A stretch of DNA of 64,000 nt, from contig NZ_CP073754.1 of the NCBI RefSeq assembly GCF_018734325.1, positions 2,666,001-2,730,000 of the forward strand. Reading direction: 5' to 3'. The notes below the pieces were generated by a model. The model searched no databases, was not told the DNA's origin, and saw only the letters and a list, made by a program, of their open reading frames with translations. A program made the translations under genes and the position numbers. Source of the DNA: Methylomonas paludis (lineage in GTDB: Bacteria > Pseudomonadota > Gammaproteobacteria > Methylococcales > Methylomonadaceae). Below, piece after piece: positions 1 to 64,000 of the stretch. Positions within the stretch are counted from its first letter, which is position 1; the number at the start of each line of letters is the position of its first letter.

Positions 1-856
1 GGCGATTTTCTGCTTCGATGAACACTACGCTTTGCGGCCCATCGATGACATCCGCACTGACTTCTTCACCCCGATGCGCCGGCAAACAATGCATAAATAT
101 GGCATCAGCACGGGCAGCTTGCATCACTTGGGCATTGACCTGAAAGTTGCGGAAAGCAATTTCCCGATTTTTTTGTTCGTCTTCCTGCCCCATACTAGCC
201 CAAACATCGGTAACAACCAGTTCCGCCTGACTGGCAGCCTGCTCGGGACTGGCAAAAAATCTGACTCTGTCGCCGGCAGCATCGACAATAGCCTGATCGG
301 GCCGGTAGGAATCTGGACAGGCAATATTTAATTTAAAATCAAACTGCTGAGCCGCATGGATATAAGAATGGCACATATTATTGCCATCACCTATCCAAGT
401 CACAGTTTTACCAGCAATATCACCCCGCAGCTCAAAATAGGTCTGGATATCGGCCAGTAACTGGCAGGGATGCTGCCAGTCGGTCAAACCATTAATCACC
501 GGCACACGGGAATGCAGAGCAAAAGTAGCCACTGTTTCGTGTGAATTGGTGCGTAACATGATGCAATCCACCATACTGGAAATGACTTTGGCGCTATCTT
601 CCAGCGGTTCGCCACGCCCTAACTGGGTGTCGCGTGGTGACAAAAACAGCGCAGTGCCGCCAAACTGGGCCATGGCCACTTCAAATGAAATACGGGTACG
701 AGTGGATGATTTTTCAAATATCATCGCCAATACCCGGCCTTTTAAAGGCCGATAATCCAGATTTGGCTTGGTTTTCAGCTCAATGGCACGAAGTATCAAA
801 GCGTATAATTCGGCGCTGGTTAAATCCAGCAGACTGGTAAAATGTCTTGGTTGCAT
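1..856 (-). CDS. argF: Ornithine carbamoyltransferase, partial (3' end outside window)
   Basis: Converts ornithine and carbamoyl phosphate to citrulline in cytoplasmic arginine synthesis. Translating the minus strand from the ATG at 856 gives an open frame to the window edge (about 285 codons). It shows the carbamoyl-phosphate loop SSTRTR, the HPCQ motif and the ornithine-binding [11 protein letters not shown] near the end. Against the usual length of about 300 residues only some 15-25 C-terminal residues are missing. It begins 8 bases after the argD stop, so the two form an operon read argD then argF. The family is certain; the argF rather than argI symbol is by convention. Confidence 0.95.
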
Positions 857-864
857 AATTGGAA

Positions 865-2037
865 CTAGGCGTAACTTTCCTGAATAAGCGCTGCCAGACC
901 ATCGGTCAGCAGGTCAATTTGTTGTGTATCTATTAGCAAGGGCGGCAATAAACGAATCACATTATCTGCTGTGACATTGATTAGCAATCCCTTGGTTAAA
1001 GCTTTAGCAACCAGCTCTGAACAAGGCCTATCCAATTCTATGCCTATCATCAGGCCTAAATAACGGATCTGCCGAACAACTTGGTTGCCTTTGGTTTTTT
1101 CAGCAATCTGGGCACAAATCTGTTCACCTTTTTGCTGGGCATCGGCAATTAAACGACTATTTTCCAAGGTTGAAAGCACGGCTAAGCCGGCACTACAGGC
1201 CAGTGGATTACCGCCGAAGGTTGAGCCATGGCTACCTGCTGTGAAGATTTCAGCAGCTTGGCCCCGTGCCAGACAAGCACCAATCGGCACACCATTTCCC
1301 AATGCTTTGGCCATGGTACATACATCAGGTAAGATTTGGCTATGCTGATAGGCCATAAAACGACCGGTACGCCCTACTCCGGTCTGAATTTCATCCAAAA
1401 TCAACAGCAAATGGTGTTGATCGCATAATTCACGTAATTGTGATAAATAATCGGCTGCTGGAATATTAACACCGCCCTCACCCTGCACTGGTTCGACCAT
1501 GATGGCGACAATATTGTTATCGGCAGCCACCGCAGCCTTAACGGCCTCAATATCGTTATAAGGCACATGGATAAAGCCTGGCAGCAATGGGGCAAAACCT
1601 TGCTGGATTTTGGTATTGCCACTGGCACTCAAGGTTGCCATGGTGCGGCCATGAAAGCTTTTTTCCATGGTGACTATCACCGGCTTATCAATACCGCGTT
1701 GTTGGGCATACTTACGCGCTATTTTAATGGCTGCTTCATTGGCTTCAGCACCGGAATTGCCAAAAAACACTTTTTCCATTCCGGTTAACCGGCTAAGCTC
1801 ATCAGCCAATTTGGTTTGCAAGTCGATGGCGTACAAATTGGAAGTATGCACTAATTTGCCGCTTTGTTCTGAAAGCGCCTGCTGTATTGCCGGATGAGCG
1901 TGTCCCAGATTACAAACAGCGACCCCGGCCACCGCATCCAGATAACGCCGACCATCGACATCCCAAAGCCACGCTCCGGCACCGCGTTCAAATGTAACAG
2001 CCTGACGAGCATAAGTTGCCATAAGATGATTAGTCAT
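865..2037 (-). CDS. argD: Acetylornithine aminotransferase
   Basis: A PLP-dependent class III aminotransferase that makes N-acetylornithine from N-acetylglutamate semialdehyde and probably also serves the succinyldiaminopimelate step of lysine synthesis. The protein has the expected length of about 390 residues. It shows [12 protein letters not shown] in the cofactor pocket, the motif [14 protein letters not shown], and the PLP lysine in TMAKALGNG. An upstream in-frame TTG at 2058 would add seven residues. I chose the ATG at 2037 ([12 protein letters not shown]) because it matches normal family N-termini. It lies 8 bases upstream of argF in the same direction. Confidence 0.95.
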
Positions 2038-2244
2038 TTTGTAATTAACTGAGTACAAACATTATGAAAAAAGCGCGAGATTATATTTTTTTAATACCAA
2101 AAGTGCAACAATTATAAGTACTGCCAACAAAACCAAGCAGCCATCCTGAGTTTTTCTGCACACTAGCTTGCCGGAACAGCCCACCTCGATGCTTAACGGC
2201 CTAGTTTACGGCAAACTCAAAACAGTCACCAGAACCAAACTGCC

Positions 2245-2577
2245 TTAGAACTTGACTCGGGATAAAATCGAATCGTAAATCAGATTACTAAAGTGGGTAG
2301 CCTGACGAATAATCAGATTATCACTATCTGTTCTTTGCTCATTGGGCTTAGAAAAACGTCCACCAGTATCCTTACCCGCCTTGAGAGCCAGCGTGCATCG
2401 CTCATCACCAAACAGATTGTTTTTAGCGGCTATTCGCTCAGCCAAATCGGTTAAGAACTGATTATGATTGGCTGCATAAAATCCGGCGACAGCACAGATC
2501 GAAAAATCATTATCTGCAGCTCTGCCAACACGACTAACCACCATTAGGAAAATAATACAAATTAACATGGTTCTCAT
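2245..2577 (-). CDS. Small exported protein of unknown function
   Basis: I do not recognise this family. The ATG at 2577 is preceded by GGAG at a spacing of 7, which favours it over the ATG at 2583 and the ORF start at 2613. The N-terminus MRTMLICIIFLMVVSRVGRA is a good signal peptide with cleavage after GRA. The mature part of about 90 residues has two cysteines (SICAV and ERCTL) that could form a disulfide in the periplasm. It stands alone between argD and tRNA-Leu, with a strong hairpin upstream. Function unknown; reality of the gene is likely from the signal peptide and ribosome site. Confidence 0.6.
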   Translation of the reverse strand: MRTMLICIIFLMVVSRVGRAADNDFSICAVAGFYAANHNQFLTDLAERIAAKNNLFGDERCTLALKAGKDTGGRFSKPNEQRTDSDNLIIRQATHFSNLIYDSILSRVKF

Positions 2578-2663
2578 AATCATACTCCGGCAGCAATTGA
2601 GAATAAAAAACAAATTACACTAAAATTTTTCCCCGTTTTCAACAGTAATGAAACTTCACTCAT

Positions 2664-2708
2664 AAGCACTCGCCACAGCTTATCAACGCGGCATAAGCTG
2701 TAGTGCTT
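2664..2708. other. Strong stem-loop upstream of the small exported gene
   Basis: AAGCACT (2664-2670) and ACAGCTTAT (2675-2683) pair with ATAAGCTGT (2693-2701) and AGTGCTT (2702-2708), with a four-base bulge CGCC on one side and a 9-base loop. There is no adequate U-run in either direction, so it is not a simple intrinsic terminator. It lies about 90 bases 5' of the exported-protein start and could sit in its leader. Confidence 0.5.
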
Positions 2709-2768
2709 TTAATACCTGAAATTTGTGGATCCAGCTATTCATTCCGCAACTAATAGTGGTTTTTTAAG

Positions 2769-2809
2769 CAAAAAAAAGGGGCGAAGATAAATATCTTCAC
2801 CCCTTTTTT
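2769..2809 (-). terminator. Intrinsic terminator after tRNA-Leu(CAG)
   Basis: The stem GGGGCGAAGATA / TATCTTCACCCC is flanked by A and T runs, so it can terminate in either direction. On the minus strand the hairpin is followed by a run of U about 40 bases after the tRNA 3' end. Confidence 0.85.
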
Positions 2810-2846
2810 CATTTATCAACCACTCACTGATTAATAATTAAATCTA

Positions 2847-2933
2847 TGGTGCCGAGGAGAGGACTTGAACCTCCACGAGCTTACGCTCACTAGCACCTGA
2901 AGCTAGCGCGTCTACCAATTTCACCACCTCGGC
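2847..2933 (-). tRNA. tRNA-Leu (anticodon CAG)
   Basis: An 87-base class II tRNA on the minus strand. The acceptor GCCGAGG pairs with CCTCGGC, and there is an encoded A-CCA end. The anticodon stem is GCTAGC/GCTAGT with loop TTCAGGT, giving anticodon CAG for the CUG codon. It has a long variable arm (TGAGCGTAAGCTCG) and the T-loop GGTTCAAGTCC. Confidence 0.97.
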
Positions 2934-3008
2934 ATACTTGCCTAAGCAAGTTGAATTTTCATTATATTGGCATAAGCCTAGGCTGTCAAGCCCAGCTTAA
3001 AAATTTAC

Positions 3009-4019
3009 TTATTCCATTGCCGCAATAATGGCTAAGCCCATTTCTTTGGTACCCGTAGTACTGGCGGGGTTGAGATCCGGTGTGACATAGATGCCTTCAT
3101 TAACCACTTTTTCTATGGCATTTTGCATACGAATAGCAGCTTCGTGCTCACCTAAGTGATTTAACATCATCACTCCGGCCATCATCACAGCTACCGGATT
3201 GGCTATATTTTTGCCAGCGATATCTGGAGCACTACCATGCACCGCTTCGAACAACGCAGCATCCGCACCGATATTGGCGCCTGGTATTAAACCTAAGCCC
3301 CCCACCAATCCAGCAGTAATATCCGACAAAATATCGCCGAACATATTGGTAGTAACAACGACATCAAACTGCTCCGGCTTCATAACCATATGCATACAGG
3401 CCGCATCGATAATTTTTTCGTCGAATTCAATGTCAGGATATTTTGCCGCCACTTCTCTGGCGGTATTCAGAAATAAGCCCTGGCTAAACTTAAGAATATT
3501 GGCCTTATGACAAACCGTAACCTTTTTACGCTGATTATCTCGCGCATATTTAAAGGCATACTCAACAATGCGTTCAGATCCGGCGCGGGTAATCACTGCC
3601 AAACTTTCGGCAATGTCTTTTTTAGGGCTTAGATAATGCTCCAAGCCAACATATAAACCTTCGGTATTTTCCCGGACAATGACGATATCGACATTCTCAA
3701 AACGAGTTTTCACTCCATTCCAGCTTTTGGCTGGTCGGACATTAGCATACAAATCGTATGTTTTACGCAACTCGACATTAATACTGCGAAAACCTTCGCC
3801 CACCATAGTGGTCAGCGGACCTTTGAATGCCACTCTGGTTTCAGCTATAGAGGCCAGAGTTGCTTCCGGCAAAGGAGTACCGGTCTGTTCAAATGCGGTT
3901 AGACCTGCCTCGGCCAAATGCCAGTTAATCTTTGCGCCAGAGGCATCAATTACCGCTACAGCGGCCTCCATAATGGATGGGCCGATACCATCACCTTTTA
4001 TCAACGTGACGTTGTGCAT
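3009..4019 (-). CDS. NAD-dependent isocitrate dehydrogenase
   Basis: A member of the isocitrate/isopropylmalate dehydrogenase family, 336 residues, oxidising isocitrate to 2-oxoglutarate. It shows the substrate loop GEGFRSINVELRKTYDLYAN, the metal-binding stretch TTNMFGDILSD, and the coenzyme loop HGSAPDIAGKNIANP. The Asp-Ile after HGSAP is typical of NAD use; NADP enzymes such as E. coli Icd have Lys-Tyr there. The ATG has AGGAG 8 bases upstream. Monocistronic, with the tRNA downstream. A homoisocitrate or tartrate dehydrogenase relative is less likely; cofactor choice is inferred from the motif. Confidence 0.88.
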   Translation of the reverse strand: MHNVTLIKGDGIGPSIMEAAVAVIDASGAKINWHLAEAGLTAFEQTGTPLPEATLASIAETRVAFKGPLTTMVGEGFRSINVELRKTYDLYANVRPAKSWNGVKTRFENVDIVIVRENTEGLYVGLEHYLSPKKDIAESLAVITRAGSERIVEYAFKYARDNQRKKVTVCHKANILKFSQGLFLNTAREVAAKYPDIEFDEKIIDAACMHMVMKPEQFDVVVTTNMFGDILSDITAGLVGGLGLIPGANIGADAALFEAVHGSAPDIAGKNIANPVAVMMAGVMMLNHLGEHEAAIRMQNAIEKVVNEGIYVTPDLNPASTTGTKEMGLAIIAAME

Positions 4020-4122
4020 TCACACTTCTCCTGAGAATAAAAATTTAATAACCACTTAATTACAAGCAAAATACATTCCAGATAACTCGCAAGATTTTGC
4101 TAGCAGCCTATCAACTTGGAAT

Positions 4123-4395
4123 TTAACCGGACGGCAAAGTATAGCCGGCAATGATTGCCGATATTGCTATCACCTTACTGTATTTGATAAGTAAACCGCC
4201 TGATAGCCGGACGATTATGCACAAATGGGTGGGAGGTTTTGCCAACAGCACAAACACTACCTTGCTCAGCATAATGCACCAAAATAAACATGATGCACCA
4301 AAACAACGCAAGCACCAAGAAATTTTAGCTGAAGTTGCTAGACAAGTTCCTGACATTAAGGACAGAATAACCATGCCAGTGGCATCTTTATTCAT
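4123..4395 (-). CDS. Possible small hydrophobic protein
   Basis: A 90-codon open frame in the 409-base gap between the divergent isocitrate dehydrogenase and histidine kinase genes. AGAGGG lies 6 bases before the ATG, a good ribosome site. The protein has at least two hydrophobic stretches (around residues 30-52 and 60-85) and many cysteines, and could be a small membrane protein. No family is recognised. An overlapping plus-strand frame (4151-4570) is also open, so this may be chance. Low confidence. Confidence 0.3.
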   Translation of the reverse strand: MNKDATGMVILSLMSGTCLATSAKISWCLRCFGASCLFWCIMLSKVVFVLLAKPPTHLCIIVRLSGGLLIKYSKVIAISAIIAGYTLPSG

Positions 4396-4428
4396 GCTTA
4401 ACCCTCTTGATTACATCGGTTGCAAACT

Positions 4429-6273
4429 ATGTCAATGCTCACCGGATGGAAATTTTCTTCAACAAACCGTTTTAAACGGCTTAGCAATTTATTGCAGCGG
4501 TGTCGACAGCCAATTTGTCGCAGCACCAATAATAACCCACCAATTACTGATGATGCCGGCTATTGTTTAGATGCTGAAACAGAGTATCAGTTTCGCCAGG
4601 AACAAAAACCTGCCAGCCTAGCCATCCTAAAATGTTCCTTACTGATTAGTGCTTACGGCTTTCTAGGCTATATTGCACTTGGCTGGCTTTACAATGATGC
4701 CGACCGTTACAGTTCGTTACTGGACTTATTATTCGTTGGTATCTTGTTCAGCCTATACGCCCGCCTTATTTACCACAAACTGCCTTATTCCCAAATTACG
4801 ATTACTGCTAAACTGGCTGTTATTGCCGCTTTAGCCAATCTCTGTGCCGCTTTGTTTTTGACCCCAGACCCCAGGAACTATAATCAAATCTGGATAGGCT
4901 TGATACCGGTTTATTTCTTCATCTACGGCCAGTTGTTCATGGGAATTATCTCTACTGTGATATTTTGCTGGCTGGCAATGCTAACAGTAATAGTAGGCGG
5001 CCATATGATTGGTGTCAGTACCACCACTTTGCTGCCCTCTGCGTTGATCCTGCTGCTGATTAATCTGTTCGGCTACGGAACTCGTTATCAATTGGAAAAG
5101 CATGCACGCCGGGCTTTTTTGGCTAAACGTAAGGCTGAAACTACCGCATTGAGCAAATCGCAATTTTTACAGCAACTTAGTCATAATCTACGTCAACCTC
5201 TACAGGCATTAAGCTGTTACGCCAGCATCCTGGAGAATATTTGCCCATCAGATCAAGGAGAACTTCCGACAGTTGTCGGCAAACTGGGTTTTGCCATTGA
5301 CGAGTTGAATCTGTCCTTTAATAATATACTCAATATCGTTAACCTAGAGTCAGGCAAACAACAACCGGTGATATCGGTGGTTAATATTAACGCCATGCTG
5401 ATTGCTTTGGCTGATCAATTTGAACCACTAGCCGCCAAACGCCACTTAAAACTAAAAATTCAATTAAGGAGCAACCCCCCTTACACCATCCGCACCGATC
5501 CGATTATTTTGAAACAAATTCTCAGCAATCTGCTGGACAATGCAATCAAATATACTAATCACGGCTGGATTTGTGTTTCGGCAGTGAAAATTTCCGCCCA
5601 GCACTTAAAACTGCATATTTATGACAGCGGTATTGGTATTAAAGAGATTAACCAACAAAATATCTTCAAGGAGTTCTATCGTGCCGATCATTTACAACAG
5701 AGCGCGGCTCACGGTTTAGGCATAGGTCTGGCCTATGTGCTGAAAGCAGTGGAAACCCTACCCGATCATTGCTTAAGTTTCTGCTCCAGACTGGATCGCG
5801 GCAGTGATTTTCAACTTTATCTACCACTTGCAGAAGCCAAAGCACCCCTTTGGCATCATAACGCCAACATTGGCGATCTTTCCGGTCAATTTGTGTTTAT
5901 CGTTGACGACGACGAGGATGTACTGGCCGCTCTGGCTCAACAGCTAAGTTCCTATGGATGCTTAGTACAAACGGCCACCAACAAATCCACGGCATTTAAC
6001 CAGCTGATAGACAACATCAGAGCGCCCGATTTAGTAATTACTGATTATTATCTGTCACATCAGGAGACGGCAGAAGATATCATCTTCCAAGCCAATAAAC
6101 TTTACGGGACATTGCCTACCATTATCCTTTCCGCACATAACCTGTCCGACAAACAAACGAACCAATGGCCAGCTAATGTGCATTTCTTACTGAAGCCCGT
6201 GAGCGCCCATGACTTACAAGCGATGATCTGCAAAGCAATTGCCAGTAATCCCGCCTCGAATAAGCCCGACTAA
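4429..6273 (+). CDS. Membrane hybrid sensor histidine kinase with C-terminal receiver
   Basis: About 614 residues. Residues 65-220 hold roughly six membrane segments. A short linker leads to the HisKA H-box LSHNLRQPLQAL (about 250) and a HATPase domain with the N-box LSNLLDNAIKYT (about 365) and G-boxes DSGIGI and GLGIGLAY. The C-terminal receiver (from about 490) has the acidic pair DDD, the phospho-acceptor in VITDYYL and the lysine in LLKPVS. There is no periplasmic sensor domain, so the signal is probably sensed in the membrane. The frame opens at a TTG at 4420; ATG 4429 or 4435 are the likely starts. The LuxR-type regulator at 6295-6978 is convergent and is the obvious partner. Confidence 0.85.
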   Translation: MSMLTGWKFSSTNRFKRLSNLLQRCRQPICRSTNNNPPITDDAGYCLDAETEYQFRQEQKPASLAILKCSLLISAYGFLGYIALGWLYNDADRYSSLLDLLFVGILFSLYARLIYHKLPYSQITITAKLAVIAALANLCAALFLTPDPRNYNQIWIGLIPVYFFIYGQLFMGIISTVIFCWLAMLTVIVGGHMIGVSTTTLLPSALILLLINLFGYGTRYQLEKHARRAFLAKRKAETTALSKSQFLQQLSHNLRQPLQALSCYASILENICPSDQGELPTVVGKLGFAIDELNLSFNNILNIVNLESGKQQPVISVVNINAMLIALADQFEPLAAKRHLKLKIQLRSNPPYTIRTDPIILKQILSNLLDNAIKYTNHGWICVSAVKISAQHLKLHIYDSGIGIKEINQQNIFKEFYRADHLQQSAAHGLGIGLAYVLKAVETLPDHCLSFCSRLDRGSDFQLYLPLAEAKAPLWHHNANIGDLSGQFVFIVDDDEDVLAALAQQLSSYGCLVQTATNKSTAFNQLIDNIRAPDLVITDYYLSHQETAEDIIFQANKLYGTLPTIILSAHNLSDKQTNQWPANVHFLLKPVSAHDLQAMICKAIASNPASNKPD

Positions 6274-6294
6274 ACTCCTGCTGCAATGCAATTA

Positions 6295-6978
6295 CTACAA
6301 TTTGTTATTACCAACTTCCGGCCTGCCAAAAACCACCCCCATTTCAAAAACCTTTACTAATAACTCGGTACGCCTTACCACACCCAGCTTCAGAAACACC
6401 GGCCTTAAATGATTTTTCACGGTCTGTTCCTGAATACCCAACTGACGGGCAATCAGTTTATTGCTTTTACCTTGTACTACAGCGGCCAATACTTCAAATT
6501 CGCGAACAGTCAAACCCAGTGTTTGTGGCTCTGTCCGGTGACGATTAGGCAACTGCGATCTGCCAAAATTCAAGGCCAAGCCAGACTGATTGATTATTGA
6601 TACCGGCAGATAAAGCTTACCGGCCAGTACATCTTGCAATGCTTCTACAAAAACAACTCTGGGCAAGTTTTTACTGATAAAACCCATGGCTCCCAAGCCT
6701 AAAGCTTCTAACACCAAATCCTTATCATCAAAGCCGGAAAACATCACCATGCATAAATTAGGAAATTGCTGACGGAATAGTTTTAAACCGATCAGACCAT
6801 CCTTGCCTGGCAAGTTGACATCCAAAAGCACCAGACTTAACGGAACCGATTCAGCGATTGCTAACCCCTGATCTATAGTCTCGGCCTCACTAACTTGAAT
6901 ATCGGCAAATAATTGCTTCAATAGATTGGCCACGCCTTCCCGTGCGCAAAAATGGTCTTCTATCAACAGCACATTCAT
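6295..6978 (-). CDS. LuxR/NarL-family response regulator
   Basis: 227 residues. The N-terminal receiver has the acidic pocket E7-D8, the phosphorylation site D53 in LLDVNLPGKDG and the conserved Lys in ISKNLPR. The C-terminal GerE/LuxR helix-turn-helix (about 150-215) carries LTVREFEVLAAVVQGKSNK and EQTVKNHL. It would bind DNA when phosphorylated. It is tail-to-tail with the hybrid kinase, 21 bases apart, which suggests the pair acts together although they are not co-transcribed. Target genes unknown. Confidence 0.88.
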   Translation of the reverse strand: MNVLLIEDHFCAREGVANLLKQLFADIQVSEAETIDQGLAIAESVPLSLVLLDVNLPGKDGLIGLKLFRQQFPNLCMVMFSGFDDKDLVLEALGLGAMGFISKNLPRVVFVEALQDVLAGKLYLPVSIINQSGLALNFGRSQLPNRHRTEPQTLGLTVREFEVLAAVVQGKSNKLIARQLGIQEQTVKNHLRPVFLKLGVVRRTELLVKVFEMGVVFGRPEVGNNKL

Positions 6979-7154
6979 AACATCAAGGCGTAATGATTTT
7001 AATTGGCGCTATTGTAATGATTAAACAGATATTTATGAGTGTTATTTTGATGGGGAATACTAACTAAACTGTCGAAAATCCATTTAACACAAGCAAGTTG
7101 TCCGGGTAAAGATATATCGCCGCAACTGAAAAATTGCGAGTAATTGTTAGTGAA

Positions 7155-7994
7155 TTACTTAAGCTTGAGTTTCAGCATATGCACGCGGCGGTTATCAGCA
7201 CGCATGACTTCAAAACAGAACTGATCCATTTCCAGCTTTTCACCGCGTTTGGGGAAATGTTCCAAGCGTTGCACAATCAAGCCACCCACAGTATCGCAAT
7301 CATCATCTTCAAGATCAGCGTGAAAATACTCGTTGAAATCAGCAATTGGGGTTAAAGCGTTGACTATAAACTCCTGATCATTGCGCTTATAGATGTATTC
7401 CTGAATTTCGTCCTCATCGTGCTCATCTTCGATTTTTCCGACAATTTGCTCGAGGATATCTTCAATAGTTACCAATCCAGCGGCATTGCCATATTCGTCA
7501 ACCACAATCGCCATGTGATTACGCTCGGTACGGAATTCTTTCAGCAACACGTTTAGACGCTTGCTTTCCGGCACCACACTGGCAGGACGCATGATATTTT
7601 CCACTTTCAAGGACTTGTCGGCCAAAACATGGGCCAGTAAATCCTTGCCGAGTAGAATCCCGACTACTTTGCTGCGATCTTCCTGTATCACCGGAAAACG
7701 GGAATGGGCGAACTCGACCACCAGTGGCATGATGCTTTCCAATTCGGCTGCCTTGGGCACCACGACCATTTGCGAACGCGGAATCATGATATCTCTGACC
7801 CGCATCTGCGAAACCTGCATGACACCTTCCATCATGTTTAAGGCATCTGAGTCCAGTAAATGTTTTTCTTGCGATTCTCTGAGAATCTCCAGTAAATCTT
7901 CCAGATCCTGGGGTTCTCCGGTCAGGAAATAGCTGATGCGTTCCAGAAAACTGCGTTGATGGGTTTGACTACTCGGGGGCTTACCATCGCTCAT
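7155..7994 (-). CDS. corC: CorC/YbeX family CBS-domain protein
   Basis: 279 residues, cytosolic. Two CBS domains ([18 protein letters not shown] and [17 protein letters not shown]) are followed by the CorC_HlyC transporter-associated domain ([14 protein letters not shown] to the end). In E. coli the protein is linked to Mg2+/Co2+ efflux and to ribosome maintenance together with YbeY and YbeZ. It overlaps the ybeY 3' end by 4 bases and is the last gene of the miaB-phoH-ybeY-corC operon. The apolipoprotein acyltransferase gene that often follows is absent here. Confidence 0.93.
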
Positions 7995-8458
7995 GGTGTA
8001 TTCTCGCTCTGCTCCAGATAAGGGTTAGCTATATTTAACCGGCTTAAAATGTCTATCTCCAATGCTTCCATTTCCTCGGCATCGGCATCTTCTATATGAT
8101 CATACCCTAACAAATGCAACACGCCATGTATAGTGATATGCGCCCAATGCTGCATCTGGGGTTTTGTTTGCTGCCCAGCTTCCTGGAGGATGACCGGTAC
8201 ACACATCACCAGATCACCCAACAAATCCATCTCGATACCGGGCGGTGCTTCAAACGGAAAACTCAGAATATTGGTCGGCCCGGTTTTATGCCGGTACTGC
8301 AGGTTCAATTCGGCACTTTCCGCAGCATCCACTAAACGGATAACTATCTCCGAATCTTGTTCCTGAGCAGGCAGTGCAGCATCCACCCAAGCCAGGAATT
8401 GTTGCTCAGTGGGATAATCGACGCCGGTGCAGGCTATTTGCAATTCAATATAGTTCAT
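7991..8458 (-). CDS. ybeY: Endoribonuclease YbeY
   Basis: 155 residues, the usual length. It is a zinc endoribonuclease needed for 16S rRNA 3'-end maturation and ribosome quality control. The metal site is visible as [15 protein letters not shown], which supplies the three histidines, and the conserved NILSFPFE lies upstream. It overlaps both phoH and corC by 4 bases, which indicates translational coupling. Confidence 0.95.
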
Positions 8459-9450
8459 GAAGAAGTATTTTGCTGCTGTTCGTAAAGATCATAAGCGGCC
8501 ACGATGCGTTGTACCAAAGGATGCCTTACGACATCGCTGACACCAAAATAGGTAAAACTAATACCTTCCACATCCTTCAATACTTTCAGAACATGCTTAA
8601 GACCAGACATTTTTTCGGTCGGCAAATCTATTTGAGTGACATCACCAGTGATTACGGCTGTTGAACCAAAGCCGACCCTGGTCAAAAACATTTTGATCTG
8701 TTCTGTTGTGGTGTTTTGCGCCTCATCCAGAATGATAAAGGAGTCATTCAGCGTTCTGCCGCGCATAAACGCCAAAGGGGCGACCTCGATAATACTCTTT
8801 TCCAAAAGTTTTTCTACGCGCTCAAATCCCAGCATCTCATAAAGCGCATCATAGAGCGGCCTTAAATACGGATCGACTTTCTGAGCCATATCACCGGGTA
8901 AAAATCCTAGTTTTTCACCAGCTTCGACGGCAGGCCGGACCAGGACAATACGCCGCACCATTTCAGTTTGCAGCGCTTCTACAGCACAAGCCACCGCCAA
9001 AAAGGTCTTACCGGTTCCAGCTGGACCCACCCCGAAATTAATGTCATGGGTGAGAATTTTTTGCAAATATTCCTGCTGATTCTGCCCACGGCCTTTAATA
9101 ACCCCACGCTTGGTCTTGATACCGATCAAGGGCTGATGCGGCGTTGAAACTACAGGCGTTTTCAACAGTTGATCAATGCTGGCCTCCTGCAAACTTAAAT
9201 GTACTTGCTCAGGGGTAATTTCTTCCCGTTCGGTCATGTCGAATAATTTTTGTATCACAATACTGGCGGCCTTGACTGCCGGCTCTCCGCCGGATACCCG
9301 AAAATGGTTGCTGCGATTAGCGATAACCACTTGTAAACGCTGCTCTATTTGGCGCAAATGGCTATCCAGTTGTCCGCAAAAGTTAGACAAGCGGTGATTA
9401 TCTGCCGGAAGCAGCGTGAGTTCTTGATAAAAAACGGCTGAAGGCAACAC
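8455..9450 (-). CDS. ybeZ: PhoH-family ATPase (YbeZ)
   Basis: 331 residues. Walker A is GPAGTGKT (about residue 140), Walker B is FIILDEAQN, and [10 protein letters not shown] follows, all typical of PhoH-like ATPases related to SF1 helicases. The N-terminal KH-like region suggests RNA binding. In E. coli YbeZ acts with YbeY in rRNA processing. The start is a GTG that shares its G with the miaB stop (TAGTG). It overlaps ybeY by 4 bases downstream. Confidence 0.93.
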
Positions 9451-10805
9451 TAGGCTATCTGGGCAATTTTTTCAAGTGAAGATTCGACCAAACGTCCGCG
9501 CAGGGAATTAGGCAAAGACTCGGCAATATACACATCAACAAACTGACCAGTCAGACGCGGATGACCGGCGAAATTGACCGCCCGGTTGTTTTCAGTGCGT
9601 CCAGTCAAATGTAGCGGATTTTTCCTGGATATGCCTTCCACCAGCACGGTTTGCACTGTACCTATCATCGCTTCACCTATAGCCATGGTCATTTCATTAA
9701 GGCGGGTTTGCAATGTTTTCAAACGTTGCTCTTTGACGGCCATACTGACATCATCAGGAAAATCGGCCGCCGGAGTACCCGGTCTGGGGCTAAAAATAAA
9801 GCTATAGGAAAAGTCATAGCCCACCTGCTCAATCAAATCCAAGGTGTCGGCAAAATCCTGTTCGGTTTCGCCGGGAAAGCCAATGATAAAATCTGAAGAC
9901 AAACTTATATCCGGCCGCACCGCTTTAACTTTACGAATAATTTCCAGATAATCCTCGCGTTTGTGACCGCGTTTCATTTCTGCCAAAATCCGGTTGCTGC
10001 CGCTCTGGACAGGTAAATGCAGATGATTGACCAATTGCGGAATTTCGGCATAGGCCTCTATGATATCATCGGTAAATTCCAACGGATGCGAGGTGGTGAA
10101 ACGGATCCGATCTATGCCGTCCACCGCCGCCACATAATGCAGCAACAGGGCGAAACTGGCTATTTCACCATCAGGTAGCTGGCCGCGATAAGCATTGACG
10201 TTCTGCCCCAACAGGTTGACTTCGCGCACACCTTGTTGCGCCAGGGTGTTAATCTCAAATATCACATCCTGTAGAGGTCGGCTGACTTCCTCACCACGGG
10301 TATAAGGCACCACACAATAAGTACAATATTTACTGCAGCCTTCCATCACCGAAACATAGGCTTTGGGACCTTCAGCACGGGGCTCCGGCAAGTTATCAAA
10401 CTTTTCAATTTCCGGAAAGGAAATGTCCACCACATGCTTCTTGCCGGCCCGAACCTGATTCAGCAATTCCGGCAAACGATGCAAAGTTTGCGGGCCAAAC
10501 ACGATATCAACATAAGGGGCACGCTTTTGCAAAGCCTCACCTTCCTGACTGGCCACACAACCGCCCACGCCAATGATCACATGCGGACGTTTATCCTTGA
10601 TTTTTTTCCAGCGACCGACGGCCGAAAACACCTTTTCCTGGGCCTTTTCGCGAATAGAACAGGTGTTTAATAACAAAACATCCGCCTGCTCGGGAAATTC
10701 CGTCAATTCCATGCCATGTGAAGCCTGCAATACATCCCGCATTTTATCGGAATCGTATTCATTCATCTGACAGCCATTAGTCTGTATATAAAGTTTTTGC
10801 GCCAT
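9450..10805 (-). CDS. miaB: tRNA-2-methylthio-N6-dimethylallyladenosine synthase
   Basis: 451 residues. It methylthiolates i6A37 in tRNAs that read UNN codons. The N-terminal UPF0004 domain ([23 protein letters not shown]) carries one [4Fe-4S] cluster. The radical-SAM motif CSKYCTYC (Cys-x3-Cys-x2-Cys) carries the second. A C-terminal TRAM domain follows. First gene of the miaB-ybeZ-ybeY-corC operon; its promoter must lie in the 297-base gap 10806-11102. Confidence 0.96.
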
Positions 10806-11102
10806 GCTTGTGTTGCTTGCTCCAACTGCTTACCAACAACCCCCCCCGTATGACGACGAGGGTTAACTGGTTTAATTATATACATTTTTTCGAAGGGTTT
10901 CGAAACAAAATTAATTGTTTACCGATAAACAGGCATAAATTGCAGTTGGTTACCACTGTTTTACCGCTAATTTAGACTAATTCAGCGTAGGCCACCACTT
11001 AAACAGAGACACGCTTGACTCTGTACTAGCAAATCGGCTGGCTTATCAACACAATTGACTGCGAATAGCAGGTCAATTTGTCCAACTGTGCCGCTACCCC
11101 GG
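10806..11102. other. Intergenic region between miaB and the porin pseudogene
   Basis: 297 bases that should hold the miaB promoter. It is AT-rich around 10875-10930 and contains a repeated TTTCGAA separated by GGG near 10890-10905. A small open frame across 10982-11266 on the minus strand is the porin 3' end read in another frame and is not a gene. I see no terminator. Confidence 0.4.
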
Positions 11103-11746
11103 TTAATAGTTGATATTACCCTGCAGCCAGATTTTTTGGGTATCGGTAAAGGCGTTGTAATCACTGTTAAAATTCGCATACTTGGCCAGCAAGGTGTAAT
11201 GTTTGCCGAATTTTTTCTGTAACGAAAAATCTCATTCGGAACCAAATCGGACTGAACCGGTATCATCGTAAAAATCGTGGTAAATACCGGTCAACAGCAG
11301 GCTATCATTGAGCATCTTATAGCTGGCAGTGGCAAAAACATCGCGAATACCCTTGCCCAGTGCAGCTGCCACTGGTGCAGAGGCATTAATCGGATTTTTG
11401 ATCACATCTGCCCAACCCTGAAAAGCATGATTGGTACCTAACGGGGTATTAAAGGTTTTATTCACCCCATTGCCGTCCAGTTGCTCCATAGCGCCCTGCA
11501 AGGTAAAGTCGAACGCACTTAATCCACCCATTAAATTGATCCGATCCGCCTGATAATGGTTGGGGTTGCTGGCATAATTAGACTGGGTACCCCACTCTGC
11601 GGTGTAAACCATATTGACACGATCGAAAAATTGCGGTGATTTACCATCAAAACGCACGCCGTATGTCTGGGAGGACTTGGCATAATTAATCTTGTCCTGA
11701 AAATCCAGCCAGTAGCCGTAACCGATCAAATTCCCCCAGTCATTAA

Positions 11747-13439
11747 CCTGAATCCGTGTTCCTTTCGGTTTAAGTGAGGGCAGTCGCGTTTCAGACGCGT
11801 TTTTTAAAAAAATCTACCACCAATCGAAATTTAACTGCCGTTCATCAAGCCCTCAGTCGCAAAAATCAATCGTTTCCATGGTATTGCCGGCATCGCCAGA
11901 TGAAAAACCTGACGCCAAGACAAGCAATCTTCTTCTCTACCCGGAGAATCAGCTCGTAACCAGCATCTCAGCTTTCGCGCCGCTTATCCTGATGCAAAGC
12001 CAGGCTGCACCACCAATCGCTCTTGTAAATAAGCGAATACTTTTGCCACGGGTGAGGCGCACCCTAAGTCCAGCCACCATTGCCGGGCTTTGTGGATCAC
12101 CTGGGCTGCTCGATACATGACTTCTTGCAGCACCGTTCGTAACCGCCGTCGTTTTGCCGGATGACGTATTGGCGCCAAGTCGCCAGTCAAGCCCAGTTGA
12201 CCAATCAGTCGCAAGCAATTATAGGCAAACATACCCATTCTCAATAGACAGTCGTTGGTCTCAAACTTTCCAGATGGTAAGCGTTCCATATCCAGGTCAG
12301 TTTTGAATTCCGAATGAAATTGTTCATGGGTGCCGTGGTCGCGGTAGCGTTCAATGACGGTTTCTTCGGGTTCCTCCAGACTCGTCCACCAGCCTTCCAG
12401 TTGAATGTCCGGCAGTAATAGCATCTGGCCGTGCTTATTGCTCGTGCGTTCAATGATCCGCACGACCAGTCTGAAGGGGCGAGTCTGTTTTTTCCAAGCA
12501 CGTTCCACCGTCAGTGTCATTAACGCTTCCCGTTTACCGGGGCGTTTTTCAACAAAGGCGCCGGCCGCTTCCGCTTTTTCTAACCAGGATGTCTTATCTT
12601 GCCGTCTTGGATTCCACTTGATCAAGTATTCAAAGCGCCTGTTCATGGCTGCCCAGCGTTCTTTCTCAGCCGCAACCGTAAATAACAGTTTGGCGCTATC
12701 AAACCCTGAGTCTTTGCGTAATAACAACGGCAAACCCGGTGCAACCAAGCGCTCAACTCGAGGAAACAGCCTTTCTAGAAAATAATCAATCTCCAGCGAT
12801 GAATGCCAGCGGCCTGGACGCAGTTCCAATCCTATACACCAGCCTTCATTGCCCAAATAAGCCGCGACAGGCGTATAGCCATCCACTCCCTGATAGGTTC
12901 GACTCACCTCTTCCTTCTTGGTACCGCTCTGATCCATGACGAAGGTGTCCATGTCCAGACAGACGTAGCCTTTATGCGGCGTAATTGGGGCTTCTGTTCG
13001 TTCGATGAGTCGTATCGATAGATCATCCACCGGCTCCAGCAGGCTGCCGCTGACACGATCAAGACGTTGCCGCAGCCACACGCTGCCGGGAACCTTACGT
13101 ACATCCAATGCCTTCTTGAAAAAACGATCTTCACGAAACGGCTCAACAGCCTCGAAGTCGCTTTTGCCTATACTTAAAAGGCCAACAGTGGTTTTGACTA
13201 AATCCGAGGTTTTGATACCCTGTGAAACAGGTATTCTACCGTCCACCATCACTTCGACATTGACCGCTTCCAGGCACTGGCCGATCAAGGATAGTCCGGC
13301 ATAGGAGGTAAGTTCCTTTTTGGATTCTTTAAGCTTAAAACGTGCCATAATCAAAACGGGTGACTATAGAAAAACTATATTATACCTTTTTTATCATTGA
13401 CTTATGACTATTTATAAAAAAAACGAACACGGATTCAGG
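11747..13439 (-). mobile_element. IS1380-family insertion sequence, copy 1
   Basis: 1693 bp. The inverted ends are CCTGAATCCGTGTTC on the left and its complement on the right. A 5-base target duplication ATTAA is present at 11742-11746 and 13440-13444. It contains one intact transposase gene. It is the same length as copy 2 at 45558-47250; the only difference I found is C at 11820 versus T at 45631. A young insertion into an already useless or just inactivated porin gene. Confidence 0.93.
11984..13348 (-). CDS. IS1380-family transposase
   Basis: About 454 residues, full length for the family (DDE type). It shows the acidic stretch CLDMDTFVMDQSGTKKEE with the first catalytic Asp, LLLRKDSGFDSAKL with the second, and HEQFHSEFKTDLDMERLP near the C-terminal Glu. 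The real start is the ATG at 13348; the TTG two codons upstream is less likely. No frameshift is visible, so the copy may be active. Confidence 0.92.
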   Translation of the reverse strand: MARFKLKESKKELTSYAGLSLIGQCLEAVNVEVMVDGRIPVSQGIKTSDLVKTTVGLLSIGKSDFEAVEPFREDRFFKKALDVRKVPGSVWLRQRLDRVSGSLLEPVDDLSIRLIERTEAPITPHKGYVCLDMDTFVMDQSGTKKEEVSRTYQGVDGYTPVAAYLGNEGWCIGLELRPGRWHSSLEIDYFLERLFPRVERLVAPGLPLLLRKDSGFDSAKLLFTVAAEKERWAAMNRRFEYLIKWNPRRQDKTSWLEKAEAAGAFVEKRPGKREALMTLTVERAWKKQTRPFRLVVRIIERTSNKHGQMLLLPDIQLEGWWTSLEEPEETVIERYRDHGTHEQFHSEFKTDLDMERLPSGKFETNDCLLRMGMFAYNCLRLIGQLGLTGDLAPIRHPAKRRRLRTVLQEVMYRAAQVIHKARQWWLDLGCASPVAKVFAYLQERLVVQPGFASG

Positions 13440-14148
13440 ATTAATTTTATAGCTTAAGTTTAGTAACGGCGCACTTAATTTGGCGTTTTGACCTAGAGGA
13501 TCCTGCAAATGCCCGAGATAAGCTGCATTGACAGTTAAGCCAAAAATAGTCTGATTATTATGTGTCAAGGTAACAGCATCATAAGTCTACTCCAATTGTC
13601 GCCAGCCGACGTTGCCGATAAAGCGGTCATCGTCATATTTAATGCGCTGTCGGCCAAACTTGACCGAGGTGTCGGCTATTCCCTTGTAATTCAGCCATAA
13701 CTGATCAAGTTCACTGCGCTGGGGATCCTGAATCACCGAATAGTTTTTATTCTGAACCAATACACCCTGGTTATAGTCATCCTGTAGGGCATAATTTCCC
13801 TGATATTCGGCATAACCCTGAAAATTAAGCACGGTAGGCGACAACAGGCCCAAGCGTAAACGGGTGGTATTGGCGTTGGCGGTATCGACATACTGACTGG
13901 AGTGGGGGATTTTCGGGCCTTGATACTGGTTATTATTTTCCCAGCGGTAGTTGATATCCACTTTGACGGCGCCGTTATTGCCGTAATGGTAAAAATTTAA
14001 GGCGTCTTCAACATCGCGGCTGAGGTCGGCGCTGACGGACAGGCTGGTTAGGGTTAAGAATACTGCCGGCAGAAATGTGGGTAAATATTGGGGTGTCTTC
14101 GGTGTCATAGAAATCTCTTATCTAACTAATAGGTTAAGTTGATATGGC

Positions 14149-15906
14149 TTAATGGCAGTGATCGCAATCAGTGAGAAAAGTCAGCAGACTTTCCCGATAG
14201 CGGTAGTAATCCGGATGTTCGAGCAAGGCTTTGCGGGTACGCGGCCTGGGTAAATCGATTTCCAAAATCTTGCCGATTCTGGCCTGCGGGCCATTGGTCA
14301 TCATCACGACCCGATCTGCCAGCAGTATGGCTTCATCGACATCGTGAGTAACGACTATCGCCGTCACATGGGTACGCTCCCAGACTTCCATCAGCACTTC
14401 CTGCAATTCCCAGCGGGTCAGGGAATCTAACATACCAAATGGTTCATCAAGCAACAGCAGTTTGGGAGACAGGGCAAATGCCCTGGCAATACCCACCCGC
14501 TGCTTCATACCGTTTGACATGGCCGCTGCTTTGCGGTGCATGGCTTCAGCCAGACCCACTCGGGTCAGGTAGTATTCGACTATATCTTCGCGTTCGTCCT
14601 GAGAAGCATGGGGATACACCTTATCGACACCGAGCATGACGTTTTCAAATGCGGTCAGCCAGGGAAACAGACTAGGCGCCTGAAACACTACGCCGCGATC
14701 CGGCCCTGCCCCATCAATTTCCCGGTTGTCGAGAATAATCCCGCCGTCGGATATGGCGTTCAGACCGGCAGTCATGGATAGCACTGTCGATTTACCGCAA
14801 CCGGAATGACCGATGATGGAAACGAATTCGCCTTTCTTGATTTTCATATCAAAGCCATCCACCACTCTCACGGTACTGTTGCCATCTGGAGTGGGATAGT
14901 CTTTGGATAATTTGGCAAACTCCAAATAACCCGGCTTACCGATCTGCTGCACGCCGGGTTTCAATGCCGAAGTGTCCAGCTTCCAGTCATTACTGGTATT
15001 GGGGCGCACATCCGGTAATTTGACCCGATCCACGCCCAGGCTGGAGGATTTTTCCTTGCCGATATCCAGCAAATAACGGGTAATTTCAGCGCGCAGACGA
15101 ATGAATTCAGCATTATGATTCAGGGCTGCTCGATGACGGGGCCGCGGCAAATCTACCTGAAATGCCGGACCAAAGCTGGCCCCTGGCCCAGGTTTGAGCG
15201 GAATGACCCGGTCAGCCATATAAATAGCTTCGTCGACATCATTGGTGATCAGAATCACCGTTTTCTGGTCCTGTACCCAGATTTGCAGAATTTCATCCTG
15301 CAACTTGCCTCTGGTCAACGCATCCAGGGCGCTGAGCGGCTCATCCAGCAACAAAATATCCGGATTGGCAGCCAAGGCGCGCGCCACATTCACGCGCTGG
15401 CGCATACCACCGGACAGTTCGGCCGGTTTTTTATCCCTGGCTTTGCCCAGATTGACCATTTGCACATATTTTTCGGTATGGGCACGGCGCTGGGCCGGGT
15501 CCCAATCCTTAAAGATGGCATCGACGGCCAGGGCCACGTTTTCATAAACCGTCAGCCAGGGCATCAGCGCATAATTCTGAAACACCACACCTCGATCCGG
15601 TCCGGGCGCACTGATGGCGATGCCCTGCTTTAACAGCTCACCACTGTCTGCCTGGATCAAGCCGGCAATCAGCGATACCAGCGTGGTTTTACCGCTACCG
15701 GAAAACCCAACAATAGCGATAAATTCACCAGTACGGATATCCAGATTGATATCCTTAAGAATAGCTGTTGTGTCCTGACCTTCTCCATAAGATTTACAGA
15801 CGTTTTTCAGCTCCAGCAGCGGTTTGGCGATTGCCGGGCCGGAAATTTGGGCTATTTCCCGCTGATGTGCGGCCAGATTAATAATTTTTGCCTGATTTGC
15901 GCTCAT
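14149..15906 (-). CDS. nrtC: Nitrate ABC transporter, fused double ATP-binding subunit
   Basis: 585 residues with two complete ABC ATPase domains. Domain 1 (about 28-270) has GFSGSGKTT, LSGGMRQRV and LLLDEPLSALD. Domain 2 (about 325-570) has GHSGCGKST, MSNGMKQRVGIARA and LLLDEPFGMLD. The two resemble NrtC and NrtD of nitrate importers joined in one chain, without the NrtA-like tail of cyanobacterial NrtC. The second signature SNGMKQ is one residue off the usual SGGMKQ. It is 11 bases after nrtB and powers nitrate uptake together with NrtA and NrtB. Confidence 0.9.
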   Translation of the reverse strand: MSANQAKIINLAAHQREIAQISGPAIAKPLLELKNVCKSYGEGQDTTAILKDINLDIRTGEFIAIVGFSGSGKTTLVSLIAGLIQADSGELLKQGIAISAPGPDRGVVFQNYALMPWLTVYENVALAVDAIFKDWDPAQRRAHTEKYVQMVNLGKARDKKPAELSGGMRQRVNVARALAANPDILLLDEPLSALDALTRGKLQDEILQIWVQDQKTVILITNDVDEAIYMADRVIPLKPGPGASFGPAFQVDLPRPRHRAALNHNAEFIRLRAEITRYLLDIGKEKSSSLGVDRVKLPDVRPNTSNDWKLDTSALKPGVQQIGKPGYLEFAKLSKDYPTPDGNSTVRVVDGFDMKIKKGEFVSIIGHSGCGKSTVLSMTAGLNAISDGGIILDNREIDGAGPDRGVVFQAPSLFPWLTAFENVMLGVDKVYPHASQDEREDIVEYYLTRVGLAEAMHRKAAAMSNGMKQRVGIARAFALSPKLLLLDEPFGMLDSLTRWELQEVLMEVWERTHVTAIVVTHDVDEAILLADRVVMMTNGPQARIGKILEIDLPRPRTRKALLEHPDYYRYRESLLTFLTDCDHCH

Positions 15907-15917
15907 GAACTGTTTCC

Positions 15918-16931
15918 TCAGAATTTGCTGAACGAAAAGACGTTCTGTAGCGACTGCATGATGCGATCGAGCATAAAACCGATAATACCGATGGTGAATA
16001 CCGCCACCATGATGCGACTCAGCGAATTGGCACTGCCGTTTTGGAATTCATCCCAGACAAACTTACCCAGACCGGGATTCTGCGCCAGCATTTCTGCGGC
16101 TATTAGCACCATCCAGCCCACGCCCAACGATAAACGCATGCCGGTAAAAATATAAGGCAGTGCACTGGGCAGGATGATGCGCTTGATCTGGGTTGACCAG
16201 TCCAGACGCAATACCTTGCCGACATTAAGCAGATCGCGGTCTATCGAAGAAACCCCGACCGCCGTGTTGATCAGGGTTGGCCACAAGGAACACAGCGTGA
16301 CGGTAATGGCCGAAGTGATAAAGGATTTAGCGAACCAGGCATCATCGCCACTGACATACACGGCACTGACCACCAGAGTGACTATCGGCAGCCAGGCTAG
16401 CGGCGACACCGGTTTAAAGATTTGAATCAGCGGATTGACAGCGGTATTAATGACCGGACTCATACCACACAATATACCCAGCGGTACTGCCAGTAGCGAT
16501 GCGATGATAAAACCGGCGAATACCGTGCGCAGACTGGTGAATATTTGCTGAAGATAAGTCGGTTTACCAGTATAGGGCCGGACTTTGATTTCGGCATGTG
16601 GGTCTTCTGCCAGTTTGTCCTTGTTGCGCAATTCCTGACGCTGGTAAAACTCGGCTTTTTTGGCGGCTTCGGCAAAATGTTCGTCTATTAAGCCGCCCAC
16701 CTCGTGCCAGACCGCCAGCGGGCCGGGAATAGTGCCCAGACTGGTATTCACCCTGGCGGCAGAAACACTCCACAACCCCAGAAACAGGATAAACGCCAGA
16801 ATGGGCACGCCCATGACCAGCCACAATTGTTTGAGCTGCTTGGCCGGGTTTTCGCCGGCAGCGATTCTGACCAACGGAATAAACCAGGTCAAACCGGTGA
16901 TGTTAAAAAATTTGATGAGTTTATGCGTCAT
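15918..16931 (-). CDS. nrtB: Nitrate ABC transporter permease
   Basis: 337 residues. There is an N-terminal membrane segment (LVMGVPILAFILFLGLWSV), a soluble insert of about 70 residues, then five membrane helices with the ATPase-coupling loop GVSSIDRDLLNVGKVLRLD before ILPSALPYIFTGMRLSLGVG. This is the pattern of NrtB/SsuC/TauC permeases. It lies between nrtA and the fused ATPase gene in the same operon. Substrate is assigned from context. Confidence 0.9.
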   Translation of the reverse strand: MTHKLIKFFNITGLTWFIPLVRIAAGENPAKQLKQLWLVMGVPILAFILFLGLWSVSAARVNTSLGTIPGPLAVWHEVGGLIDEHFAEAAKKAEFYQRQELRNKDKLAEDPHAEIKVRPYTGKPTYLQQIFTSLRTVFAGFIIASLLAVPLGILCGMSPVINTAVNPLIQIFKPVSPLAWLPIVTLVVSAVYVSGDDAWFAKSFITSAITVTLCSLWPTLINTAVGVSSIDRDLLNVGKVLRLDWSTQIKRIILPSALPYIFTGMRLSLGVGWMVLIAAEMLAQNPGLGKFVWDEFQNGSANSLSRIMVAVFTIGIIGFMLDRIMQSLQNVFSFSKF

Positions 16932-17011
16932 AGTCCTTACTCTTTGCAGACTGATTTAGAAAAAATCCGGCTTCCCTGCCGACCAAAACCTTCCTGGACG
17001 GAAGTACAGGC

Positions 17012-18394
17012 TTATTCAACAATTTTGCCGCCGCTGACGGTTTGTTTGGCTTTCAGACCCAGCGGAAATTTGCTCAGATAGTCATTGGGCTTAGCCGCAT
17101 CGAAGGAAATTTTGTCGATGAAATCGTTGTGCGCCGGTTTCAAACCGGTATCAGCCGGAAAATCTTCTGGCCTAGCTTTACCTTCGGCCACCAACTCTTT
17201 GGCGGCAGCCAGATAAATGTCGGGACGGTAGACTTTTTTCGCTGTTTCCAGATACCAGTTATCCGGTTTAAACTCGTTGATCTGGCCCCAACGGCGCATT
17301 TGGGTCAGATACCAGATGGCTCCGTTGTAGGACGGGTAGCTGGCGCCATTGCGAAAGAAGGTGTTGAAGTCGGGCAATGCGCGTTTGTCGCCTTTTTCGT
17401 ATTCAAAACTGCCATTCATGCTGTTGGCCAACACCTCATAATCCGCCCCCACATACTGTTTTTGGGCCAGCATTTCCACGGCTTCATGGCGGTTTTTGTT
17501 GTGTTCGGCATCCAGCCAGATAGATGCACGAATCAAAGCCTTGACCACGGCTTTCAGGGTATTGGGATATTTATCAGCCCAGGCCTGAGTGACGCCAAAC
17601 ACTTTTTCCGGGGTGTCTTTCCATAATTCGTCGTCAGTGACCACCGGTACCCCAATGCCTTTAAAAACGGCCTGCTGGTTCCAGGGCTCACCCACGCAAT
17701 AACCGGAAATCGTGCCAGACTCCAGGGTAGCCGGCATTTGCGGCGGTGGCGTCACCGACAGCAAGGCTTCAGCATTGAGTTGGCCGGAGATATCTTGCGG
17801 CGGCTGGTAAAATCCCGGATTAATCCCACCGGCGGCCAACCAGTAACGCAATTTCAAATTATGACTGCCGGCCGGAAATGTCATGGCCATATTGAAGGGC
17901 TTGCCGGCATTTTTATAACTTTCCAGCACCGGTTTCAGCGCATCCGCCTTGATCGGATGCACCGGTTTGCCATCCTGCAACGGGATACTGGTTTTCATTT
18001 GTTTCCAGACATCATTACTCACAGTAATGGCGTTGCCGTTATAGCCCATGCTGAACGGGGCGATGATGTCGGCTTTGGTGCCGAAACCGATGCTGGCGGC
18101 CAATGGTGCGGGAGCCAGCATGTGCGAACCATCCAGTTCGCCATTGACCACTCTATCCATCACCACTTTCCAGTTGGCCTGAGCTTCCAGTTGCACAAAC
18201 AGGCCTTCATCCTCGAAAAAGCCTTTTTCAGCTGCCACGGCCAGAGGCGCCATATCGGTCAACTTGATAAAGCCGAATTTCAAATCTTCTTTCTCCAGTT
18301 TGCCGGCGGCACCGGCAGGACTTGAGACACTGAGCACGGTTACAGCCAGGGCTGTCAGCAATGTTTTAGATGTCAATGTAGTATTGGGTTTCAT
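17012..18394 (-). CDS. nrtA: Nitrate ABC transporter substrate-binding protein
   Basis: 460 residues, NrtA/CmpA family. The N-terminus MKPNTTLTSKTLLTALAVTV through PAGA is a Sec signal peptide, so the protein is periplasmic (not a cytoplasmic NasS sensor, which lacks one). Family features include KFGFIKLTDMAPLAVAAEKG, NGELDGSHMLAPAPLA and SGYCVGEPWNQQAV. First gene of the nrtA-nrtB-nrtCD transcript, preceded by a 334-base leader with a sigma-54 promoter and an ANTAR-type attenuator. Confidence 0.92.
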   Translation of the reverse strand: MKPNTTLTSKTLLTALAVTVLSVSSPAGAAGKLEKEDLKFGFIKLTDMAPLAVAAEKGFFEDEGLFVQLEAQANWKVVMDRVVNGELDGSHMLAPAPLAASIGFGTKADIIAPFSMGYNGNAITVSNDVWKQMKTSIPLQDGKPVHPIKADALKPVLESYKNAGKPFNMAMTFPAGSHNLKLRYWLAAGGINPGFYQPPQDISGQLNAEALLSVTPPPQMPATLESGTISGYCVGEPWNQQAVFKGIGVPVVTDDELWKDTPEKVFGVTQAWADKYPNTLKAVVKALIRASIWLDAEHNKNRHEAVEMLAQKQYVGADYEVLANSMNGSFEYEKGDKRALPDFNTFFRNGASYPSYNGAIWYLTQMRRWGQINEFKPDNWYLETAKKVYRPDIYLAAAKELVAEGKARPEDFPADTGLKPAHNDFIDKISFDAAKPNDYLSKFPLGLKAKQTVSGGKIVE

Positions 18395-18426
18395 GCCTGA
18401 TCCTGTTCTTTGAGAAAATTTAGGCC

Positions 18427-18475
18427 AAAAAAAAGGCGTCTTAGCACCCGGAAAAATCCGGGCACATAAGACGCC
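18427..18475 (-). terminator. Intrinsic terminator in the nrtA leader (attenuator)
   Basis: On the minus strand GGCGTCTTA (18475-18467) pairs with TAAGACGCC (18443-18435). An inner stem CCCGGA/TCCGGG lies between, and eight U residues follow at 18434-18427. It ends 33 bases before the nrtA ATG, so by default it would block nrt transcription. Its 5' arm overlaps the AAAGGC hexaloop hairpin, which makes the two structures mutually exclusive. Confidence 0.88.
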
Positions 18476-18525
18476 TTTGTCTGGTTTGCTCTACGTTGAG
18501 CTAAATTGTCACCCCAACAGCGGGG
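18469..18525 (-). promoter_or_regulatory. ANTAR-target hairpins in the nrtA leader
   Basis: Three short hairpins with six-base loops follow one another on the minus strand: CCCC-GCTGTT-GGGG (18525-18512), GCTC-AACGTA-GAGC (18501-18488) and AGAC-AAAGGC-GTCT (18482-18469). The last two have A at loop position 1 and G at position 4 and are 5 bases apart, as in the known two-hairpin ANTAR RNA motif. The last overlaps the terminator arm, so binding of NasT would prevent termination. NasT as the ligand is inferred from the adjacent gene. Confidence 0.82.
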
Positions 18526-18538
18526 ATTATCTAAAATT

Positions 18539-18556
18539 CAGCAATATACATGCCGC
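18539..18556 (-). promoter_or_regulatory. Sigma-54 promoter of nrtA
   Basis: Minus-strand GGCATGTATATTGC has the -24 GG and -12 GC pairs with exactly 10 bases between (GG at 18554-18553, GC at 18542-18541), matching TGGCAYG-N4-TTGCW. Transcription would start near 18530, just before the first leader hairpin. Two TGGTGC half-sites lie about 140-180 bases upstream. Confidence 0.75.
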
Positions 18557-18692
18557 ATTAATGAAAACCAAAACCTAATTTAAAAATATCATAATAAACA
18601 ATACGATATAAATTAACCATCCACTCCTGCCGCGATATCAGGACGATGCTAGTGCGGTTAGACAGGATTTTAAGCTGTATTTCAGCCCCGAG

Positions 18693-18720
18693 TTGGTGCG
18701 CTAAATTGGAAATGGTGCAA
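18693..18720 (-). promoter_or_regulatory. Putative NtrC enhancer half-sites for nrtA
   Basis: TTGGTGCG (18693-18700) and TGGTGCAA (18713-18720) read as CGCACCAA and TTGCACCA on the minus strand. They are spaced 20 bases, about two helical turns, upstream of the sigma-54 promoter. They resemble halves of the NtrC consensus TGCACC-N5-GGTGCA but are direct rather than inverted. Confidence 0.45.
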
Positions 18721-18728
18721 AAATCATT

Positions 18729-19313
18729 TCATTTAAACAACTCGGCCATGGCAATCACATTTCTGGCCATTTCACCCAGGGCGATATTTCTATCCATCGC
18801 CAGCTTGCGTAGCGCATGATAGGCTTCATCTTCACTATAGCCCTGGGATTTACATAAAATGCCTTTGGCGCGATCAATCAGTTTCCGATCTTCCAACTGG
18901 TTTTTGGTTTTCTGCAGCTCATCCTTTAGTTCCTGCTGGGCGCGAAACCGGGCAATGGCAATATCAATGATGGCTTTCAAACGCTTCGGTTCCAGACCAT
19001 CAACGATATAAGCACTGACTCCAGCGTTAATTACCTGATTGATGGTATCGGTTTGCTGGTCTTCGGCAAACATGACCACCGGCACTGGATGCTGCTGATT
19101 GATAGCGCGCATCATGTTTAACACGGCAGCATCAGGGGTATACAGATTCAGCACCACCACATCCGGCTGCAAGGTTTTGACGACGGTCAACAGATTTAAG
19201 GCGCGCAGCTTGAGGGTGGCGATTTCATAGCCATAGGACTGCAAACTTTTTTCGATCAGACCCTCGGCATCAAATTCATCAATGATTAATACTTTCAGCC
19301 TGGTCATCATCAA
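18729..19313 (-). CDS. nasT: NasT-like ANTAR antiterminator
   Basis: 194 residues. An N-terminal receiver-like domain (about 5-120) has Asn at position 56 (VVVLNLYTPD) where the phosphorylated Asp would be, so it is probably not phosphorylated, as in known NasT proteins. A helical linker leads to the C-terminal ANTAR RNA-binding domain (about 132-190) with LIDRAKGILCKSQGYSEDEA. It overlaps the end of narK (ATGATGATG run; starts at 19313, 19310 or 19307). It should bind the hexaloop hairpins in the nrtA and nirB leaders. Its usual partner NasS, a cytoplasmic nitrate sensor, is not in the window. Confidence 0.88.
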   Translation of the reverse strand: MMMTRLKVLIIDEFDAEGLIEKSLQSYGYEIATLKLRALNLLTVVKTLQPDVVVLNLYTPDAAVLNMMRAINQQHPVPVVMFAEDQQTDTINQVINAGVSAYIVDGLEPKRLKAIIDIAIARFRAQQELKDELQKTKNQLEDRKLIDRAKGILCKSQGYSEDEAYHALRKLAMDRNIALGEMARNVIAMAELFK

Positions 19314-20791
19314 TCGAGCTCAATTTTCAGTATTGAGCCGTCCGGCATGATTTCGGTAATGAAGTTTTTGGGTTCATCCAGATAATAGATCAAACCCAGC
19401 AACAGGATGCAGTCGCCGCCCAATAACATAAAAAACCCACTGGGTGAGACAAAGGTCAGCATAATCAGAAAAATAATCGCTCCGGCATTGCCATATGCTC
19501 CGACAATACCGGCCACTTCCCCAGTTATGGCCCGTCTGACCAGGGGTACGAAGGCAAAAATGGCACCTTCGGCAGCCTGCATAAAAATCGAGCAAACGAT
19601 GGTCACCAGCAGGGTTAGCCCAATTGACCAGTCTGCAGAAATCAGTGCCATTAGTAAATAGCCGCCCGCCAGACCGATGGTAAACAGGGTCAGCGCCAGT
19701 TTTCGGCCGATTTTATCGCTGAGCCAGCCCCCGGCCGGCCGGGCAATGACATTGGTAATCACAAAACTGGAAGCCAGCAAGCCGGCATTAAGCATGGAAA
19801 GCTGCTGGCTTTGCTGAAAGGTTTTGAAAAAAAACATCGGCAGCATGGACAACACAGCCAGCTTGGAACCAAACGTAATCAAATAGGCAATAGCCAATAT
19901 GAACACCTGGCGATACCGGTAGTGATGAATACTGGCAATCGGCCGGCTCAGCCTGACGGCGTTAGTCCTGACCAATTGCCAGGCATGGAAAATAAATATT
20001 CCCCAGATCAGGAGATGCAACAAAATGGCTGCTTGCCCGGAGATTAGGGGGATCGGCACGGCGCCGGCTAATTTCCAGATCAATAAAGACAAGGTGGCGT
20101 ATAGCGGTGTCAGACTCAGCATGTATAAAAATAAATCGCTGATACTGCTGACCTCCATAGTCGTGGCGCGTTTACTTTTCAGGCCGGCCAATTCAGGGGG
20201 CAGGTTCTCCACATTCAGGTAATAGATCAAGGAATAGATCAGCGCCAGCACTCCGGTAGCGGCAATTGCATAGCGCCAGCCGTTTTCGGCTCCAAAGTAA
20301 TAAGCCACGCCCGGCAGAATAATGGCGGCAACCGCCGAACCGAAATTACCCCAACCTGCATAAATACCCTCGGCCATGCCGATCTGGCGGGAAGGAAACC
20401 AGTCGCCGATAATGCGCACCCCCACCACAAACCCCGCGCCAATAAAGCCCAGCAAAAATCGCGACCAGGCCAGCTCGGCAAAATTTTCCGCCAGGGCAAA
20501 CATGAAACAGGGCAGACTGCAGGCTGCCAATAACACACTGTAACTGATTTTAGCTCCAAATCTATCCACCACCATGCCGATAATCACCCTGGCCGGAATA
20601 GTCAAAGCCACATTCAGTAACAGAATAATTTCGATTTCAGCATCGGAAATCTGTAAATCTTGCTTAATCAGCATCAGCAAGGGAGCATGATTAAACCAAA
20701 CCACAAAACTGATAAAAAAAGCCATCCAGCTCATATGCAGGATTTTAGTTTTTCCCTGCATGGACAATAGTTTATAAACCGGCATAGACAT
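19310..20791 (-). CDS. narK: NarK/NasA-type nitrate/nitrite MFS transporter
   Basis: About 493 residues with 12 predicted helices. The family N-terminus GKTKILHMSWMAFFISF and the nitrate signature AGWGNFGSAVAAIILPG are present. It also has the MFS loop GMVVDRFGAK and the C-terminal half WLSDKIGRKLAL. The ORF opens at 20848, but ATG 20791 (MSMPVYKLL) matches family N-termini; upstream residues look unrelated. Likely a nitrate (or nitrite) permease parallel to the ABC system. nasT overlaps its 3' end, so both are on one transcript. Confidence 0.88.
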   Translation of the reverse strand: MSMPVYKLLSMQGKTKILHMSWMAFFISFVVWFNHAPLLMLIKQDLQISDAEIEIILLLNVALTIPARVIIGMVVDRFGAKISYSVLLAACSLPCFMFALAENFAELAWSRFLLGFIGAGFVVGVRIIGDWFPSRQIGMAEGIYAGWGNFGSAVAAIILPGVAYYFGAENGWRYAIAATGVLALIYSLIYYLNVENLPPELAGLKSKRATTMEVSSISDLFLYMLSLTPLYATLSLLIWKLAGAVPIPLISGQAAILLHLLIWGIFIFHAWQLVRTNAVRLSRPIASIHHYRYRQVFILAIAYLITFGSKLAVLSMLPMFFFKTFQQSQQLSMLNAGLLASSFVITNVIARPAGGWLSDKIGRKLALTLFTIGLAGGYLLMALISADWSIGLTLLVTIVCSIFMQAAEGAIFAFVPLVRRAITGEVAGIVGAYGNAGAIIFLIMLTFVSPSGFFMLLGGDCILLLGLIYYLDEPKNFITEIMPDGSILKIELD

Positions 20792-21031
20792 GGTGGCGTT
20801 GAACAAAAGAAGTAGTGTATAGCATAGCCTGAGCAGATAACATGCCATATAAGCATAAGCGGCCAGGCCGTGCCGTTGTGTGAAGTGACATCCTTACCCC
20901 TAAGCTGCAAGCGAATAGATCACACTCAGACCTTATCAAAGTCAGCTATACGGCTAATGCCCAAGCCTATTGATTAAAAATAGGAAATTATTCAGCATAA
21001 ATTTTGAAACACTGTTTTTAAACAAGTAATT

Positions 21032-21074
21032 AGCTTCGAATGATGCGCTGCACTGCGTTTAGCAGATCCTACAA
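21032..21074 (+). repeat. REP-like repeat, copy 1
   Basis: A 43-base unit containing TTCGAATGATGCGCTGCACT and a trailing GATCCTACAA. It matches 28290-28332 in 41 of 43 positions, in the same orientation. Weaker similarity extends some 20-30 bases on both sides. It lies between narK and the nirB promoter. Confidence 0.75.
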
Positions 21075-21131
21075 CTATCTGTTTTTAAAGTGATATTTGG
21101 ACACTGAGTGCTTACAAAAAATATATCCATA

Positions 21132-21162
21132 ATGGTGCGCTCGCACCATCAATTTGCACCAT
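21132..21162 (+). promoter_or_regulatory. Putative NtrC sites upstream of nirB
   Basis: A perfect inverted repeat ATGGTGCG-CT-CGCACCAT (21132-21149) is followed by TGCACCAT (21155-21162). The TGCACCA core is the same as upstream of nrtA. They lie about 75-105 bases before the sigma-54 promoter, a normal enhancer distance. Confidence 0.5.
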
Positions 21163-21233
21163 CTTGACAGTTTTTACTGAAATCTAACCAGCCAGTGATG
21201 TCCGGCAAGCCCGTCCAGTCTGGATCTGCTGTT

Positions 21234-21251
21234 TTGGCCTGTTTATTGCTG
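21234..21251 (+). promoter_or_regulatory. Sigma-54 promoter of nirB
   Basis: GGCCTGTTTATTGC gives GG (21236-21237) and GC (21248-21249) with a 10-base spacing and TTGCT at -12. Transcription should start near 21261, leaving a leader of about 185 bases before nirB. Confidence 0.75.
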
Positions 21252-21263
21252 TCAGTTCTGCAA

Positions 21264-21311
21264 GTCTCCTGCCGAGATTATTGATTATTGTGAGTTTGGA
21301 CAAAGGCGTCC
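21264..21311 (+). promoter_or_regulatory. ANTAR-target hairpins in the nirB leader
   Basis: A first hairpin GTCTC-CTGCC-GAGAT (21264-21278) lies at the start of the transcript; its loop is five bases, so it fits the motif imperfectly. A second hairpin GGAC-AAAGGC-GTCC (21298-21311) has the same hexaloop as in the nrtA leader, with A1 and G4. It overlaps the 5' arm of the following terminator, the architecture needed for NasT antitermination. Confidence 0.75.
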
Positions 21312-21357
21312 TGATTGAATGAGTTTCCCTCATTACAATTCAGGATGCCTTTTTTTA
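21302..21357 (+). terminator. Intrinsic terminator in the nirB leader (attenuator)
   Basis: AAAGGCGTCCTGA with TTGAATGAG pairs with CTCATTACAA and TCAGGATGCCTTT, closing on the loop TTTCC, followed by a run of T to 21357. It lies 88 bases before the nirB ATG, so it would stop transcription unless the AAAGGC hairpin is stabilised. Confidence 0.88.
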
Positions 21358-21445
21358 TGCCCGAAAAATACTGAATCAGCTATCGGTACGGAATTTTGGC
21401 AGCGTCTCGGCACGCGGTGCAATCTAAAATGAATGAGGTGTGGGT

Positions 21446-23986
21446 ATGAGTCATAAACAAAATCTGGTCGTTATCGGCAATGGCATGGTGGGACAGCATT
21501 TTTTAGCCAGTCTGGCCGCCAGCCCTGCCCTGCACCAATATCGGATTACCACATTTGGTGAAGAACCGCGTGCCGCTTATGACCGGGTACATTTATCCGA
21601 GTATTTCAGCGGTAAAACGGCGGAAGACTTATCCCTGGTTTCCGCAGAATTTTTCGATGAACATGACATTACTCTATATCTGGATGATCAGGTGGTGAGT
21701 ATAGACCGGCAGCGCAAGCGGATCACTTCGGCACAGGGCCGGAGCGTGGCCTATGACAAGCTGGTGCTGGCTACCGGCTCATACCCGTTTGTTCCGCCGG
21801 TTGCCGGGCATGACCGTCAGCAATGCATGGTTTACCGCACCATTGAAGATTTGGAACGCATCCAGGCCGCTGCCAACCAGTCCAAAGTCGGTGCCGTGGT
21901 CGGCGGCGGCTTGCTGGGTCTGGAAGCCGCCAAAGCCCTGCGCGATTTAGGTCTGGAAACCCATATTATCGAATTTGCCCCACGCCTGATGGCCGTGCAA
22001 CTGGATGAGGCCGGCGGCGGTGTACTGAAACGTAAAATTGAAAATCTGGGCTTAACAATCCACCTGCAAAAAAACACCACGCTGATCGCCGCCGGCGAAC
22101 AGTGCCTGCATAAAATGACTTTTGCCGATGGCACGGCACTGGAAACCGATATCGTGCTGTTTTCCGCCGGGATTCGACCCCGAGACCAAATAGCCCGTGA
22201 CTGTGGCCTGGAAGTAGGTCCACGCGGCGGGATTGTGATTAACAATGCCTGTCAGACTTCCGATGCCGATATTTACGCCATTGGCGAATGCGCGTTATGG
22301 AATGGCCAGATATTCGGTCTGGTGGCCCCCGGTTACAGCATGGCCCGTTGTGTGGTCGCGCAATTGGGCGGCAGTGAACTCTGGTTCAGTGGCGCCGATA
22401 TGAGCACCAAATTAAAATTGTTGGGGGTTGATGTCGCCAGTATCGGTGATGCCCATGCCAAAACCCCTGGGGCGCTGGTGTACAGTTATCAGGATGGCCA
22501 CGCCGATGTCTACAAACGTCTGATAGTCAGTGCCGACAACAAAAGGCTGCTGGGCGCGGTGCTGGTCGGTGATGCCAATGACTACAGCAGCCTGCTACAG
22601 TATTGTTTACACGGCATGACCCTGCCGGAAAATCCCGAGACGCTGATCTTACCGGCCCGCGCTGATCAGCCGACCGGTTTGGGGCCGGATGCCTTGCCGG
22701 ACAGCGCGCAAATCTGTTCCTGTTACGCGGTTGATAAGGCCAGCGTGTGCTCGGCCATTGCCGCCGGCTGCACCAGCGTAGCGGCCCTGAAAGCGGAAAC
22801 CAAAGCCGGTACCGGTTGCGGCGGTTGCACGGCCCTACTGAAATCCGTGCTGGATGGCGAGCTGAAAAAAGCCGGTGTGGCAATCAATACCGACATCTGC
22901 GAGCATTTTCCGCATACCCGCCAGGACTTATATCATCTGATCAGAGTCGAACAGCTTAAAACCTTTGCCGAGCTGCTGGACAAACATGGCCGCGGCCTGG
23001 GCTGTGAAATCTGTAAACAGGCGGTTGGTTCGATACTGGCCTCTTACTGGAACGACTATATTTTGGCCCAGGCGCATATCGGTTTGCAGGACACCAATGA
23101 CATTTTTCTGGCCAATATGCAGAAAGACGGTACTTATTCGATAGTTCCGCGCATTGCCGGCGGCGAAATCAGCCCGGATGGACTGATCGTGTTAGGTCAG
23201 GTGGCCAAAAAATATGGCTTGTATACCAAAATCACCGGTGGCCAGCGGGTTGATCTGTTTGGCGCCCGAGTGGAACAATTACCCTTGATCTGGCAGGAAC
23301 TGATCGCCGCCGGTTTTGAGTCTGGACATGCCTACGGCAAATCGCTACGTACCGTGAAATCCTGTATCGGCAGCACCTGGTGCCGATACGGGGTGGATGA
23401 CAGCATGAGTTTGGCCATAGAACTGGAAAACCGCTACAAGGGTTTACGTGCCCCGCATAAAATCAAGTTCGGCGTGTCCGGCTGTACCCGCGAATGCGCC
23501 GAAGCACAAGGTAAAGATATCGGCATTATTGCTACCGAAGCCGGCTGGAATCTGTATGTCTGTGGCAATGGCGGCATGAAACCGCGCCATGCCGATTTGT
23601 TTGCCACCAGCCTGGACAAGGCCAGCTTGATTCAATATATAGACCGGTTGCTGATTTTTTATGTACGGACGGCTGACCGTATGCAACGTACCTCGGTCTG
23701 GCTGGATAATCTGGAAGGCGGCCTGCATTATCTGCAGGCGGTGGTCATAGATGACAGACTAGGATTGTGTGCTGATCTGGAACAACAGATGCAACATATC
23801 ATCGCCACCTATCAATGCGAATGGAAAACTACCTTGCAGGATGAAACCCGACTCAAACGGTTCCGGCATTTTGTTAACAGTGACCAGGCTGACAATCATA
23901 TTGTGTTTGTTGAAGAACGCGGCCAGATTCGCCCGGCTAAGCCAGAGGAACGCCAGCATTATCAGCTGGTGGAGGAGCGGCTATGA
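21446..23986 (+). CDS. nirB: Nitrite reductase (NAD(P)H), large subunit
   Basis: 846 residues, assimilatory siroheme nitrite reductase, cytoplasmic. The FAD site is NGMVGQHFLASL and the NAD site VGGGLLGLEAA. A BFD-like [2Fe-2S] domain has CSCYAV and GTGCGGC. The C-terminal half has the siroheme/[4Fe-4S] ligands CIGSTWC and CTREC, followed by CGNGG. The ATG at 21446 has GAGG at a good distance; a GTG at 21440 is in frame. It overlaps nirD by 4 bases. Electrons from NAD(P)H pass through FAD and iron-sulfur centres to reduce nitrite to ammonium. Confidence 0.96.
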   Translation: MSHKQNLVVIGNGMVGQHFLASLAASPALHQYRITTFGEEPRAAYDRVHLSEYFSGKTAEDLSLVSAEFFDEHDITLYLDDQVVSIDRQRKRITSAQGRSVAYDKLVLATGSYPFVPPVAGHDRQQCMVYRTIEDLERIQAAANQSKVGAVVGGGLLGLEAAKALRDLGLETHIIEFAPRLMAVQLDEAGGGVLKRKIENLGLTIHLQKNTTLIAAGEQCLHKMTFADGTALETDIVLFSAGIRPRDQIARDCGLEVGPRGGIVINNACQTSDADIYAIGECALWNGQIFGLVAPGYSMARCVVAQLGGSELWFSGADMSTKLKLLGVDVASIGDAHAKTPGALVYSYQDGHADVYKRLIVSADNKRLLGAVLVGDANDYSSLLQYCLHGMTLPENPETLILPARADQPTGLGPDALPDSAQICSCYAVDKASVCSAIAAGCTSVAALKAETKAGTGCGGCTALLKSVLDGELKKAGVAINTDICEHFPHTRQDLYHLIRVEQLKTFAELLDKHGRGLGCEICKQAVGSILASYWNDYILAQAHIGLQDTNDIFLANMQKDGTYSIVPRIAGGEISPDGLIVLGQVAKKYGLYTKITGGQRVDLFGARVEQLPLIWQELIAAGFESGHAYGKSLRTVKSCIGSTWCRYGVDDSMSLAIELENRYKGLRAPHKIKFGVSGCTRECAEAQGKDIGIIATEAGWNLYVCGNGGMKPRHADLFATSLDKASLIQYIDRLLIFYVRTADRMQRTSVWLDNLEGGLHYLQAVVIDDRLGLCADLEQQMQHIIATYQCEWKTTLQDETRLKRFRHFVNSDQADNHIVFVEERGQIRPAKPEERQHYQLVEERL

Positions 23987-24327
23987 GTGACTGGATAGAG
24001 GTATGCGGGCTGGATGATTTGATAGCCGATTCGGGGATCTGCGTTCTGGCTGGAGGTCGCCAGGTGGCGCTGTTTTATCTGTCTAAAATTGATCAGGTCT
24101 ACGCGGTGGACAACTTTGATCCCATCGGTAAGGCCAATGTGCTGGCACGCGGTATGGTGGGTGATATCGGCGGCGAACCCATGCTGGCTTCGCCTTTGTA
24201 CAAACAACATTTCAGTTTGACCAGCGGACGCTGTTTTGAGGATGCCGACATTCACATCCATACTTACCCGGTTCGCATCAGCCAGCAGCGGGTTGCGGTG
24301 CAAATTTGCCCTGAGTCCAGCTTATGA
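23983..24327 (+). CDS. nirD: Nitrite reductase (NAD(P)H), small subunit
   Basis: 114 residues with a Rieske-like fold but without the Cys-x-His cluster ligands, as is normal for NirD. The typical stretches YAVDNFDPIGKANVLARG and ASPLYKQHFSLTSGRCFED are present. It overlaps nirB and the next gene by 4 bases each, so the three genes are translationally coupled. Confidence 0.95.
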   Translation: MSDWIEVCGLDDLIADSGICVLAGGRQVALFYLSKIDQVYAVDNFDPIGKANVLARGMVGDIGGEPMLASPLYKQHFSLTSGRCFEDADIHIHTYPVRISQQRVAVQICPESSL

Positions 24328-25559
24328 AACAGCGTCTGGTGGTGATTGGTAACGGCATGGCCGGAATGCGCACCGTTGAAGAATTGCTGTGCGCCGCCCC
24401 CGATCAATATGACATCACGGTATTTGGTGCTGAACCTTACGGCAATTACAATCGGATTATGCTGTCTGGCGTGCTGTCCGGTGAAAAAGCGCTACCCGAT
24501 ATCGTCATTAATAACCGGCAGTGGTATGCGGCTAATGGGATTAACTTACAAACCGGGACAGATAAGGAGGTGGTAAAAATTGAACGCAGCAGACGCAGCG
24601 TTTTGACCCGCGACGGCAGTAGAGCCGAATATGACAAACTGCTGATTGCCACTGGCGCCAAACCGGTGATCGCAGCAGTGCCGGGCCATGATTTGGCTGG
24701 CGTGATCAGCTTCCGGGATATTGCTGATGTCAGTACCATGCTCAATTACAGCCGCACCCATCAACACGCGGTGGTGCTGGGCGGCGGTTTGCTGGGGCTG
24801 GAAGCCGCCAACGGCCTGGCCCTGCGCGGCATGGACGTCACCGTCATCCACAATCATGCCGTTTTGATGAACCGGCAACTGGATAATCAGGCCGGTCGGA
24901 TGCTGCAAACGGCACTGGAGCAACGCGGCGTGCGATTTTGCATGACCAGCCAGGTACAAGCCTTACTGGGCAACCAGCAGCAACATATCCGTGCCGTGCG
25001 CTGTGAGGATGGCCGCGAACTGGCCTGCGATTTATTGGTGATGGCTATCGGTATCCGCCCCAATATTAGTCTGGCGCAACAAGCCGGCCTGTTTTGTCAG
25101 CGCGGCATAGTGGTTAATGACACCCTGCAAAGTTATGATCCCCGCATTTATGCGGTGGGAGAATGCATACAGCATCGCGACACCACTTTTGGTTTGGTTG
25201 CCCCGCTGTTTGCCCAGGCCAGCGTCTGCGCCAATCATCTTAGTGGCCACGGGGTTGCCCGCTTTGTGCAGGTACCGACTGCCACCAAGCTGAAAGTCAG
25301 CGGCATTAATTTGTTTTCGGCCGGCGATTTCAGTGGCGGACAGCAAACCCGCCAGATTTGTTATCAAGACCCTGAGCGGGCCATTTACAAAAATCTGCTG
25401 CTTAAAGATAACCGTCTGGTGGGAGCCGTACTTTACGGTGACACCGAGGATGGTCCGTGGTATCAGCACTTGCTGGAAAGTGGTGAAGATATCAGCGCCC
25501 GCCGCGATGCCTTAATTTTTGGTAAAGCCTATGCCGATCGCGCCATCGTCCGTCATTAG
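24324..25559 (+). CDS. nasB: FAD/NAD(P)-dependent oxidoreductase, nitrate reductase electron-transfer subunit
   Basis: 411 residues, homologous to the NirB N-terminal half. It has the FAD motif GNGMAGMRTVEELL, the NAD motif GGGLLGLEAANGLALRG and VGECIQHRDTTFGLVAP. Unlike Klebsiella NasB, it has no C-terminal BFD iron-sulfur domain; that domain is present at the end of NasA instead. It probably passes NAD(P)H electrons to NasA. It overlaps nirD by 4 bases and precedes nasA by 20. The symbol is by role and context. Confidence 0.8.
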   Translation: MKQRLVVIGNGMAGMRTVEELLCAAPDQYDITVFGAEPYGNYNRIMLSGVLSGEKALPDIVINNRQWYAANGINLQTGTDKEVVKIERSRRSVLTRDGSRAEYDKLLIATGAKPVIAAVPGHDLAGVISFRDIADVSTMLNYSRTHQHAVVLGGGLLGLEAANGLALRGMDVTVIHNHAVLMNRQLDNQAGRMLQTALEQRGVRFCMTSQVQALLGNQQQHIRAVRCEDGRELACDLLVMAIGIRPNISLAQQAGLFCQRGIVVNDTLQSYDPRIYAVGECIQHRDTTFGLVAPLFAQASVCANHLSGHGVARFVQVPTATKLKVSGINLFSAGDFSGGQQTRQICYQDPERAIYKNLLLKDNRLVGAVLYGDTEDGPWYQHLLESGEDISARRDALIFGKAYADRAIVRH

Positions 25560-25579
25560 CCAGGATGTAATGATTATTC

Positions 25580-28246
25580 ATGCCTAAAACCATCAAAACC
25601 ACTTGCCCCTATTGCGGGGTCGGCTGTGGCATCAGCGCTGAAGTTGACCCACTGGCACGCACGGTAGTGATCAGCGGTGATGTTGATCATCCGGCCAACT
25701 TTGGCCGTTTATGTTCCAAAGGTTCGGCGCTGGGTGATACCGTCACCCTGCAGGGCCGACTGCTGCAACCGCGTTTGCACGGCCAGGATTGTAGCTGGGA
25801 ACTGGCGCTGGATGCGCTGGCTACGGCCTTTGCCGACACTATTAGCACTTATGGGCCGAATGCTGTGGCCATTTACGGCTCGGGACAATTATTAACCGAA
25901 GATTATTATGTGGCCAACAAGCTGATGAAGGGTTTTATCGGCAGCGCCAATATTGATACCAACAGCCGCTTGTGCATGTCCTCTTCGGTAGCCGGACACA
26001 AACGCGCTTTTGGAGCCGATACCGTGCCTGGCTGTTATGCGGATTTCGAACTGGCAGACTTGATCATCCTGATAGGCTCCAATGCCGCCTGGTGTCACCC
26101 GGTAAGTTTTCAGCGTATCCGCGCAGCCAAGAGCGCCAATCCGCTGTTGAAAGTGGTCGTGATAGACCCGCGCCAGACCAGTAGCTGCGATATTGCCGAT
26201 CTGCATCTGCCACTGGCTTCTGGTAGTGATAGCTGGCTGTTCAATGGCTTGCTGCATTATTTGCATCAGCAGCAAGCCATCGACCGGGACTATATAACCC
26301 AGCATACCCAAGGATTTTCGGCAGCACTGACACTGGCCGGCACCGCCAGTCTGGAACGGGTGGCCCAACAATGCGCCCTGCCAGCTCAGGATTTGCAGAC
26401 TTTTTATAGCTGGTTTGCCGCCACCGAAAAAGTCATGAGCTTATACAGCCAGGGTATTAATCAATCCGCCTCCGGCACCGATAAGGTCAACAGCATCATC
26501 AATTGCCATCTTGCCACGGGGCGGATTGGTCAAGCCGGGATGGGGCCGTTTTCGCTGACCGGCCAGCCTAATGCGATGGGTGGCCGCGAAGTCGGGGGCC
26601 TGGCTCATCAATTGGCTGCCCACATGGATTTTAGCAATGCGGAGGATATCGATCGGGTCGCCCGTTTTTGGGGCAGCCGCAATATTGCCCGCCAAGCCGG
26701 CTATTCGGCAGTTGAGCTATTTGACGCTATTGATGCTGGTAAAGTAAAAGCAGTATGGATTATGGGCACCAACCCGGTCGTGAGTATGCCTAATGCCGAT
26801 AAAGTCAGACAGGCTTTAGGCAAATGCGATTTCGTGGCTGTTTCGGATTGTATCGCGGCTACCGATACCACTGCATTGGCCCACTTATTATTACCCGCCC
26901 AGGGCTGGAGCGAAAAAGACGGCACGGTCACCAATTCCGAACGGCGGATTTCCCGGCAGCGCGCCTTGTTTGCGGCAGCCGGTCAGGCCAAACCGGACTG
27001 GTGGATCGTCACCGAACTGGCGAAACGACTGGGGTTTGCTCAGGCCTTTGCGTATCAGGGTGCTGCTGATATTTTTCGGGAACATGCCGCGCTTTCCGCA
27101 TTTGAAAATGATGCCGAACATGGCCGCCGCGATTTTGACCTTTCAGCTTATGCTGACATCAGCCATCAGCAATACGCTGAACTCCCCCCCCGGCAATGGC
27201 CGCTAAATCAGGATTACCCGCAAGGCCGGGCCAGATTATTTGCTGATCAGCAGTTTTTTACTGCATCGGGTAAAGCCCAGTTTATAGCGGTTAGCCCAAC
27301 CAAGCCCGTTAATGCGCCGAATGCAGCTTATCCCTTGATTTTAAACACCGGACGCTTGCGTGATCAATGGCACACCATGACCCGCACCGCGCTGGCAAGT
27401 AAACTGAATCAGCACAAACCGGAAGCTTTTGTGGAAGTACACCCGGCAGACGCTGAGCGTTATGGTCTGGCCGCCGACAGCCTGGCCGAAATCAACAGCA
27501 TCTGGGGCAGTATGCTGGCCAGAGTGCACATTACTGACAGCATACAGCCCGGCAACCTGTTTGTACCCATGCACTGGACCGGGCAATACGCCAGTCGCGG
27601 GCGAATGGGGGGCTTGGTCAATCCGGTCGTCGATCCCATCTCCAAACAACCGGAGAGCAAACACACGCCGGTACGAATCAACGCTTTTCAGGCCAAATGG
27701 TATGGCTTTATGTTATCCCGGACTGAACTGGCTGCACCTACAACGGAATATTGGCTAAAAAATACCGGCACCGACTATTACCGTTACGAACTGGCCGGCT
27801 TATCCAGTCCGGCAAACTGGCTGGAATGGGCTAAGGGGCAAGTCAATCTGCCTGGCAATATTACTGCTGGCTGGCTGGAATATCAGGATACCGGTCTGGG
27901 CGTTTACCGGGCGGCACTGATTAATCAAAACCGGCTGGATGCCTTGCTGTTTATTGGCCGAGGGCCTACTTTGCCCAACCGTGACTGGTTAGCCAGTCTG
28001 TTCAGCAAAGCTGAGCTTGAACCAGCGGAAAGACAAGTGGTGTTATCCGGCCTACCGCCGATAGGCAGCGAGGATAGCGGCAAGGTGATCTGTGCCTGTT
28101 TTAATGTCGGCGAGAAAACCATACGCGCAGCTATCAAAACTCAGGGACTGGCAACGGTGCAGGATGTGGGGCGTTGTTTAAAGGCCGGGACTAATTGTGG
28201 GTCGTGTATTGCGGAGATCAGAGGATTATTGGCTTCGAAACCCTAA
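25580..28246 (+). CDS. nasA: Assimilatory nitrate reductase, catalytic subunit
   Basis: 888 residues, a cytoplasmic molybdopterin oxidoreductase that reduces nitrate to nitrite. An N-terminal [4Fe-4S] site is formed by CPYCGVGC and RLCSKG. The Mo-bisMGD domains include the region around SRLCMSSSVAGHKRAFG and the C-terminal dinucleotide-binding domain NTGRLRDQWHTMTRT. A BFD-like [2Fe-2S] domain at the end has CACFNVGEKTI and GTNCGSC. There is no Tat signal. Last gene of the nirB-nirD-nasB-nasA operon. Confidence 0.96.
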   Translation: MPKTIKTTCPYCGVGCGISAEVDPLARTVVISGDVDHPANFGRLCSKGSALGDTVTLQGRLLQPRLHGQDCSWELALDALATAFADTISTYGPNAVAIYGSGQLLTEDYYVANKLMKGFIGSANIDTNSRLCMSSSVAGHKRAFGADTVPGCYADFELADLIILIGSNAAWCHPVSFQRIRAAKSANPLLKVVVIDPRQTSSCDIADLHLPLASGSDSWLFNGLLHYLHQQQAIDRDYITQHTQGFSAALTLAGTASLERVAQQCALPAQDLQTFYSWFAATEKVMSLYSQGINQSASGTDKVNSIINCHLATGRIGQAGMGPFSLTGQPNAMGGREVGGLAHQLAAHMDFSNAEDIDRVARFWGSRNIARQAGYSAVELFDAIDAGKVKAVWIMGTNPVVSMPNADKVRQALGKCDFVAVSDCIAATDTTALAHLLLPAQGWSEKDGTVTNSERRISRQRALFAAAGQAKPDWWIVTELAKRLGFAQAFAYQGAADIFREHAALSAFENDAEHGRRDFDLSAYADISHQQYAELPPRQWPLNQDYPQGRARLFADQQFFTASGKAQFIAVSPTKPVNAPNAAYPLILNTGRLRDQWHTMTRTALASKLNQHKPEAFVEVHPADAERYGLAADSLAEINSIWGSMLARVHITDSIQPGNLFVPMHWTGQYASRGRMGGLVNPVVDPISKQPESKHTPVRINAFQAKWYGFMLSRTELAAPTTEYWLKNTGTDYYRYELAGLSSPANWLEWAKGQVNLPGNITAGWLEYQDTGLGVYRAALINQNRLDALLFIGRGPTLPNRDWLASLFSKAELEPAERQVVLSGLPPIGSEDSGKVICACFNVGEKTIRAAIKTQGLATVQDVGRCLKAGTNCGSCIAEIRGLLASKP

Positions 28247-28289
28247 TTACTCAGTGTAAAGTGGCACGATTCATTTTAAATAAAGTATT

Positions 28290-28332
28290 AGTTTCGAATG
28301 ATGCGCTGCACTGCGTTTAGCACATCCTACAA
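28290..28332 (+). repeat. REP-like repeat, copy 2
   Basis: Matches 21032-21074 in 41 of 43 bases, same orientation. It lies between the convergent nasA and uvrB genes. Together the two copies bracket the nirBD-nasBA operon. A more diverged relative, GATGCGCATCACTGCGTTCAG, is at about 56077-56097. Confidence 0.75.
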
Positions 28333-28398
28333 GCACCTGTTTTTCAATAAGTTTTAGGTACCAAGCAGCTACCTGAAATTAAACATAAGCCATTACGT

Positions 28399-30405
28399 TC
28401 AAACCACCATTTCGGCCTGCAACAAGCGGATTTGATCCCGGACTCTGGCCGCATCTTCAAATTCCAGGTTTTTGGCATGCTGATACATTTTTTCTTCCAG
28501 CTGTTTCAAAACCTTGGCTGATTGCTTGGGGGTCATGGCGTGGTATTCCGCTGCGGGCTCTGCCACTTTGGCTCGGGCGTGACTAATAGAACCGCCGGAG
28601 CCGGGAATCGGTAGCTCCAGAATATCGGTAATCTGTTTGTTGATGGTTTGCGGCTGGATATGGTGTTTCAGATTGAAGGCGATCTGTTTAAAGCGGCGGC
28701 GTTCGGTTTCATCGATGGCGAACTGCATGGATTTGGTGATTTTGTCGGCATACAAAATCGCTTTGCCGTTAACATTACGCGCTGCCCGGCCTATGGTTTG
28801 GATAAACGATACCTGTGAGCGTAAAAACCCTTCCTTGTCTGAATCAAGAATGGCAACCAACGAAACTTCGGGGATATCCAGGCCTTCCCGCAACAGGTTG
28901 ATGCCGATCAACACATCAAACACGCCCAGCCGCAAATCGCGGATAATTTCCACCCGCTCCACGGTTTCGATATCGGAATGCAGATAACGCACTTTTACCC
29001 CGTGCTCGCCGAGGTAATCGGTTAAATCTTCAGACATGCGCTTGGTCAGGGTAGTGACCAGCACCCGTTCATTGACCGCCACCCGTTTGCCGATTTCCGA
29101 GAGCAGATCATCGACTTGGGTGGTGGCTGGCCGGACTTCGACCACCGGATCGAGCAGACCGGTGGGACGGGCCACCTGCTCCACCACCGCGCCGGATAGA
29201 TTTTGTTCGTAGACGCTTGGGGTGGCCGACACATAGATGCGCTGGGCGGTTTTTTGCTCGAATTCTTCGAACTTCAAGGGCCGGTTATCCAGCGCGGACG
29301 GCAGCCGAAAACCGTATTCCACCAGGGTTTCCTTACGGGAACGGTCTCCTTTATACATGGCGCCGATTTGGGGAATGGTGACATGGCTTTCGTCTATGAT
29401 CAGCAAGGCATCCTTGGGCAAATAGTCAAACATGGTGGGCGGTGATTCACCGCTATTCCGGCTGGATAAATGCCGGGAATAATTCTCGATACCGGAGCAA
29501 TAGCCCACTTCCAGGATCATTTCAATATCAAACAGGGTGCGCTGTTCCAGACGTTGTGCTTCCACCAGTTTATGGTTATCGCGTAGCTGGGCCAGACGTT
29601 CGGCCAGTTCCACCTTGATTTTTTCCACGGCGGATAATAATTGATCGCGCGGGGTGACATAATGGGTTTTGGGGTAGATGGTGTAACGGGCCAGACGTTG
29701 ACTGATTTCACCGGTGAGCGGGTCGAACAGCGACAGGCGTTCGATTTCGTCATCGAACAATTCGATTCTGATGGCCAGTTCTTCCGACTCCGCGGGATAC
29801 ACATCAATCACCTCGCCTCTGACCCGGTAAGTGGCCCGGCGCAATTCTATATCATTGCGGGTGTATTGCATTTCGGCCAGGCGGCGCAGGAGATCGCGCT
29901 GCTTGATGATATCCCCGCGCACCAGATGCAAGACCATCTGAAAATAGGATTCCGGCTCACCCAGACCATAAATAGCCGAGACAGTCGCCACCACGATGGT
30001 GTCGCGGCGCTCCAGCAAGGCCTTGGTGGCGGATAGACGCATTTGTTCGATATGTTCGTTCAGCGAGGCATCTTTATCAATAAAGGTGTCCGAAGAAGGA
30101 ATATAAGCTTCCGGCTGGTAATAATCGTAATAGGAAACGAAGTATTCCACGCTGTTTTCCGGGAAAAACTCTTTCATTTCCCCGTATAACTGGGCGGCCA
30201 GGGTTTTGTTATGCGCCATGATCATGGCCGGTCGCTGGGTTTGCTGAATGACGTTGGCGATGGTAAAGGTTTTGCCGGAACCGGTCACACCCAGTAAGGT
30301 CTGGTGGACTTCGCCGTCATTGATACCTTCCACCAGTTGCCGTATCGCGGTTGGCTGATCCCCGGCAGGCTGGTAAGCGCTTTGTAATTTAAAGGATTTT
30401 TGCAC
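28399..30405 (-). CDS. uvrB: Excinuclease ABC subunit B
   Basis: 668 residues, the nucleotide excision repair helicase-like subunit that loads on damage with UvrA and recruits UvrC. Walker A is [10 protein letters not shown], the damage-probing beta-hairpin has [10 protein letters not shown], and the helicase motifs include LIIDESHVT and QTIGRAARN. The C-terminal UVR domain ([20 protein letters not shown]) binds UvrC. Convergent with nasA. Confidence 0.97.
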
Positions 30406-30688
30406 GGTATAGAGCAGACAGTGACTATGGGTTGATTATGCCATATTGCCTGGGTATGGTTGGGAATAAATCGGGGATTATTGCAATGGGTTTAGGCTTT
30501 GTAATGCGAGGATTGATAGTTGGTAGGCATAACCAAACACTTACTCTCCAATGCTTCCAAATTGAATTCTTTAATAAACCAAAGGTTGCATCAATATATC
30601 ACAATTGCCGTAGGATAGGCCTTACCCCAATGACGATTGGCAATTTAGTGCCAAAGCTCCGGAAACACTCCACTACGAACGATTTATG
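30406..30688. other. Gap between uvrB and the large helicase gene
   Basis: 283 bases that include the uvrB promoter side and the 3' side of the helicase gene. A plus-strand frame at 30432-30692 is open but antisense in context, with no ribosome site or family likeness, so I do not call it. No hairpin terminator is evident. Confidence 0.35.
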
Positions 30689-33600
30689 CTAACCCCTAGC
30701 TTGACTTTCAATACATTGGCTTAAGTTATTTTCCAGCTTTTCAATTTCTCTCTGAGGATCCGTCCACCAATCTGTCGACCAAATTCTGTGCAACTTCCAT
30801 CCCAGGCCATTTAAAACCATTTCTCTTAATCTGTCTCGATCCCTTGCGGTAGGTAATGAATGATAAGTTGCGCCATCACATTCGATGCCAAGTATATACC
30901 GGCCTGGGTTTTTAGGGTCAACAACCGCCATGTCCAAGCGATAGCCTGAACATCCTACTTGAGGATGAACGATCCAGCCTTTATTGCGTAAACTGCGTAT
31001 GACTTCAACTTCAAAGGGACTATCAGGTTCTCGACCGGTAGGAATTGATTGTTCAACTAGCGCACGCGGCCCTTTTTGTGCAAATTCCAAGTAATTTTTA
31101 AGATCGGCAACCCCAGTTGAACGTGATTTAGATAAATCAATTTCCTCTGGTCGTATCGAACTATAGATAGTGACGCCCATCCGTGCCCTAGTAATTGCTA
31201 CATTTAGTCTGCGCTCTCCGCCTTCCTGATTGAGCGGACCAAAATTCATTGGCATTCGGCCAGCCGCGTCTTTACCGTAGGTTACCGAAAATAATATGAA
31301 ATCCCTTTCGTCGCCTTGCACATTTTCCAAATTTTTGATGAACAGTCGTTCGGCTCCATGTTCCTGAATATGGTTTTCTAGTAGAGGGGCTTTACGCAGT
31401 TCTTCATCCAGAAGTTTTTCAATGAGGCGCTGTTGTGTTTGATTGAATGTCACTACCCCCATGGTAAAACGGCGAAGGGAATTATCGGAAAAGTGCGAAA
31501 CAATTGCATCGACAATGGCTTCAGCTTCTGCCCGGTTGGTGCGGGTCGCACCTCGGTCATAAATACCTTCGACCACTTCGAGTTTTACCGCAACATCATT
31601 AGTCACCGGCGAAGGAAAGGTAATCAGTCTGGAATCATAATATCGATGATTTGAAAAGTTAATCAGACTCTCGTGGCGACTACGGTAATGCCATTCCAGT
31701 CGAAGTGTCGGCATGCCAACTCCTAAACATTCATCGAGTATACTTTCCAAATCCTTGATGGCTAGATTTTCGGTGTCATTTTCTTCAGCCTGATCGGAAC
31801 GACCAAAGAAATTGGTGGGGGGTAATTGTTTAGGATCACCGACCACAATGAGCTGGCGACCTCGGGCAATCGCGCCCACGGCATCCCAAGTCGGGATCTG
31901 TGAAGCCTCATCGAAAACGACAATATCAAAATCTGCATGGGACGCGTCCAAATATTGCGCTACTGAAATGGGTGACATGAGCAGGCATGGCTTCAGCTTT
32001 GGCAGTAATGTTGGAATACCTTGAACCAACTTTCTGATTGGGATATGCGCTCTTTGTTTAGCCAATTCACGCAGCAGAAGAGCCATTTCAGTATCGGGCT
32101 TCTGCCCATCTTTGTTATGAGGAATTTTCCCGCTTAGGACAGCAGCGATATACAGCTCTGTTAATTTTTGGAAGTTTTCATCAGCTTGCTGAAATTCCCT
32201 GATTTTTCGTTCGTGGTCGGCGCTTGAAAATTTCCTGAGCAGTGGTTCATTATCGATTACGGCTTTCAGCCACCAGTTCTGGTAGGAATATTCCGTGAAC
32301 TTTTCCAAATCGGCAATCTCGATTTCACCTTTTTCGACTGCTTCGACAACTCCCAACAAACCTGAGGCTTGCGCCTGGTTACGCAGATCGCGCCAGCGAC
32401 ACCAGACTTTAAGCGAGCGCCGTTGCTGATTCCAATCCCAGAGCGTAGACAGAATACGACTAGTCAAACCTGCTTGTTGTCGGTTTGTACCCACCAACTG
32501 CTCGCCGGATTCGGCGATTTCGGCGAGCACATCCAGTTTTTGCTGAAACTCTCGCCAAGCATCCCTAAACTCAGCCAATTGCACTGCGTATGGACTGGTG
32601 GGCGCAAGAAGCTCTCGCTGCTCGCCACCGAGTTTAAGGAAACGTGCTGTGATGTCCTGGTATTGCTTTAAATCAAGGATGCCTGAAAACGAGACTAGCG
32701 CCTGACTGGTATTTTGACACCAGATTTCATGTTCTTGGACGGTTTTCCAATTGGTTTCATGACCTTTATACTCGAAACCCAGTAATTCGGTTGCCCTGGG
32801 TTCAAGGCTTTCGAGTCGCCTATCCTCGGCGTTCAGTCCGCACAATTCGCCCAGAATAAAAAGGACATCGGTAATCTTTGGACGTTTACGGTTCAGCGTG
32901 TAAAGCTGTAAACGGCTGCGAACAGAACGTTTTGAAAACCAGCGTTTTGGCCACCAAGCGAGTAGCGCCAAGTCCCAGTCTTCTGATAGACGGCCACCAT
33001 CCGCTTTAGCGACTTCCGGTTTAAACGATCCAGATAGTTTGTCCCAGTGTGATTGACGTTTTTCACCATGCTGACGCATTAATTGTATTTGGGCCAGCGT
33101 AGTACTGTCATTTACACGCTGCGCCAGTCCGACAGGGACTTGTGGAGCTTGCAACAAGATAGCTGCCAGACGGTCAATAGCCCGGTACAATTCTATTGAA
33201 GCCGCGCCTAAATTTAGATCAAAAATTTTTTCAATAGGGGGCACTGCGCTTTGGAGGGCTTCTATCCGTTCCTGAAGTTGCTGACAGTGTTGAAATAACT
33301 TTTCTTCCCAAGCATTTGTCCAATCGGCATGGTGAATGGCCGCCAACGGGTGGTCTGTAAGAGAATGTAGTTCACCGGCAACGGCCTGCATGGATCGGGA
33401 AAGCTCTAGCAACTGCACCAATTCATCTATACTGTGAACTTCTGGGTTTGCCCAAGACATTGCTGCGGCTTTCCAATTTTTAAATTTAATGGCTGTACCA
33501 AGCGCAGCTTGTACCGTCAGTCCGTTACGATGTTGACGGTGTAAAGTACGCACAAAATCATTCAGATTTGTCCTCAATCCGGATAATCGAAGGGCTTCCC

Positions 33601-35956
33601 TCTGCCAACCCTCCTCAGTGAAACGATTGGATACATTCAGTGATATTCTAAGTTGCTCTAATACCTCGGCTTTACGGGCTTTAGCCGAATGGAGTTGTAG
33701 ACAAAATGGCCCCAATCCAATAGAAATTAACCGACGATGGACTACATCCAACGCGGCCATCTTTTCCGAAACAAATAATACAGACCGACCAGTGCCGAGG
33801 AAATGCGCTATTAAATTAGTGATGGTTTGCGATTTGCCGGTGCCTGGCGGCCCTTCAAGCGCAAAATCCACACCCGAACAAGCACGGCTGATCGCATTTA
33901 ATTGTGATGAATCCGCCAGCATGGGTGTCAGAAGACTTTCAGGTGAATGCCGTTCGTCCAGATCATGACGATCCAATATGGAATGCCCTGCCCCCATTGA
34001 TTCGCATGGCCGCTCAATCAGGTGATTCACCACCTTGTTTTTTTTCAGTTGCTCAGCACGGTCTTGCAGATCCTTCCACATCAGATATTTCGTAAATGAA
34101 AAAATCCCCAAATAGACCTGATTTTCCAGTACTTCCCAGCGTGGAATTTCTTTAACCGCCAAGCGGAAAATTTGCCAAATAGCCGCAACATCAACGCCAC
34201 TGGTATCTGTCGGCAAAGGATCGAGTGCTTTCAGTGTAAGTTGAAAATTTTGCCTCAATAATTCCAGTAGCGTGGGATTTACGATGGCTTCATCATCATG
34301 ACGTTTGATCGAATAACCGCTACGCACGGATAAACGCATTAAGGTGACTGGAATCAACAGAATTGGTGCGATATGGGTTTTTTCAGACCTTTCGTCCTCT
34401 GCCCAACGCAGAAATCCTAAGGCAAGATAGAGGGTATTCGCCCCACCTTCTTCAAGACCTAACTTTGCGGCGCTGTATATTTCATGCAGACGGGTATCCA
34501 GGGTTTTAGGCTCTACGTCTGCTAGTAATTCCATTTCGCGCATAGCCGCAAGCGCTGCTGCCCGAATAGGATCTTCGCCGGTTCGGAACCGGGCAAGCTC
34601 GGCCTCTCGTGGATCGTTACCTTGCATAATCTGCGGTAGGGGCCTAAACTTCCACCCTTTACCATCGGATAACGCATCTTCCAGTTGACACGAATCAGGC
34701 ACTCTCAATGGCAAAGCCAGCTTGGTAGGTTTAAAGTTGATCAGCCGATTACGTAAAGTTAAATCCAGTAATTTTGCCTTCCAACGCGCTAATCGTCCTT
34801 CGGGACTTTCAGGCACAACATCCTCATCCAGGAGTATGGTTTCGCCATCAAGCGAAGGGAGAACCGGTGGCGCTTCTATCAAGGGCGCGAGATCAAATAT
34901 ATTATCTAAGGGTTTATTGGCTACATGACCACGACTGGGTAAGGGCAGTACTTGCTCAATTCGAGCACGCCGTACATCAATGGCAAACAGAAATTCGGCT
35001 TCGTCCTGGAGGTGGCTGAGACCAAGATCGCATGCTCCGCGTAAAGAACCGATTGGACGATGCGTTAATGTGGTGGTTTCAAATACTATTAATTCTCCAC
35101 TGGTAACGCGTTTGCGAATGGCTTGGGCGTCATCGAATACAGATGTTGGAAAGCTGGTATTAATAAGCCAGCAACCCACCCATGCATGGCCGTTTTTTAC
35201 TAAGATGATGGGATTCAGGCCCGCTTGTTCCAAGCAAGAAGTCAATAGCATCGCCAAATCCATACAGGTGGCAACCCCGCCTGACAGAATACGATCTGGC
35301 GTTCGGATTTTCTGTCCGTCCGTTCCAAATGAGGCGGGTGGTGCCGTGTAATGAATGTTAATAGCGCCGATAGCGCAATAAATAGATGAAACCTGAGTCC
35401 AGCAAATTTCTCGATTTTTACTTTGATAACCGTTCATCGATTGACCCTTTCCCGCCTTAGCTAGTAGTTCGCCCGCTGAATGGATTAATCGATCAACTGC
35501 CGGATTATTCGGTAATGAAAAAGCGGCTAACAACTCAGGTAAGGATCGAGCGCCAGCCCATTGATCGTAAGCCAGTATCTCAATAGGGTGATCTGATACC
35601 AGAACTTCCTGCTCGTTGGATAACACTTGGACGATCAAACGCCCATGCTCGCGTTCTGATAATTCGGCTAAATACGCATGGTTGAACTTCAAATTCAAGG
35701 AGCTGATTTGGCGACTTTCTCCGATACCTAATTTATCGAATCGTAACCTAAGCACATCAGCAATCAACGGCTCCGTTCTAATCACAACTTCGATATTAAG
35801 GTATTCAGAGCTATCAATGCCATTTCCTTGATTTACGAGCCTTAGACTACGTAATAATGGCACATGATTCTGATAGGAAGCGTAGCTGACCGTTGAATCG
35901 AGAATGATTTCGAGGATAAGGCTTGACTGACTTTTTTCTTCAAAAATATTGACCAC
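30689..35956 (-). CDS. Large DUF4011 / SF1 helicase / Vsr-like nuclease protein with transglutaminase-like domain
   Basis: 1755 residues. A transglutaminase-like region at about 225-265 has GGVATCMDLAMLLTSCLEQA and then NGHAWVG, supplying Cys and His. DUF4011 starts near 385 (RLARWKAKLLDLTLRNRLIN). An SF1 (UPF1-like) helicase has Walker A EGPPGTGKSQT (about 700), FDEASQ (about 1346), GDPKQLPP and VAITRARMGV. The C-terminus (about 1650-1745) is a Vsr/DUF559-type nuclease with YRLDMAVVD and GIECDGATYH. The GTG start has AAGGA 8 bases upstream. Such DUF4011-helicase-Vsr proteins are predicted single-gene phage defence factors. It stands alone between uvrB and an efflux operon. DNA target and activation are unknown. 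Confidence 0.85.
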   Translation of the reverse strand: MVNIFEEKSQSSLILEIILDSTVSYASYQNHVPLLRSLRLVNQGNGIDSSEYLNIEVVIRTEPLIADVLRLRFDKLGIGESRQISSLNLKFNHAYLAELSEREHGRLIVQVLSNEQEVLVSDHPIEILAYDQWAGARSLPELLAAFSLPNNPAVDRLIHSAGELLAKAGKGQSMNGYQSKNREICWTQVSSIYCAIGAINIHYTAPPASFGTDGQKIRTPDRILSGGVATCMDLAMLLTSCLEQAGLNPIILVKNGHAWVGCWLINTSFPTSVFDDAQAIRKRVTSGELIVFETTTLTHRPIGSLRGACDLGLSHLQDEAEFLFAIDVRRARIEQVLPLPSRGHVANKPLDNIFDLAPLIEAPPVLPSLDGETILLDEDVVPESPEGRLARWKAKLLDLTLRNRLINFKPTKLALPLRVPDSCQLEDALSDGKGWKFRPLPQIMQGNDPREAELARFRTGEDPIRAAALAAMREMELLADVEPKTLDTRLHEIYSAAKLGLEEGGANTLYLALGFLRWAEDERSEKTHIAPILLIPVTLMRLSVRSGYSIKRHDDEAIVNPTLLELLRQNFQLTLKALDPLPTDTSGVDVAAIWQIFRLAVKEIPRWEVLENQVYLGIFSFTKYLMWKDLQDRAEQLKKNKVVNHLIERPCESMGAGHSILDRHDLDERHSPESLLTPMLADSSQLNAISRACSGVDFALEGPPGTGKSQTITNLIAHFLGTGRSVLFVSEKMAALDVVHRRLISIGLGPFCLQLHSAKARKAEVLEQLRISLNVSNRFTEEGWQREALRLSGLRTNLNDFVRTLHRQHRNGLTVQAALGTAIKFKNWKAAAMSWANPEVHSIDELVQLLELSRSMQAVAGELHSLTDHPLAAIHHADWTNAWEEKLFQHCQQLQERIEALQSAVPPIEKIFDLNLGAASIELYRAIDRLAAILLQAPQVPVGLAQRVNDSTTLAQIQLMRQHGEKRQSHWDKLSGSFKPEVAKADGGRLSEDWDLALLAWWPKRWFSKRSVRSRLQLYTLNRKRPKITDVLFILGELCGLNAEDRRLESLEPRATELLGFEYKGHETNWKTVQEHEIWCQNTSQALVSFSGILDLKQYQDITARFLKLGGEQRELLAPTSPYAVQLAEFRDAWREFQQKLDVLAEIAESGEQLVGTNRQQAGLTSRILSTLWDWNQQRRSLKVWCRWRDLRNQAQASGLLGVVEAVEKGEIEIADLEKFTEYSYQNWWLKAVIDNEPLLRKFSSADHERKIREFQQADENFQKLTELYIAAVLSGKIPHNKDGQKPDTEMALLLRELAKQRAHIPIRKLVQGIPTLLPKLKPCLLMSPISVAQYLDASHADFDIVVFDEASQIPTWDAVGAIARGRQLIVVGDPKQLPPTNFFGRSDQAEENDTENLAIKDLESILDECLGVGMPTLRLEWHYRSRHESLINFSNHRYYDSRLITFPSPVTNDVAVKLEVVEGIYDRGATRTNRAEAEAIVDAIVSHFSDNSLRRFTMGVVTFNQTQQRLIEKLLDEELRKAPLLENHIQEHGAERLFIKNLENVQGDERDFILFSVTYGKDAAGRMPMNFGPLNQEGGERRLNVAITRARMGVTIYSSIRPEEIDLSKSRSTGVADLKNYLEFAQKGPRALVEQSIPTGREPDSPFEVEVIRSLRNKGWIVHPQVGCSGYRLDMAVVDPKNPGRYILGIECDGATYHSLPTARDRDRLREMVLNGLGWKLHRIWSTDWWTDPQREIEKLENNLSQCIESQARG

Positions 35957-36076
35957 TACACTTTTCCTTGAGTTTGATCGATAGAGTGGGTTTCAATTTA
36001 GTCAAATTTGATTTCAGGTAAAAAACACACCTAAAACATAAAAATTGCTAAATGTCATTATATGTGAAGTTTATCT

Positions 36077-36180
36077 TAAGGAACCTCTGATTAATACAGT
36101 TTTTCAACAAAAACCCATACGCAAAACATTGATTTTTTAGCCAAGAAATTCGAGATAGCGAATTAATCAGAGGTTCCTTA
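36077..36180. mobile_element. MITE candidate
   Basis: A 104-bp element bounded by perfect 19-base inverted repeats, TAAGGAACCTCTGATTAAT at 36077-36095 and its complement at 36162-36180. The inside is AT-rich and noncoding. No clear target duplication is visible beside it. Long perfect ends with no transposase fit a non-autonomous element mobilised in trans. Confidence 0.6.
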
Positions 36181-36386
36181 GAGAGCACCTTTTCAAACAA
36201 CCCACATATTACGGTGGATTGGCAATTCAATCATAACAACATAGCGAATTAAATTAAGTCAGGCAAAATATTGCGTGCAATTTAAACTGAAGGTTGATTT
36301 TTAAGCCCTCGCCCTCGATTCCGCTTTGCTGCATCGAGGCTACATTTGTTTTATTACCTTGGTTAATTGTTGGTAGCCGGAAACTG

Positions 36387-36410
36387 ATGCGCCGCCTGGT
36401 GGCGGCGCAT
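36387..36410 (-). terminator. Stem-loop downstream of the RND pump gene
   Basis: ATGCGCCGCC-TGGT-GGCGGCGCAT, a perfect 10-bp stem with a 4-base loop, 17 bases after the RND stop codon. It has no U-run, so it may protect the mRNA end or terminate with Rho rather than act as an intrinsic terminator. Confidence 0.5.
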
Positions 36411-36426
36411 GGTATGCATTTAAGGT

Positions 36427-39400
36427 TTATCTGCGCAGTTTTTGCCAGTAGCGCATAAAGATATTTTTAAAGTCGTCCAGATAGGTGAAGGCGACCGGGA
36501 TGACCAGTAAGCTTAGTACGGTTGAGGTGACCAGACCGCCGATGACCGCGACGGCCATTGGGCTGCGGAACGAAGAATCCGAAGAACCCCAGCCCAGGGC
36601 TATCGGCAACATGCCGGCACCCATGGCGATGGTGGTCATCACCACCGGCTGGGCGCGTTTATGGCAGGCATCCAGCAGTGCTTCCAAGCGGCTTACCCCC
36701 TGGTGCCGCCAGGCGGTGATGGCGTACTCCACCAATAATATGGAGTTTTTGGTGGCGATACCCATTAGCATGATCAAACCGATCATGGACGGCATGGACA
36801 AGGCTTTGCCGGTGAGCAACAGGGCGATAAAGCCACCGCCAAACGATAAGGGCAAGGCGGCCAGAATGGTGACGGGTTGCAGAAAGTCTTTGAACAGCAG
36901 GATCAGCACCACAAAGATACACAGCACGCCGGTAAGCATGGCCAGCCCAAAGCTGGTAAACAGTTCATTCATCATTTCGGCATCGCCGATATTGACCTGT
37001 TTGACACCGGGCGGCAGATTGGTGATGCTGGGCAAATTAGCCACGGCAGTGGTGACATCGCCCAGGGGTGCGCCGGATAATTCGATTTCAAAATTAATGT
37101 TGCGGGAGCGGTCATAACGATCGATGACCGCCGGACTGCTGGATAATTCCATGGTAGCCACCTGGCCGATCATGACCGGGCCTATGGCTTTGCTGGACGG
37201 CACGGCCAGACGCTTTAATAGTTCCAGATCACGACGGCCATCGCTGTCAATTTTGACCACCACCGGAATCTGGCGCTGTTCCAGATTAAGCTTGGGTAAA
37301 AACCAGTCGTAATCGCCTACGGTGGCAATGCGCAAGGTATCGGCTATGGCCACTGACGTTACACCCAGGTCGGCTGCTGCGGCAAAATCCGGATGCAACT
37401 GGATTTCCGGCCTGATCAATGCGGCGCTGGAGACGATGCTGCCCAAGCCCGGTATGGTGCGTAAATCCTGCTCCACGGCACGGGCCGCCAGGCTCAGGGC
37501 TTGCGGATTATCGCCACTCAAGACCAGAATATATTTCTCGCCGGATGCGCCCAGACCTACTTTGGTGCGGACACCGGGAATAATCTCTAATACCTGGCGT
37601 ATCTTCTGCTCAATCACCTGTTTGCGCACCGGCCTGTCCTGGCGATTGGCCAACAGGATGGTCAGCGTAGCTTTACGAATTTCACCGCTACCAGACGACC
37701 CGGCCATAGGATCGCTACCCGCCGAACCTGCGCCTATGGTGGTGTAGACATTTTTTACATAATCCACCTGGGTCAGTAATTGCCGGGCCTGTTCGGCGGC
37801 GGCCCTGGTTTCGGCCAGGGTCGATCCAGGCGGTAATTCTACAAAAACCTGGGTTTGCGGGTTGTCGTCTGCGGGAATGAAGCCGGTGGGTAAAAACTGA
37901 ATCAGAAAAATTGAACCCACAAAAAAGGCCACCGCGCCGCTAATGGTGATAAAGCGGTGCCGTAAACACCAGGCAGCGGTGAGCATATAGCTGCGCATAA
38001 TGCGGCCATCGCTATGCTCGGTTTCATTAGTGGGCTTGAGGATATAGGCCGCCATCATCGGGGTGAGCATACGCGCCACCAGCAAGGAGGCAAAAACGGC
38101 CAGCGCCGCCGTCCAGCCGAACTGTTTAAAAAACCGGCCGGAGATACCGCTCATGAAGGCGGTGGGCAAAAACACCGCAATCAAGGTAAACGTAGTGGCG
38201 ATGACCGCCAGACCAATTTCGTCAGCCGCTTCCAGCGCGGCCTGATACGGGGTTTTACCCATGCGCAAATGCCGGACTATGTTTTCCACCTCCACGATGG
38301 CATCATCCACCAGGATACCCACCACCAGTGATAATGCCAGCAGGGTGACCACATTTAAGGAGAAGCCGAAATAATGCATACCGACAAAACCGGGGATAAC
38401 CGATAATGGCAAGGCTACTGCCACGATCAAGGTGGCGCGTATGTCTCTGAGAAACAACCAGACCACCAGTACGGCCAACAATGCGCCTTCATAAAGCAGG
38501 GACATGGAGCCTTGAAATTCTTCGGCAACCGGTATCACGAAGTTAAAGGCTTCAGTGATTTTCAGATCGGCATCAGCAGTCTGCAATTCGGCCAGCACTT
38601 TCTGCACTTCGGCTCCCACTTCCACCTCGCTGGCGCCTCGGCTGCGAGTGACTTCAAAGCCGACCACCGGCTGGCCGTCCATCAGCGCCAAAGAGCGGGG
38701 TTCAGCGATGGTATCGCTGATAGTGGCGACCTGTTCCAAGCGGATGCTGCGGCCATCTGCCAGCGAGATTTGCATGGATTTCAGTTCGCCGGCGGTAGCG
38801 ACATTACCCAGGGTTCGCAAGGCCTGTTCACCACTGCCCAAATCGGTGCGGCCACCTGAGCTTTCGCGCTGGATACGACGTAACTGACTGGAAATATCGG
38901 CAGCAGTAGCACCTAAAGCCTGGAGTTTGACCGGATCTAGGGCGATTAATATCTGTCGACTGACCCCGCCGACCCGATTTACCGCCCCTACTCCGCGCAG
39001 ACGCAACAGTTTTTTGGTTAAGGCATCATCAACAAACCAGGACAAGGCCTCGTCATCCAGTTTGTTGGAGGTCACGGTGTAGGCCAAAATCGGCGAACCG
39101 GCCAAATCCAGTTTGGTGACGACAGGATCGCGTAATTCATTGGGTAAATCGGCCCGGACTTTGGAAATGCCGGAGCGCACATCATCAACCGCTTCCTGTA
39201 CCGGTTTTTCCAGACGGAATTCCACGGTCATGGTGACGCTGCCGTCCTGAATCTTGGTGGTGATATGCTTTAAACCCTGCAAACTGGCGAGCGCGTTTTC
39301 GATCTTGCGCGCCACATCGGTTTCCAGTTGCGCAGGCGATGCCCCCGGCAAACTGGCGGAAACGCTGACGGTCGGCAAATCCAGATCTGGAAAGTTCTGG

Positions 39401-39501
39401 ATTTTCATGGCCTGAAAGCTCAGCATGCCGGCAAAGCTGAGCAGTACAAAAAACATCAGTGCCGGAATGGGGTTACGGATACACCAAGTGGAGATACTCA
39501 T
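36427..39501 (-). CDS. RND-family efflux pump inner-membrane transporter
   Basis: 1024 residues, HAE-1/AcrB type, 12 helices with two large periplasmic loops. It has the N-terminus MSISTWCIRNPIPALMFFVL, LSLVVGILVDDAIVEVENI in helix 4 with the proton-relay aspartates, and a C-terminal MGIATKNSILLVEYA. It pumps hydrophobic compounds out using the proton gradient, with the membrane-fusion protein and outer-membrane channel encoded just upstream. It overlaps the MFP gene by 4 bases. Substrate unknown. Confidence 0.93.
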   Translation of the reverse strand: MSISTWCIRNPIPALMFFVLLSFAGMLSFQAMKIQNFPDLDLPTVSVSASLPGASPAQLETDVARKIENALASLQGLKHITTKIQDGSVTMTVEFRLEKPVQEAVDDVRSGISKVRADLPNELRDPVVTKLDLAGSPILAYTVTSNKLDDEALSWFVDDALTKKLLRLRGVGAVNRVGGVSRQILIALDPVKLQALGATAADISSQLRRIQRESSGGRTDLGSGEQALRTLGNVATAGELKSMQISLADGRSIRLEQVATISDTIAEPRSLALMDGQPVVGFEVTRSRGASEVEVGAEVQKVLAELQTADADLKITEAFNFVIPVAEEFQGSMSLLYEGALLAVLVVWLFLRDIRATLIVAVALPLSVIPGFVGMHYFGFSLNVVTLLALSLVVGILVDDAIVEVENIVRHLRMGKTPYQAALEAADEIGLAVIATTFTLIAVFLPTAFMSGISGRFFKQFGWTAALAVFASLLVARMLTPMMAAYILKPTNETEHSDGRIMRSYMLTAAWCLRHRFITISGAVAFFVGSIFLIQFLPTGFIPADDNPQTQVFVELPPGSTLAETRAAAEQARQLLTQVDYVKNVYTTIGAGSAGSDPMAGSSGSGEIRKATLTILLANRQDRPVRKQVIEQKIRQVLEIIPGVRTKVGLGASGEKYILVLSGDNPQALSLAARAVEQDLRTIPGLGSIVSSAALIRPEIQLHPDFAAAADLGVTSVAIADTLRIATVGDYDWFLPKLNLEQRQIPVVVKIDSDGRRDLELLKRLAVPSSKAIGPVMIGQVATMELSSSPAVIDRYDRSRNINFEIELSGAPLGDVTTAVANLPSITNLPPGVKQVNIGDAEMMNELFTSFGLAMLTGVLCIFVVLILLFKDFLQPVTILAALPLSFGGGFIALLLTGKALSMPSMIGLIMLMGIATKNSILLVEYAITAWRHQGVSRLEALLDACHKRAQPVVMTTIAMGAGMLPIALGWGSSDSSFRSPMAVAVIGGLVTSTVLSLLVIPVAFTYLDDFKNIFMRYWQKLRR

Positions 39502-40601
39502 TTGCTCACCACTCTGACGTTGTCACCATCGGCCAGGAAAGCGGCGCCCGAGGCCACCAACAGATCGTCGGCATTGAGTCCGCCCAGAATTTCCACCAGT
39601 TCTCCCACGGTATTACCCAGTTGCACCTTCAACTGCCTGACCTTGGCATGCTCACCATCCAGCTGTTCTATGCGGTAAGCAAAGCTAAAGCCATCACGTA
39701 AACTGATGGCATCCAGCGGTACCATCAGGCCGGATTTTGCCCCCAGACCAATTTCGCCCCTAGCAAACATGCCGGGGCGCAAGCCATTTCGGTAAGCGTC
39801 AGGCACATCCACGTAGACCAGTGCATTTCTGCTGCGCTGATCCAGCGCCGGGGCCAATGCCCGAATTTTACCAACGACTTTGGGTGCCCCCGGTACTTCC
39901 AGATTGACCAGCTGCCCCGGTTGGAGCTGTAACAGTTCGGCGGCGGTGACTTCGGCCCGCCATTCCAGGCGATTCTGGCGCAGCAGCCGGAATAATTCTT
40001 CACCCACCCCTGGTACGGTGCCCAAGGTGGCATTCCGCGCGGAAATCACGCCGTCATCGTTGGCCAGCAAGCGGGTGTGTTTTAATTTTAATAATTGGTT
40101 ATCCAGATGGGCTTTAGCGGACTGGACTTTGGCGGCGGCGGTTTTTGCCGTGGTAAAAAACTGATTGATTTGCTGGGCGCTAATGGCACCGGAGCTGACC
40201 ACTCCGCGTGCCCGGTCGGCGTTGACTTTGGCATCGGCCAGATTGGCTTCGGCCTCGGCCAGCGCTGCCCGGCTTTGCTCGACATCCGCCAGCACTTGTT
40301 CATCATCAAACACCGCCAGAATCTGGCCTTTTTTGACCTGATCACCCACTTGGGCTTTGATATCCAGCAGGCGCAAGCCACTCACATCAGCACTGATGAT
40401 GGCCTCCTGCCAGGCCGCTATGGAACCGTTGGCACTGAGTTTGACCGGAATATCGATCAATTTCGGTTTGACGCCGGCTACTGTCAGCGCTGGACGGCTG
40501 ACTTTTTCTGTGGGGGTTTGAGCAAGCGCCTGACCGGCTATGCCGGTTAAGGCCAAGACGACACTGCAGCCAAAGATGATGGTCAATATGGTTTTTTTCA
40601 T
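39498..40601 (-). CDS. RND efflux periplasmic adaptor (membrane-fusion protein)
   Basis: 367 residues. A signal peptide (KTILTIIFGCSVVLALTG through ALA) precedes the barrel-sandwich region (GSIAAWQEAIISADVSGLRL, IKAQVGDQVKKGQILAVFDD). A coiled-coil alpha-hairpin rich in Ala and Gln follows (VEQSRAALAEAEANLADAKV). Then come the beta-barrel and membrane-proximal domains. It links the RND pump to the outer-membrane channel. It overlaps the pump gene by 4 bases and follows the OMP gene. Confidence 0.92.
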   Translation of the reverse strand: MKKTILTIIFGCSVVLALTGIAGQALAQTPTEKVSRPALTVAGVKPKLIDIPVKLSANGSIAAWQEAIISADVSGLRLLDIKAQVGDQVKKGQILAVFDDEQVLADVEQSRAALAEAEANLADAKVNADRARGVVSSGAISAQQINQFFTTAKTAAAKVQSAKAHLDNQLLKLKHTRLLANDDGVISARNATLGTVPGVGEELFRLLRQNRLEWRAEVTAAELLQLQPGQLVNLEVPGAPKVVGKIRALAPALDQRSRNALVYVDVPDAYRNGLRPGMFARGEIGLGAKSGLMVPLDAISLRDGFSFAYRIEQLDGEHAKVRQLKVQLGNTVGELVEILGGLNADDLLVASGAAFLADGDNVRVVSK

Positions 40602-40638
40602 GAGCTAAATCCTGTTAAAAATCATTTTTGGTCTGGGT

Positions 40639-42117
40639 TTAACGGTCTGCACTTGCCAAAGCCGGATCAGGTATATCGGCCGGAATATTTTCCCAGCCAC
40701 CACCGATAGCCCGATAGAGGGCGATCCAGGCGGCAACGGACTCCTGTTCCAGTTCGGCGACGGCGGTTTCTGCGGTAATGGCGGTACGGCGATTCAGTTC
40801 GACATCCACCAGATTGCCCAAACCGGCCCGGTATAGTTCTTCACTGGCCCGTAGATTCTGGGCATAACCCTGTGCGGCTTTTTGCACTTCGGGTAAGCGG
40901 GCGGCGGCACTATTGAGCCGTAACAGGGCTTCTTCAACTTCTTTGGCGGCATTGCGCACCACGCTGCGCAAGTTAACAGCGGCGGCTTCATACTGGGCTC
41001 GGGCGGTTTCCACGTTGGCGGCACGTTTGCCGGCATCAAACAGCGGTAAACTGATGCTGGGCCCCAACGACCAGGTTTGTGCGTACATCAGCGGCGAGGG
41101 ATGCAGGCTTTGCATGGATTCGGCAATATTACCGGTCAGCGATAAACGCGGAAATCGTTGCGCCAGTTCCACACCTATTTTGGCGCTGGCTTCGGCCATA
41201 TCACGTTCCGCGCTATGGACATCCGGCCTTTGCAGCAACACCCGGGCGGGAATACTGTCGATAATGAACGGCGGTGGTTGGGGTAATTTGGCCTGGACTT
41301 CTACAGACGCGGTTAACAAGCCTTGTACTTCGGCCTCGGCTAATCCGGTCATCGCCACCAGTCCTTTCACTGCCCTATCACGTAATAATTGACGTTGAAG
41401 CAAAATATTGTTGCCGTCGGCCGCACTGGCCTGACTGAGCGCCACATCGGCGGGGGCTCGTAAACCGTACTGGCCGGCCATATCGATCAGGCGGGCAGAT
41501 TCACGCCGTGATACGGCATCTTTATCAGCCAGCTTGATCAGGATTTCGTCATAGCGATACGCCAAATAGGCATTGGCTACTTCTGCGGCGACGGCAACCC
41601 TGGCATCATGCCAGGCGGCATGACGCGATTCCAACTGGCTTTCATACATCTCCTGCTGACGCGCCAATCCACCGAACAAGTCTATTTCCCAGCTGGATTG
41701 CAAATTAAGTTGATATTGATCGCGGATAAACACCGGGCCACCAAAACTGAAAGCGGTGCGGTTGGCGCCCAAAGTGCTGTCCAGATTGGGCAAGGCTGCT
41801 GCAGTGGCGCTGGTGACATTGGCGCGGGCTTCGCTGATTCTGGCCTTGGCTTTTGCTACCGAACTGCTTTGCTGTTCAGCGGCCTTTAACAGGGTATCCA
41901 GCACCGGATCGTTAAAGCGCTGCCACCATTGCTGCAGATTTTCCGGTTCGCCCTGATGGGCAACCAAGGCCGGGGTTTGCCATTGCTCAGCCACTGGCAA
42001 TGTGGCTTGTTGATAATCTGGGCCAACGGTGGTTAGCAAACCCCTGGTCATGCCACAACCGCTGACTGCCCCACTCACCAAGATCAACCCTGCCAGTTTG
42101 GTGTTAAATTTTGTCAT
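40639..42117 (-). CDS. Outer-membrane efflux lipoprotein (NodT/OprM type)
   Basis: About 492 residues. I chose the ATG at 42117, which gives a lipoprotein signal (MTKFNTKLAGLILVSGAVSG followed by Cys21). The ORF itself is open further upstream. Two outer-membrane efflux (TolC-like) repeats follow, with typical stretches WEIDLFGGLARQQE and LGPSISLPLFDAGKRAANVE. The start lies inside the last codons of tetR (14-base overlap), so expression is coupled. It forms the exit duct of the RND system. Confidence 0.92.
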   Translation of the reverse strand: MTKFNTKLAGLILVSGAVSGCGMTRGLLTTVGPDYQQATLPVAEQWQTPALVAHQGEPENLQQWWQRFNDPVLDTLLKAAEQQSSSVAKAKARISEARANVTSATAAALPNLDSTLGANRTAFSFGGPVFIRDQYQLNLQSSWEIDLFGGLARQQEMYESQLESRHAAWHDARVAVAAEVANAYLAYRYDEILIKLADKDAVSRRESARLIDMAGQYGLRAPADVALSQASAADGNNILLQRQLLRDRAVKGLVAMTGLAEAEVQGLLTASVEVQAKLPQPPPFIIDSIPARVLLQRPDVHSAERDMAEASAKIGVELAQRFPRLSLTGNIAESMQSLHPSPLMYAQTWSLGPSISLPLFDAGKRAANVETARAQYEAAAVNLRSVVRNAAKEVEEALLRLNSAAARLPEVQKAAQGYAQNLRASEELYRAGLGNLVDVELNRRTAITAETAVAELEQESVAAWIALYRAIGGGWENIPADIPDPALASADR

Positions 42118-42775
42118 GATCCACCTGTGCTGCCCGGCGTTGGGCCTCGCCTTCAATAATAGACAATGCATAAGCCGTGAGCCGCTCTGCTGAGACATCG
42201 ATGGCTTTGGCGTTTTTAACCATATTGGGCGCAATGGCCGCTACAATATCCTGCCCCACATAAAAATGTACCGCCATACCGATAATGGCAAAAGCCAGCC
42301 GGTGCACATCGGTATCTATCCTCTGCAAGCCAAAATGCTGTTTCAGCATGGCTACCACGGCATCGTGTTGGGGTTTGATATCGGTATCAATTTGCTCCTG
42401 CCACAGCCCGGTGGGCTCCAGTATTTCCCGGTAATACAGCTTCATCACCAGTCTTAATTCTTCACTCCTTTTTAAAGGCTCAAGAAACTCCTTAAATAAC
42501 AGACTTAAGGCTTCCGGCAAGGCTAAACTGCTATAGAGATCAATATTAACGGCACATGAATGATCAGCTGTGCCTTCGAGAAATGCCGCGCGGTATAAAC
42601 CGGCTTTGTCACCAAAATAATATCGAATAGAGGAAATATTGGTTTGCGCAGTCTGGCAAATTTCCCTGGTAGAAGTGCGTTCATAGCCTTTTTCGGCAAA
42701 CAAATGCAATGCAGCCGATATCAGTCGTGACCGGGCATCCGGCTGCAGGGTTTTATTAGGGTCAGATTGAGTCAT
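42104..42775 (-). CDS. TetR-family repressor of the efflux operon
   Basis: 223 residues. The N-terminal TetR helix-turn-helix covers SRLISAALHLFAEKGYERTS and TREICQTAQTNISSIRYYFG. The C-terminal ligand domain resembles the DUF1956/CerR type. First gene of tetR-OMP-MFP-RND, so it very likely represses its own operon. Two copies of a 14-base sequence lie just upstream of its start and are the likely operator. Confidence 0.88.
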   Translation of the reverse strand: MTQSDPNKTLQPDARSRLISAALHLFAEKGYERTSTREICQTAQTNISSIRYYFGDKAGLYRAAFLEGTADHSCAVNIDLYSSLALPEALSLLFKEFLEPLKRSEELRLVMKLYYREILEPTGLWQEQIDTDIKPQHDAVVAMLKQHFGLQRIDTDVHRLAFAIIGMAVHFYVGQDIVAAIAPNMVKNAKAIDVSAERLTAYALSIIEGEAQRRAAQVDHDKI

Positions 42776-42792
42776 ATGTGGGCGAATAAATT

Positions 42793-42840
42793 AAATCAAA
42801 CGATTGATTGTTATCATTTCAAACAAACGATTGATTGTCA
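42793..42840. promoter_or_regulatory. Tandem operator of the TetR regulator
   Basis: AAACGATTGATTGT occurs twice (42798-42811 and 42825-42838), 27 bases apart. The first copy sits in the dyad AATCAA-ACGA-TTGATT. The sites end 18 bases upstream of the tetR start, where the promoter of the efflux operon should be. Confidence 0.65.
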
Positions 42841-42951
42841 AATTATTCTCTTGAAAACCTGTCTTAACGGGTGCTGGCATCTTCGCAGCCCATCACATGG
42901 AATGGGATAAGTCGTCCTGAATAAATTTTTTTGAGTCTCGGGAATTAATTA

Positions 42952-42978
42952 TTAGCACTCGCATCAAACGAGTGCTAA
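42952..42978 (+). promoter_or_regulatory. CIRCE element (HrcA operator) upstream of rpoH
   Basis: TTAGCACTC-N9-GAGTGCTAA is a perfect match to the CIRCE consensus, with the exact 9-base spacer GCATCAAAC. It ends 32 bases before the rpoH ATG. HrcA binds CIRCE to repress heat-shock genes, so rpoH is probably HrcA-controlled here. Confidence 0.93.
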
Positions 42979-43010
42979 AATTTAATCATCACTGAATTAT
43001 CGAGGTATCT

Positions 43011-43868
43011 ATGAACAACAATCTGGCTTTACCGATCAATTTATCGGTCGGGACATTTGATGCTTATCTAAGCCTCTTGACCCGTATGCCTAAACTGACG
43101 GCAGAGCAAGAACACGAACTGGCTATCCGTTACCGGGACAGCGGCGATCTGGAAGCTGCCCGCGAACTGGTCATGTCGAATCTGCGCTTTGTTGCTCATG
43201 TGGCACGTGGTTATGCCGGCTACGGCCTGCCTTTGGCGGACATTGTTCAGGAAGGCAATATCGGGCTGATGAAAGCCGTAAAACGCTTTGACCCGGATAT
43301 GGGCGTGCGTCTGGTTTCCTTTGCTGTACACTGGATTAAAGCTGAAATTCACGAGTATGTGATTAAAAACTGGCGTATTGTCAAAGTTGCAACGACCAAG
43401 GCGCAACGCAAACTGTTTTTTAATCTGCGCAAGCACAAAAAAGATTCAAACCAGTTATCGCAAATTGATGCTGAAGCCATTGCCACTTCTTTGGAAGTAG
43501 ACATTAAAACCGTTTACGAAATGGAACAACGCCTGGAAAGTCATGATATTGGCTTTGAGCCCTATTCTGACGACAGCAGTGAATCTGCCAGCATGGCCCC
43601 CATTGCTTATCTGGAACAACATGGTGCTGATCCGGCCCAGCTATTGGAAAACAGCGACTGGGAAGAGCGCAAGGAAGATATCTTGCTACAGGCCATGAAC
43701 GACCTGGATGAGCGCAGCCGCGACATTTTAAAAAGCCGCTGGTTAATGGCCGAAAAAGCCACCCTGCACGAACTGGCCGAGCGTTATCAGGTGTCCGCCG
43801 AGCGCATCAGACAGCTAGAACAGAATGCCATGAAGAAACTAAAAAACGCGGTGGTGCTAGAAGCCTGA
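43011..43868 (+). CDS. rpoH: RNA polymerase heat-shock sigma factor (sigma-32)
   Basis: 285 residues. Region 2 has the RpoH pattern LADIVQEGNIGLMKAVKRFD and RLVSFAVHWIKAEIHEYVI. The RpoH box is QRKLFFNLRKHKK. Region 4 ends LAERYQVSAERIRQLEQNAM. It directs transcription of chaperone and protease genes. The ATG follows GAGGT at a good distance. A CIRCE element sits in its promoter region. Confidence 0.96.
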   Translation: MNNNLALPINLSVGTFDAYLSLLTRMPKLTAEQEHELAIRYRDSGDLEAARELVMSNLRFVAHVARGYAGYGLPLADIVQEGNIGLMKAVKRFDPDMGVRLVSFAVHWIKAEIHEYVIKNWRIVKVATTKAQRKLFFNLRKHKKDSNQLSQIDAEAIATSLEVDIKTVYEMEQRLESHDIGFEPYSDDSSESASMAPIAYLEQHGADPAQLLENSDWEERKEDILLQAMNDLDERSRDILKSRWLMAEKATLHELAERYQVSAERIRQLEQNAMKKLKNAVVLEA

Positions 43869-43917
43869 TAAAAAACTTGGCAAACCAATTTTTGCTGGTA
43901 TAATCCCCTTTTTCCTT

Positions 43918-44002
43918 GCCGGGGTGGTGAAACTGGTAGACGCGCCGGATTCAAAATCCGGTTCCGAAAGGAGTGTCGGTTCGATTCCGACCCTCGGTAC
44001 CA
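43918..44002 (+). tRNA. tRNA-Leu (anticodon CAA), likely integration site
   Basis: 85-base class II tRNA. The acceptor GCCGGGG pairs with CCTCGGT (two G-U pairs), with encoded ACCA. The anticodon stem CCGGA/TCCGG has loop TTCAAAA, giving CAA. The long variable arm is TTCCGAAAGGAGT. A P4-type integrase gene starts 176 bases downstream, so this is the probable attachment gene of the island. I found no second copy of the tRNA 3' end in the window. Confidence 0.96.
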
Positions 44003-44033
44003 AGGAAAAGTTTTAAGAAGTCCAAGAACATAT

Positions 44034-44069
44034 AAAAACCCGCAAGTCGTAAGGCTTAGCGGGTTTTTT
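44034..44069 (+). terminator. Intrinsic terminator after tRNA-Leu(CAA)
   Basis: AACCCGCAAG pairs with CTTAGCGGGTT and a T6 run follows. Very similar hairpins recur at 56165-56200 and 57098-57133. Confidence 0.88.
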
Positions 44070-44177
44070 GTTGTCCAGCGAAGTACAAAGAAATGCAGTG
44101 ACATACCGATAAATTAGTGACACGTTTAGTGATACGCGCTAAAGTTGCCAAAAACGTATCACATGAGGTGTCACAAA

Positions 44178-45431
44178 ATGGCGATAAATCTCAATAAAGA
44201 CGTGGTCTACAGAGCTGCTAAACCTAAAGAAAAAGACTACACCATCAATGATGGCGGTGGATTGGCATTATTGATAAAGGCCAGCGGTTCCAAGCTATGG
44301 CGTTTTATCTATCGGTTTGATGGCAAACAAAACCGGCTAGGCTTAGGCGCATATCCTGATTTATCCCTGGAAGCGGCTCGAAACAAAGCCAAAGAACCAC
44401 GCGAGAACTTAGCAAACGGCATAGACCCTGGCGACCAGCGAAAACAGACTAAAGAAGCTAAGCGCCTTGCAGCAGATAAGACCAAACGCCTTGAAGCCGG
44501 CTTGCCTATAATCAACAGCTTTGAACATATTTGCAATGAATGGCTAGAATCAATTGCTCATGGCGTTAGAGCAATCACCCAGCAAAAGAAAATCAGACGA
44601 TTTGAGCTGTATGTATTCCCGTTTATTGGCAGCAAGCCTATCAGTGAAATCAAATCCCCGGATATTCACGCCCTTATCAAGCCGCTGATAAGCAAAAACC
44701 AACTGGAGACAGCGCATAGGGTAAACAGCGAAATCAGCGCAGCCTATGCCTACGCTATCGCCCACGGTCACACCGATTACGACCCGGCGCAAGCTGTCGC
44801 CAAACAAATACCGGCGCAAAAGGTTAAACACAATGCAGCAGTCACCGAACCGAAAGAAGTAGCGCAACTGCTTCGCGATATAGGCCATTATCAAGGCACC
44901 TTTGTTGTGCAATGCGCGTTAAGGTTATCGCCTTACCTGTTTCAACGCCCTGGTGAAATCCGGCAAATGGAATGGCAAGATATAGATTTAGACGCTAAAG
45001 AATGGCGCTACTTTGTCACTAAAACCGAAGTACAGCACATAGTACCGCTATCTTCTCAGGCTATTGCCATTTTGGAAGCCATCAAGCCATTAACAGGCAC
45101 CGGGCGCTATGTTTTTCCATCAAGTCGGGGTGATGGCCGCCCCATGTCAGACGGCACCATCAGAACCGCGCTTAAAACACTTGGTTATGAATCAGACGTA
45201 ATGAGCGCACACGGCTTTAGAACCACTGCATCAACGCTCTTAAACGAACAAGGCTGGAGTCCTGACGCGATAGAGCGGCAACTGTGCCACATGCCAAGGG
45301 ATGCAGTCAGAGCGGCTTATAATCGCGCTCAGTATCTGGAAGAGCGGCGGCGGATGATGCAGAGCTGGGCAGATTATTTGGACGGATTAAAAGCAGGGGC
45401 GCAAGTAATACCGTTTAGAAAAACAATATAA
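44178..45431 (+). CDS. P4-type tyrosine integrase
   Basis: 417 residues. An N-terminal DUF4102 arm-binding domain (GGGLALLIKASGSKLWRF, LGLGAYPDLSLEAARNKA), a SAM-like core-binding domain, and a catalytic domain with Arg in RPGEIRQMEW, HGFRTTAS, LCHMPRDAVR and the Tyr nucleophile in AAYNRAQY. The ATG at 44178 has GAGGT upstream; a TTG at 44145 is in frame but less likely. It inserts or excises the island at the adjacent tRNA-Leu gene. It appears intact. Confidence 0.93.
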   Translation: MAINLNKDVVYRAAKPKEKDYTINDGGGLALLIKASGSKLWRFIYRFDGKQNRLGLGAYPDLSLEAARNKAKEPRENLANGIDPGDQRKQTKEAKRLAADKTKRLEAGLPIINSFEHICNEWLESIAHGVRAITQQKKIRRFELYVFPFIGSKPISEIKSPDIHALIKPLISKNQLETAHRVNSEISAAYAYAIAHGHTDYDPAQAVAKQIPAQKVKHNAAVTEPKEVAQLLRDIGHYQGTFVVQCALRLSPYLFQRPGEIRQMEWQDIDLDAKEWRYFVTKTEVQHIVPLSSQAIAILEAIKPLTGTGRYVFPSSRGDGRPMSDGTIRTALKTLGYESDVMSAHGFRTTASTLLNEQGWSPDAIERQLCHMPRDAVRAAYNRAQYLEERRRMMQSWADYLDGLKAGAQVIPFRKTI

Positions 45432-45462
45432 TCAGGTTTAACCAAACCTAAGTGAATGACTA

Positions 45463-45557
45463 ATGGAACAGACAATATTGGAAAATAATATTAAATTATT
45501 TGATGTGTTAGAAGGATTCACATTATGCGAAATAATTTGCCTGCATCATGGTAATGA
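45463..45557 (+). pseudogene. 5' fragment of an unknown gene, cut by IS1380 copy 2
   Basis: The ATG at 45463 begins MEQTILENNIKLFDVLEGF and stays open to the IS edge, where it runs about ten codons into the element before a stop. The family is not recognisable from 32 residues. Start lies 31 bases after the integrase stop. The rest of the gene is not on the other side of the IS. Confidence 0.5.
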
Positions 45558-47250
45558 CCTGAATCCGTGTTCCTTTCGGTTTAAGTGAGGGCAGTCGCGT
45601 TTCAGACGCGTTTTTTAAAAAAATCTACCATCAATCGAAATTTAACTGCCGTTCATCAAGCCCTCAGTCGCAAAAATCAATCGTTTCCATGGTATTGCCG
45701 GCATCGCCAGATGAAAAACCTGACGCCAAGACAAGCAATCTTCTTCTCTACCCGGAGAATCAGCTCGTAACCAGCATCTCAGCTTTCGCGCCGCTTATCC
45801 TGATGCAAAGCCAGGCTGCACCACCAATCGCTCTTGTAAATAAGCGAATACTTTTGCCACGGGTGAGGCGCACCCTAAGTCCAGCCACCATTGCCGGGCT
45901 TTGTGGATCACCTGGGCTGCTCGATACATGACTTCTTGCAGCACCGTTCGTAACCGCCGTCGTTTTGCCGGATGACGTATTGGCGCCAAGTCGCCAGTCA
46001 AGCCCAGTTGACCAATCAGTCGCAAGCAATTATAGGCAAACATACCCATTCTCAATAGACAGTCGTTGGTCTCAAACTTTCCAGATGGTAAGCGTTCCAT
46101 ATCCAGGTCAGTTTTGAATTCCGAATGAAATTGTTCATGGGTGCCGTGGTCGCGGTAGCGTTCAATGACGGTTTCTTCGGGTTCCTCCAGACTCGTCCAC
46201 CAGCCTTCCAGTTGAATGTCCGGCAGTAATAGCATCTGGCCGTGCTTATTGCTCGTGCGTTCAATGATCCGCACGACCAGTCTGAAGGGGCGAGTCTGTT
46301 TTTTCCAAGCACGTTCCACCGTCAGTGTCATTAACGCTTCCCGTTTACCGGGGCGTTTTTCAACAAAGGCGCCGGCCGCTTCCGCTTTTTCTAACCAGGA
46401 TGTCTTATCTTGCCGTCTTGGATTCCACTTGATCAAGTATTCAAAGCGCCTGTTCATGGCTGCCCAGCGTTCTTTCTCAGCCGCAACCGTAAATAACAGT
46501 TTGGCGCTATCAAACCCTGAGTCTTTGCGTAATAACAACGGCAAACCCGGTGCAACCAAGCGCTCAACTCGAGGAAACAGCCTTTCTAGAAAATAATCAA
46601 TCTCCAGCGATGAATGCCAGCGGCCTGGACGCAGTTCCAATCCTATACACCAGCCTTCATTGCCCAAATAAGCCGCGACAGGCGTATAGCCATCCACTCC
46701 CTGATAGGTTCGACTCACCTCTTCCTTCTTGGTACCGCTCTGATCCATGACGAAGGTGTCCATGTCCAGACAGACGTAGCCTTTATGCGGCGTAATTGGG
46801 GCTTCTGTTCGTTCGATGAGTCGTATCGATAGATCATCCACCGGCTCCAGCAGGCTGCCGCTGACACGATCAAGACGTTGCCGCAGCCACACGCTGCCGG
46901 GAACCTTACGTACATCCAATGCCTTCTTGAAAAAACGATCTTCACGAAACGGCTCAACAGCCTCGAAGTCGCTTTTGCCTATACTTAAAAGGCCAACAGT
47001 GGTTTTGACTAAATCCGAGGTTTTGATACCCTGTGAAACAGGTATTCTACCGTCCACCATCACTTCGACATTGACCGCTTCCAGGCACTGGCCGATCAAG
47101 GATAGTCCGGCATAGGAGGTAAGTTCCTTTTTGGATTCTTTAAGCTTAAAACGTGCCATAATCAAAACGGGTGACTATAGAAAAACTATATTATACCTTT
47201 TTTATCATTGACTTATGACTATTTATAAAAAAAACGAACACGGATTCAGG
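45558..47250 (-). mobile_element. IS1380-family insertion sequence, copy 2
   Basis: 1693 bp, the same ends CCTGAATCCGTGTTC as copy 1, and practically identical sequence (one base difference seen, at 45631). The flanks are AATGA on the left and TAGCT on the right, so there is no target duplication. Both neighbouring genes are truncated exactly at the element, which fits an IS-mediated deletion. Confidence 0.92.
45795..47159 (-). CDS. IS1380-family transposase, copy 2
   Basis: Identical in protein sequence to the copy at 11984-13348. Full length and without frameshift, ATG start at 47159. Being intact and duplicated, this element is probably mobile in this genome. Confidence 0.92.
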   Translation of the reverse strand: MARFKLKESKKELTSYAGLSLIGQCLEAVNVEVMVDGRIPVSQGIKTSDLVKTTVGLLSIGKSDFEAVEPFREDRFFKKALDVRKVPGSVWLRQRLDRVSGSLLEPVDDLSIRLIERTEAPITPHKGYVCLDMDTFVMDQSGTKKEEVSRTYQGVDGYTPVAAYLGNEGWCIGLELRPGRWHSSLEIDYFLERLFPRVERLVAPGLPLLLRKDSGFDSAKLLFTVAAEKERWAAMNRRFEYLIKWNPRRQDKTSWLEKAEAAGAFVEKRPGKREALMTLTVERAWKKQTRPFRLVVRIIERTSNKHGQMLLLPDIQLEGWWTSLEEPEETVIERYRDHGTHEQFHSEFKTDLDMERLPSGKFETNDCLLRMGMFAYNCLRLIGQLGLTGDLAPIRHPAKRRRLRTVLQEVMYRAAQVIHKARQWWLDLGCASPVAKVFAYLQERLVVQPGFASG

Positions 47251-48809
47251 TAGCTCTCATAAGTTTTTCTGTGAATGCACATATCCAACATCTTAAACAT
47301 AAAAAATTTTAAATCTGAAATACCAGAATTTAGGATTATGCTTTCTATATCTTGGATTGTTGCGGATTTGAATGCCAGCTCCTGTCGCGCCCCCCATGCA
47401 CTGTTCTTCGCCACGTAGAAGCAAGCGTCTAAGATCGTGGTTTTCACTTGAGCCTTGTTATTGATATTATTAAACTCTGATTCAATGAGATGATGAATTT
47501 TGCGATTAAAAAAATTGTTAAGCTCAGCTTCCTCTAGATTTCTTGCTCTAAATGCCTCAATCCAACCTGCCACAGCAGCATCTGCAATTTGCTGTCCACC
47601 CGGAATTTCGGTGATGTTTTCGTGTAAACTTGAGACCATATAAGGGTCTAACAGATGAGCCTTAGCTACTACTAGTGCTGCTTCTTCAAGCAACTGGGCT
47701 TCATTCATTCGATAGTCCCACGCCAAACGCTCAAGAAACTTATTGCAAGCATTACGAGCTTCCAATGCATCTTCTTCAGCAATATAACGATCAACGATCG
47801 CTGTAACCATAGAGACATCGAATAAGCCTGATTCTAAGTATTCGATGACTACAAGTTCAAAGTCATCGCAACCACGAATTCCTAGCTCTGTCGTAAGCAA
47901 TTTCCATTTGGATTTACGCTTGCTCTCCTCTGTTTCTTCAACTTTCTTATCGTGAAGAACACTCCAATCCCTATCAGAACCTTGCGAAAGGACAAAATCA
48001 AAGTCTGGCCCATCATCAATACCTTTATAGTGAATTGCGGCAAGTAATACTGTTGAAGGGATAACGCGATAGAGCACTGCTTCGCTTAGGTCTTCACGAT
48101 TCCCAAGGATGCGATTGATCGCTTTTATAATTTTCTGGATAACGCGAATGTTGGTCAACTTGCAAAGTTCCACAGAACACTGAATTGTCGCCTCGTATTT
48201 CGATGGACTCAGACCCACGGCAATTTTAAAGGCCTCTTCGGTCGATGTATTCAGTCGCAATTCTTCGTCAATAACTTTCTCACGGAATGTATCCCAAATC
48301 TTGCGCTGGTCAAGCTTGTCGCTATTTAGGATAAGAACAAAACGCGAATCATGTTGCTGTGTAAATTCATCAATAAATCCAAGAACTTCATCAATGTTAA
48401 GTCTTTCGTGTTTACGCTCAAGGTCATCAAGGACAATTATTTTATTATTGAGCATTGCTGGTGCGAAAATTAGACCTATGTCATTCAATGCCCCCAAGCT
48501 CTTATGAACTCCCTCAAGAGCCTTTACACCAGTTTTGTATACTTCAGTTGCACTTTTCCATAGATGAGGATTAGCCTTCATTGAAGGAACCGCACTTTGA
48601 AGAAGCTTGATTTTTATTTGCTCGATGGTAGACAGTCCAAACAGTGAAGCATAGAGTGCGTTCTGAACATCCACATCGGCAGATGATTTCTTTACTTCGT
48701 CCCACATGTGGCTTTTGCCAGTACCCCACTTGCCCGAAAGAGCAATAACTTTATTATCTTTATCAGCCAACAGTTGAATAAGCTGTTCTTTTGTAGATTT
48801 CAACGACAT
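47251..48809 (-). pseudogene. KAP-like P-loop NTPase, C-terminus lost to the IS
   Basis: About 519 native residues remain; the frame then reads nine codons into the IS. Walker A is GKWGTGKSHMW (about residue 26), Walker B is IIVLDDLER (about 124), typical of KAP/STAND-like P-loop ATPases. A long helical tail follows. Such proteins are often parts of defence or membrane-linked accessory systems. Its AT-rich composition differs from the core genes. The natural C-terminus is missing, so activity is doubtful. No partner gene is evident. Confidence 0.7.
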
Positions 48810-48984
48810 TTTTTACATCCAGCGAATAAATTCGTGTGGTAATTGACTGTCATGGGAAGAACATGAGCAGTTAACATCAATTTTAAGTATATGATAACAA
48901 GCAAAAACATTGTACATTTCAATCTATTACAAAGACTTAAAGCCGCACAGCAGGCTTCAAAAAAATATCGGCATATTTACTTTA

Positions 48985-49290
48985 ATCCTTTAAGATCGTC
49001 AGTGAGTCGCTATTTTTGCGAAAGCTTGTTTAGGGGCATCCCAGCCCCAACAAGCGGCAAAAATTACGCGACCGCTAATGCCTCCGGCGGCCCCGATTCG
49101 TCCTCCTCACCTCGTTCCGACCCAACAAGGGGATCGGAACTTCGGCTCCAAGTGACTTGACGGCGTTTCGCGATGCCTTGCAGGTTTTCTCCGCTTCGCT
49201 TCGAAAACCCGCCCGGCGCTACGCCTATCGGGGACTAAAAATCTTCGCTCCACTTACGTTCCGCTTCCAAGATTTTCAGCGTAAGAGTGC
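48985..49290. other. Hairpin-rich noncoding block
   Basis: The 484-base gap 48810-49293 has no convincing gene. Within it three strong dyads follow each other. The first is a compound hairpin at 49013-49063 (TTTTTGC, GCTTGTT and GGGGC each pair with their complements around ATCCCA). The second is GGTTTTC/GAAAACC (49183-49209). The third is AAAAATCTT/AAGATTTT (49237-49276). GC content jumps compared with the AT-rich NTPase gene beside it. Origin unknown; it abuts the IS3 remnant. Confidence 0.55.
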
Positions 49291-49323
49291 ATTTGATCTT
49301 GCCCGGATTTCACGGACACTCCG

Positions 49324-50108
49324 CTAAGCGACTTTTTTAGCTTCAAAGGTTTCCGGGCTGACATAGCCCAATTTGGAGTGAATCCTTTTGCGATTGTAAT
49401 ATACTTCGATATATTCGAATACTTGATATTTAGCTGCTGATCTGGTCGAAAATCCTTCCCCATGAATAGCTTCGACTTTAAAACTATGGTTCCAGCTTTC
49501 CATGGCGGTAGAACAATACTGGCTGCCACGATCCGAATGCACAATGACGCCTTTAGGCATTCGGTGACGCCATAACGCCATGATCAAGGCATTACAAACC
49601 ATCGTTGCCGTCATGCGTTCGCCGATGGCCCAATCGATCACTCGACGTGAATAAAGCTCAAGTACTACCGCTAAATATAGCCAGCCTTCATCGGTCCAAA
49701 TATAGGTGATATCCGACACCCAGTTTTGATCGGGACCGTCTGCCGTGAAATTTTGTTTCAACAGATTCGGTGCGACCGGTAACGAATGGTTGCTATTCGT
49801 TGTGGCTTTGTATTTCTTAGCCACTTTCGTTTTCCAGCCATGGCTTCGCATGATTCTGGCTACCCGGTGTCGGCCTGCTGATTTTCCTTCTTCTTGTAGT
49901 CGCCGAGTGATTCTGGGTGAGCCAGGACGGCCCTTCTCATCCTCAAAATATGTTTAATATCATTGGCTAGCAATTTATTAGCTTCGCCTCTATCGGAAAG
50001 TGGCCTGTGTTTCCAGTCGTAATAACCACTCCGTGAGACAGCTAACATGCGGCACATGAGTTCCACAGGAAATTGACCTTCATTGGCTTTGATCATGGCG
50101 TACTTCAC
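49324..50108 (-). pseudogene. IS3 orfB (transposase catalytic part), frameshifted and deleted
   Basis: The first part (50108-49860) runs from MKYAMIKANEGQFPVELMCR to NDIKHI. One missing T then shifts the frame. The second part (49851-49324) continues with the normal RSHGWKTKVAKKYK and the rve core DQNWVSDITYIWTDEGWLYL. Between the second Asp (VHSDRGSQYCST) and the last Glu, about 25 residues are missing compared with family members, so the DD(35)E spacing is destroyed. Two independent lesions make it inactive. Confidence 0.85.
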
Positions 50109-50404
50109 TTGGGTTGTTTGGCAAAGTACGCCGCCTTTTTTAAAAAGGCGACTTCCTCTTCCAGGCGGGCGTTTTCTCGTTTAAGCCGCGCCATTTCGGC
50201 CTGCTGTAGCTTTTGATCTTCGAAGGGCTGTTCCGTTTGGCGACGCTTGGCTAGCCAGTTGTACAGCATCGATTCGGCGAGTCCTAAATCTTTGGCTGCT
50301 TTTGGAAAGCCATCCTTATCGGCACGCTCCAGGGCCTGTTCTTTAAACTGCGCCGTATATTTGTTGCGAACAACTGGGGTCTTGGTTTCGTTTTGGGCTT
50401 TCAT
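50105..50404 (-). CDS. IS3 orfA (helix-turn-helix protein)
   Basis: 99 residues. HTH_Tnp_1 domain (YTAQFKEQALERADKDGFPK and LGLAESMLYNWLAKRRQ), then a coiled coil (RLKRENARLEEEVAFLKKAAYF). It overlaps orfB by 4 bases, as in IS3 elements that use frameshifting to make the transposase. Intact but without a working partner. Confidence 0.88.
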   Translation of the reverse strand: MKAQNETKTPVVRNKYTAQFKEQALERADKDGFPKAAKDLGLAESMLYNWLAKRRQTEQPFEDQKLQQAEMARLKRENARLEEEVAFLKKAAYFAKQPK

Positions 50405-50553
50405 GATTTTCCTCGGGGTTAGAGATTACTCTCTTAGCCGAGTGTCCGCTAGATCGGGGCAAGATCAGATTGAACAGCCAGATGCAAAGAAGCGATGTGA
50501 TTATCGATAGAGCCGTCACTAACAAAATCGGCCGCCACTTCGTTACTCGGCTG

Positions 50554-51045
50554 TTATGTTTCATTCACACTGGCCAATACCTGATTGATTACAGCCGCCG
50601 AAATTCGGAAGTCTGAGCTGTGCAATACTTCAAAAATTGCCCGCGCCGATGGAATCAATCCTTGTTTTTTAGCCAAACCGATAATGGCAGCTGTTCCGAT
50701 AACTCGGAGTCCTTTTTCCTTGGCTACGGCCCTGCCTGCACGTTCATCCATGATCAATAAAACCTGATCGGGATCAGTTAAGCCAATATTGATACAGTCT
50801 GTTTCACCGGCATCCAGATCGATGTCTAATGTTGGAGATATAAGATGGGGCCATACTGTTACCGAACCTTCGGCAATTGCATGTGCGATAGCGAGTTCTC
50901 CTGGCGCTTTTTTGCCAGGCAAAACTTCCTGTTTTACCGATTCCGGCAAGTAAACCTGACCAAACAATTTTGGTAGCCAGACTAAGCCACCAACCAGCGC
51001 CAAGCCAATTAAGGGGCTGGAATCTATGACAACGTTGCGTGCCAT
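50554..51045 (-). CDS. PIN-domain (DUF3368) toxin
   Basis: 163 residues. Acidic PIN residues are visible in VIDSSPLIGLA, DAGETDCINIG and LLIMDERAGRAVAKEKGL. DUF3368 proteins are predicted RNase toxins. It lies 6 bases after the UPF0175 gene in the same direction, the normal antitoxin-toxin order. Target RNA unknown. Confidence 0.85.
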   Translation of the reverse strand: MARNVVIDSSPLIGLALVGGLVWLPKLFGQVYLPESVKQEVLPGKKAPGELAIAHAIAEGSVTVWPHLISPTLDIDLDAGETDCINIGLTDPDQVLLIMDERAGRAVAKEKGLRVIGTAAIIGLAKKQGLIPSARAIFEVLHSSDFRISAAVINQVLASVNET

Positions 51046-51051
51046 GAGTCG

Positions 51052-51396
51052 TTAAGCTTGGCTAAGCCATTGGTCCAGGGTATCTAAATCCTGCTGCACT
51101 TCCTCGGCGGTTTGATCGACGACCGGAATGCCTAAACGCGAAACGTGAGCCATGAAACTGGCTAACGGCATATCAGCGAGTTTTGCGGATCGAGCGAGGG
51201 ACAAGTTGCCATCTTTAAACAAGGCGGTTGCCAAGGCTTTGCGCACACCCGGCATGCCGATTATTTTGGCGGATTTGAGCCCCACCATTACTGCATCGGG
51301 CTCGTTTCTATTCATGACCAACACCATGTCTTCATGCGCCATCCGTAACGCTTCACTAGGGTTATTTTTTAAACCACTGACATTGACGGTTTTCAT
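51052..51396 (-). CDS. UPF0175 antitoxin with Phd-like N-terminus
   Basis: 114 residues. The N-terminus (MKTVNVSGLKNNPSEALRMA) resembles Phd/YefM antitoxins. The C-terminal half has the UPF0175 pattern LATALFKDGNLSLARSAKLA and MPLASFMAHVSRLGIPV. It probably binds the PIN toxin and its own promoter. Pair is intact. Confidence 0.82.
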   Translation of the reverse strand: MKTVNVSGLKNNPSEALRMAHEDMVLVMNRNEPDAVMVGLKSAKIIGMPGVRKALATALFKDGNLSLARSAKLADMPLASFMAHVSRLGIPVVDQTAEEVQQDLDTLDQWLSQA

Positions 51397-51513
51397 AGGT
51401 AAGTCTCATAGGAAGATTGAGTAGGCTCATTATAGGCTTATTTGCTTTGCATGAAACTTATTAAATATTGGCTTAGGCGCACGTACCAGATAACAACCGT
51501 TTCAGTGGCTGAT

Positions 51514-52131
51514 TTATTCAAAATCGAACAAACTGACAGTGCCTTGCGCCGTGTCTTTCTCGGTTGATTGTATTTTGGATTGAGGCTGACGAGGTTTGAA
51601 AATTTCGTGTTGGGCAACATCGCCCAAAGCATGACGCAAAGCCAGTCGCCAACCTTTGTTGCCATCATTGATGCCACCCGTGGTAATCGCCGTCATACCG
51701 AATAACCACCAGCGCTCTTCCGGGCGTAAGGCCAGCCAATTACGAACGGCGATGGGGATATGATCGAATTCCATGCCTTCCACTGCCCATGCCAATACGC
51801 ATAACTCTTTACCTAATAAGCGGTCGACTGGATTTGGGCCGACTTTCCAGGTTGAGGTTTTTAGATTGCGCTCTTTCAGGCGCGCATTAAACGCACGTTG
51901 CACCTCGCCACGGATGGCAGTCCAGCGCGTGCGCTCCAATACGACACGCACAATCAAACTCTGTGAATGATCATGAGTTTGCATGCCCAAATTTTCGACA
52001 ATGCTGACACCGCCGGTATTGGTGCGCGGAATCTCAACAATAAAATGATGAGGATCGCTGGTTGCAGGTACACCAAAACCTAACGTTGGATGGACAATCG
52101 TTTGCGCAGTTTCTTTTTTACGTGTGGCCAT
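51514..52131 (-). CDS. DUF3780 protein, orphan of a defence-type cluster
   Basis: 205 residues. I recognise DUF3780 from HHFIVEIPRTNTGGVSIVEN, LLGKELCVLAWAVEG and LRPEERWWLFGMTAITTGG. Family members normally sit with DUF499 and DUF1156 proteins in large anti-phage clusters. None of these partners is present here; the neighbours are a TA pair and an integrase fragment. It is probably a leftover of a deleted system. Molecular function unknown. The frame is intact. Confidence 0.72.
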   Translation of the reverse strand: MATRKKETAQTIVHPTLGFGVPATSDPHHFIVEIPRTNTGGVSIVENLGMQTHDHSQSLIVRVVLERTRWTAIRGEVQRAFNARLKERNLKTSTWKVGPNPVDRLLGKELCVLAWAVEGMEFDHIPIAVRNWLALRPEERWWLFGMTAITTGGINDGNKGWRLALRHALGDVAQHEIFKPRQPQSKIQSTEKDTAQGTVSLFDFE

Positions 52132-52159
52132 TTAGCTATCTTGGATCACGTCATCCGGC

Positions 52160-52453
52160 TTAATTGACAAAATCTGAGCAATCAATATCGGAAACATCAC
52201 GCAACAACCTATCCCCCCCCAAAAATTTCTTGAACTGTTCAACACGCATGCGTTTGCGCTCTTTGGTTGATGCTTCGATAGTGTCACGATAATGATCAAT
52301 ATACTTATTAAAACCGTCTGAAATCAAGAAAGCTCGCTTGTTATGAACAATCTCTGATGATGCATTAATTATTTCTTGGCGTTCTGGCGTCAGATCATTG
52401 ACAGATTTTGCTTGATTTCGAATAAATTCCTGTCTAGATAAATAATCAGGCAA
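52160..52453 (-). pseudogene. N-terminal fragment of a tyrosine recombinase
   Basis: 97 codons from a TTG, with an in-frame stop three codons upstream. The stretch from LISDGFNKYIDHYRDTIEAS through RMRVEQFKKFLGG to VSDIDCSDFVN looks like the SAM-like core-binding domain of phage integrases. No catalytic domain follows before the stop, so it is a remnant. It ends 28 bases before DUF3780. Assignment is by pattern only. Confidence 0.5.
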
Positions 52454-52745
52454 TAAAGTCTATATCTATTTTTGGACTTAAAAATTAATGATTTTGATAG
52501 TACAAGCTTGCCCATCTATCAAAATAAACTATTATTAATAAAACTGATTTAAACTTGTAACCTTACGAGTATTTACTACTGGAATATTGACTAATCCAGT
52601 CTAATTGTTATGTTTATTTGGATTCTCTGCCCCAACTGTTTAGGAACCATAAATATGAATTTTGAAACCAGAATTACACATAATCCCTTGCAATGCGGCG
52701 GCAAACCTTGTGTTCGCGGCCTCTGTACACGACAAAACGCGCCAC

Positions 52746-53885
52746 TTAAATTCTGAGGGTTATTTTCCCAGACCGACTTCGGTCATAATCGATCATAGTC
52801 GGCGGACATAAAAACAAAATCCAGAATCGAAGCATCTCATCAGCCGATTTAACCGTTTTCAACAAAAAGTTATTCAGCTCGTCTAGCCCATAACGAAACA
52901 AGCTACATTCCGGGCGACCGTGTTGTTTGATGGTTAACGGCTTAACGGCTCGATGTTTCCATTCCCCGACTTTATGGGCCCAGCAAAAAGCAATGGCTTG
53001 GAGCGCCATGACTTTCTTAATCCGATAATACCGGGTCAGCCGGGTCAGCCGGGTCAGCCGGGTCTCTTCTAAATGGAAGCCGCGCCCTTTCAAGCATTGG
53101 AACAGGTTTTCAATTTGCCAGCGCTGGCCGTAAACTTGAATCGCCTGAGCCAAGCGCCGGTTACTGGCCAACACTAATAGCTCGTTGGTCTCTAATTTTA
53201 AGGCGTTCAACCAAACCCACTGATCGCCAATGCGCTGTCTTTTCCTCAGTACGCGCTGCTCGCCCACCTTTAAATCCCGGAATAGGGCTTGAACGGGCTT
53301 TCCGGCGTGGCGGCGATTGGTCAGTAACTGATTGTCTTTCATCCGAATCAAATACGGAATGGTATGGTCTGTTAACCATTGCCACCACTGATCGCCAATA
53401 AACTCCCGGTCAGCCAATACGCCTTGAATGCCATGCCGACCAAACTGCCGGATGAAGCGTTGCAATAAGGCGATTCGTTCACGCTGATTGGAGTTACCCT
53501 GCTTATTCAACACCAACCAGTACACCGGCACCGCCATGCCTTTATAAGCAATCGCCAGGGTGAGGATATTCAGATTGGCCTTTCCCCATTTCCAGTTAGT
53601 GCGATCCAGAGTCAAATAATACGACTGGCCCTTAAAATCAAACAACTGCATGATCAGATGCGCCACGGCGTCATAATCAAAAACAACGGTTTGAAAAAAA
53701 CGCTGAAGCCGCCTGTACCGGGACTTTAAGGTCGCCTGTCCACCAAAATTCACCGCTAATTGCGTTAAATTCATGTGCCTGGATTGGATTAACGCCAGTA
53801 ACAGACCGATAAAACAATCTAAACGGCGCTTGCTCCAAGACACATGGTCTTTTAAAATCGCTCTAAGCCCATCGTTTAAGTCCAT
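52746..53885 (-). CDS. IS4-family transposase
   Basis: 379 residues from the ATG at 53885 (GGGGG five bases upstream; a GTG lies two codons earlier). DDE residues are in LTLDRTNWKWG, VLADREFIG and the YREK-like YGQRWQIENLFQCLKGRGF. Just after HLEET a short tandem repeat (RLT three times, then R) from a 9-base DNA repeat expands the sequence. Otherwise full length. Confidence 0.92.
   Translation of the reverse strand: MDLNDGLRAILKDHVSWSKRRLDCFIGLLLALIQSRHMNLTQLAVNFGGQATLKSRYRRLQRFFQTVVFDYDAVAHLIMQLFDFKGQSYYLTLDRTNWKWGKANLNILTLAIAYKGMAVPVYWLVLNKQGNSNQRERIALLQRFIRQFGRHGIQGVLADREFIGDQWWQWLTDHTIPYLIRMKDNQLLTNRRHAGKPVQALFRDLKVGEQRVLRKRQRIGDQWVWLNALKLETNELLVLASNRRLAQAIQVYGQRWQIENLFQCLKGRGFHLEETRLTRLTRLTRYYRIKKVMALQAIAFCWAHKVGEWKHRAVKPLTIKQHGRPECSLFRYGLDELNNFLLKTVKSADEMLRFWILFLCPPTMIDYDRSRSGKITLRI
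53032..53066. repeat. 9-bp tandem repeat inside the IS4 transposase gene
   Basis: CCGGGTCAG is repeated nearly four times in frame. It adds RLT units between HLEET and YYRIKK. Replication slippage is the likely cause. Confidence 0.8.
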
Positions 53886-54158
53886 GTTCACCCCCTTTTT
53901 TAGTCATTAGAGAGTGAAACAGATTTGCGATGGGCTTTCAAGTCATAAGCTTAGATCATCTTCTTTAGCCGGTTTTTAGGTTTTGTCGTGTACAGAGGTT
54001 CGCGGCATGAGAATCCGGGTCAGTGATATTTTGCAAATGCTCGGCGAAGGCGTCAGTAGTGACGAAATTTTACTGGATTTTCCAGTCCTTGAAATACAAG
54101 ACATCCAAGCTTGCTTATTGTACGCGGCTCGCCGTGCAAATTTGGAAAGATTAGCCGC

Positions 54159-54518
54159 ATGATTTTTTGGATTGACGCACAACTGCCTCCTAGGCTTGCA
54201 AACTGGTTGATTCAGACTTTTAATGAGGCCTACGCCTTGCGTGATCTAAATTTACGCGATGCCGAAGACGAACAGATTTTTCATACTGCGCGCCGACCCG
54301 GTATCGTCATTATCAGCAAAGACAGTGATTTCGTTGAAATGGTGTTACGTTTGGGCAGTCCTCCCCAATTACTCTGGGTCACCTGCGGCAATGTCACAAA
54401 TACCAGATTAGAAAACCTGTTGCTAAAAGTATTTCCACGAGCACAAGAATTGCTTTCTCAAGGTGAATCGATAGTTGAGCTAACTGATCTGGATTCTAAC
54501 CAATATAAAAACCATTAA
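54159..54518 (+). CDS. DUF5615 (Mut7-C/PIN-like) toxin
   Basis: 119 residues from the ATG at 54159. Acidic PIN-like residues appear in MIFWIDAQLPPRLANWL, LRDAEDEQIFHTAR and VIISKDSDFVEMV. DUF5615 proteins pair with DUF433 antitoxins, here encoded just upstream with an ATGA overlap. The toxin frame is intact although its antitoxin gene is split. Activity in this strain is uncertain. Confidence 0.85.
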   Translation: MIFWIDAQLPPRLANWLIQTFNEAYALRDLNLRDAEDEQIFHTARRPGIVIISKDSDFVEMVLRLGSPPQLLWVTCGNVTNTRLENLLLKVFPRAQELLSQGESIVELTDLDSNQYKNH

Positions 54519-54558
54519 TACATTCAATAACTAGCCGCAACATTCATCACCCCCTCAC

Positions 54559-55362
54559 CTAGCCAAGCCTGGCCAGTAATATTGCATTGCTTTTAAAGAT
54601 TGCTCGGCACTGCATTCCTGGCTTTAGGCCCATGTTTAAGGCACTGTGCCGAGTAACCAGCGCACTAAAGCTGTCACCGCCTGCCAGGTAGATGACGATT
54701 TCGGCATTAACTTCATCCAGATGCACCCGACTGATAATCCCTAAGAGCTGATTTCTGGCGGAAAAACGCCATTTTTCCGGGCCGACAAACAGGCTGATTT
54801 CATTTTGATTGATTAAGGCTAACACTTCACTACTCGGTTCAAGCGCTAAAGCCTCCGCTTCGGTATGGCTGAGACTGGCGCAAACCTTGGCGCCGCCTTT
54901 AAGTTTTACCAGCACTTCGGTATGAACCGGCCCCTTGCTTAATTGGGTAACCACACCGAACATCTGGTTGGCTGCACTGGTTTTGATGTTTAAGGGCTTC
55001 AACAGCATTAATACTTCGGCATCGGCTTCTACGGTTTGATTAAGCTGTAACAAAAACTGCTGATGCTGCGCTTCGAGTTTGGTAAACAGATTAAGCAGAA
55101 TGCGGCCTGCTGGAGTGAGACTGGTGCCCCCCCCTTTAACGCCTCCGGTTTCTGATGTGATCAGGGTCTTGGCTGATTGATTGTTGGCCCGTTCAATAAT
55201 AGTCCAGGCACTTTTATAGCTTAAACCCAGCTGTTTGGCTGCCTGATTGATGGAGCCACAACCGTCGATAGCCCGCATCAAATCAAAAATGCTCTGATCT
55301 AGTACGGTGGCCAGACGAATTTCGCCTTGCACACATGAAGATGAATTTTCGGTTTTTGCCAT
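54559..55362 (-). CDS. modE: Molybdate-responsive transcriptional regulator ModE
   Basis: 267 residues. The N-terminal LysR-like winged helix has GCGSINQAAKQLGLSYKSAW and GGTSLTPAGRILL. Two Mop (molybdate-binding) domains follow, starting around KTSAANQMFGVVTQL and FSARNQLLGIISRV. It binds molybdate and represses uptake genes while activating Mo-enzyme genes in known cases. Divergent from the molbindin gene; no modABC transporter is in the window. Relevant to the Mo cofactor of NasA. Confidence 0.93.
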   Translation of the reverse strand: MAKTENSSSCVQGEIRLATVLDQSIFDLMRAIDGCGSINQAAKQLGLSYKSAWTIIERANNQSAKTLITSETGGVKGGGTSLTPAGRILLNLFTKLEAQHQQFLLQLNQTVEADAEVLMLLKPLNIKTSAANQMFGVVTQLSKGPVHTEVLVKLKGGAKVCASLSHTEAEALALEPSSEVLALINQNEISLFVGPEKWRFSARNQLLGIISRVHLDEVNAEIVIYLAGGDSFSALVTRHSALNMGLKPGMQCRAIFKSNAILLARLG

Positions 55363-55412
55363 ATCAAGCCAATTTTTATATTGTCATCACACCACTTTGA
55401 TCAGCAGCACAA

Positions 55413-55442
55413 ATTCGTTATAGACATTAATACCTATCGAAT
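55413..55442. promoter_or_regulatory. Candidate ModE operator
   Basis: ATTCGTTATAG (55413-55423) and CTATCGAAT (55434-55442) form an imperfect dyad similar to the CGTTATA halves of ModE boxes. It sits between the divergent modE and molbindin genes. Confidence 0.4.
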
Positions 55443-55563
55443 AAGCTTATTTTAGCGCAATGAGCAAAGTCTGACATTAACGTTATTCGCAATTTAATAA
55501 CGGAATTTGCTGTCGGCTACTGGTATATTCCTCTCATCAATCATTTAGTCATGGAGTAGGATT

Positions 55564-55992
55564 ATGAAAACCAGTGCACGCAATCAATTTAGTGGCGTTA
55601 TCAAAGAAGTCGTGATTGGCTCTGTTAACGCAGAAGTCATTTTAGAATTAAGCGGTGGCGAGTTGATCGTGGCAGCCGTTACCAAGGAATCCGTGGAATC
55701 GCTGGGTATCAAAACAGGGATTAGCGCGATTGCGCTGGTAAAGGCACCACAAATTATCGTGGTTTCTGATTTTGGCGGTTACAAGATATCGGCAAGAAAC
55801 CAATTGTCCGGCACTATTTCCAGGGTTACCCCCGGTGCAGTGAATTCGGAAGTGGATATTGAATTAAAAGGTGGCCAAAAAGTGGCTGCTACCGTCACTG
55901 TGGACAGCATTAATACTTTGGGTTTACAAAAGGGTCAGACCGTGACTGCGGTGTTTAAAGCCGGCGCGGTTTTACTGGCCATCCCGGCTTAA
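55564..55992 (+). CDS. Di-Mop molbindin (ModG-like)
   Basis: 142 residues made of two Mop domains, MKTSARNQFSGVIKEVVIGS and ISARNQLSGTISRVTPGAVN, each about 70 long. Such proteins form hexameric-type rings that store molybdate or tungstate in the cytoplasm. The ATG has GGAG in ATGGAGTAGG upstream. Divergent from modE and probably ModE-controlled. Confidence 0.9.
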   Translation: MKTSARNQFSGVIKEVVIGSVNAEVILELSGGELIVAAVTKESVESLGIKTGISAIALVKAPQIIVVSDFGGYKISARNQLSGTISRVTPGAVNSEVDIELKGGQKVAATVTVDSINTLGLQKGQTVTAVFKAGAVLLAIPA

Positions 55993-56329
55993 TATTGCTG
56001 GGCGGTTGATCAACAGGACTGTGACGGAAACGCTAAACAGGATACGCCGACTCTGGCGGCTCATTGTTTGCAATTGATGCGCATCACTGCGTTCAGCTCG
56101 TGCTACCCCGTATCCGTCAAAATTAGATGGGTCGATTACTAGACTTTACTGCCTTAGGATAAACAAAAACCCGCAAGCCACCCGGCTTGGCGGGTTTTTT
56201 ATTGTGCCGTGATCGCTGAACATTTTAACTGTTGGTAGAAAAAAGCGCATGGTCATGTCACTATGGCCTGACAGCTGTCTATAATAGGCAAAAGCGAATA
56301 ATATAAGTAAACCATAACTGAAGCTGCCA
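55993..56329. other. Gap between molbindin and HEPN genes
   Basis: 337 bases without a gene. It holds a diverged REP-like unit around 56075-56105 and the terminator at 56165-56200. The minus-strand frame at 56146-56370 runs through the terminator and is not called. Confidence 0.5.
56165..56200 (+). terminator. Intrinsic terminator downstream of molbindin
   Basis: AACCCGCAAGCC pairs with GGCTTGGCGGGTT (one bulged G), followed by six T. Same hairpin family as at 44034 and 57098. It is 170 bases after the molbindin stop. Confidence 0.8.
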
Positions 56330-56740
56330 ATGTCTGATACCGATATTCGCTGGAAACAACGCTTCGACAATTTTAACCGCGCCTTGCATCAGCTTAGGCT
56401 GGCGGTTGAATTATCACAACAACGTCCGTTATCCGACCTGGAAAGACAGGGCATTATCCAAGGCTTCGAAATTGTTCACGAATTGGCCTGGAATGTATTA
56501 AAGGACTTCCTTGAATACGAAGGCATACAAGGTATTGTTGGCTCCCGAAGCGCTGTGCGTGAGGCTTTTAAACGCGGCTTGATTGATGATGGCGAAACCT
56601 GGATGGACATGATCGAAAAGTGCAATCTTTCCAGCCACACCTATAACCTGGAGATAGCAGCAACGCTAACGACTGCCATCATCGACAGTTACTACCCGGT
56701 TTTTCTTGCCCTGCAACAAGACATGCAACAAAAACTTTGA
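56330..56740 (+). CDS. HI0074-type HEPN nucleotidyltransferase partner
   Basis: 136 residues, all-helical. WKQRFDNFNRALHQLRLAVE and IIQGFEIVHELAWNVLKDFL match the nucleotidyltransferase substrate-binding (HI0074) family. The conserved SRSAVREAFKRGLIDDGETW follows. It pairs with the MNT gene 2 bases downstream. HEPN/MNT pairs act as toxin-antitoxin modules in several bacteria; here this is inferred from family and order. Confidence 0.85.
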   Translation: MSDTDIRWKQRFDNFNRALHQLRLAVELSQQRPLSDLERQGIIQGFEIVHELAWNVLKDFLEYEGIQGIVGSRSAVREAFKRGLIDDGETWMDMIEKCNLSSHTYNLEIAATLTTAIIDSYYPVFLALQQDMQQKL

Positions 56741-56742
56741 TT

Positions 56743-57048
56743 ATGCCGGCTTTTGGACTTTCCGATAACACCTTGGCACTGATTCACCGGATTCTTGCCG
56801 AATTCCCTGACGTCGAAACGGCTATTTTGTATGGCTCCAGAGCCAAGGGTACTTACCGTAAAGGTTCTGACATTGATTTAACTTTGAGTGGGGCAAATCT
56901 GGATCAGCGCCAGTTAGCCAAAATTGCCGGCAAACTCGACGAATCAGTGATTCCTTATCAGGTGGATTTATCGATCAGGGAACAAATTGATAATCCGGCT
57001 TTGCTGGAGCATATTCAGCGGGTAGGCATGTTGTTTTATGAGCGGTGA
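56743..57048 (+). CDS. MNT-type nucleotidyltransferase
   Basis: 101 residues. The catalytic pattern LYGSRAKGTYRKGSDIDLTL supplies Gly-Ser and the two metal-binding aspartates. Start at ATG 56743, right after the HEPN stop; a TTG at 56737 overlaps it. In related pairs the MNT protein AMPylates and neutralises the HEPN RNase. Confidence 0.85.
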   Translation: MPAFGLSDNTLALIHRILAEFPDVETAILYGSRAKGTYRKGSDIDLTLSGANLDQRQLAKIAGKLDESVIPYQVDLSIREQIDNPALLEHIQRVGMLFYER

Positions 57049-57097
57049 GTGGGCGAGCTAACCTGCCTACAGGGCTAGAGCTTACCTTTGAATCAGC

Positions 57098-57133
57098 AAA
57101 AACCCGCAAGCGACCCAGCTTGGCGGGTTTTTT
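57098..57133 (+). terminator. Intrinsic terminator after the HEPN/MNT pair
   Basis: AACCCGCAAGC and GCTTGGCGGGTT form the stem, followed by six T. It is 50 bases after the MNT stop. Third copy of the AAAAACCCGCAAG hairpin family. Confidence 0.88.
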
Positions 57134-57231
57134 ATTGTCAGGTCATAGATGTACCCGAAGTTTTGAGCTCATCTAACTTTTCAAATAAGACGAAGCGCTC
57201 TGGAAAAAAGTGGTTACACCATCGAATTAGA

Positions 57232-57963
57232 TTATTTTGTCACTACACCTTTTGAAAAGGTAAGGCTTTGCTTTATTTTTTGTGGCTCAGTCTCACCATT
57301 GACGTTGGTAAAAACAAGCCTACCAGAGCCATTTTTATAATCGTTACGAAAATCATAGACTGAGCCGATAATGATTAGCTTGCCCTGCTCCAACTCAGGT
57401 TGAAATAGCTTTACAGCAAATGCGACTTGTTGGTTGACATTAGCTTCCACGGCATCTTTGACCTGGACTAGGTCTTCTGGATTGCCTTTGGACACGTGAA
57501 TAGTACTCAGGTCATCTTTGATAGCGGGTTCCAGCTTGGAATAATCTGTCATGGCCGCTCTCACGGCACCGCACATTGAATGGCCTACTATTAATAACAA
57601 TGGGGTATGCAGATGGCGGATGCCATATTCAATTGAACCTTTTGCAGTAGCAACCTGATTACCAATATCCCGAACCATGAACAAATCGCCATCTGGATGC
57701 GGATCAATCGCATGGGAGTGAACTCTTGAATCTGCACATGTTACTACTGTTGCTTTGGGTTTTTGACCTTTGACAAAGGGCAGAAAATAATCGGATTTGT
57801 GCCGGTCAACAAAATTGTGGTTTGCTTTTAGCACATGAGTAACAGCGGCATGAATTTGGCTTTGTTCGCTGCTTGCCGAATCGTTATGGCCTTCTGCATA
57901 TATGTTGTTCACCAGTAAACCGTTAAGGCCTAACAAGAGAAGTGCTTTAAATATTGATTTCAT
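57232..57963 (-). CDS. Periplasmic beta-carbonic anhydrase
   Basis: 243 residues. A signal peptide (MKSIFKALLLLGLNGLLVNN to YAEG) precedes a beta-class domain. Zinc ligands and the Asp-Arg dyad are in CADSRV and HSMCGA. It interconverts CO2 and bicarbonate outside the inner membrane. Monocistronic and divergent from the cytochrome b561 gene. Confidence 0.92.
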   Translation of the reverse strand: MKSIFKALLLLGLNGLLVNNIYAEGHNDSASSEQSQIHAAVTHVLKANHNFVDRHKSDYFLPFVKGQKPKATVVTCADSRVHSHAIDPHPDGDLFMVRDIGNQVATAKGSIEYGIRHLHTPLLLIVGHSMCGAVRAAMTDYSKLEPAIKDDLSTIHVSKGNPEDLVQVKDAVEANVNQQVAFAVKLFQPELEQGKLIIIGSVYDFRNDYKNGSGRLVFTNVNGETEPQKIKQSLTFSKGVVTK

Positions 57964-58134
57964 GGCAAATAAGGTTTAGCAAATTACTGGTAAGCGGTGA
58001 TAATCATGCTTTATTAGACAATGTTTGTTTTTCTATAAGCGTTGGGGCGCCGAGCTCTAAGCAGAGACGAACAAATAGCATTATATCGTCATCTGTCTAT
58101 GCTCTTAATCTATTGATTTATAAATGGTGCCAAA

Positions 58135-58719
58135 ATGAACACTCAAGACTCAGTTAAAGTTTGGGATCTGCCGCTAAGGATTTTCCATTGGCTGCTGGTT
58201 GCCGGATTTGTTATTGCCTATGTGACTGAAGAGGATTTATTGACGCTGCATGTCTGGGCGGGTTATCTGGTGTCGGGGCTTTTAATCTTTCGCCTTGCCT
58301 GGGGCTTTTTGGGTAATCAGTATGCCAAGTTTAACGGTTTTCTGGTCAAGCCTGCGGAGTCGATTAATTATGTTAAGGATTTGATTGCTTTTAAAGCAAA
58401 ACGCTACTTGGGACATAATCCAGCCGGGGCCGCGATGATTGTCTTATTATTGATCAGTTTGGTGATGACGACCTTAACGGGCTTTGCTGTTTACGGTGCA
58501 GATCAAACGGCAGGCCCACTGGCCAGCATTGGGGCTGATAATGAAGAACTGTGGGAGGAATTGCATGAGTTTTTTGCTAACTTCACGCTAGTATTGGTTT
58601 TTGTGCATGTTGCCGGTGTGGCCGTTGAAAGTTATATTCATCGGGAAAATTTGGCCAAGGCCATGGTTAATGGCTATAAAAAATTAACGACGGATTCCAG
58701 TAAAAATAGGCCCGATTGA
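58135..58719 (+). CDS. Cytochrome b561-type di-heme membrane protein
   Basis: 194 residues with four helices. Histidines in PLRIFHWLLVAGF, LTLHVWAGYLVSG and LVFVHVAGVAVES are the likely heme ligands. It resembles small cytochrome b subunits that pass electrons across the membrane. It lies 130 bases upstream of the P-type ATPase gene in the same direction. Redox partner unknown. Confidence 0.85.
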   Translation: MNTQDSVKVWDLPLRIFHWLLVAGFVIAYVTEEDLLTLHVWAGYLVSGLLIFRLAWGFLGNQYAKFNGFLVKPAESINYVKDLIAFKAKRYLGHNPAGAAMIVLLLISLVMTTLTGFAVYGADQTAGPLASIGADNEELWEELHEFFANFTLVLVFVHVAGVAVESYIHRENLAKAMVNGYKKLTTDSSKNRPD

Positions 58720-58849
58720 ACGTTGTGTGATTTTGGTTCTGCCAGCCCCTATACCGATAGGGATTTTAGGTGCGTTCAACACATGACCTGGCGTCTGGGC
58801 CATCGCCGACCAGCCCCTAGGCTTGTGTCATGATTTTAAGGGAAAGCCC

Positions 58850-60808
58850 ATGTCTGAAATAAAGAAATCTGTTAGCAAAAGCTCTACTTTTGAAAACAGT
58901 ATTGCTGGATTGAGTGTGCTGGGCATAGGCTGCTATCTGGTGGTTCACACTGGGCTTGATATGGGGCATCAGACATATACACTGTCGCTGAATATTGCTT
59001 TTTCTTCTGCTATTGCTCAACTGTTTCAAGACTATCATCAGTTCACGGTTGAATTAGCACAACTGCCTTTACTGGCTGTATTGCTACTGGGCGGTATTCC
59101 GCTGGTATTCCAACTGTTTGTTAAGCTTTTCAAGGGTGAGTTTGGCGCCGATTTGCTGGCAGGTTTATCGATTATCACTGCTGTATTGCTGGACGAATAC
59201 CTGGCAGGCAGTTTGGTGGTATTGATGTTATCGGGCGGTGTGGCACTTGAAACCTACGCGGTGCGTAAGGCTTCTTCGGTACTGGAAGCGTTGGCGAATC
59301 GTATGCCATCGGTTGCTCATCGAAAAGCGGCAGACACGGTGATTGATATCACCACTGAGCAAGTCAATATTGGCGATATCTTAGTGATTCTGCCGCACGA
59401 AATTTGCCCGGTTGATGGTACGGTGCTGGAAGGAACTGGGACGATGGATGAATCGTATTTGACGGGTGAACCTTATATGATGTCGAAAACCACCGGCTCA
59501 CAGGTGATGTCTGGTGCGATTAATGGGGATGCTGCATTATCTATTCGGGCTGACAAACTCTCTGTTGATTCACGATACGCCAAAATCATGGAAGTGATGC
59601 GCTCATCTGAGCAATACCGGCCCAATATTAGGCGACTGGGTGATCAACTCGGCGCACTTTATACGCCGTTAGCGGTGGTGATTGCGGTGACTGCTTGGCT
59701 ATTGAGCGATGATGTGGTGCGATTTCTGGCGGTTTTGGTGGTTGCTACGCCTTGTCCTTTGCTAATCGGCATCCCTGTTACTATTATCAGTTCAATTTCG
59801 CTGGCAGCGCGTCGGGAAATTATTATTAAAAATCCCGCCATTCTGGAAACGATAGGTACCTGCCGCACGGCTATTTTTGATAAGACCGGCACTTTAACTT
59901 ATGGACGCCCCACGCTGACTGGGTTGATTCCGGGTAATCAGTTTAATGAGCCGGAGGTTTTGGCCTTAATTGCCAGTTTGGAACGTTACTCCAAACATCC
60001 ATTATCCAGTGCTATTGTTAAAACGGCTGAAAAATCGAAAATATCATTTTTAACTGTGAAAAACATTACGGAGTTACCCGGACAGGGGCTTAGGGGTGAG
60101 GTTGCAGGCAAGTTGGTACAGATTACCAGTCGGAAGAAATTTATTGAGCAAGATCCCGGTAAAATCGATCTTTTACCGCCTATTACCGGGGGCCTGGAAT
60201 GTATTGTGCTGATTAATGATGTTTACGCGGCTACACTGCAGTTTAGGGATGAAGTGCGTACTGATAGTTCTTCGTTTATCCATCATTTACGACCTAAGCA
60301 TCTTTTCGACAAAGTGATGCTGGTTTCAGGAGACCGAGAATCGGAGGTTCGTTATCTGGCTGAGCAAGTGGGTATTAAGCATGTTTTTTTCAGCCAAAGC
60401 CCTGAACAAAAACTGGACATTGTCCGCCGGGAAACTCAGCAAGCAAAAACCATTTTTCTGGGCGATGGGATTAACGATGCGCCCTCTTTGACCGCTGCCA
60501 CCATCGGTATTGCTTTTGGGCAAAATAGTGATATTACCGGTGAGGCTGCGGATGCTGTGATTATGAACAGTTCGTTGTTAAAAGTAGATGAGCTGTTTCA
60601 TATCGGTAAGCGTATGAGAAAAATTGCGATGCAAAGTGCTGTCGGTGGTATGGCTTTAAGTGTGGTGGGAATGACTTTTGCGGGTTTAGGTTATTTGACG
60701 CCCGTGGTGGGAGCGATCACGCAAGAAATTATTGATGTCTTTGCGGTATTAAATGCCTTGAGAGCGGCTATACCACCTAGGTCTCTTTCGGATTATCCTT
60801 TAAAATGA
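58850..60808 (+). CDS. Heavy-metal P1B-type ATPase without an HMA domain
   Basis: About 652 residues. The actuator motif is TGEP (about 204), the metal-path motif TPCPL (about 300), the phosphorylation site DKTGT (about 343), and [20 protein letters not shown] is in the P-domain. The N-terminal 40 residues lack a CxxC metal-binding domain. The ATG at 58850 has AGGGA upstream; a GTG at 58823 is in frame. TPCPL instead of CPC suggests a group other than classic Cu(I) pumps, but the metal cannot be told from sequence alone. Confidence 0.87.
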
Positions 60809-61165
60809 GGGGGACATTTAGACCTTAGGTCTGGTGTTTCTGAATAATCCAGCCTTTACCAACCATAATAATCAACCCAGAAACAGGCCGGAGCATATAT
60901 GCATTACTAGCTAATGAAAACATCAGTCAAGCCATAAAGTGACATAATTTACTGATTTTAATATATTATATAAATTACAAAGCAGATAAAAATTTAGACA
61001 AATCACTTTTGGGTGGTATTTTATATGGGAAACCACGTTATCCTGCCTCAACAAGCAACAGCCCCTGCACTCCAATTACAGGTTTGACAATATCAACCGC
61101 CATACCCGGCAACAATTCACATCACGCTTATTGTTGCGCATTGCGCAACATGCTAGAATCTAGCC
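60809..61165. other. Gap upstream of higBA with a decayed copy of the EVE gene start
   Basis: 357 AT-rich bases. GGAGCATATATGCATTACTA followed by GCTAATGAAA (60890-60919) matches the ribosome site and first codons of the EVE gene (61772-61801) in about 27 of 30 bases, but a TAG follows the third codon. The higB promoter and the palindrome at 61132-61150 are at the right end. Confidence 0.6.
61132..61150. promoter_or_regulatory. higBA operator
   Basis: A perfect palindrome TGTTGCGCA-T-TGCGCAACA ends 15 bases before the higB ATG. It is the likely binding site for HigA autoregulation. Confidence 0.8.
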
Positions 61166-61444
61166 ATGATTAAATCGTTTCGCCATAAAGGCCTTAAAAA
61201 GTTTTATGACTCCGGTTCTGTTACCGGGATTCAGCAGCAACACGCCAAACGATTAAGGACACAACTTGCAGCCCTGGATACCGCTTCCGACATTGACGAT
61301 ATGGACATCCCCGGTTTTAAACTGCATCCTTTAAAAGGTGCTGACATTGACCGTTGGTCTGTCTGGGTAAATGGCAACTGGCGTGTCACTTTTGACTTCC
61401 ATAACGGCCATACTTATATAATTGATTACGAGGATTACCACTAA
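61166..61444 (+). CDS. higB: HigB-type mRNA interferase toxin
   Basis: 92 residues, RelE/HigB (plasmid maintenance killer) fold. Typical stretches are MIKSFRHKGLKKFYDSGSVT, FKLHPLKGADIDRWSVWVNG and WRVTFDF. It cleaves mRNA on the ribosome in known relatives. The stop overlaps the higA start. Confidence 0.93.
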   Translation: MIKSFRHKGLKKFYDSGSVTGIQQQHAKRLRTQLAALDTASDIDDMDIPGFKLHPLKGADIDRWSVWVNGNWRVTFDFHNGHTYIIDYEDYH

Positions 61445-61737
61445 TGACTATGCACAACCCACCGCATCCGGGCGAATTTATCCGGGAAGTCTATCTGGAG
61501 CCGTTTGCCTTGACCGGCAGGCAGCTTGCAGCAAAACTGGACGTATCACCTTCCACCCTTAACCGTATCCTGAACGGCAATAGCAATATCAGTTCGGAAA
61601 TGGCTTTGCGCTTATCCAAAGCTTTGGGGCGTTCGGCAGAAAGCTGGTTGGCAATGCAGGATAATTACAACCTCTGGCAGGCCAGACAAACCGTTAATCT
61701 GGATGGCGTGGAAAAAATTGAATTTAAAGCTGCATAA
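61444..61737 (+). CDS. higA: HigA-type antitoxin
   Basis: 97 residues with an XRE helix-turn-helix. NPPHPGEFIREVYLEPF is the family start, and LAAKLDVSPSTLNRILNGNS is the DNA-binding part. Downstream of the toxin gene, which is the usual HigBA order. It probably binds the palindrome upstream of higB. Confidence 0.93.
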   Translation: MTMHNPPHPGEFIREVYLEPFALTGRQLAAKLDVSPSTLNRILNGNSNISSEMALRLSKALGRSAESWLAMQDNYNLWQARQTVNLDGVEKIEFKAA

Positions 61738-61780
61738 ATACAGGGAATTGAAGACAACTTAGGTACTGAGTGGAGTATAT

Positions 61781-62239
61781 ATGCGTTACTGGCTAATGAA
61801 ATCCGAACCTGAAGCGTTCAGTATTGATGATCTGCATGACCGCCCAGGACAGACTGAACATTGGGACGGGGTGCGGAATTATCAGGCGCGGAATATGATG
61901 CGCGATGAGATGAAAATCGGCGATCAGATGTTTTTTTATCATTCCAATTGTGATGAACCGGGCATAGTGGGGATTGCCGAGGTGGCGCGGGAATCTTATC
62001 CAGATTTTACGGCGTTTGATCCGGATGACAAGCATTTTGACCCGAAGAGCAATTCCGACAAACCCACCTGGTTTATGGTGGATGTGCGCTTTGTGCGTAA
62101 GCTGAGCCGTACTATCAGTTTGCGGGAGTTAAGGCTGAAGGTGGAGCTGGCGGAACTGGCTTTGTTGCGGCGGGGTAATCGTCTGTCGATTATGCCGGTT
62201 TCTGAGCAACAATGGCAGTTTATCCTGAACCTGGAATAG
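61781..62239 (+). CDS. EVE-domain protein
   Basis: 152 residues, a single EVE (PUA-like) domain. MRYWLMKSEPEAFSIDDL, WDGVRNYQARNMMRDEMKIG and FYHSNCDEPGIVGIAEV match the family. EVE domains read modified bases in DNA or RNA. GGAG is well placed before the ATG. No restriction partner is beside it, so a housekeeping role as in YTH-like single-domain proteins is as likely as defence. Confidence 0.9.
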   Translation: MRYWLMKSEPEAFSIDDLHDRPGQTEHWDGVRNYQARNMMRDEMKIGDQMFFYHSNCDEPGIVGIAEVARESYPDFTAFDPDDKHFDPKSNSDKPTWFMVDVRFVRKLSRTISLRELRLKVELAELALLRRGNRLSIMPVSEQQWQFILNLE

Positions 62240-62360
62240 CTCGTTCAATAAGGCCATGTTTTCTTAAGACTTTGATTTATATAAATTAGTATCGGCCTTC
62301 TTCAAATCCTCCCTACCCCATTGTTCAAATGGGGAACTGGGTAGTTGGCTTATCTCCGTT

Positions 62361-64000
62361 TTATCCGCCGGCAGTTGCCTGGACACTGGGTGGTGTTTCT
62401 GGGGCGACCGGGGTTACACCTGGCGGATAGCTGCGTATATGGATATCTCTTTGCGGGAACGGAATTTCGATGTGATTGGCCAGCAGAGCTTCGTAGATGT
62501 TTTTACGTAGTACATGGCCTACTTCCAGCCTGTCCGACAGTTCATGGACGAAAACGTGGATATCAAATTGCAGTGCACTGTCGCCAAAACCAATGAACAC
62601 TACATTGGCGTGAGGTTCGGCTAATACCAGTGGTGTGGCGGTGATGGCATCTCTGAGTATGTGCTCGACTTTGCCTATGTCTTCCCCATAAGCAATGCCA
62701 ATGGAAACCACGATGCGAGTCACGGTGTCGGATAAGGTCCAGTTGATGAGCTGATCGGTAATAAACAGTTTGTTGGGTACGACCAGTTCTTTTCTGTCCC
62801 AGTCGACAATATGGGTAGCACGCATCTGGATGCGGCTAACCCGACCGGTGACGCTGCCGATGGTGACGGTGTCGCCAACCCGAATGGGCCGTTCAAACAG
62901 CAGGATAATGCCGGACACCATATTGGCAAAGATTTCCTGTAAACCAAAACCCAAGCCAACGCTGAGTGCCGCCACCAGCCATTGTACCTGCGACCAGCTG
63001 CCGCCCAGTTCATTGGCAATGGCTAGAAAGGCAATACTGAGCATGAGATAGCGCATCAGATGGATCAGGGCATAACGGCTACCGGGCGCCATGACAAATT
63101 TGCCTACCGAAAGCAGATCAACCAGGGCTGGAAAATTACTGACCAGGATAAAGCTGATACCGGTATAGACCAGGGATATCAGTAAATTGGTGAGGGTTAC
63201 CCGTTCCAGGGTTTCCTTGCCATCCAGGATGACGCTATGTTGCCAAAGTTCGATACGGTCCAGGATGGAAAAAGCCGGCAGGATACCGTTCCATATCATC
63301 CAGAAACCCAGCAGCAGAATGGCGATGATAATGGTGCTAAGGAGTTTGTGGCTTTGCTGATTAATTTTGGATAAATCCAGCAAGGGTTCTGCAATCATAA
63401 AACCACTTTCCAGCGGGGTAACGGCGGCCTGTTCGGTTTGTCTACGTTTTTGTCTGGCATTACGCAGGGCCAATTGGCGTTTGGTCACAGCCAACCAGTG
63501 CTGTGCCACTTCGTGCAGTAAGGCGGTAAAAAAGATCAAGCGCAAACTGATGATGAGTTTTTGCTGAATTTCCAAGGCGCTTTGATAATAGCCTTCTACA
63601 GCAAAGCCAATAATGGCTAGTGGAATGCCCACGGCTATGATGTAGCAAATGTAGGGCAGGGCTTTGTTCCAGCCCTGGGCATTTTTTTGAAAACTATTAG
63701 ACAAGCCGTAGCGCGGATGGGCGAGGCGATGAAAGGTATAAGTCATCACCAGCATCGATATGATCATGGCGGCTCTACCCAGGGCGTAGCTGTGTTCTGA
63801 AAAAACATCGCTGCCGGTCATGGCTATAATGAATATACTGGGTACTAAGACAAAACGCGTCCATTTGAATTGCTTATAGAGTAGGCTGATGTTACGGCTC
63901 TGCCATTCAAACAGGGCCTCGGCTACCCCTTCCGGCTTAAATAGCAGATAAAAAAACTGGACGATGCTGAGTGACAGCGCTGCGGCTAATAGGCCGCGAC
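62361..64000 (-). CDS. Mechanosensitive channel, MscK/KefA type, partial (5' end outside window)
   Basis: At least 546 codons; the frame is open from the right edge through the ATG at 63821, so the gene is larger than that start implies. The frame before it (LLFKPEGVAEALFEWQSRNI) also looks like a membrane-protein loop of large MscS relatives. Several helices are followed by the MscS pore and beta domain: LGFGLQEIFANMVSGIILLF, ERPIRVGDTVTIGSVTGRVS and VVPNKLFITDQLINW. It would release solutes on osmotic downshock. Confidence 0.88.
   Translation of the reverse strand, partial: RGLLAAALSLSIVQFFYLLFKPEGVAEALFEWQSRNISLLYKQFKWTRFVLVPSIFIIAMTGSDVFSEHSYALGRAAMIISMLVMTYTFHRLAHPRYGLSNSFQKNAQGWNKALPYICYIIAVGIPLAIIGFAVEGYYQSALEIQQKLIISLRLIFFTALLHEVAQHWLAVTKRQLALRNARQKRRQTEQAAVTPLESGFMIAEPLLDLSKINQQSHKLLSTIIIAILLLGFWMIWNGILPAFSILDRIELWQHSVILDGKETLERVTLTNLLISLVYTGISFILVSNFPALVDLLSVGKFVMAPGSRYALIHLMRYLMLSIAFLAIANELGGSWSQVQWLVAALSVGLGFGLQEIFANMVSGIILLFERPIRVGDTVTIGSVTGRVSRIQMRATHIVDWDRKELVVPNKLFITDQLINWTLSDTVTRIVVSIGIAYGEDIGKVEHILRDAITATPLVLAEPHANVVFIGFGDSALQFDIHVFVHELSDRLEVGHVLRKNIYEALLANHIEIPFPQRDIHIRSYPPGVTPVAPETPPSVQATAGG

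Follow-up and report, generated by a model that had tools for sequence, protein, structure and literature searches.

Heat-shock control is commonly described in terms of two systems, i.e., that of HrcA with its operator CIRCE and that of the sigma factor RpoH. At the locus described here, from Methylomonas paludis, a CIRCE is situated in front of rpoH, which raises the question of whether HrcA stands above the heat-shock sigma factor itself, as an initial annotation of this DNA had proposed. The window, i.e., the whole stretch of DNA that was analysed, comprises 64,000 nucleotides, and its relevant features are given in Table 1.

The repeat, its gene, and their genomic surroundings

The repeat (TTAGCACTCGCATCAAACGAGTGCTAA) consists of the left arm TTAGCACTC, the spacer GCATCAAAC, and the right arm GAGTGCTAA, without any mismatch to the pattern TTAGCACTC-N9-GAGTGCTAA. 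It is the sole match with at most three mismatches within the 64-kb window, for which such matches are expected by chance at a mean of 0.02 (2 of 100 dinucleotide shuffles contained any). The start codon of rpoH follows after 32 bases, and the gene is supported by TIGR02392, such that the perfect CIRCE 32 bases upstream of rpoH reported in the initial annotation is confirmed. The location is that of a heat-shock promoter by motif only, i.e., by the overlap with TGCTAAAAT and the distance of 32 bases to rpoH.

Table 1. Features around rpoH in the window, and CIRCEs of the complete genome (positions count from the first letter of the window)
Feature	Position	Strand	Remarks
Perfect CIRCE (HrcA operator) at rpoH	42952-42978	+	0 mismatches; arms 42952-42960 and 42970-42978, spacer 42961-42969
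Weak -35-like hexamer TTAGCA	42952-42957	+	in left CIRCE arm; 18-base spacing; consensus match only
Extended -10 motif TGCTAAAAT	42973-42981	+	TGCTAA in common with right CIRCE arm
GAGG, likely ribosome-binding site	43002-43005	+	5 bases before ATG; putative, from the sequence
rpoH, heat-shock sigma factor	43011-43868	+	285 aa; TIGR02392, PF04542, PF04545
TetR/CecR-like regulator gene	42104-42775	-	divergent from rpoH, outside the circuit; position of ftsX in many relatives
CIRCE of groESL (before groES)			0 mismatches
CIRCE of hrcA-grpE			2 mismatches

The rpoH product scores 389 bits against TIGR02392 (cut-off 323.1) and contains the sigma-70 regions 2 and 4. Four TIGR02392 matches exist in the genome, among which only this one exceeds the cut-off; a second rpoH elsewhere under ordinary control is therefore ruled out. 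The closest named RpoH, with 81% identity, belongs to a metagenome-assembled genome (MAG) of Methylomonas, followed by other Methylococcales, and the host bacterium is probably a methane oxidiser.

Across the whole genome of 3.67 Mb, three CIRCEs with at most three mismatches were found, and none with the reversed pattern used as control. Concerning the repressor, the initial annotation had named absence of hrcA as an observation that would speak against its proposal; a single hrcA is present, and its product exhibits both domains, the C-terminal one (PF01628) with 218.6 bits and the DNA-binding one (PF03444) with 23.7 bits, slightly above the cut-off of 21. The putative start of a DnaK-like protein, read from the sequence, is situated 3' of grpE.

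In 46 of the 80 named loci, ftsX is found in the flank of rpoH, and the two loci examined in full have the order ftsE-ftsX-rpoH. In the M. paludis genome, ftsX lies around 347 kb away from rpoH. In none of the six drawn genomes of the same genus is ftsX found at a distance of up to 1500 bases from rpoH; the CIRCE is nevertheless kept in all six, which rules out that it is part of an ftsX neighbourhood. The operator has travelled together with rpoH. Directly 3' of rpoH, a tRNA-Leu (CAA) gene opens the stretch 43918-64000, followed by a tyrosine integrase (44145-45431) and two DDE transposases. This stretch, which also contains a KAP-type NTPase (47223-48809) resembling PDC-S49 of PADLOC and a PADLOC-listed DUF3780 protein (51514-52131), has the appearance of a genomic island that targets a tRNA gene and carries candidate genes for defence.

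Distribution of the site in genomes with and without hrcA

Within the family, 101 genomes were drawn and 97 rpoH upstream regions were scored at first, G019 being added later; unscored are G004 (no rpoH match) as well as G057 and G076 (gene partial or at a contig edge). Among the genomes with hrcA, a CIRCE with at most three mismatches was found in 80 of 81, or 80 of 82 when G019 is counted; 46 of these sites are perfect, 31 have one mismatch, two have two, and one has three. The exception among the 81 (G025) possesses perfect arms and a spacer of 8 bases. In G019 (locus L276, G019:C18:1-282), hrcA is present and no CIRCE occurs in the 251 bases upstream of rpoH; G045, a member of the same genus, has a perfect CIRCE at rpoH. 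In G006 (G006:C67:2572-3162), the rpoH match begins at residue 89 and has a stop codon, yet a perfect CIRCE lies upstream; either an assembly error or a broken gene is to be assumed.

Without hrcA, 9 of 16 family genomes have a CIRCE at the limit of three mismatches (two perfect, two with one mismatch, four with two, one with three). At a limit of one mismatch, the site is present in 77 of 81 genomes with hrcA versus 4 of 16 without. Of the six scored genera that contain both kinds of genomes, the hrcA-less members show more mismatches in four, equal numbers in two, and fewer in none; in the mixed genera g9 and g20, this increase concerns some of the hrcA-less genomes, not all. All five drawn members of genus g13 are hrcA-less and have 7-8 mismatches, i.e., no recognisable CIRCE at rpoH. 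Nine of the 101 family genomes contain no CIRCE with at most two mismatches anywhere, and eight of these nine are without hrcA.

For the 80 family sites in hrcA-bearing genomes, pairwise identity amounts to 95.8% in the arms, 35.5% in the spacer, and 29-38% in the flanks, and the class rpoH sites exhibit 93.4% in the arms and 33.5% in the spacer. Such conserved arms next to a variable spacer and variable flanks form the pattern of a protein-binding site.

From the class, 184 genomes were drawn, 133 of them with hrcA and 171 with an rpoH match. A CIRCE is situated at rpoH in 80 of 84 scored genomes with hrcA (75 of 79 families) versus 5 of 35 without, the 119 scored upstream regions being mostly those of the top-scoring rpoH matches among the 171 and thus leaning to RpoH proteins that resemble that of the window, and 31 of the 51 hrcA-less class genomes being counted as such by absence from the list of hrcA matches. 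The four remaining hrcA-bearing genomes have no CIRCE at the three-mismatch limit. Mononucleotide shuffles of the class upstream regions yielded no site with at most three mismatches (0 of 595).

In a set of 80 named loci, which partly overlaps with the family set, 43 have a CIRCE at rpoH, among them loci of Thiogranum, Thiohalobacter, Haliea, and Pseudoalteromonas. For 50 of these loci, picked to spread over the genera, the genomes were checked for hrcA; the site is present in all 24 with hrcA versus 4 of 26 without. The loci of Acinetobacter, Psychrobacter, and Halomonas have no CIRCE, and hrcA was found in none of the ten checked genomes of these genera. Fisher tests of CIRCE against hrcA gave p values from 6.5e-6 to 9e-19 with kinship ignored. 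Conservation in relatives, which the initial annotation had suggested as a check, proved strong among hrcA-bearing genomes, with 80 of 82 in the family and 80 of 84 in the class.

Some of the named loci deserve separate mention. Three from Pseudoalteromonas (L179, L184, L195) combine a perfect CIRCE with a very weak HrcA match (E about 2e-8 to 3e-9); judged by these scores, their HrcA seems to be strongly diverged while keeping its site. Four loci of Pseudoxanthomonas and Luteimonas (L174, L176, L185, L192) possess a variant site at rpoH with the left arm TTAGCAGTC (ATAGCAGTC in L176) and the right arm GACTGCTAA (L174, L176), CATTGCTAA (L185), or CACTGCTAA (L192), and this group may have undergone a shift in the specificity of HrcA. 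L183, a Klebsiella pneumoniae MAG by its title, has a perfect CIRCE upstream of an RpoH that is 59% identical to that of the window, and is probably a mislabelled bin.

Concerning the hrcA-less genomes that keep a site, two are perfect (G058, G100) and two have one mismatch (G048, G064) in the family. In the class, one mismatch is found in G181, G211, and G114, and three in G165 and G281; among the named loci, L131 is perfect, L117 and L150 have one mismatch, and L119 has two. A second hrcA model, applied to 16 hrcA-less genomes, detected traces in two of them: G181 has the beginning of an hrcA where a contig ends, and G100 a short fragment that matches weakly. The assembly of G064 is 75% complete. 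Good CIRCEs in genomes without hrcA count against a control of rpoH by HrcA.

Promoter motifs overlapping the operator

The right arm continues directly into AAT, which creates the extended motif TGCTAAAAT with its -10 box at 42976-42981. A promoter scan returned two promoter-like sites, compared with 0.8 expected. Of the rpoH sites in hrcA-bearing genomes, 76 of 80 in the family and 70 of 80 in the class match the pattern TGnTAnnnT. The third base after the CIRCE, which is the last base of the -10 box and lies outside the CIRCE, is a T in 95% of the family and 88% of the class rpoH sites.

The sites before groES served for comparison, with 24 of 30 loci (including M. paludis groES) included, namely those having a site with at most three mismatches. 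A T at the third base after the CIRCE is found in 6 of these 24 versus 70 of 80 class rpoH sites (p = 1.3e-8). In 18 of the 24, the best -35-like match begins 28 bases 5' of the CIRCE, which places the operator there after the promoter. At rpoH, in contrast to groESL, 30 bases appear to be common to promoter and operator. As to a sigma-32 promoter, the match before rpoH in the window is weak (8 of 13 positions); the groES sites reach scores of at least 7 of 13 in 24 of 24 cases and are not distinguishable from sigma-70 promoters by this test, in which the TTGA core was absent from 85% of the shuffles.

In hrcA-less genomes of the family, TGnTAnnnT is intact in all seven partly decayed sites (two to six mismatches), a number that includes close kin and excludes the five g13 genomes. 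As the -10 motif remains intact while the repeat decays, operator and promoter functions are separable, the former decaying without HrcA and the latter staying. In two hrcA-less genomes (G020, G046), GAGTGATATTAT or GAATGATATTAT is found in place of the right arm and the operator is gone; a TGnTATTAT box is kept there, with 5 of 6 positions of the -10 consensus.

Regulatory interpretation and comparison with known systems

With a probability of roughly 0.85, the CIRCE serves HrcA as operator and overlies a sigma-70-type promoter of rpoH, where HrcA would block RNA polymerase until heat or titration of the chaperonin removes it. From the sequence, we infer binding of HrcA, repression of rpoH, use of the promoter, and a response to heat; the HrcA sensor probably controls RpoH rather than working in parallel with it. 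As long as the temperature is normal, HrcA, maintained in its active state by GroE, would sit on the inverted repeat, cover the region from -35 to -10, and exclude RNA polymerase. Upon heat shock, HrcA would be inactivated directly, or indirectly when unfolded proteins draw off GroE, and its loss would permit transcription of rpoH and switch on the RpoH regulon. The same event would release groESL and hrcA-grpE(-dnaK). HrcA would thus be placed above RpoH, and a feed-forward loop would result if RpoH also reads groESL. In Campylobacter jejuni, HrcA has been shown to be assisted by GroE and to lose its DNA binding on heating (PMC8533110); an analogous mechanism here would release rpoH, groESL, and hrcA-grpE together upon heating or titration of GroE.

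Points against this interpretation are the weakness of the -35-like hexamer, the absence of a site from the hrcA-bearing G019 and from four hrcA-bearing class genomes, and the good sites in some hrcA-less genomes. For Agrobacterium, a paper describes the roles of RpoH and HrcA as independent in its title, which likewise speaks against placing HrcA over RpoH. In Rhizobium leguminosarum, one CIRCE-bearing groESL operon is unaffected by an hrcA knockout according to PMC3989490, and a CIRCE alone is, on this example, not proof of control.

A less likely, though not negligible, explanation is that HrcA binds but exerts minor transcriptional control, RpoH being set mainly post-transcriptionally and HrcA trimming its basal level. 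This would agree with E. coli, where RpoH is controlled mostly after transcription (by an mRNA thermosensor, DnaK, and FtsH) and of which the genome, one of 14 control genomes, is without hrcA; some hrcA-less genomes, moreover, do without a CIRCE at rpoH. Under nitrogen starvation of Xylella fastidiosa, rpoH rises two-fold although hrcA also rises four-fold (PMC3224663). If rpoH of this species has a CIRCE, this joint rise is not as simple repression predicts. A trivial effect is disfavoured, however, by the strong preservation of both arms over the class (93.4%, compared with 33.5% in the spacer).

The inverted repeat might instead act in RNA, as a stem-loop in the 5' leader that affects stability or translation of the rpoH mRNA, for which there is a parallel in Bacillus groE, where the CIRCE is part of the transcribed leader and a function at the RNA level has been considered. 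We consider this very improbable at rpoH: the repeat terminates in the conserved -10 motif, such that a transcript from this motif would start downstream of the CIRCE, and in many genomes without hrcA the repeat has decayed, the -10 motif persisting in each of the seven partly decayed sites. A stem would, furthermore, keep pairing with altered letters, whereas it is the letters themselves that are conserved. That the repeat is a relic or a chance product, functionless in this strain, is hardly credible at all given 0.02 expected matches per window, the perfect arms, the presence of hrcA, and the 80 of 82 hrcA-bearing family genomes with the site. A chance origin in particular is ruled out by the shuffles, the reversed-pattern control, and the conservation over the class.

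The operator thus interpreted as a point of HrcA control resembles the classical CIRCE of groESL in its 9-N9-9 sequence, the repressor family, and a heat-shock target; unlike that CIRCE, which comes after the promoter, its right arm is part of the -10 motif. With E. coli, the locus shares the same sigma factor and, in many relatives, the ftsX-rpoH neighbourhood. The rpoH gene of E. coli has several promoters and is under post-transcriptional control, and, unlike M. paludis, the E. coli control genome has no hrcA.

A CIRCE at rpoH was already predicted for Geobacter sulfurreducens (Rodionov et al. 2004, PMC545781, Table 8). As here, the site is perfect (at -51 to the start codon), and others are found at groESL and hrcA-grpE-dnaK-dnaJ; the species belongs to another class, and its site is the only rpoH case in Table 8. 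The prediction, as given in the consulted part of that paper, comes without promoter geometry, a class-wide survey, or co-loss with hrcA. Among the portions of the literature covered by our search, a CIRCE at rpoH is named only in PMC545781; the survey of gamma-proteobacterial CIRCE regulons by Permina and Gelfand (2003), which is cited there, may have reported gammaproteobacterial sites already.

The initial annotation regarded rpoH as an unusual place for a CIRCE, which does not hold in view of the tabulated Geobacter prediction and of the scored HrcA-bearing Gammaproteobacteria, where this place is the usual one. Its proposal of HrcA over rpoH in one hierarchy gains support from the presence of hrcA, the conserved site, and the frequent decay of the site without hrcA, the arrangement itself being not exceptional. 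Measured against the part of the literature consulted, the HrcA-rpoH wiring is not new in kind, and the points to follow are its breadth, the embedded promoter, and the co-loss with hrcA.

Whether the operator fused to the -10 box, with HrcA over rpoH, constitutes the ancestral gammaproteobacterial design is evenly balanced in our judgement; the mode of E. coli would then be derived, after repeated loss of hrcA, with the operator decayed and the promoter left in place. Should a position of HrcA above rpoH be common among Gammaproteobacteria, their heat-shock control would be a single cascade leading from inactivation of a repressor to a sigma factor, with E. coli as the exception, and the repeated absence of hrcA would offer natural replicates of how a regulatory link gets replaced.
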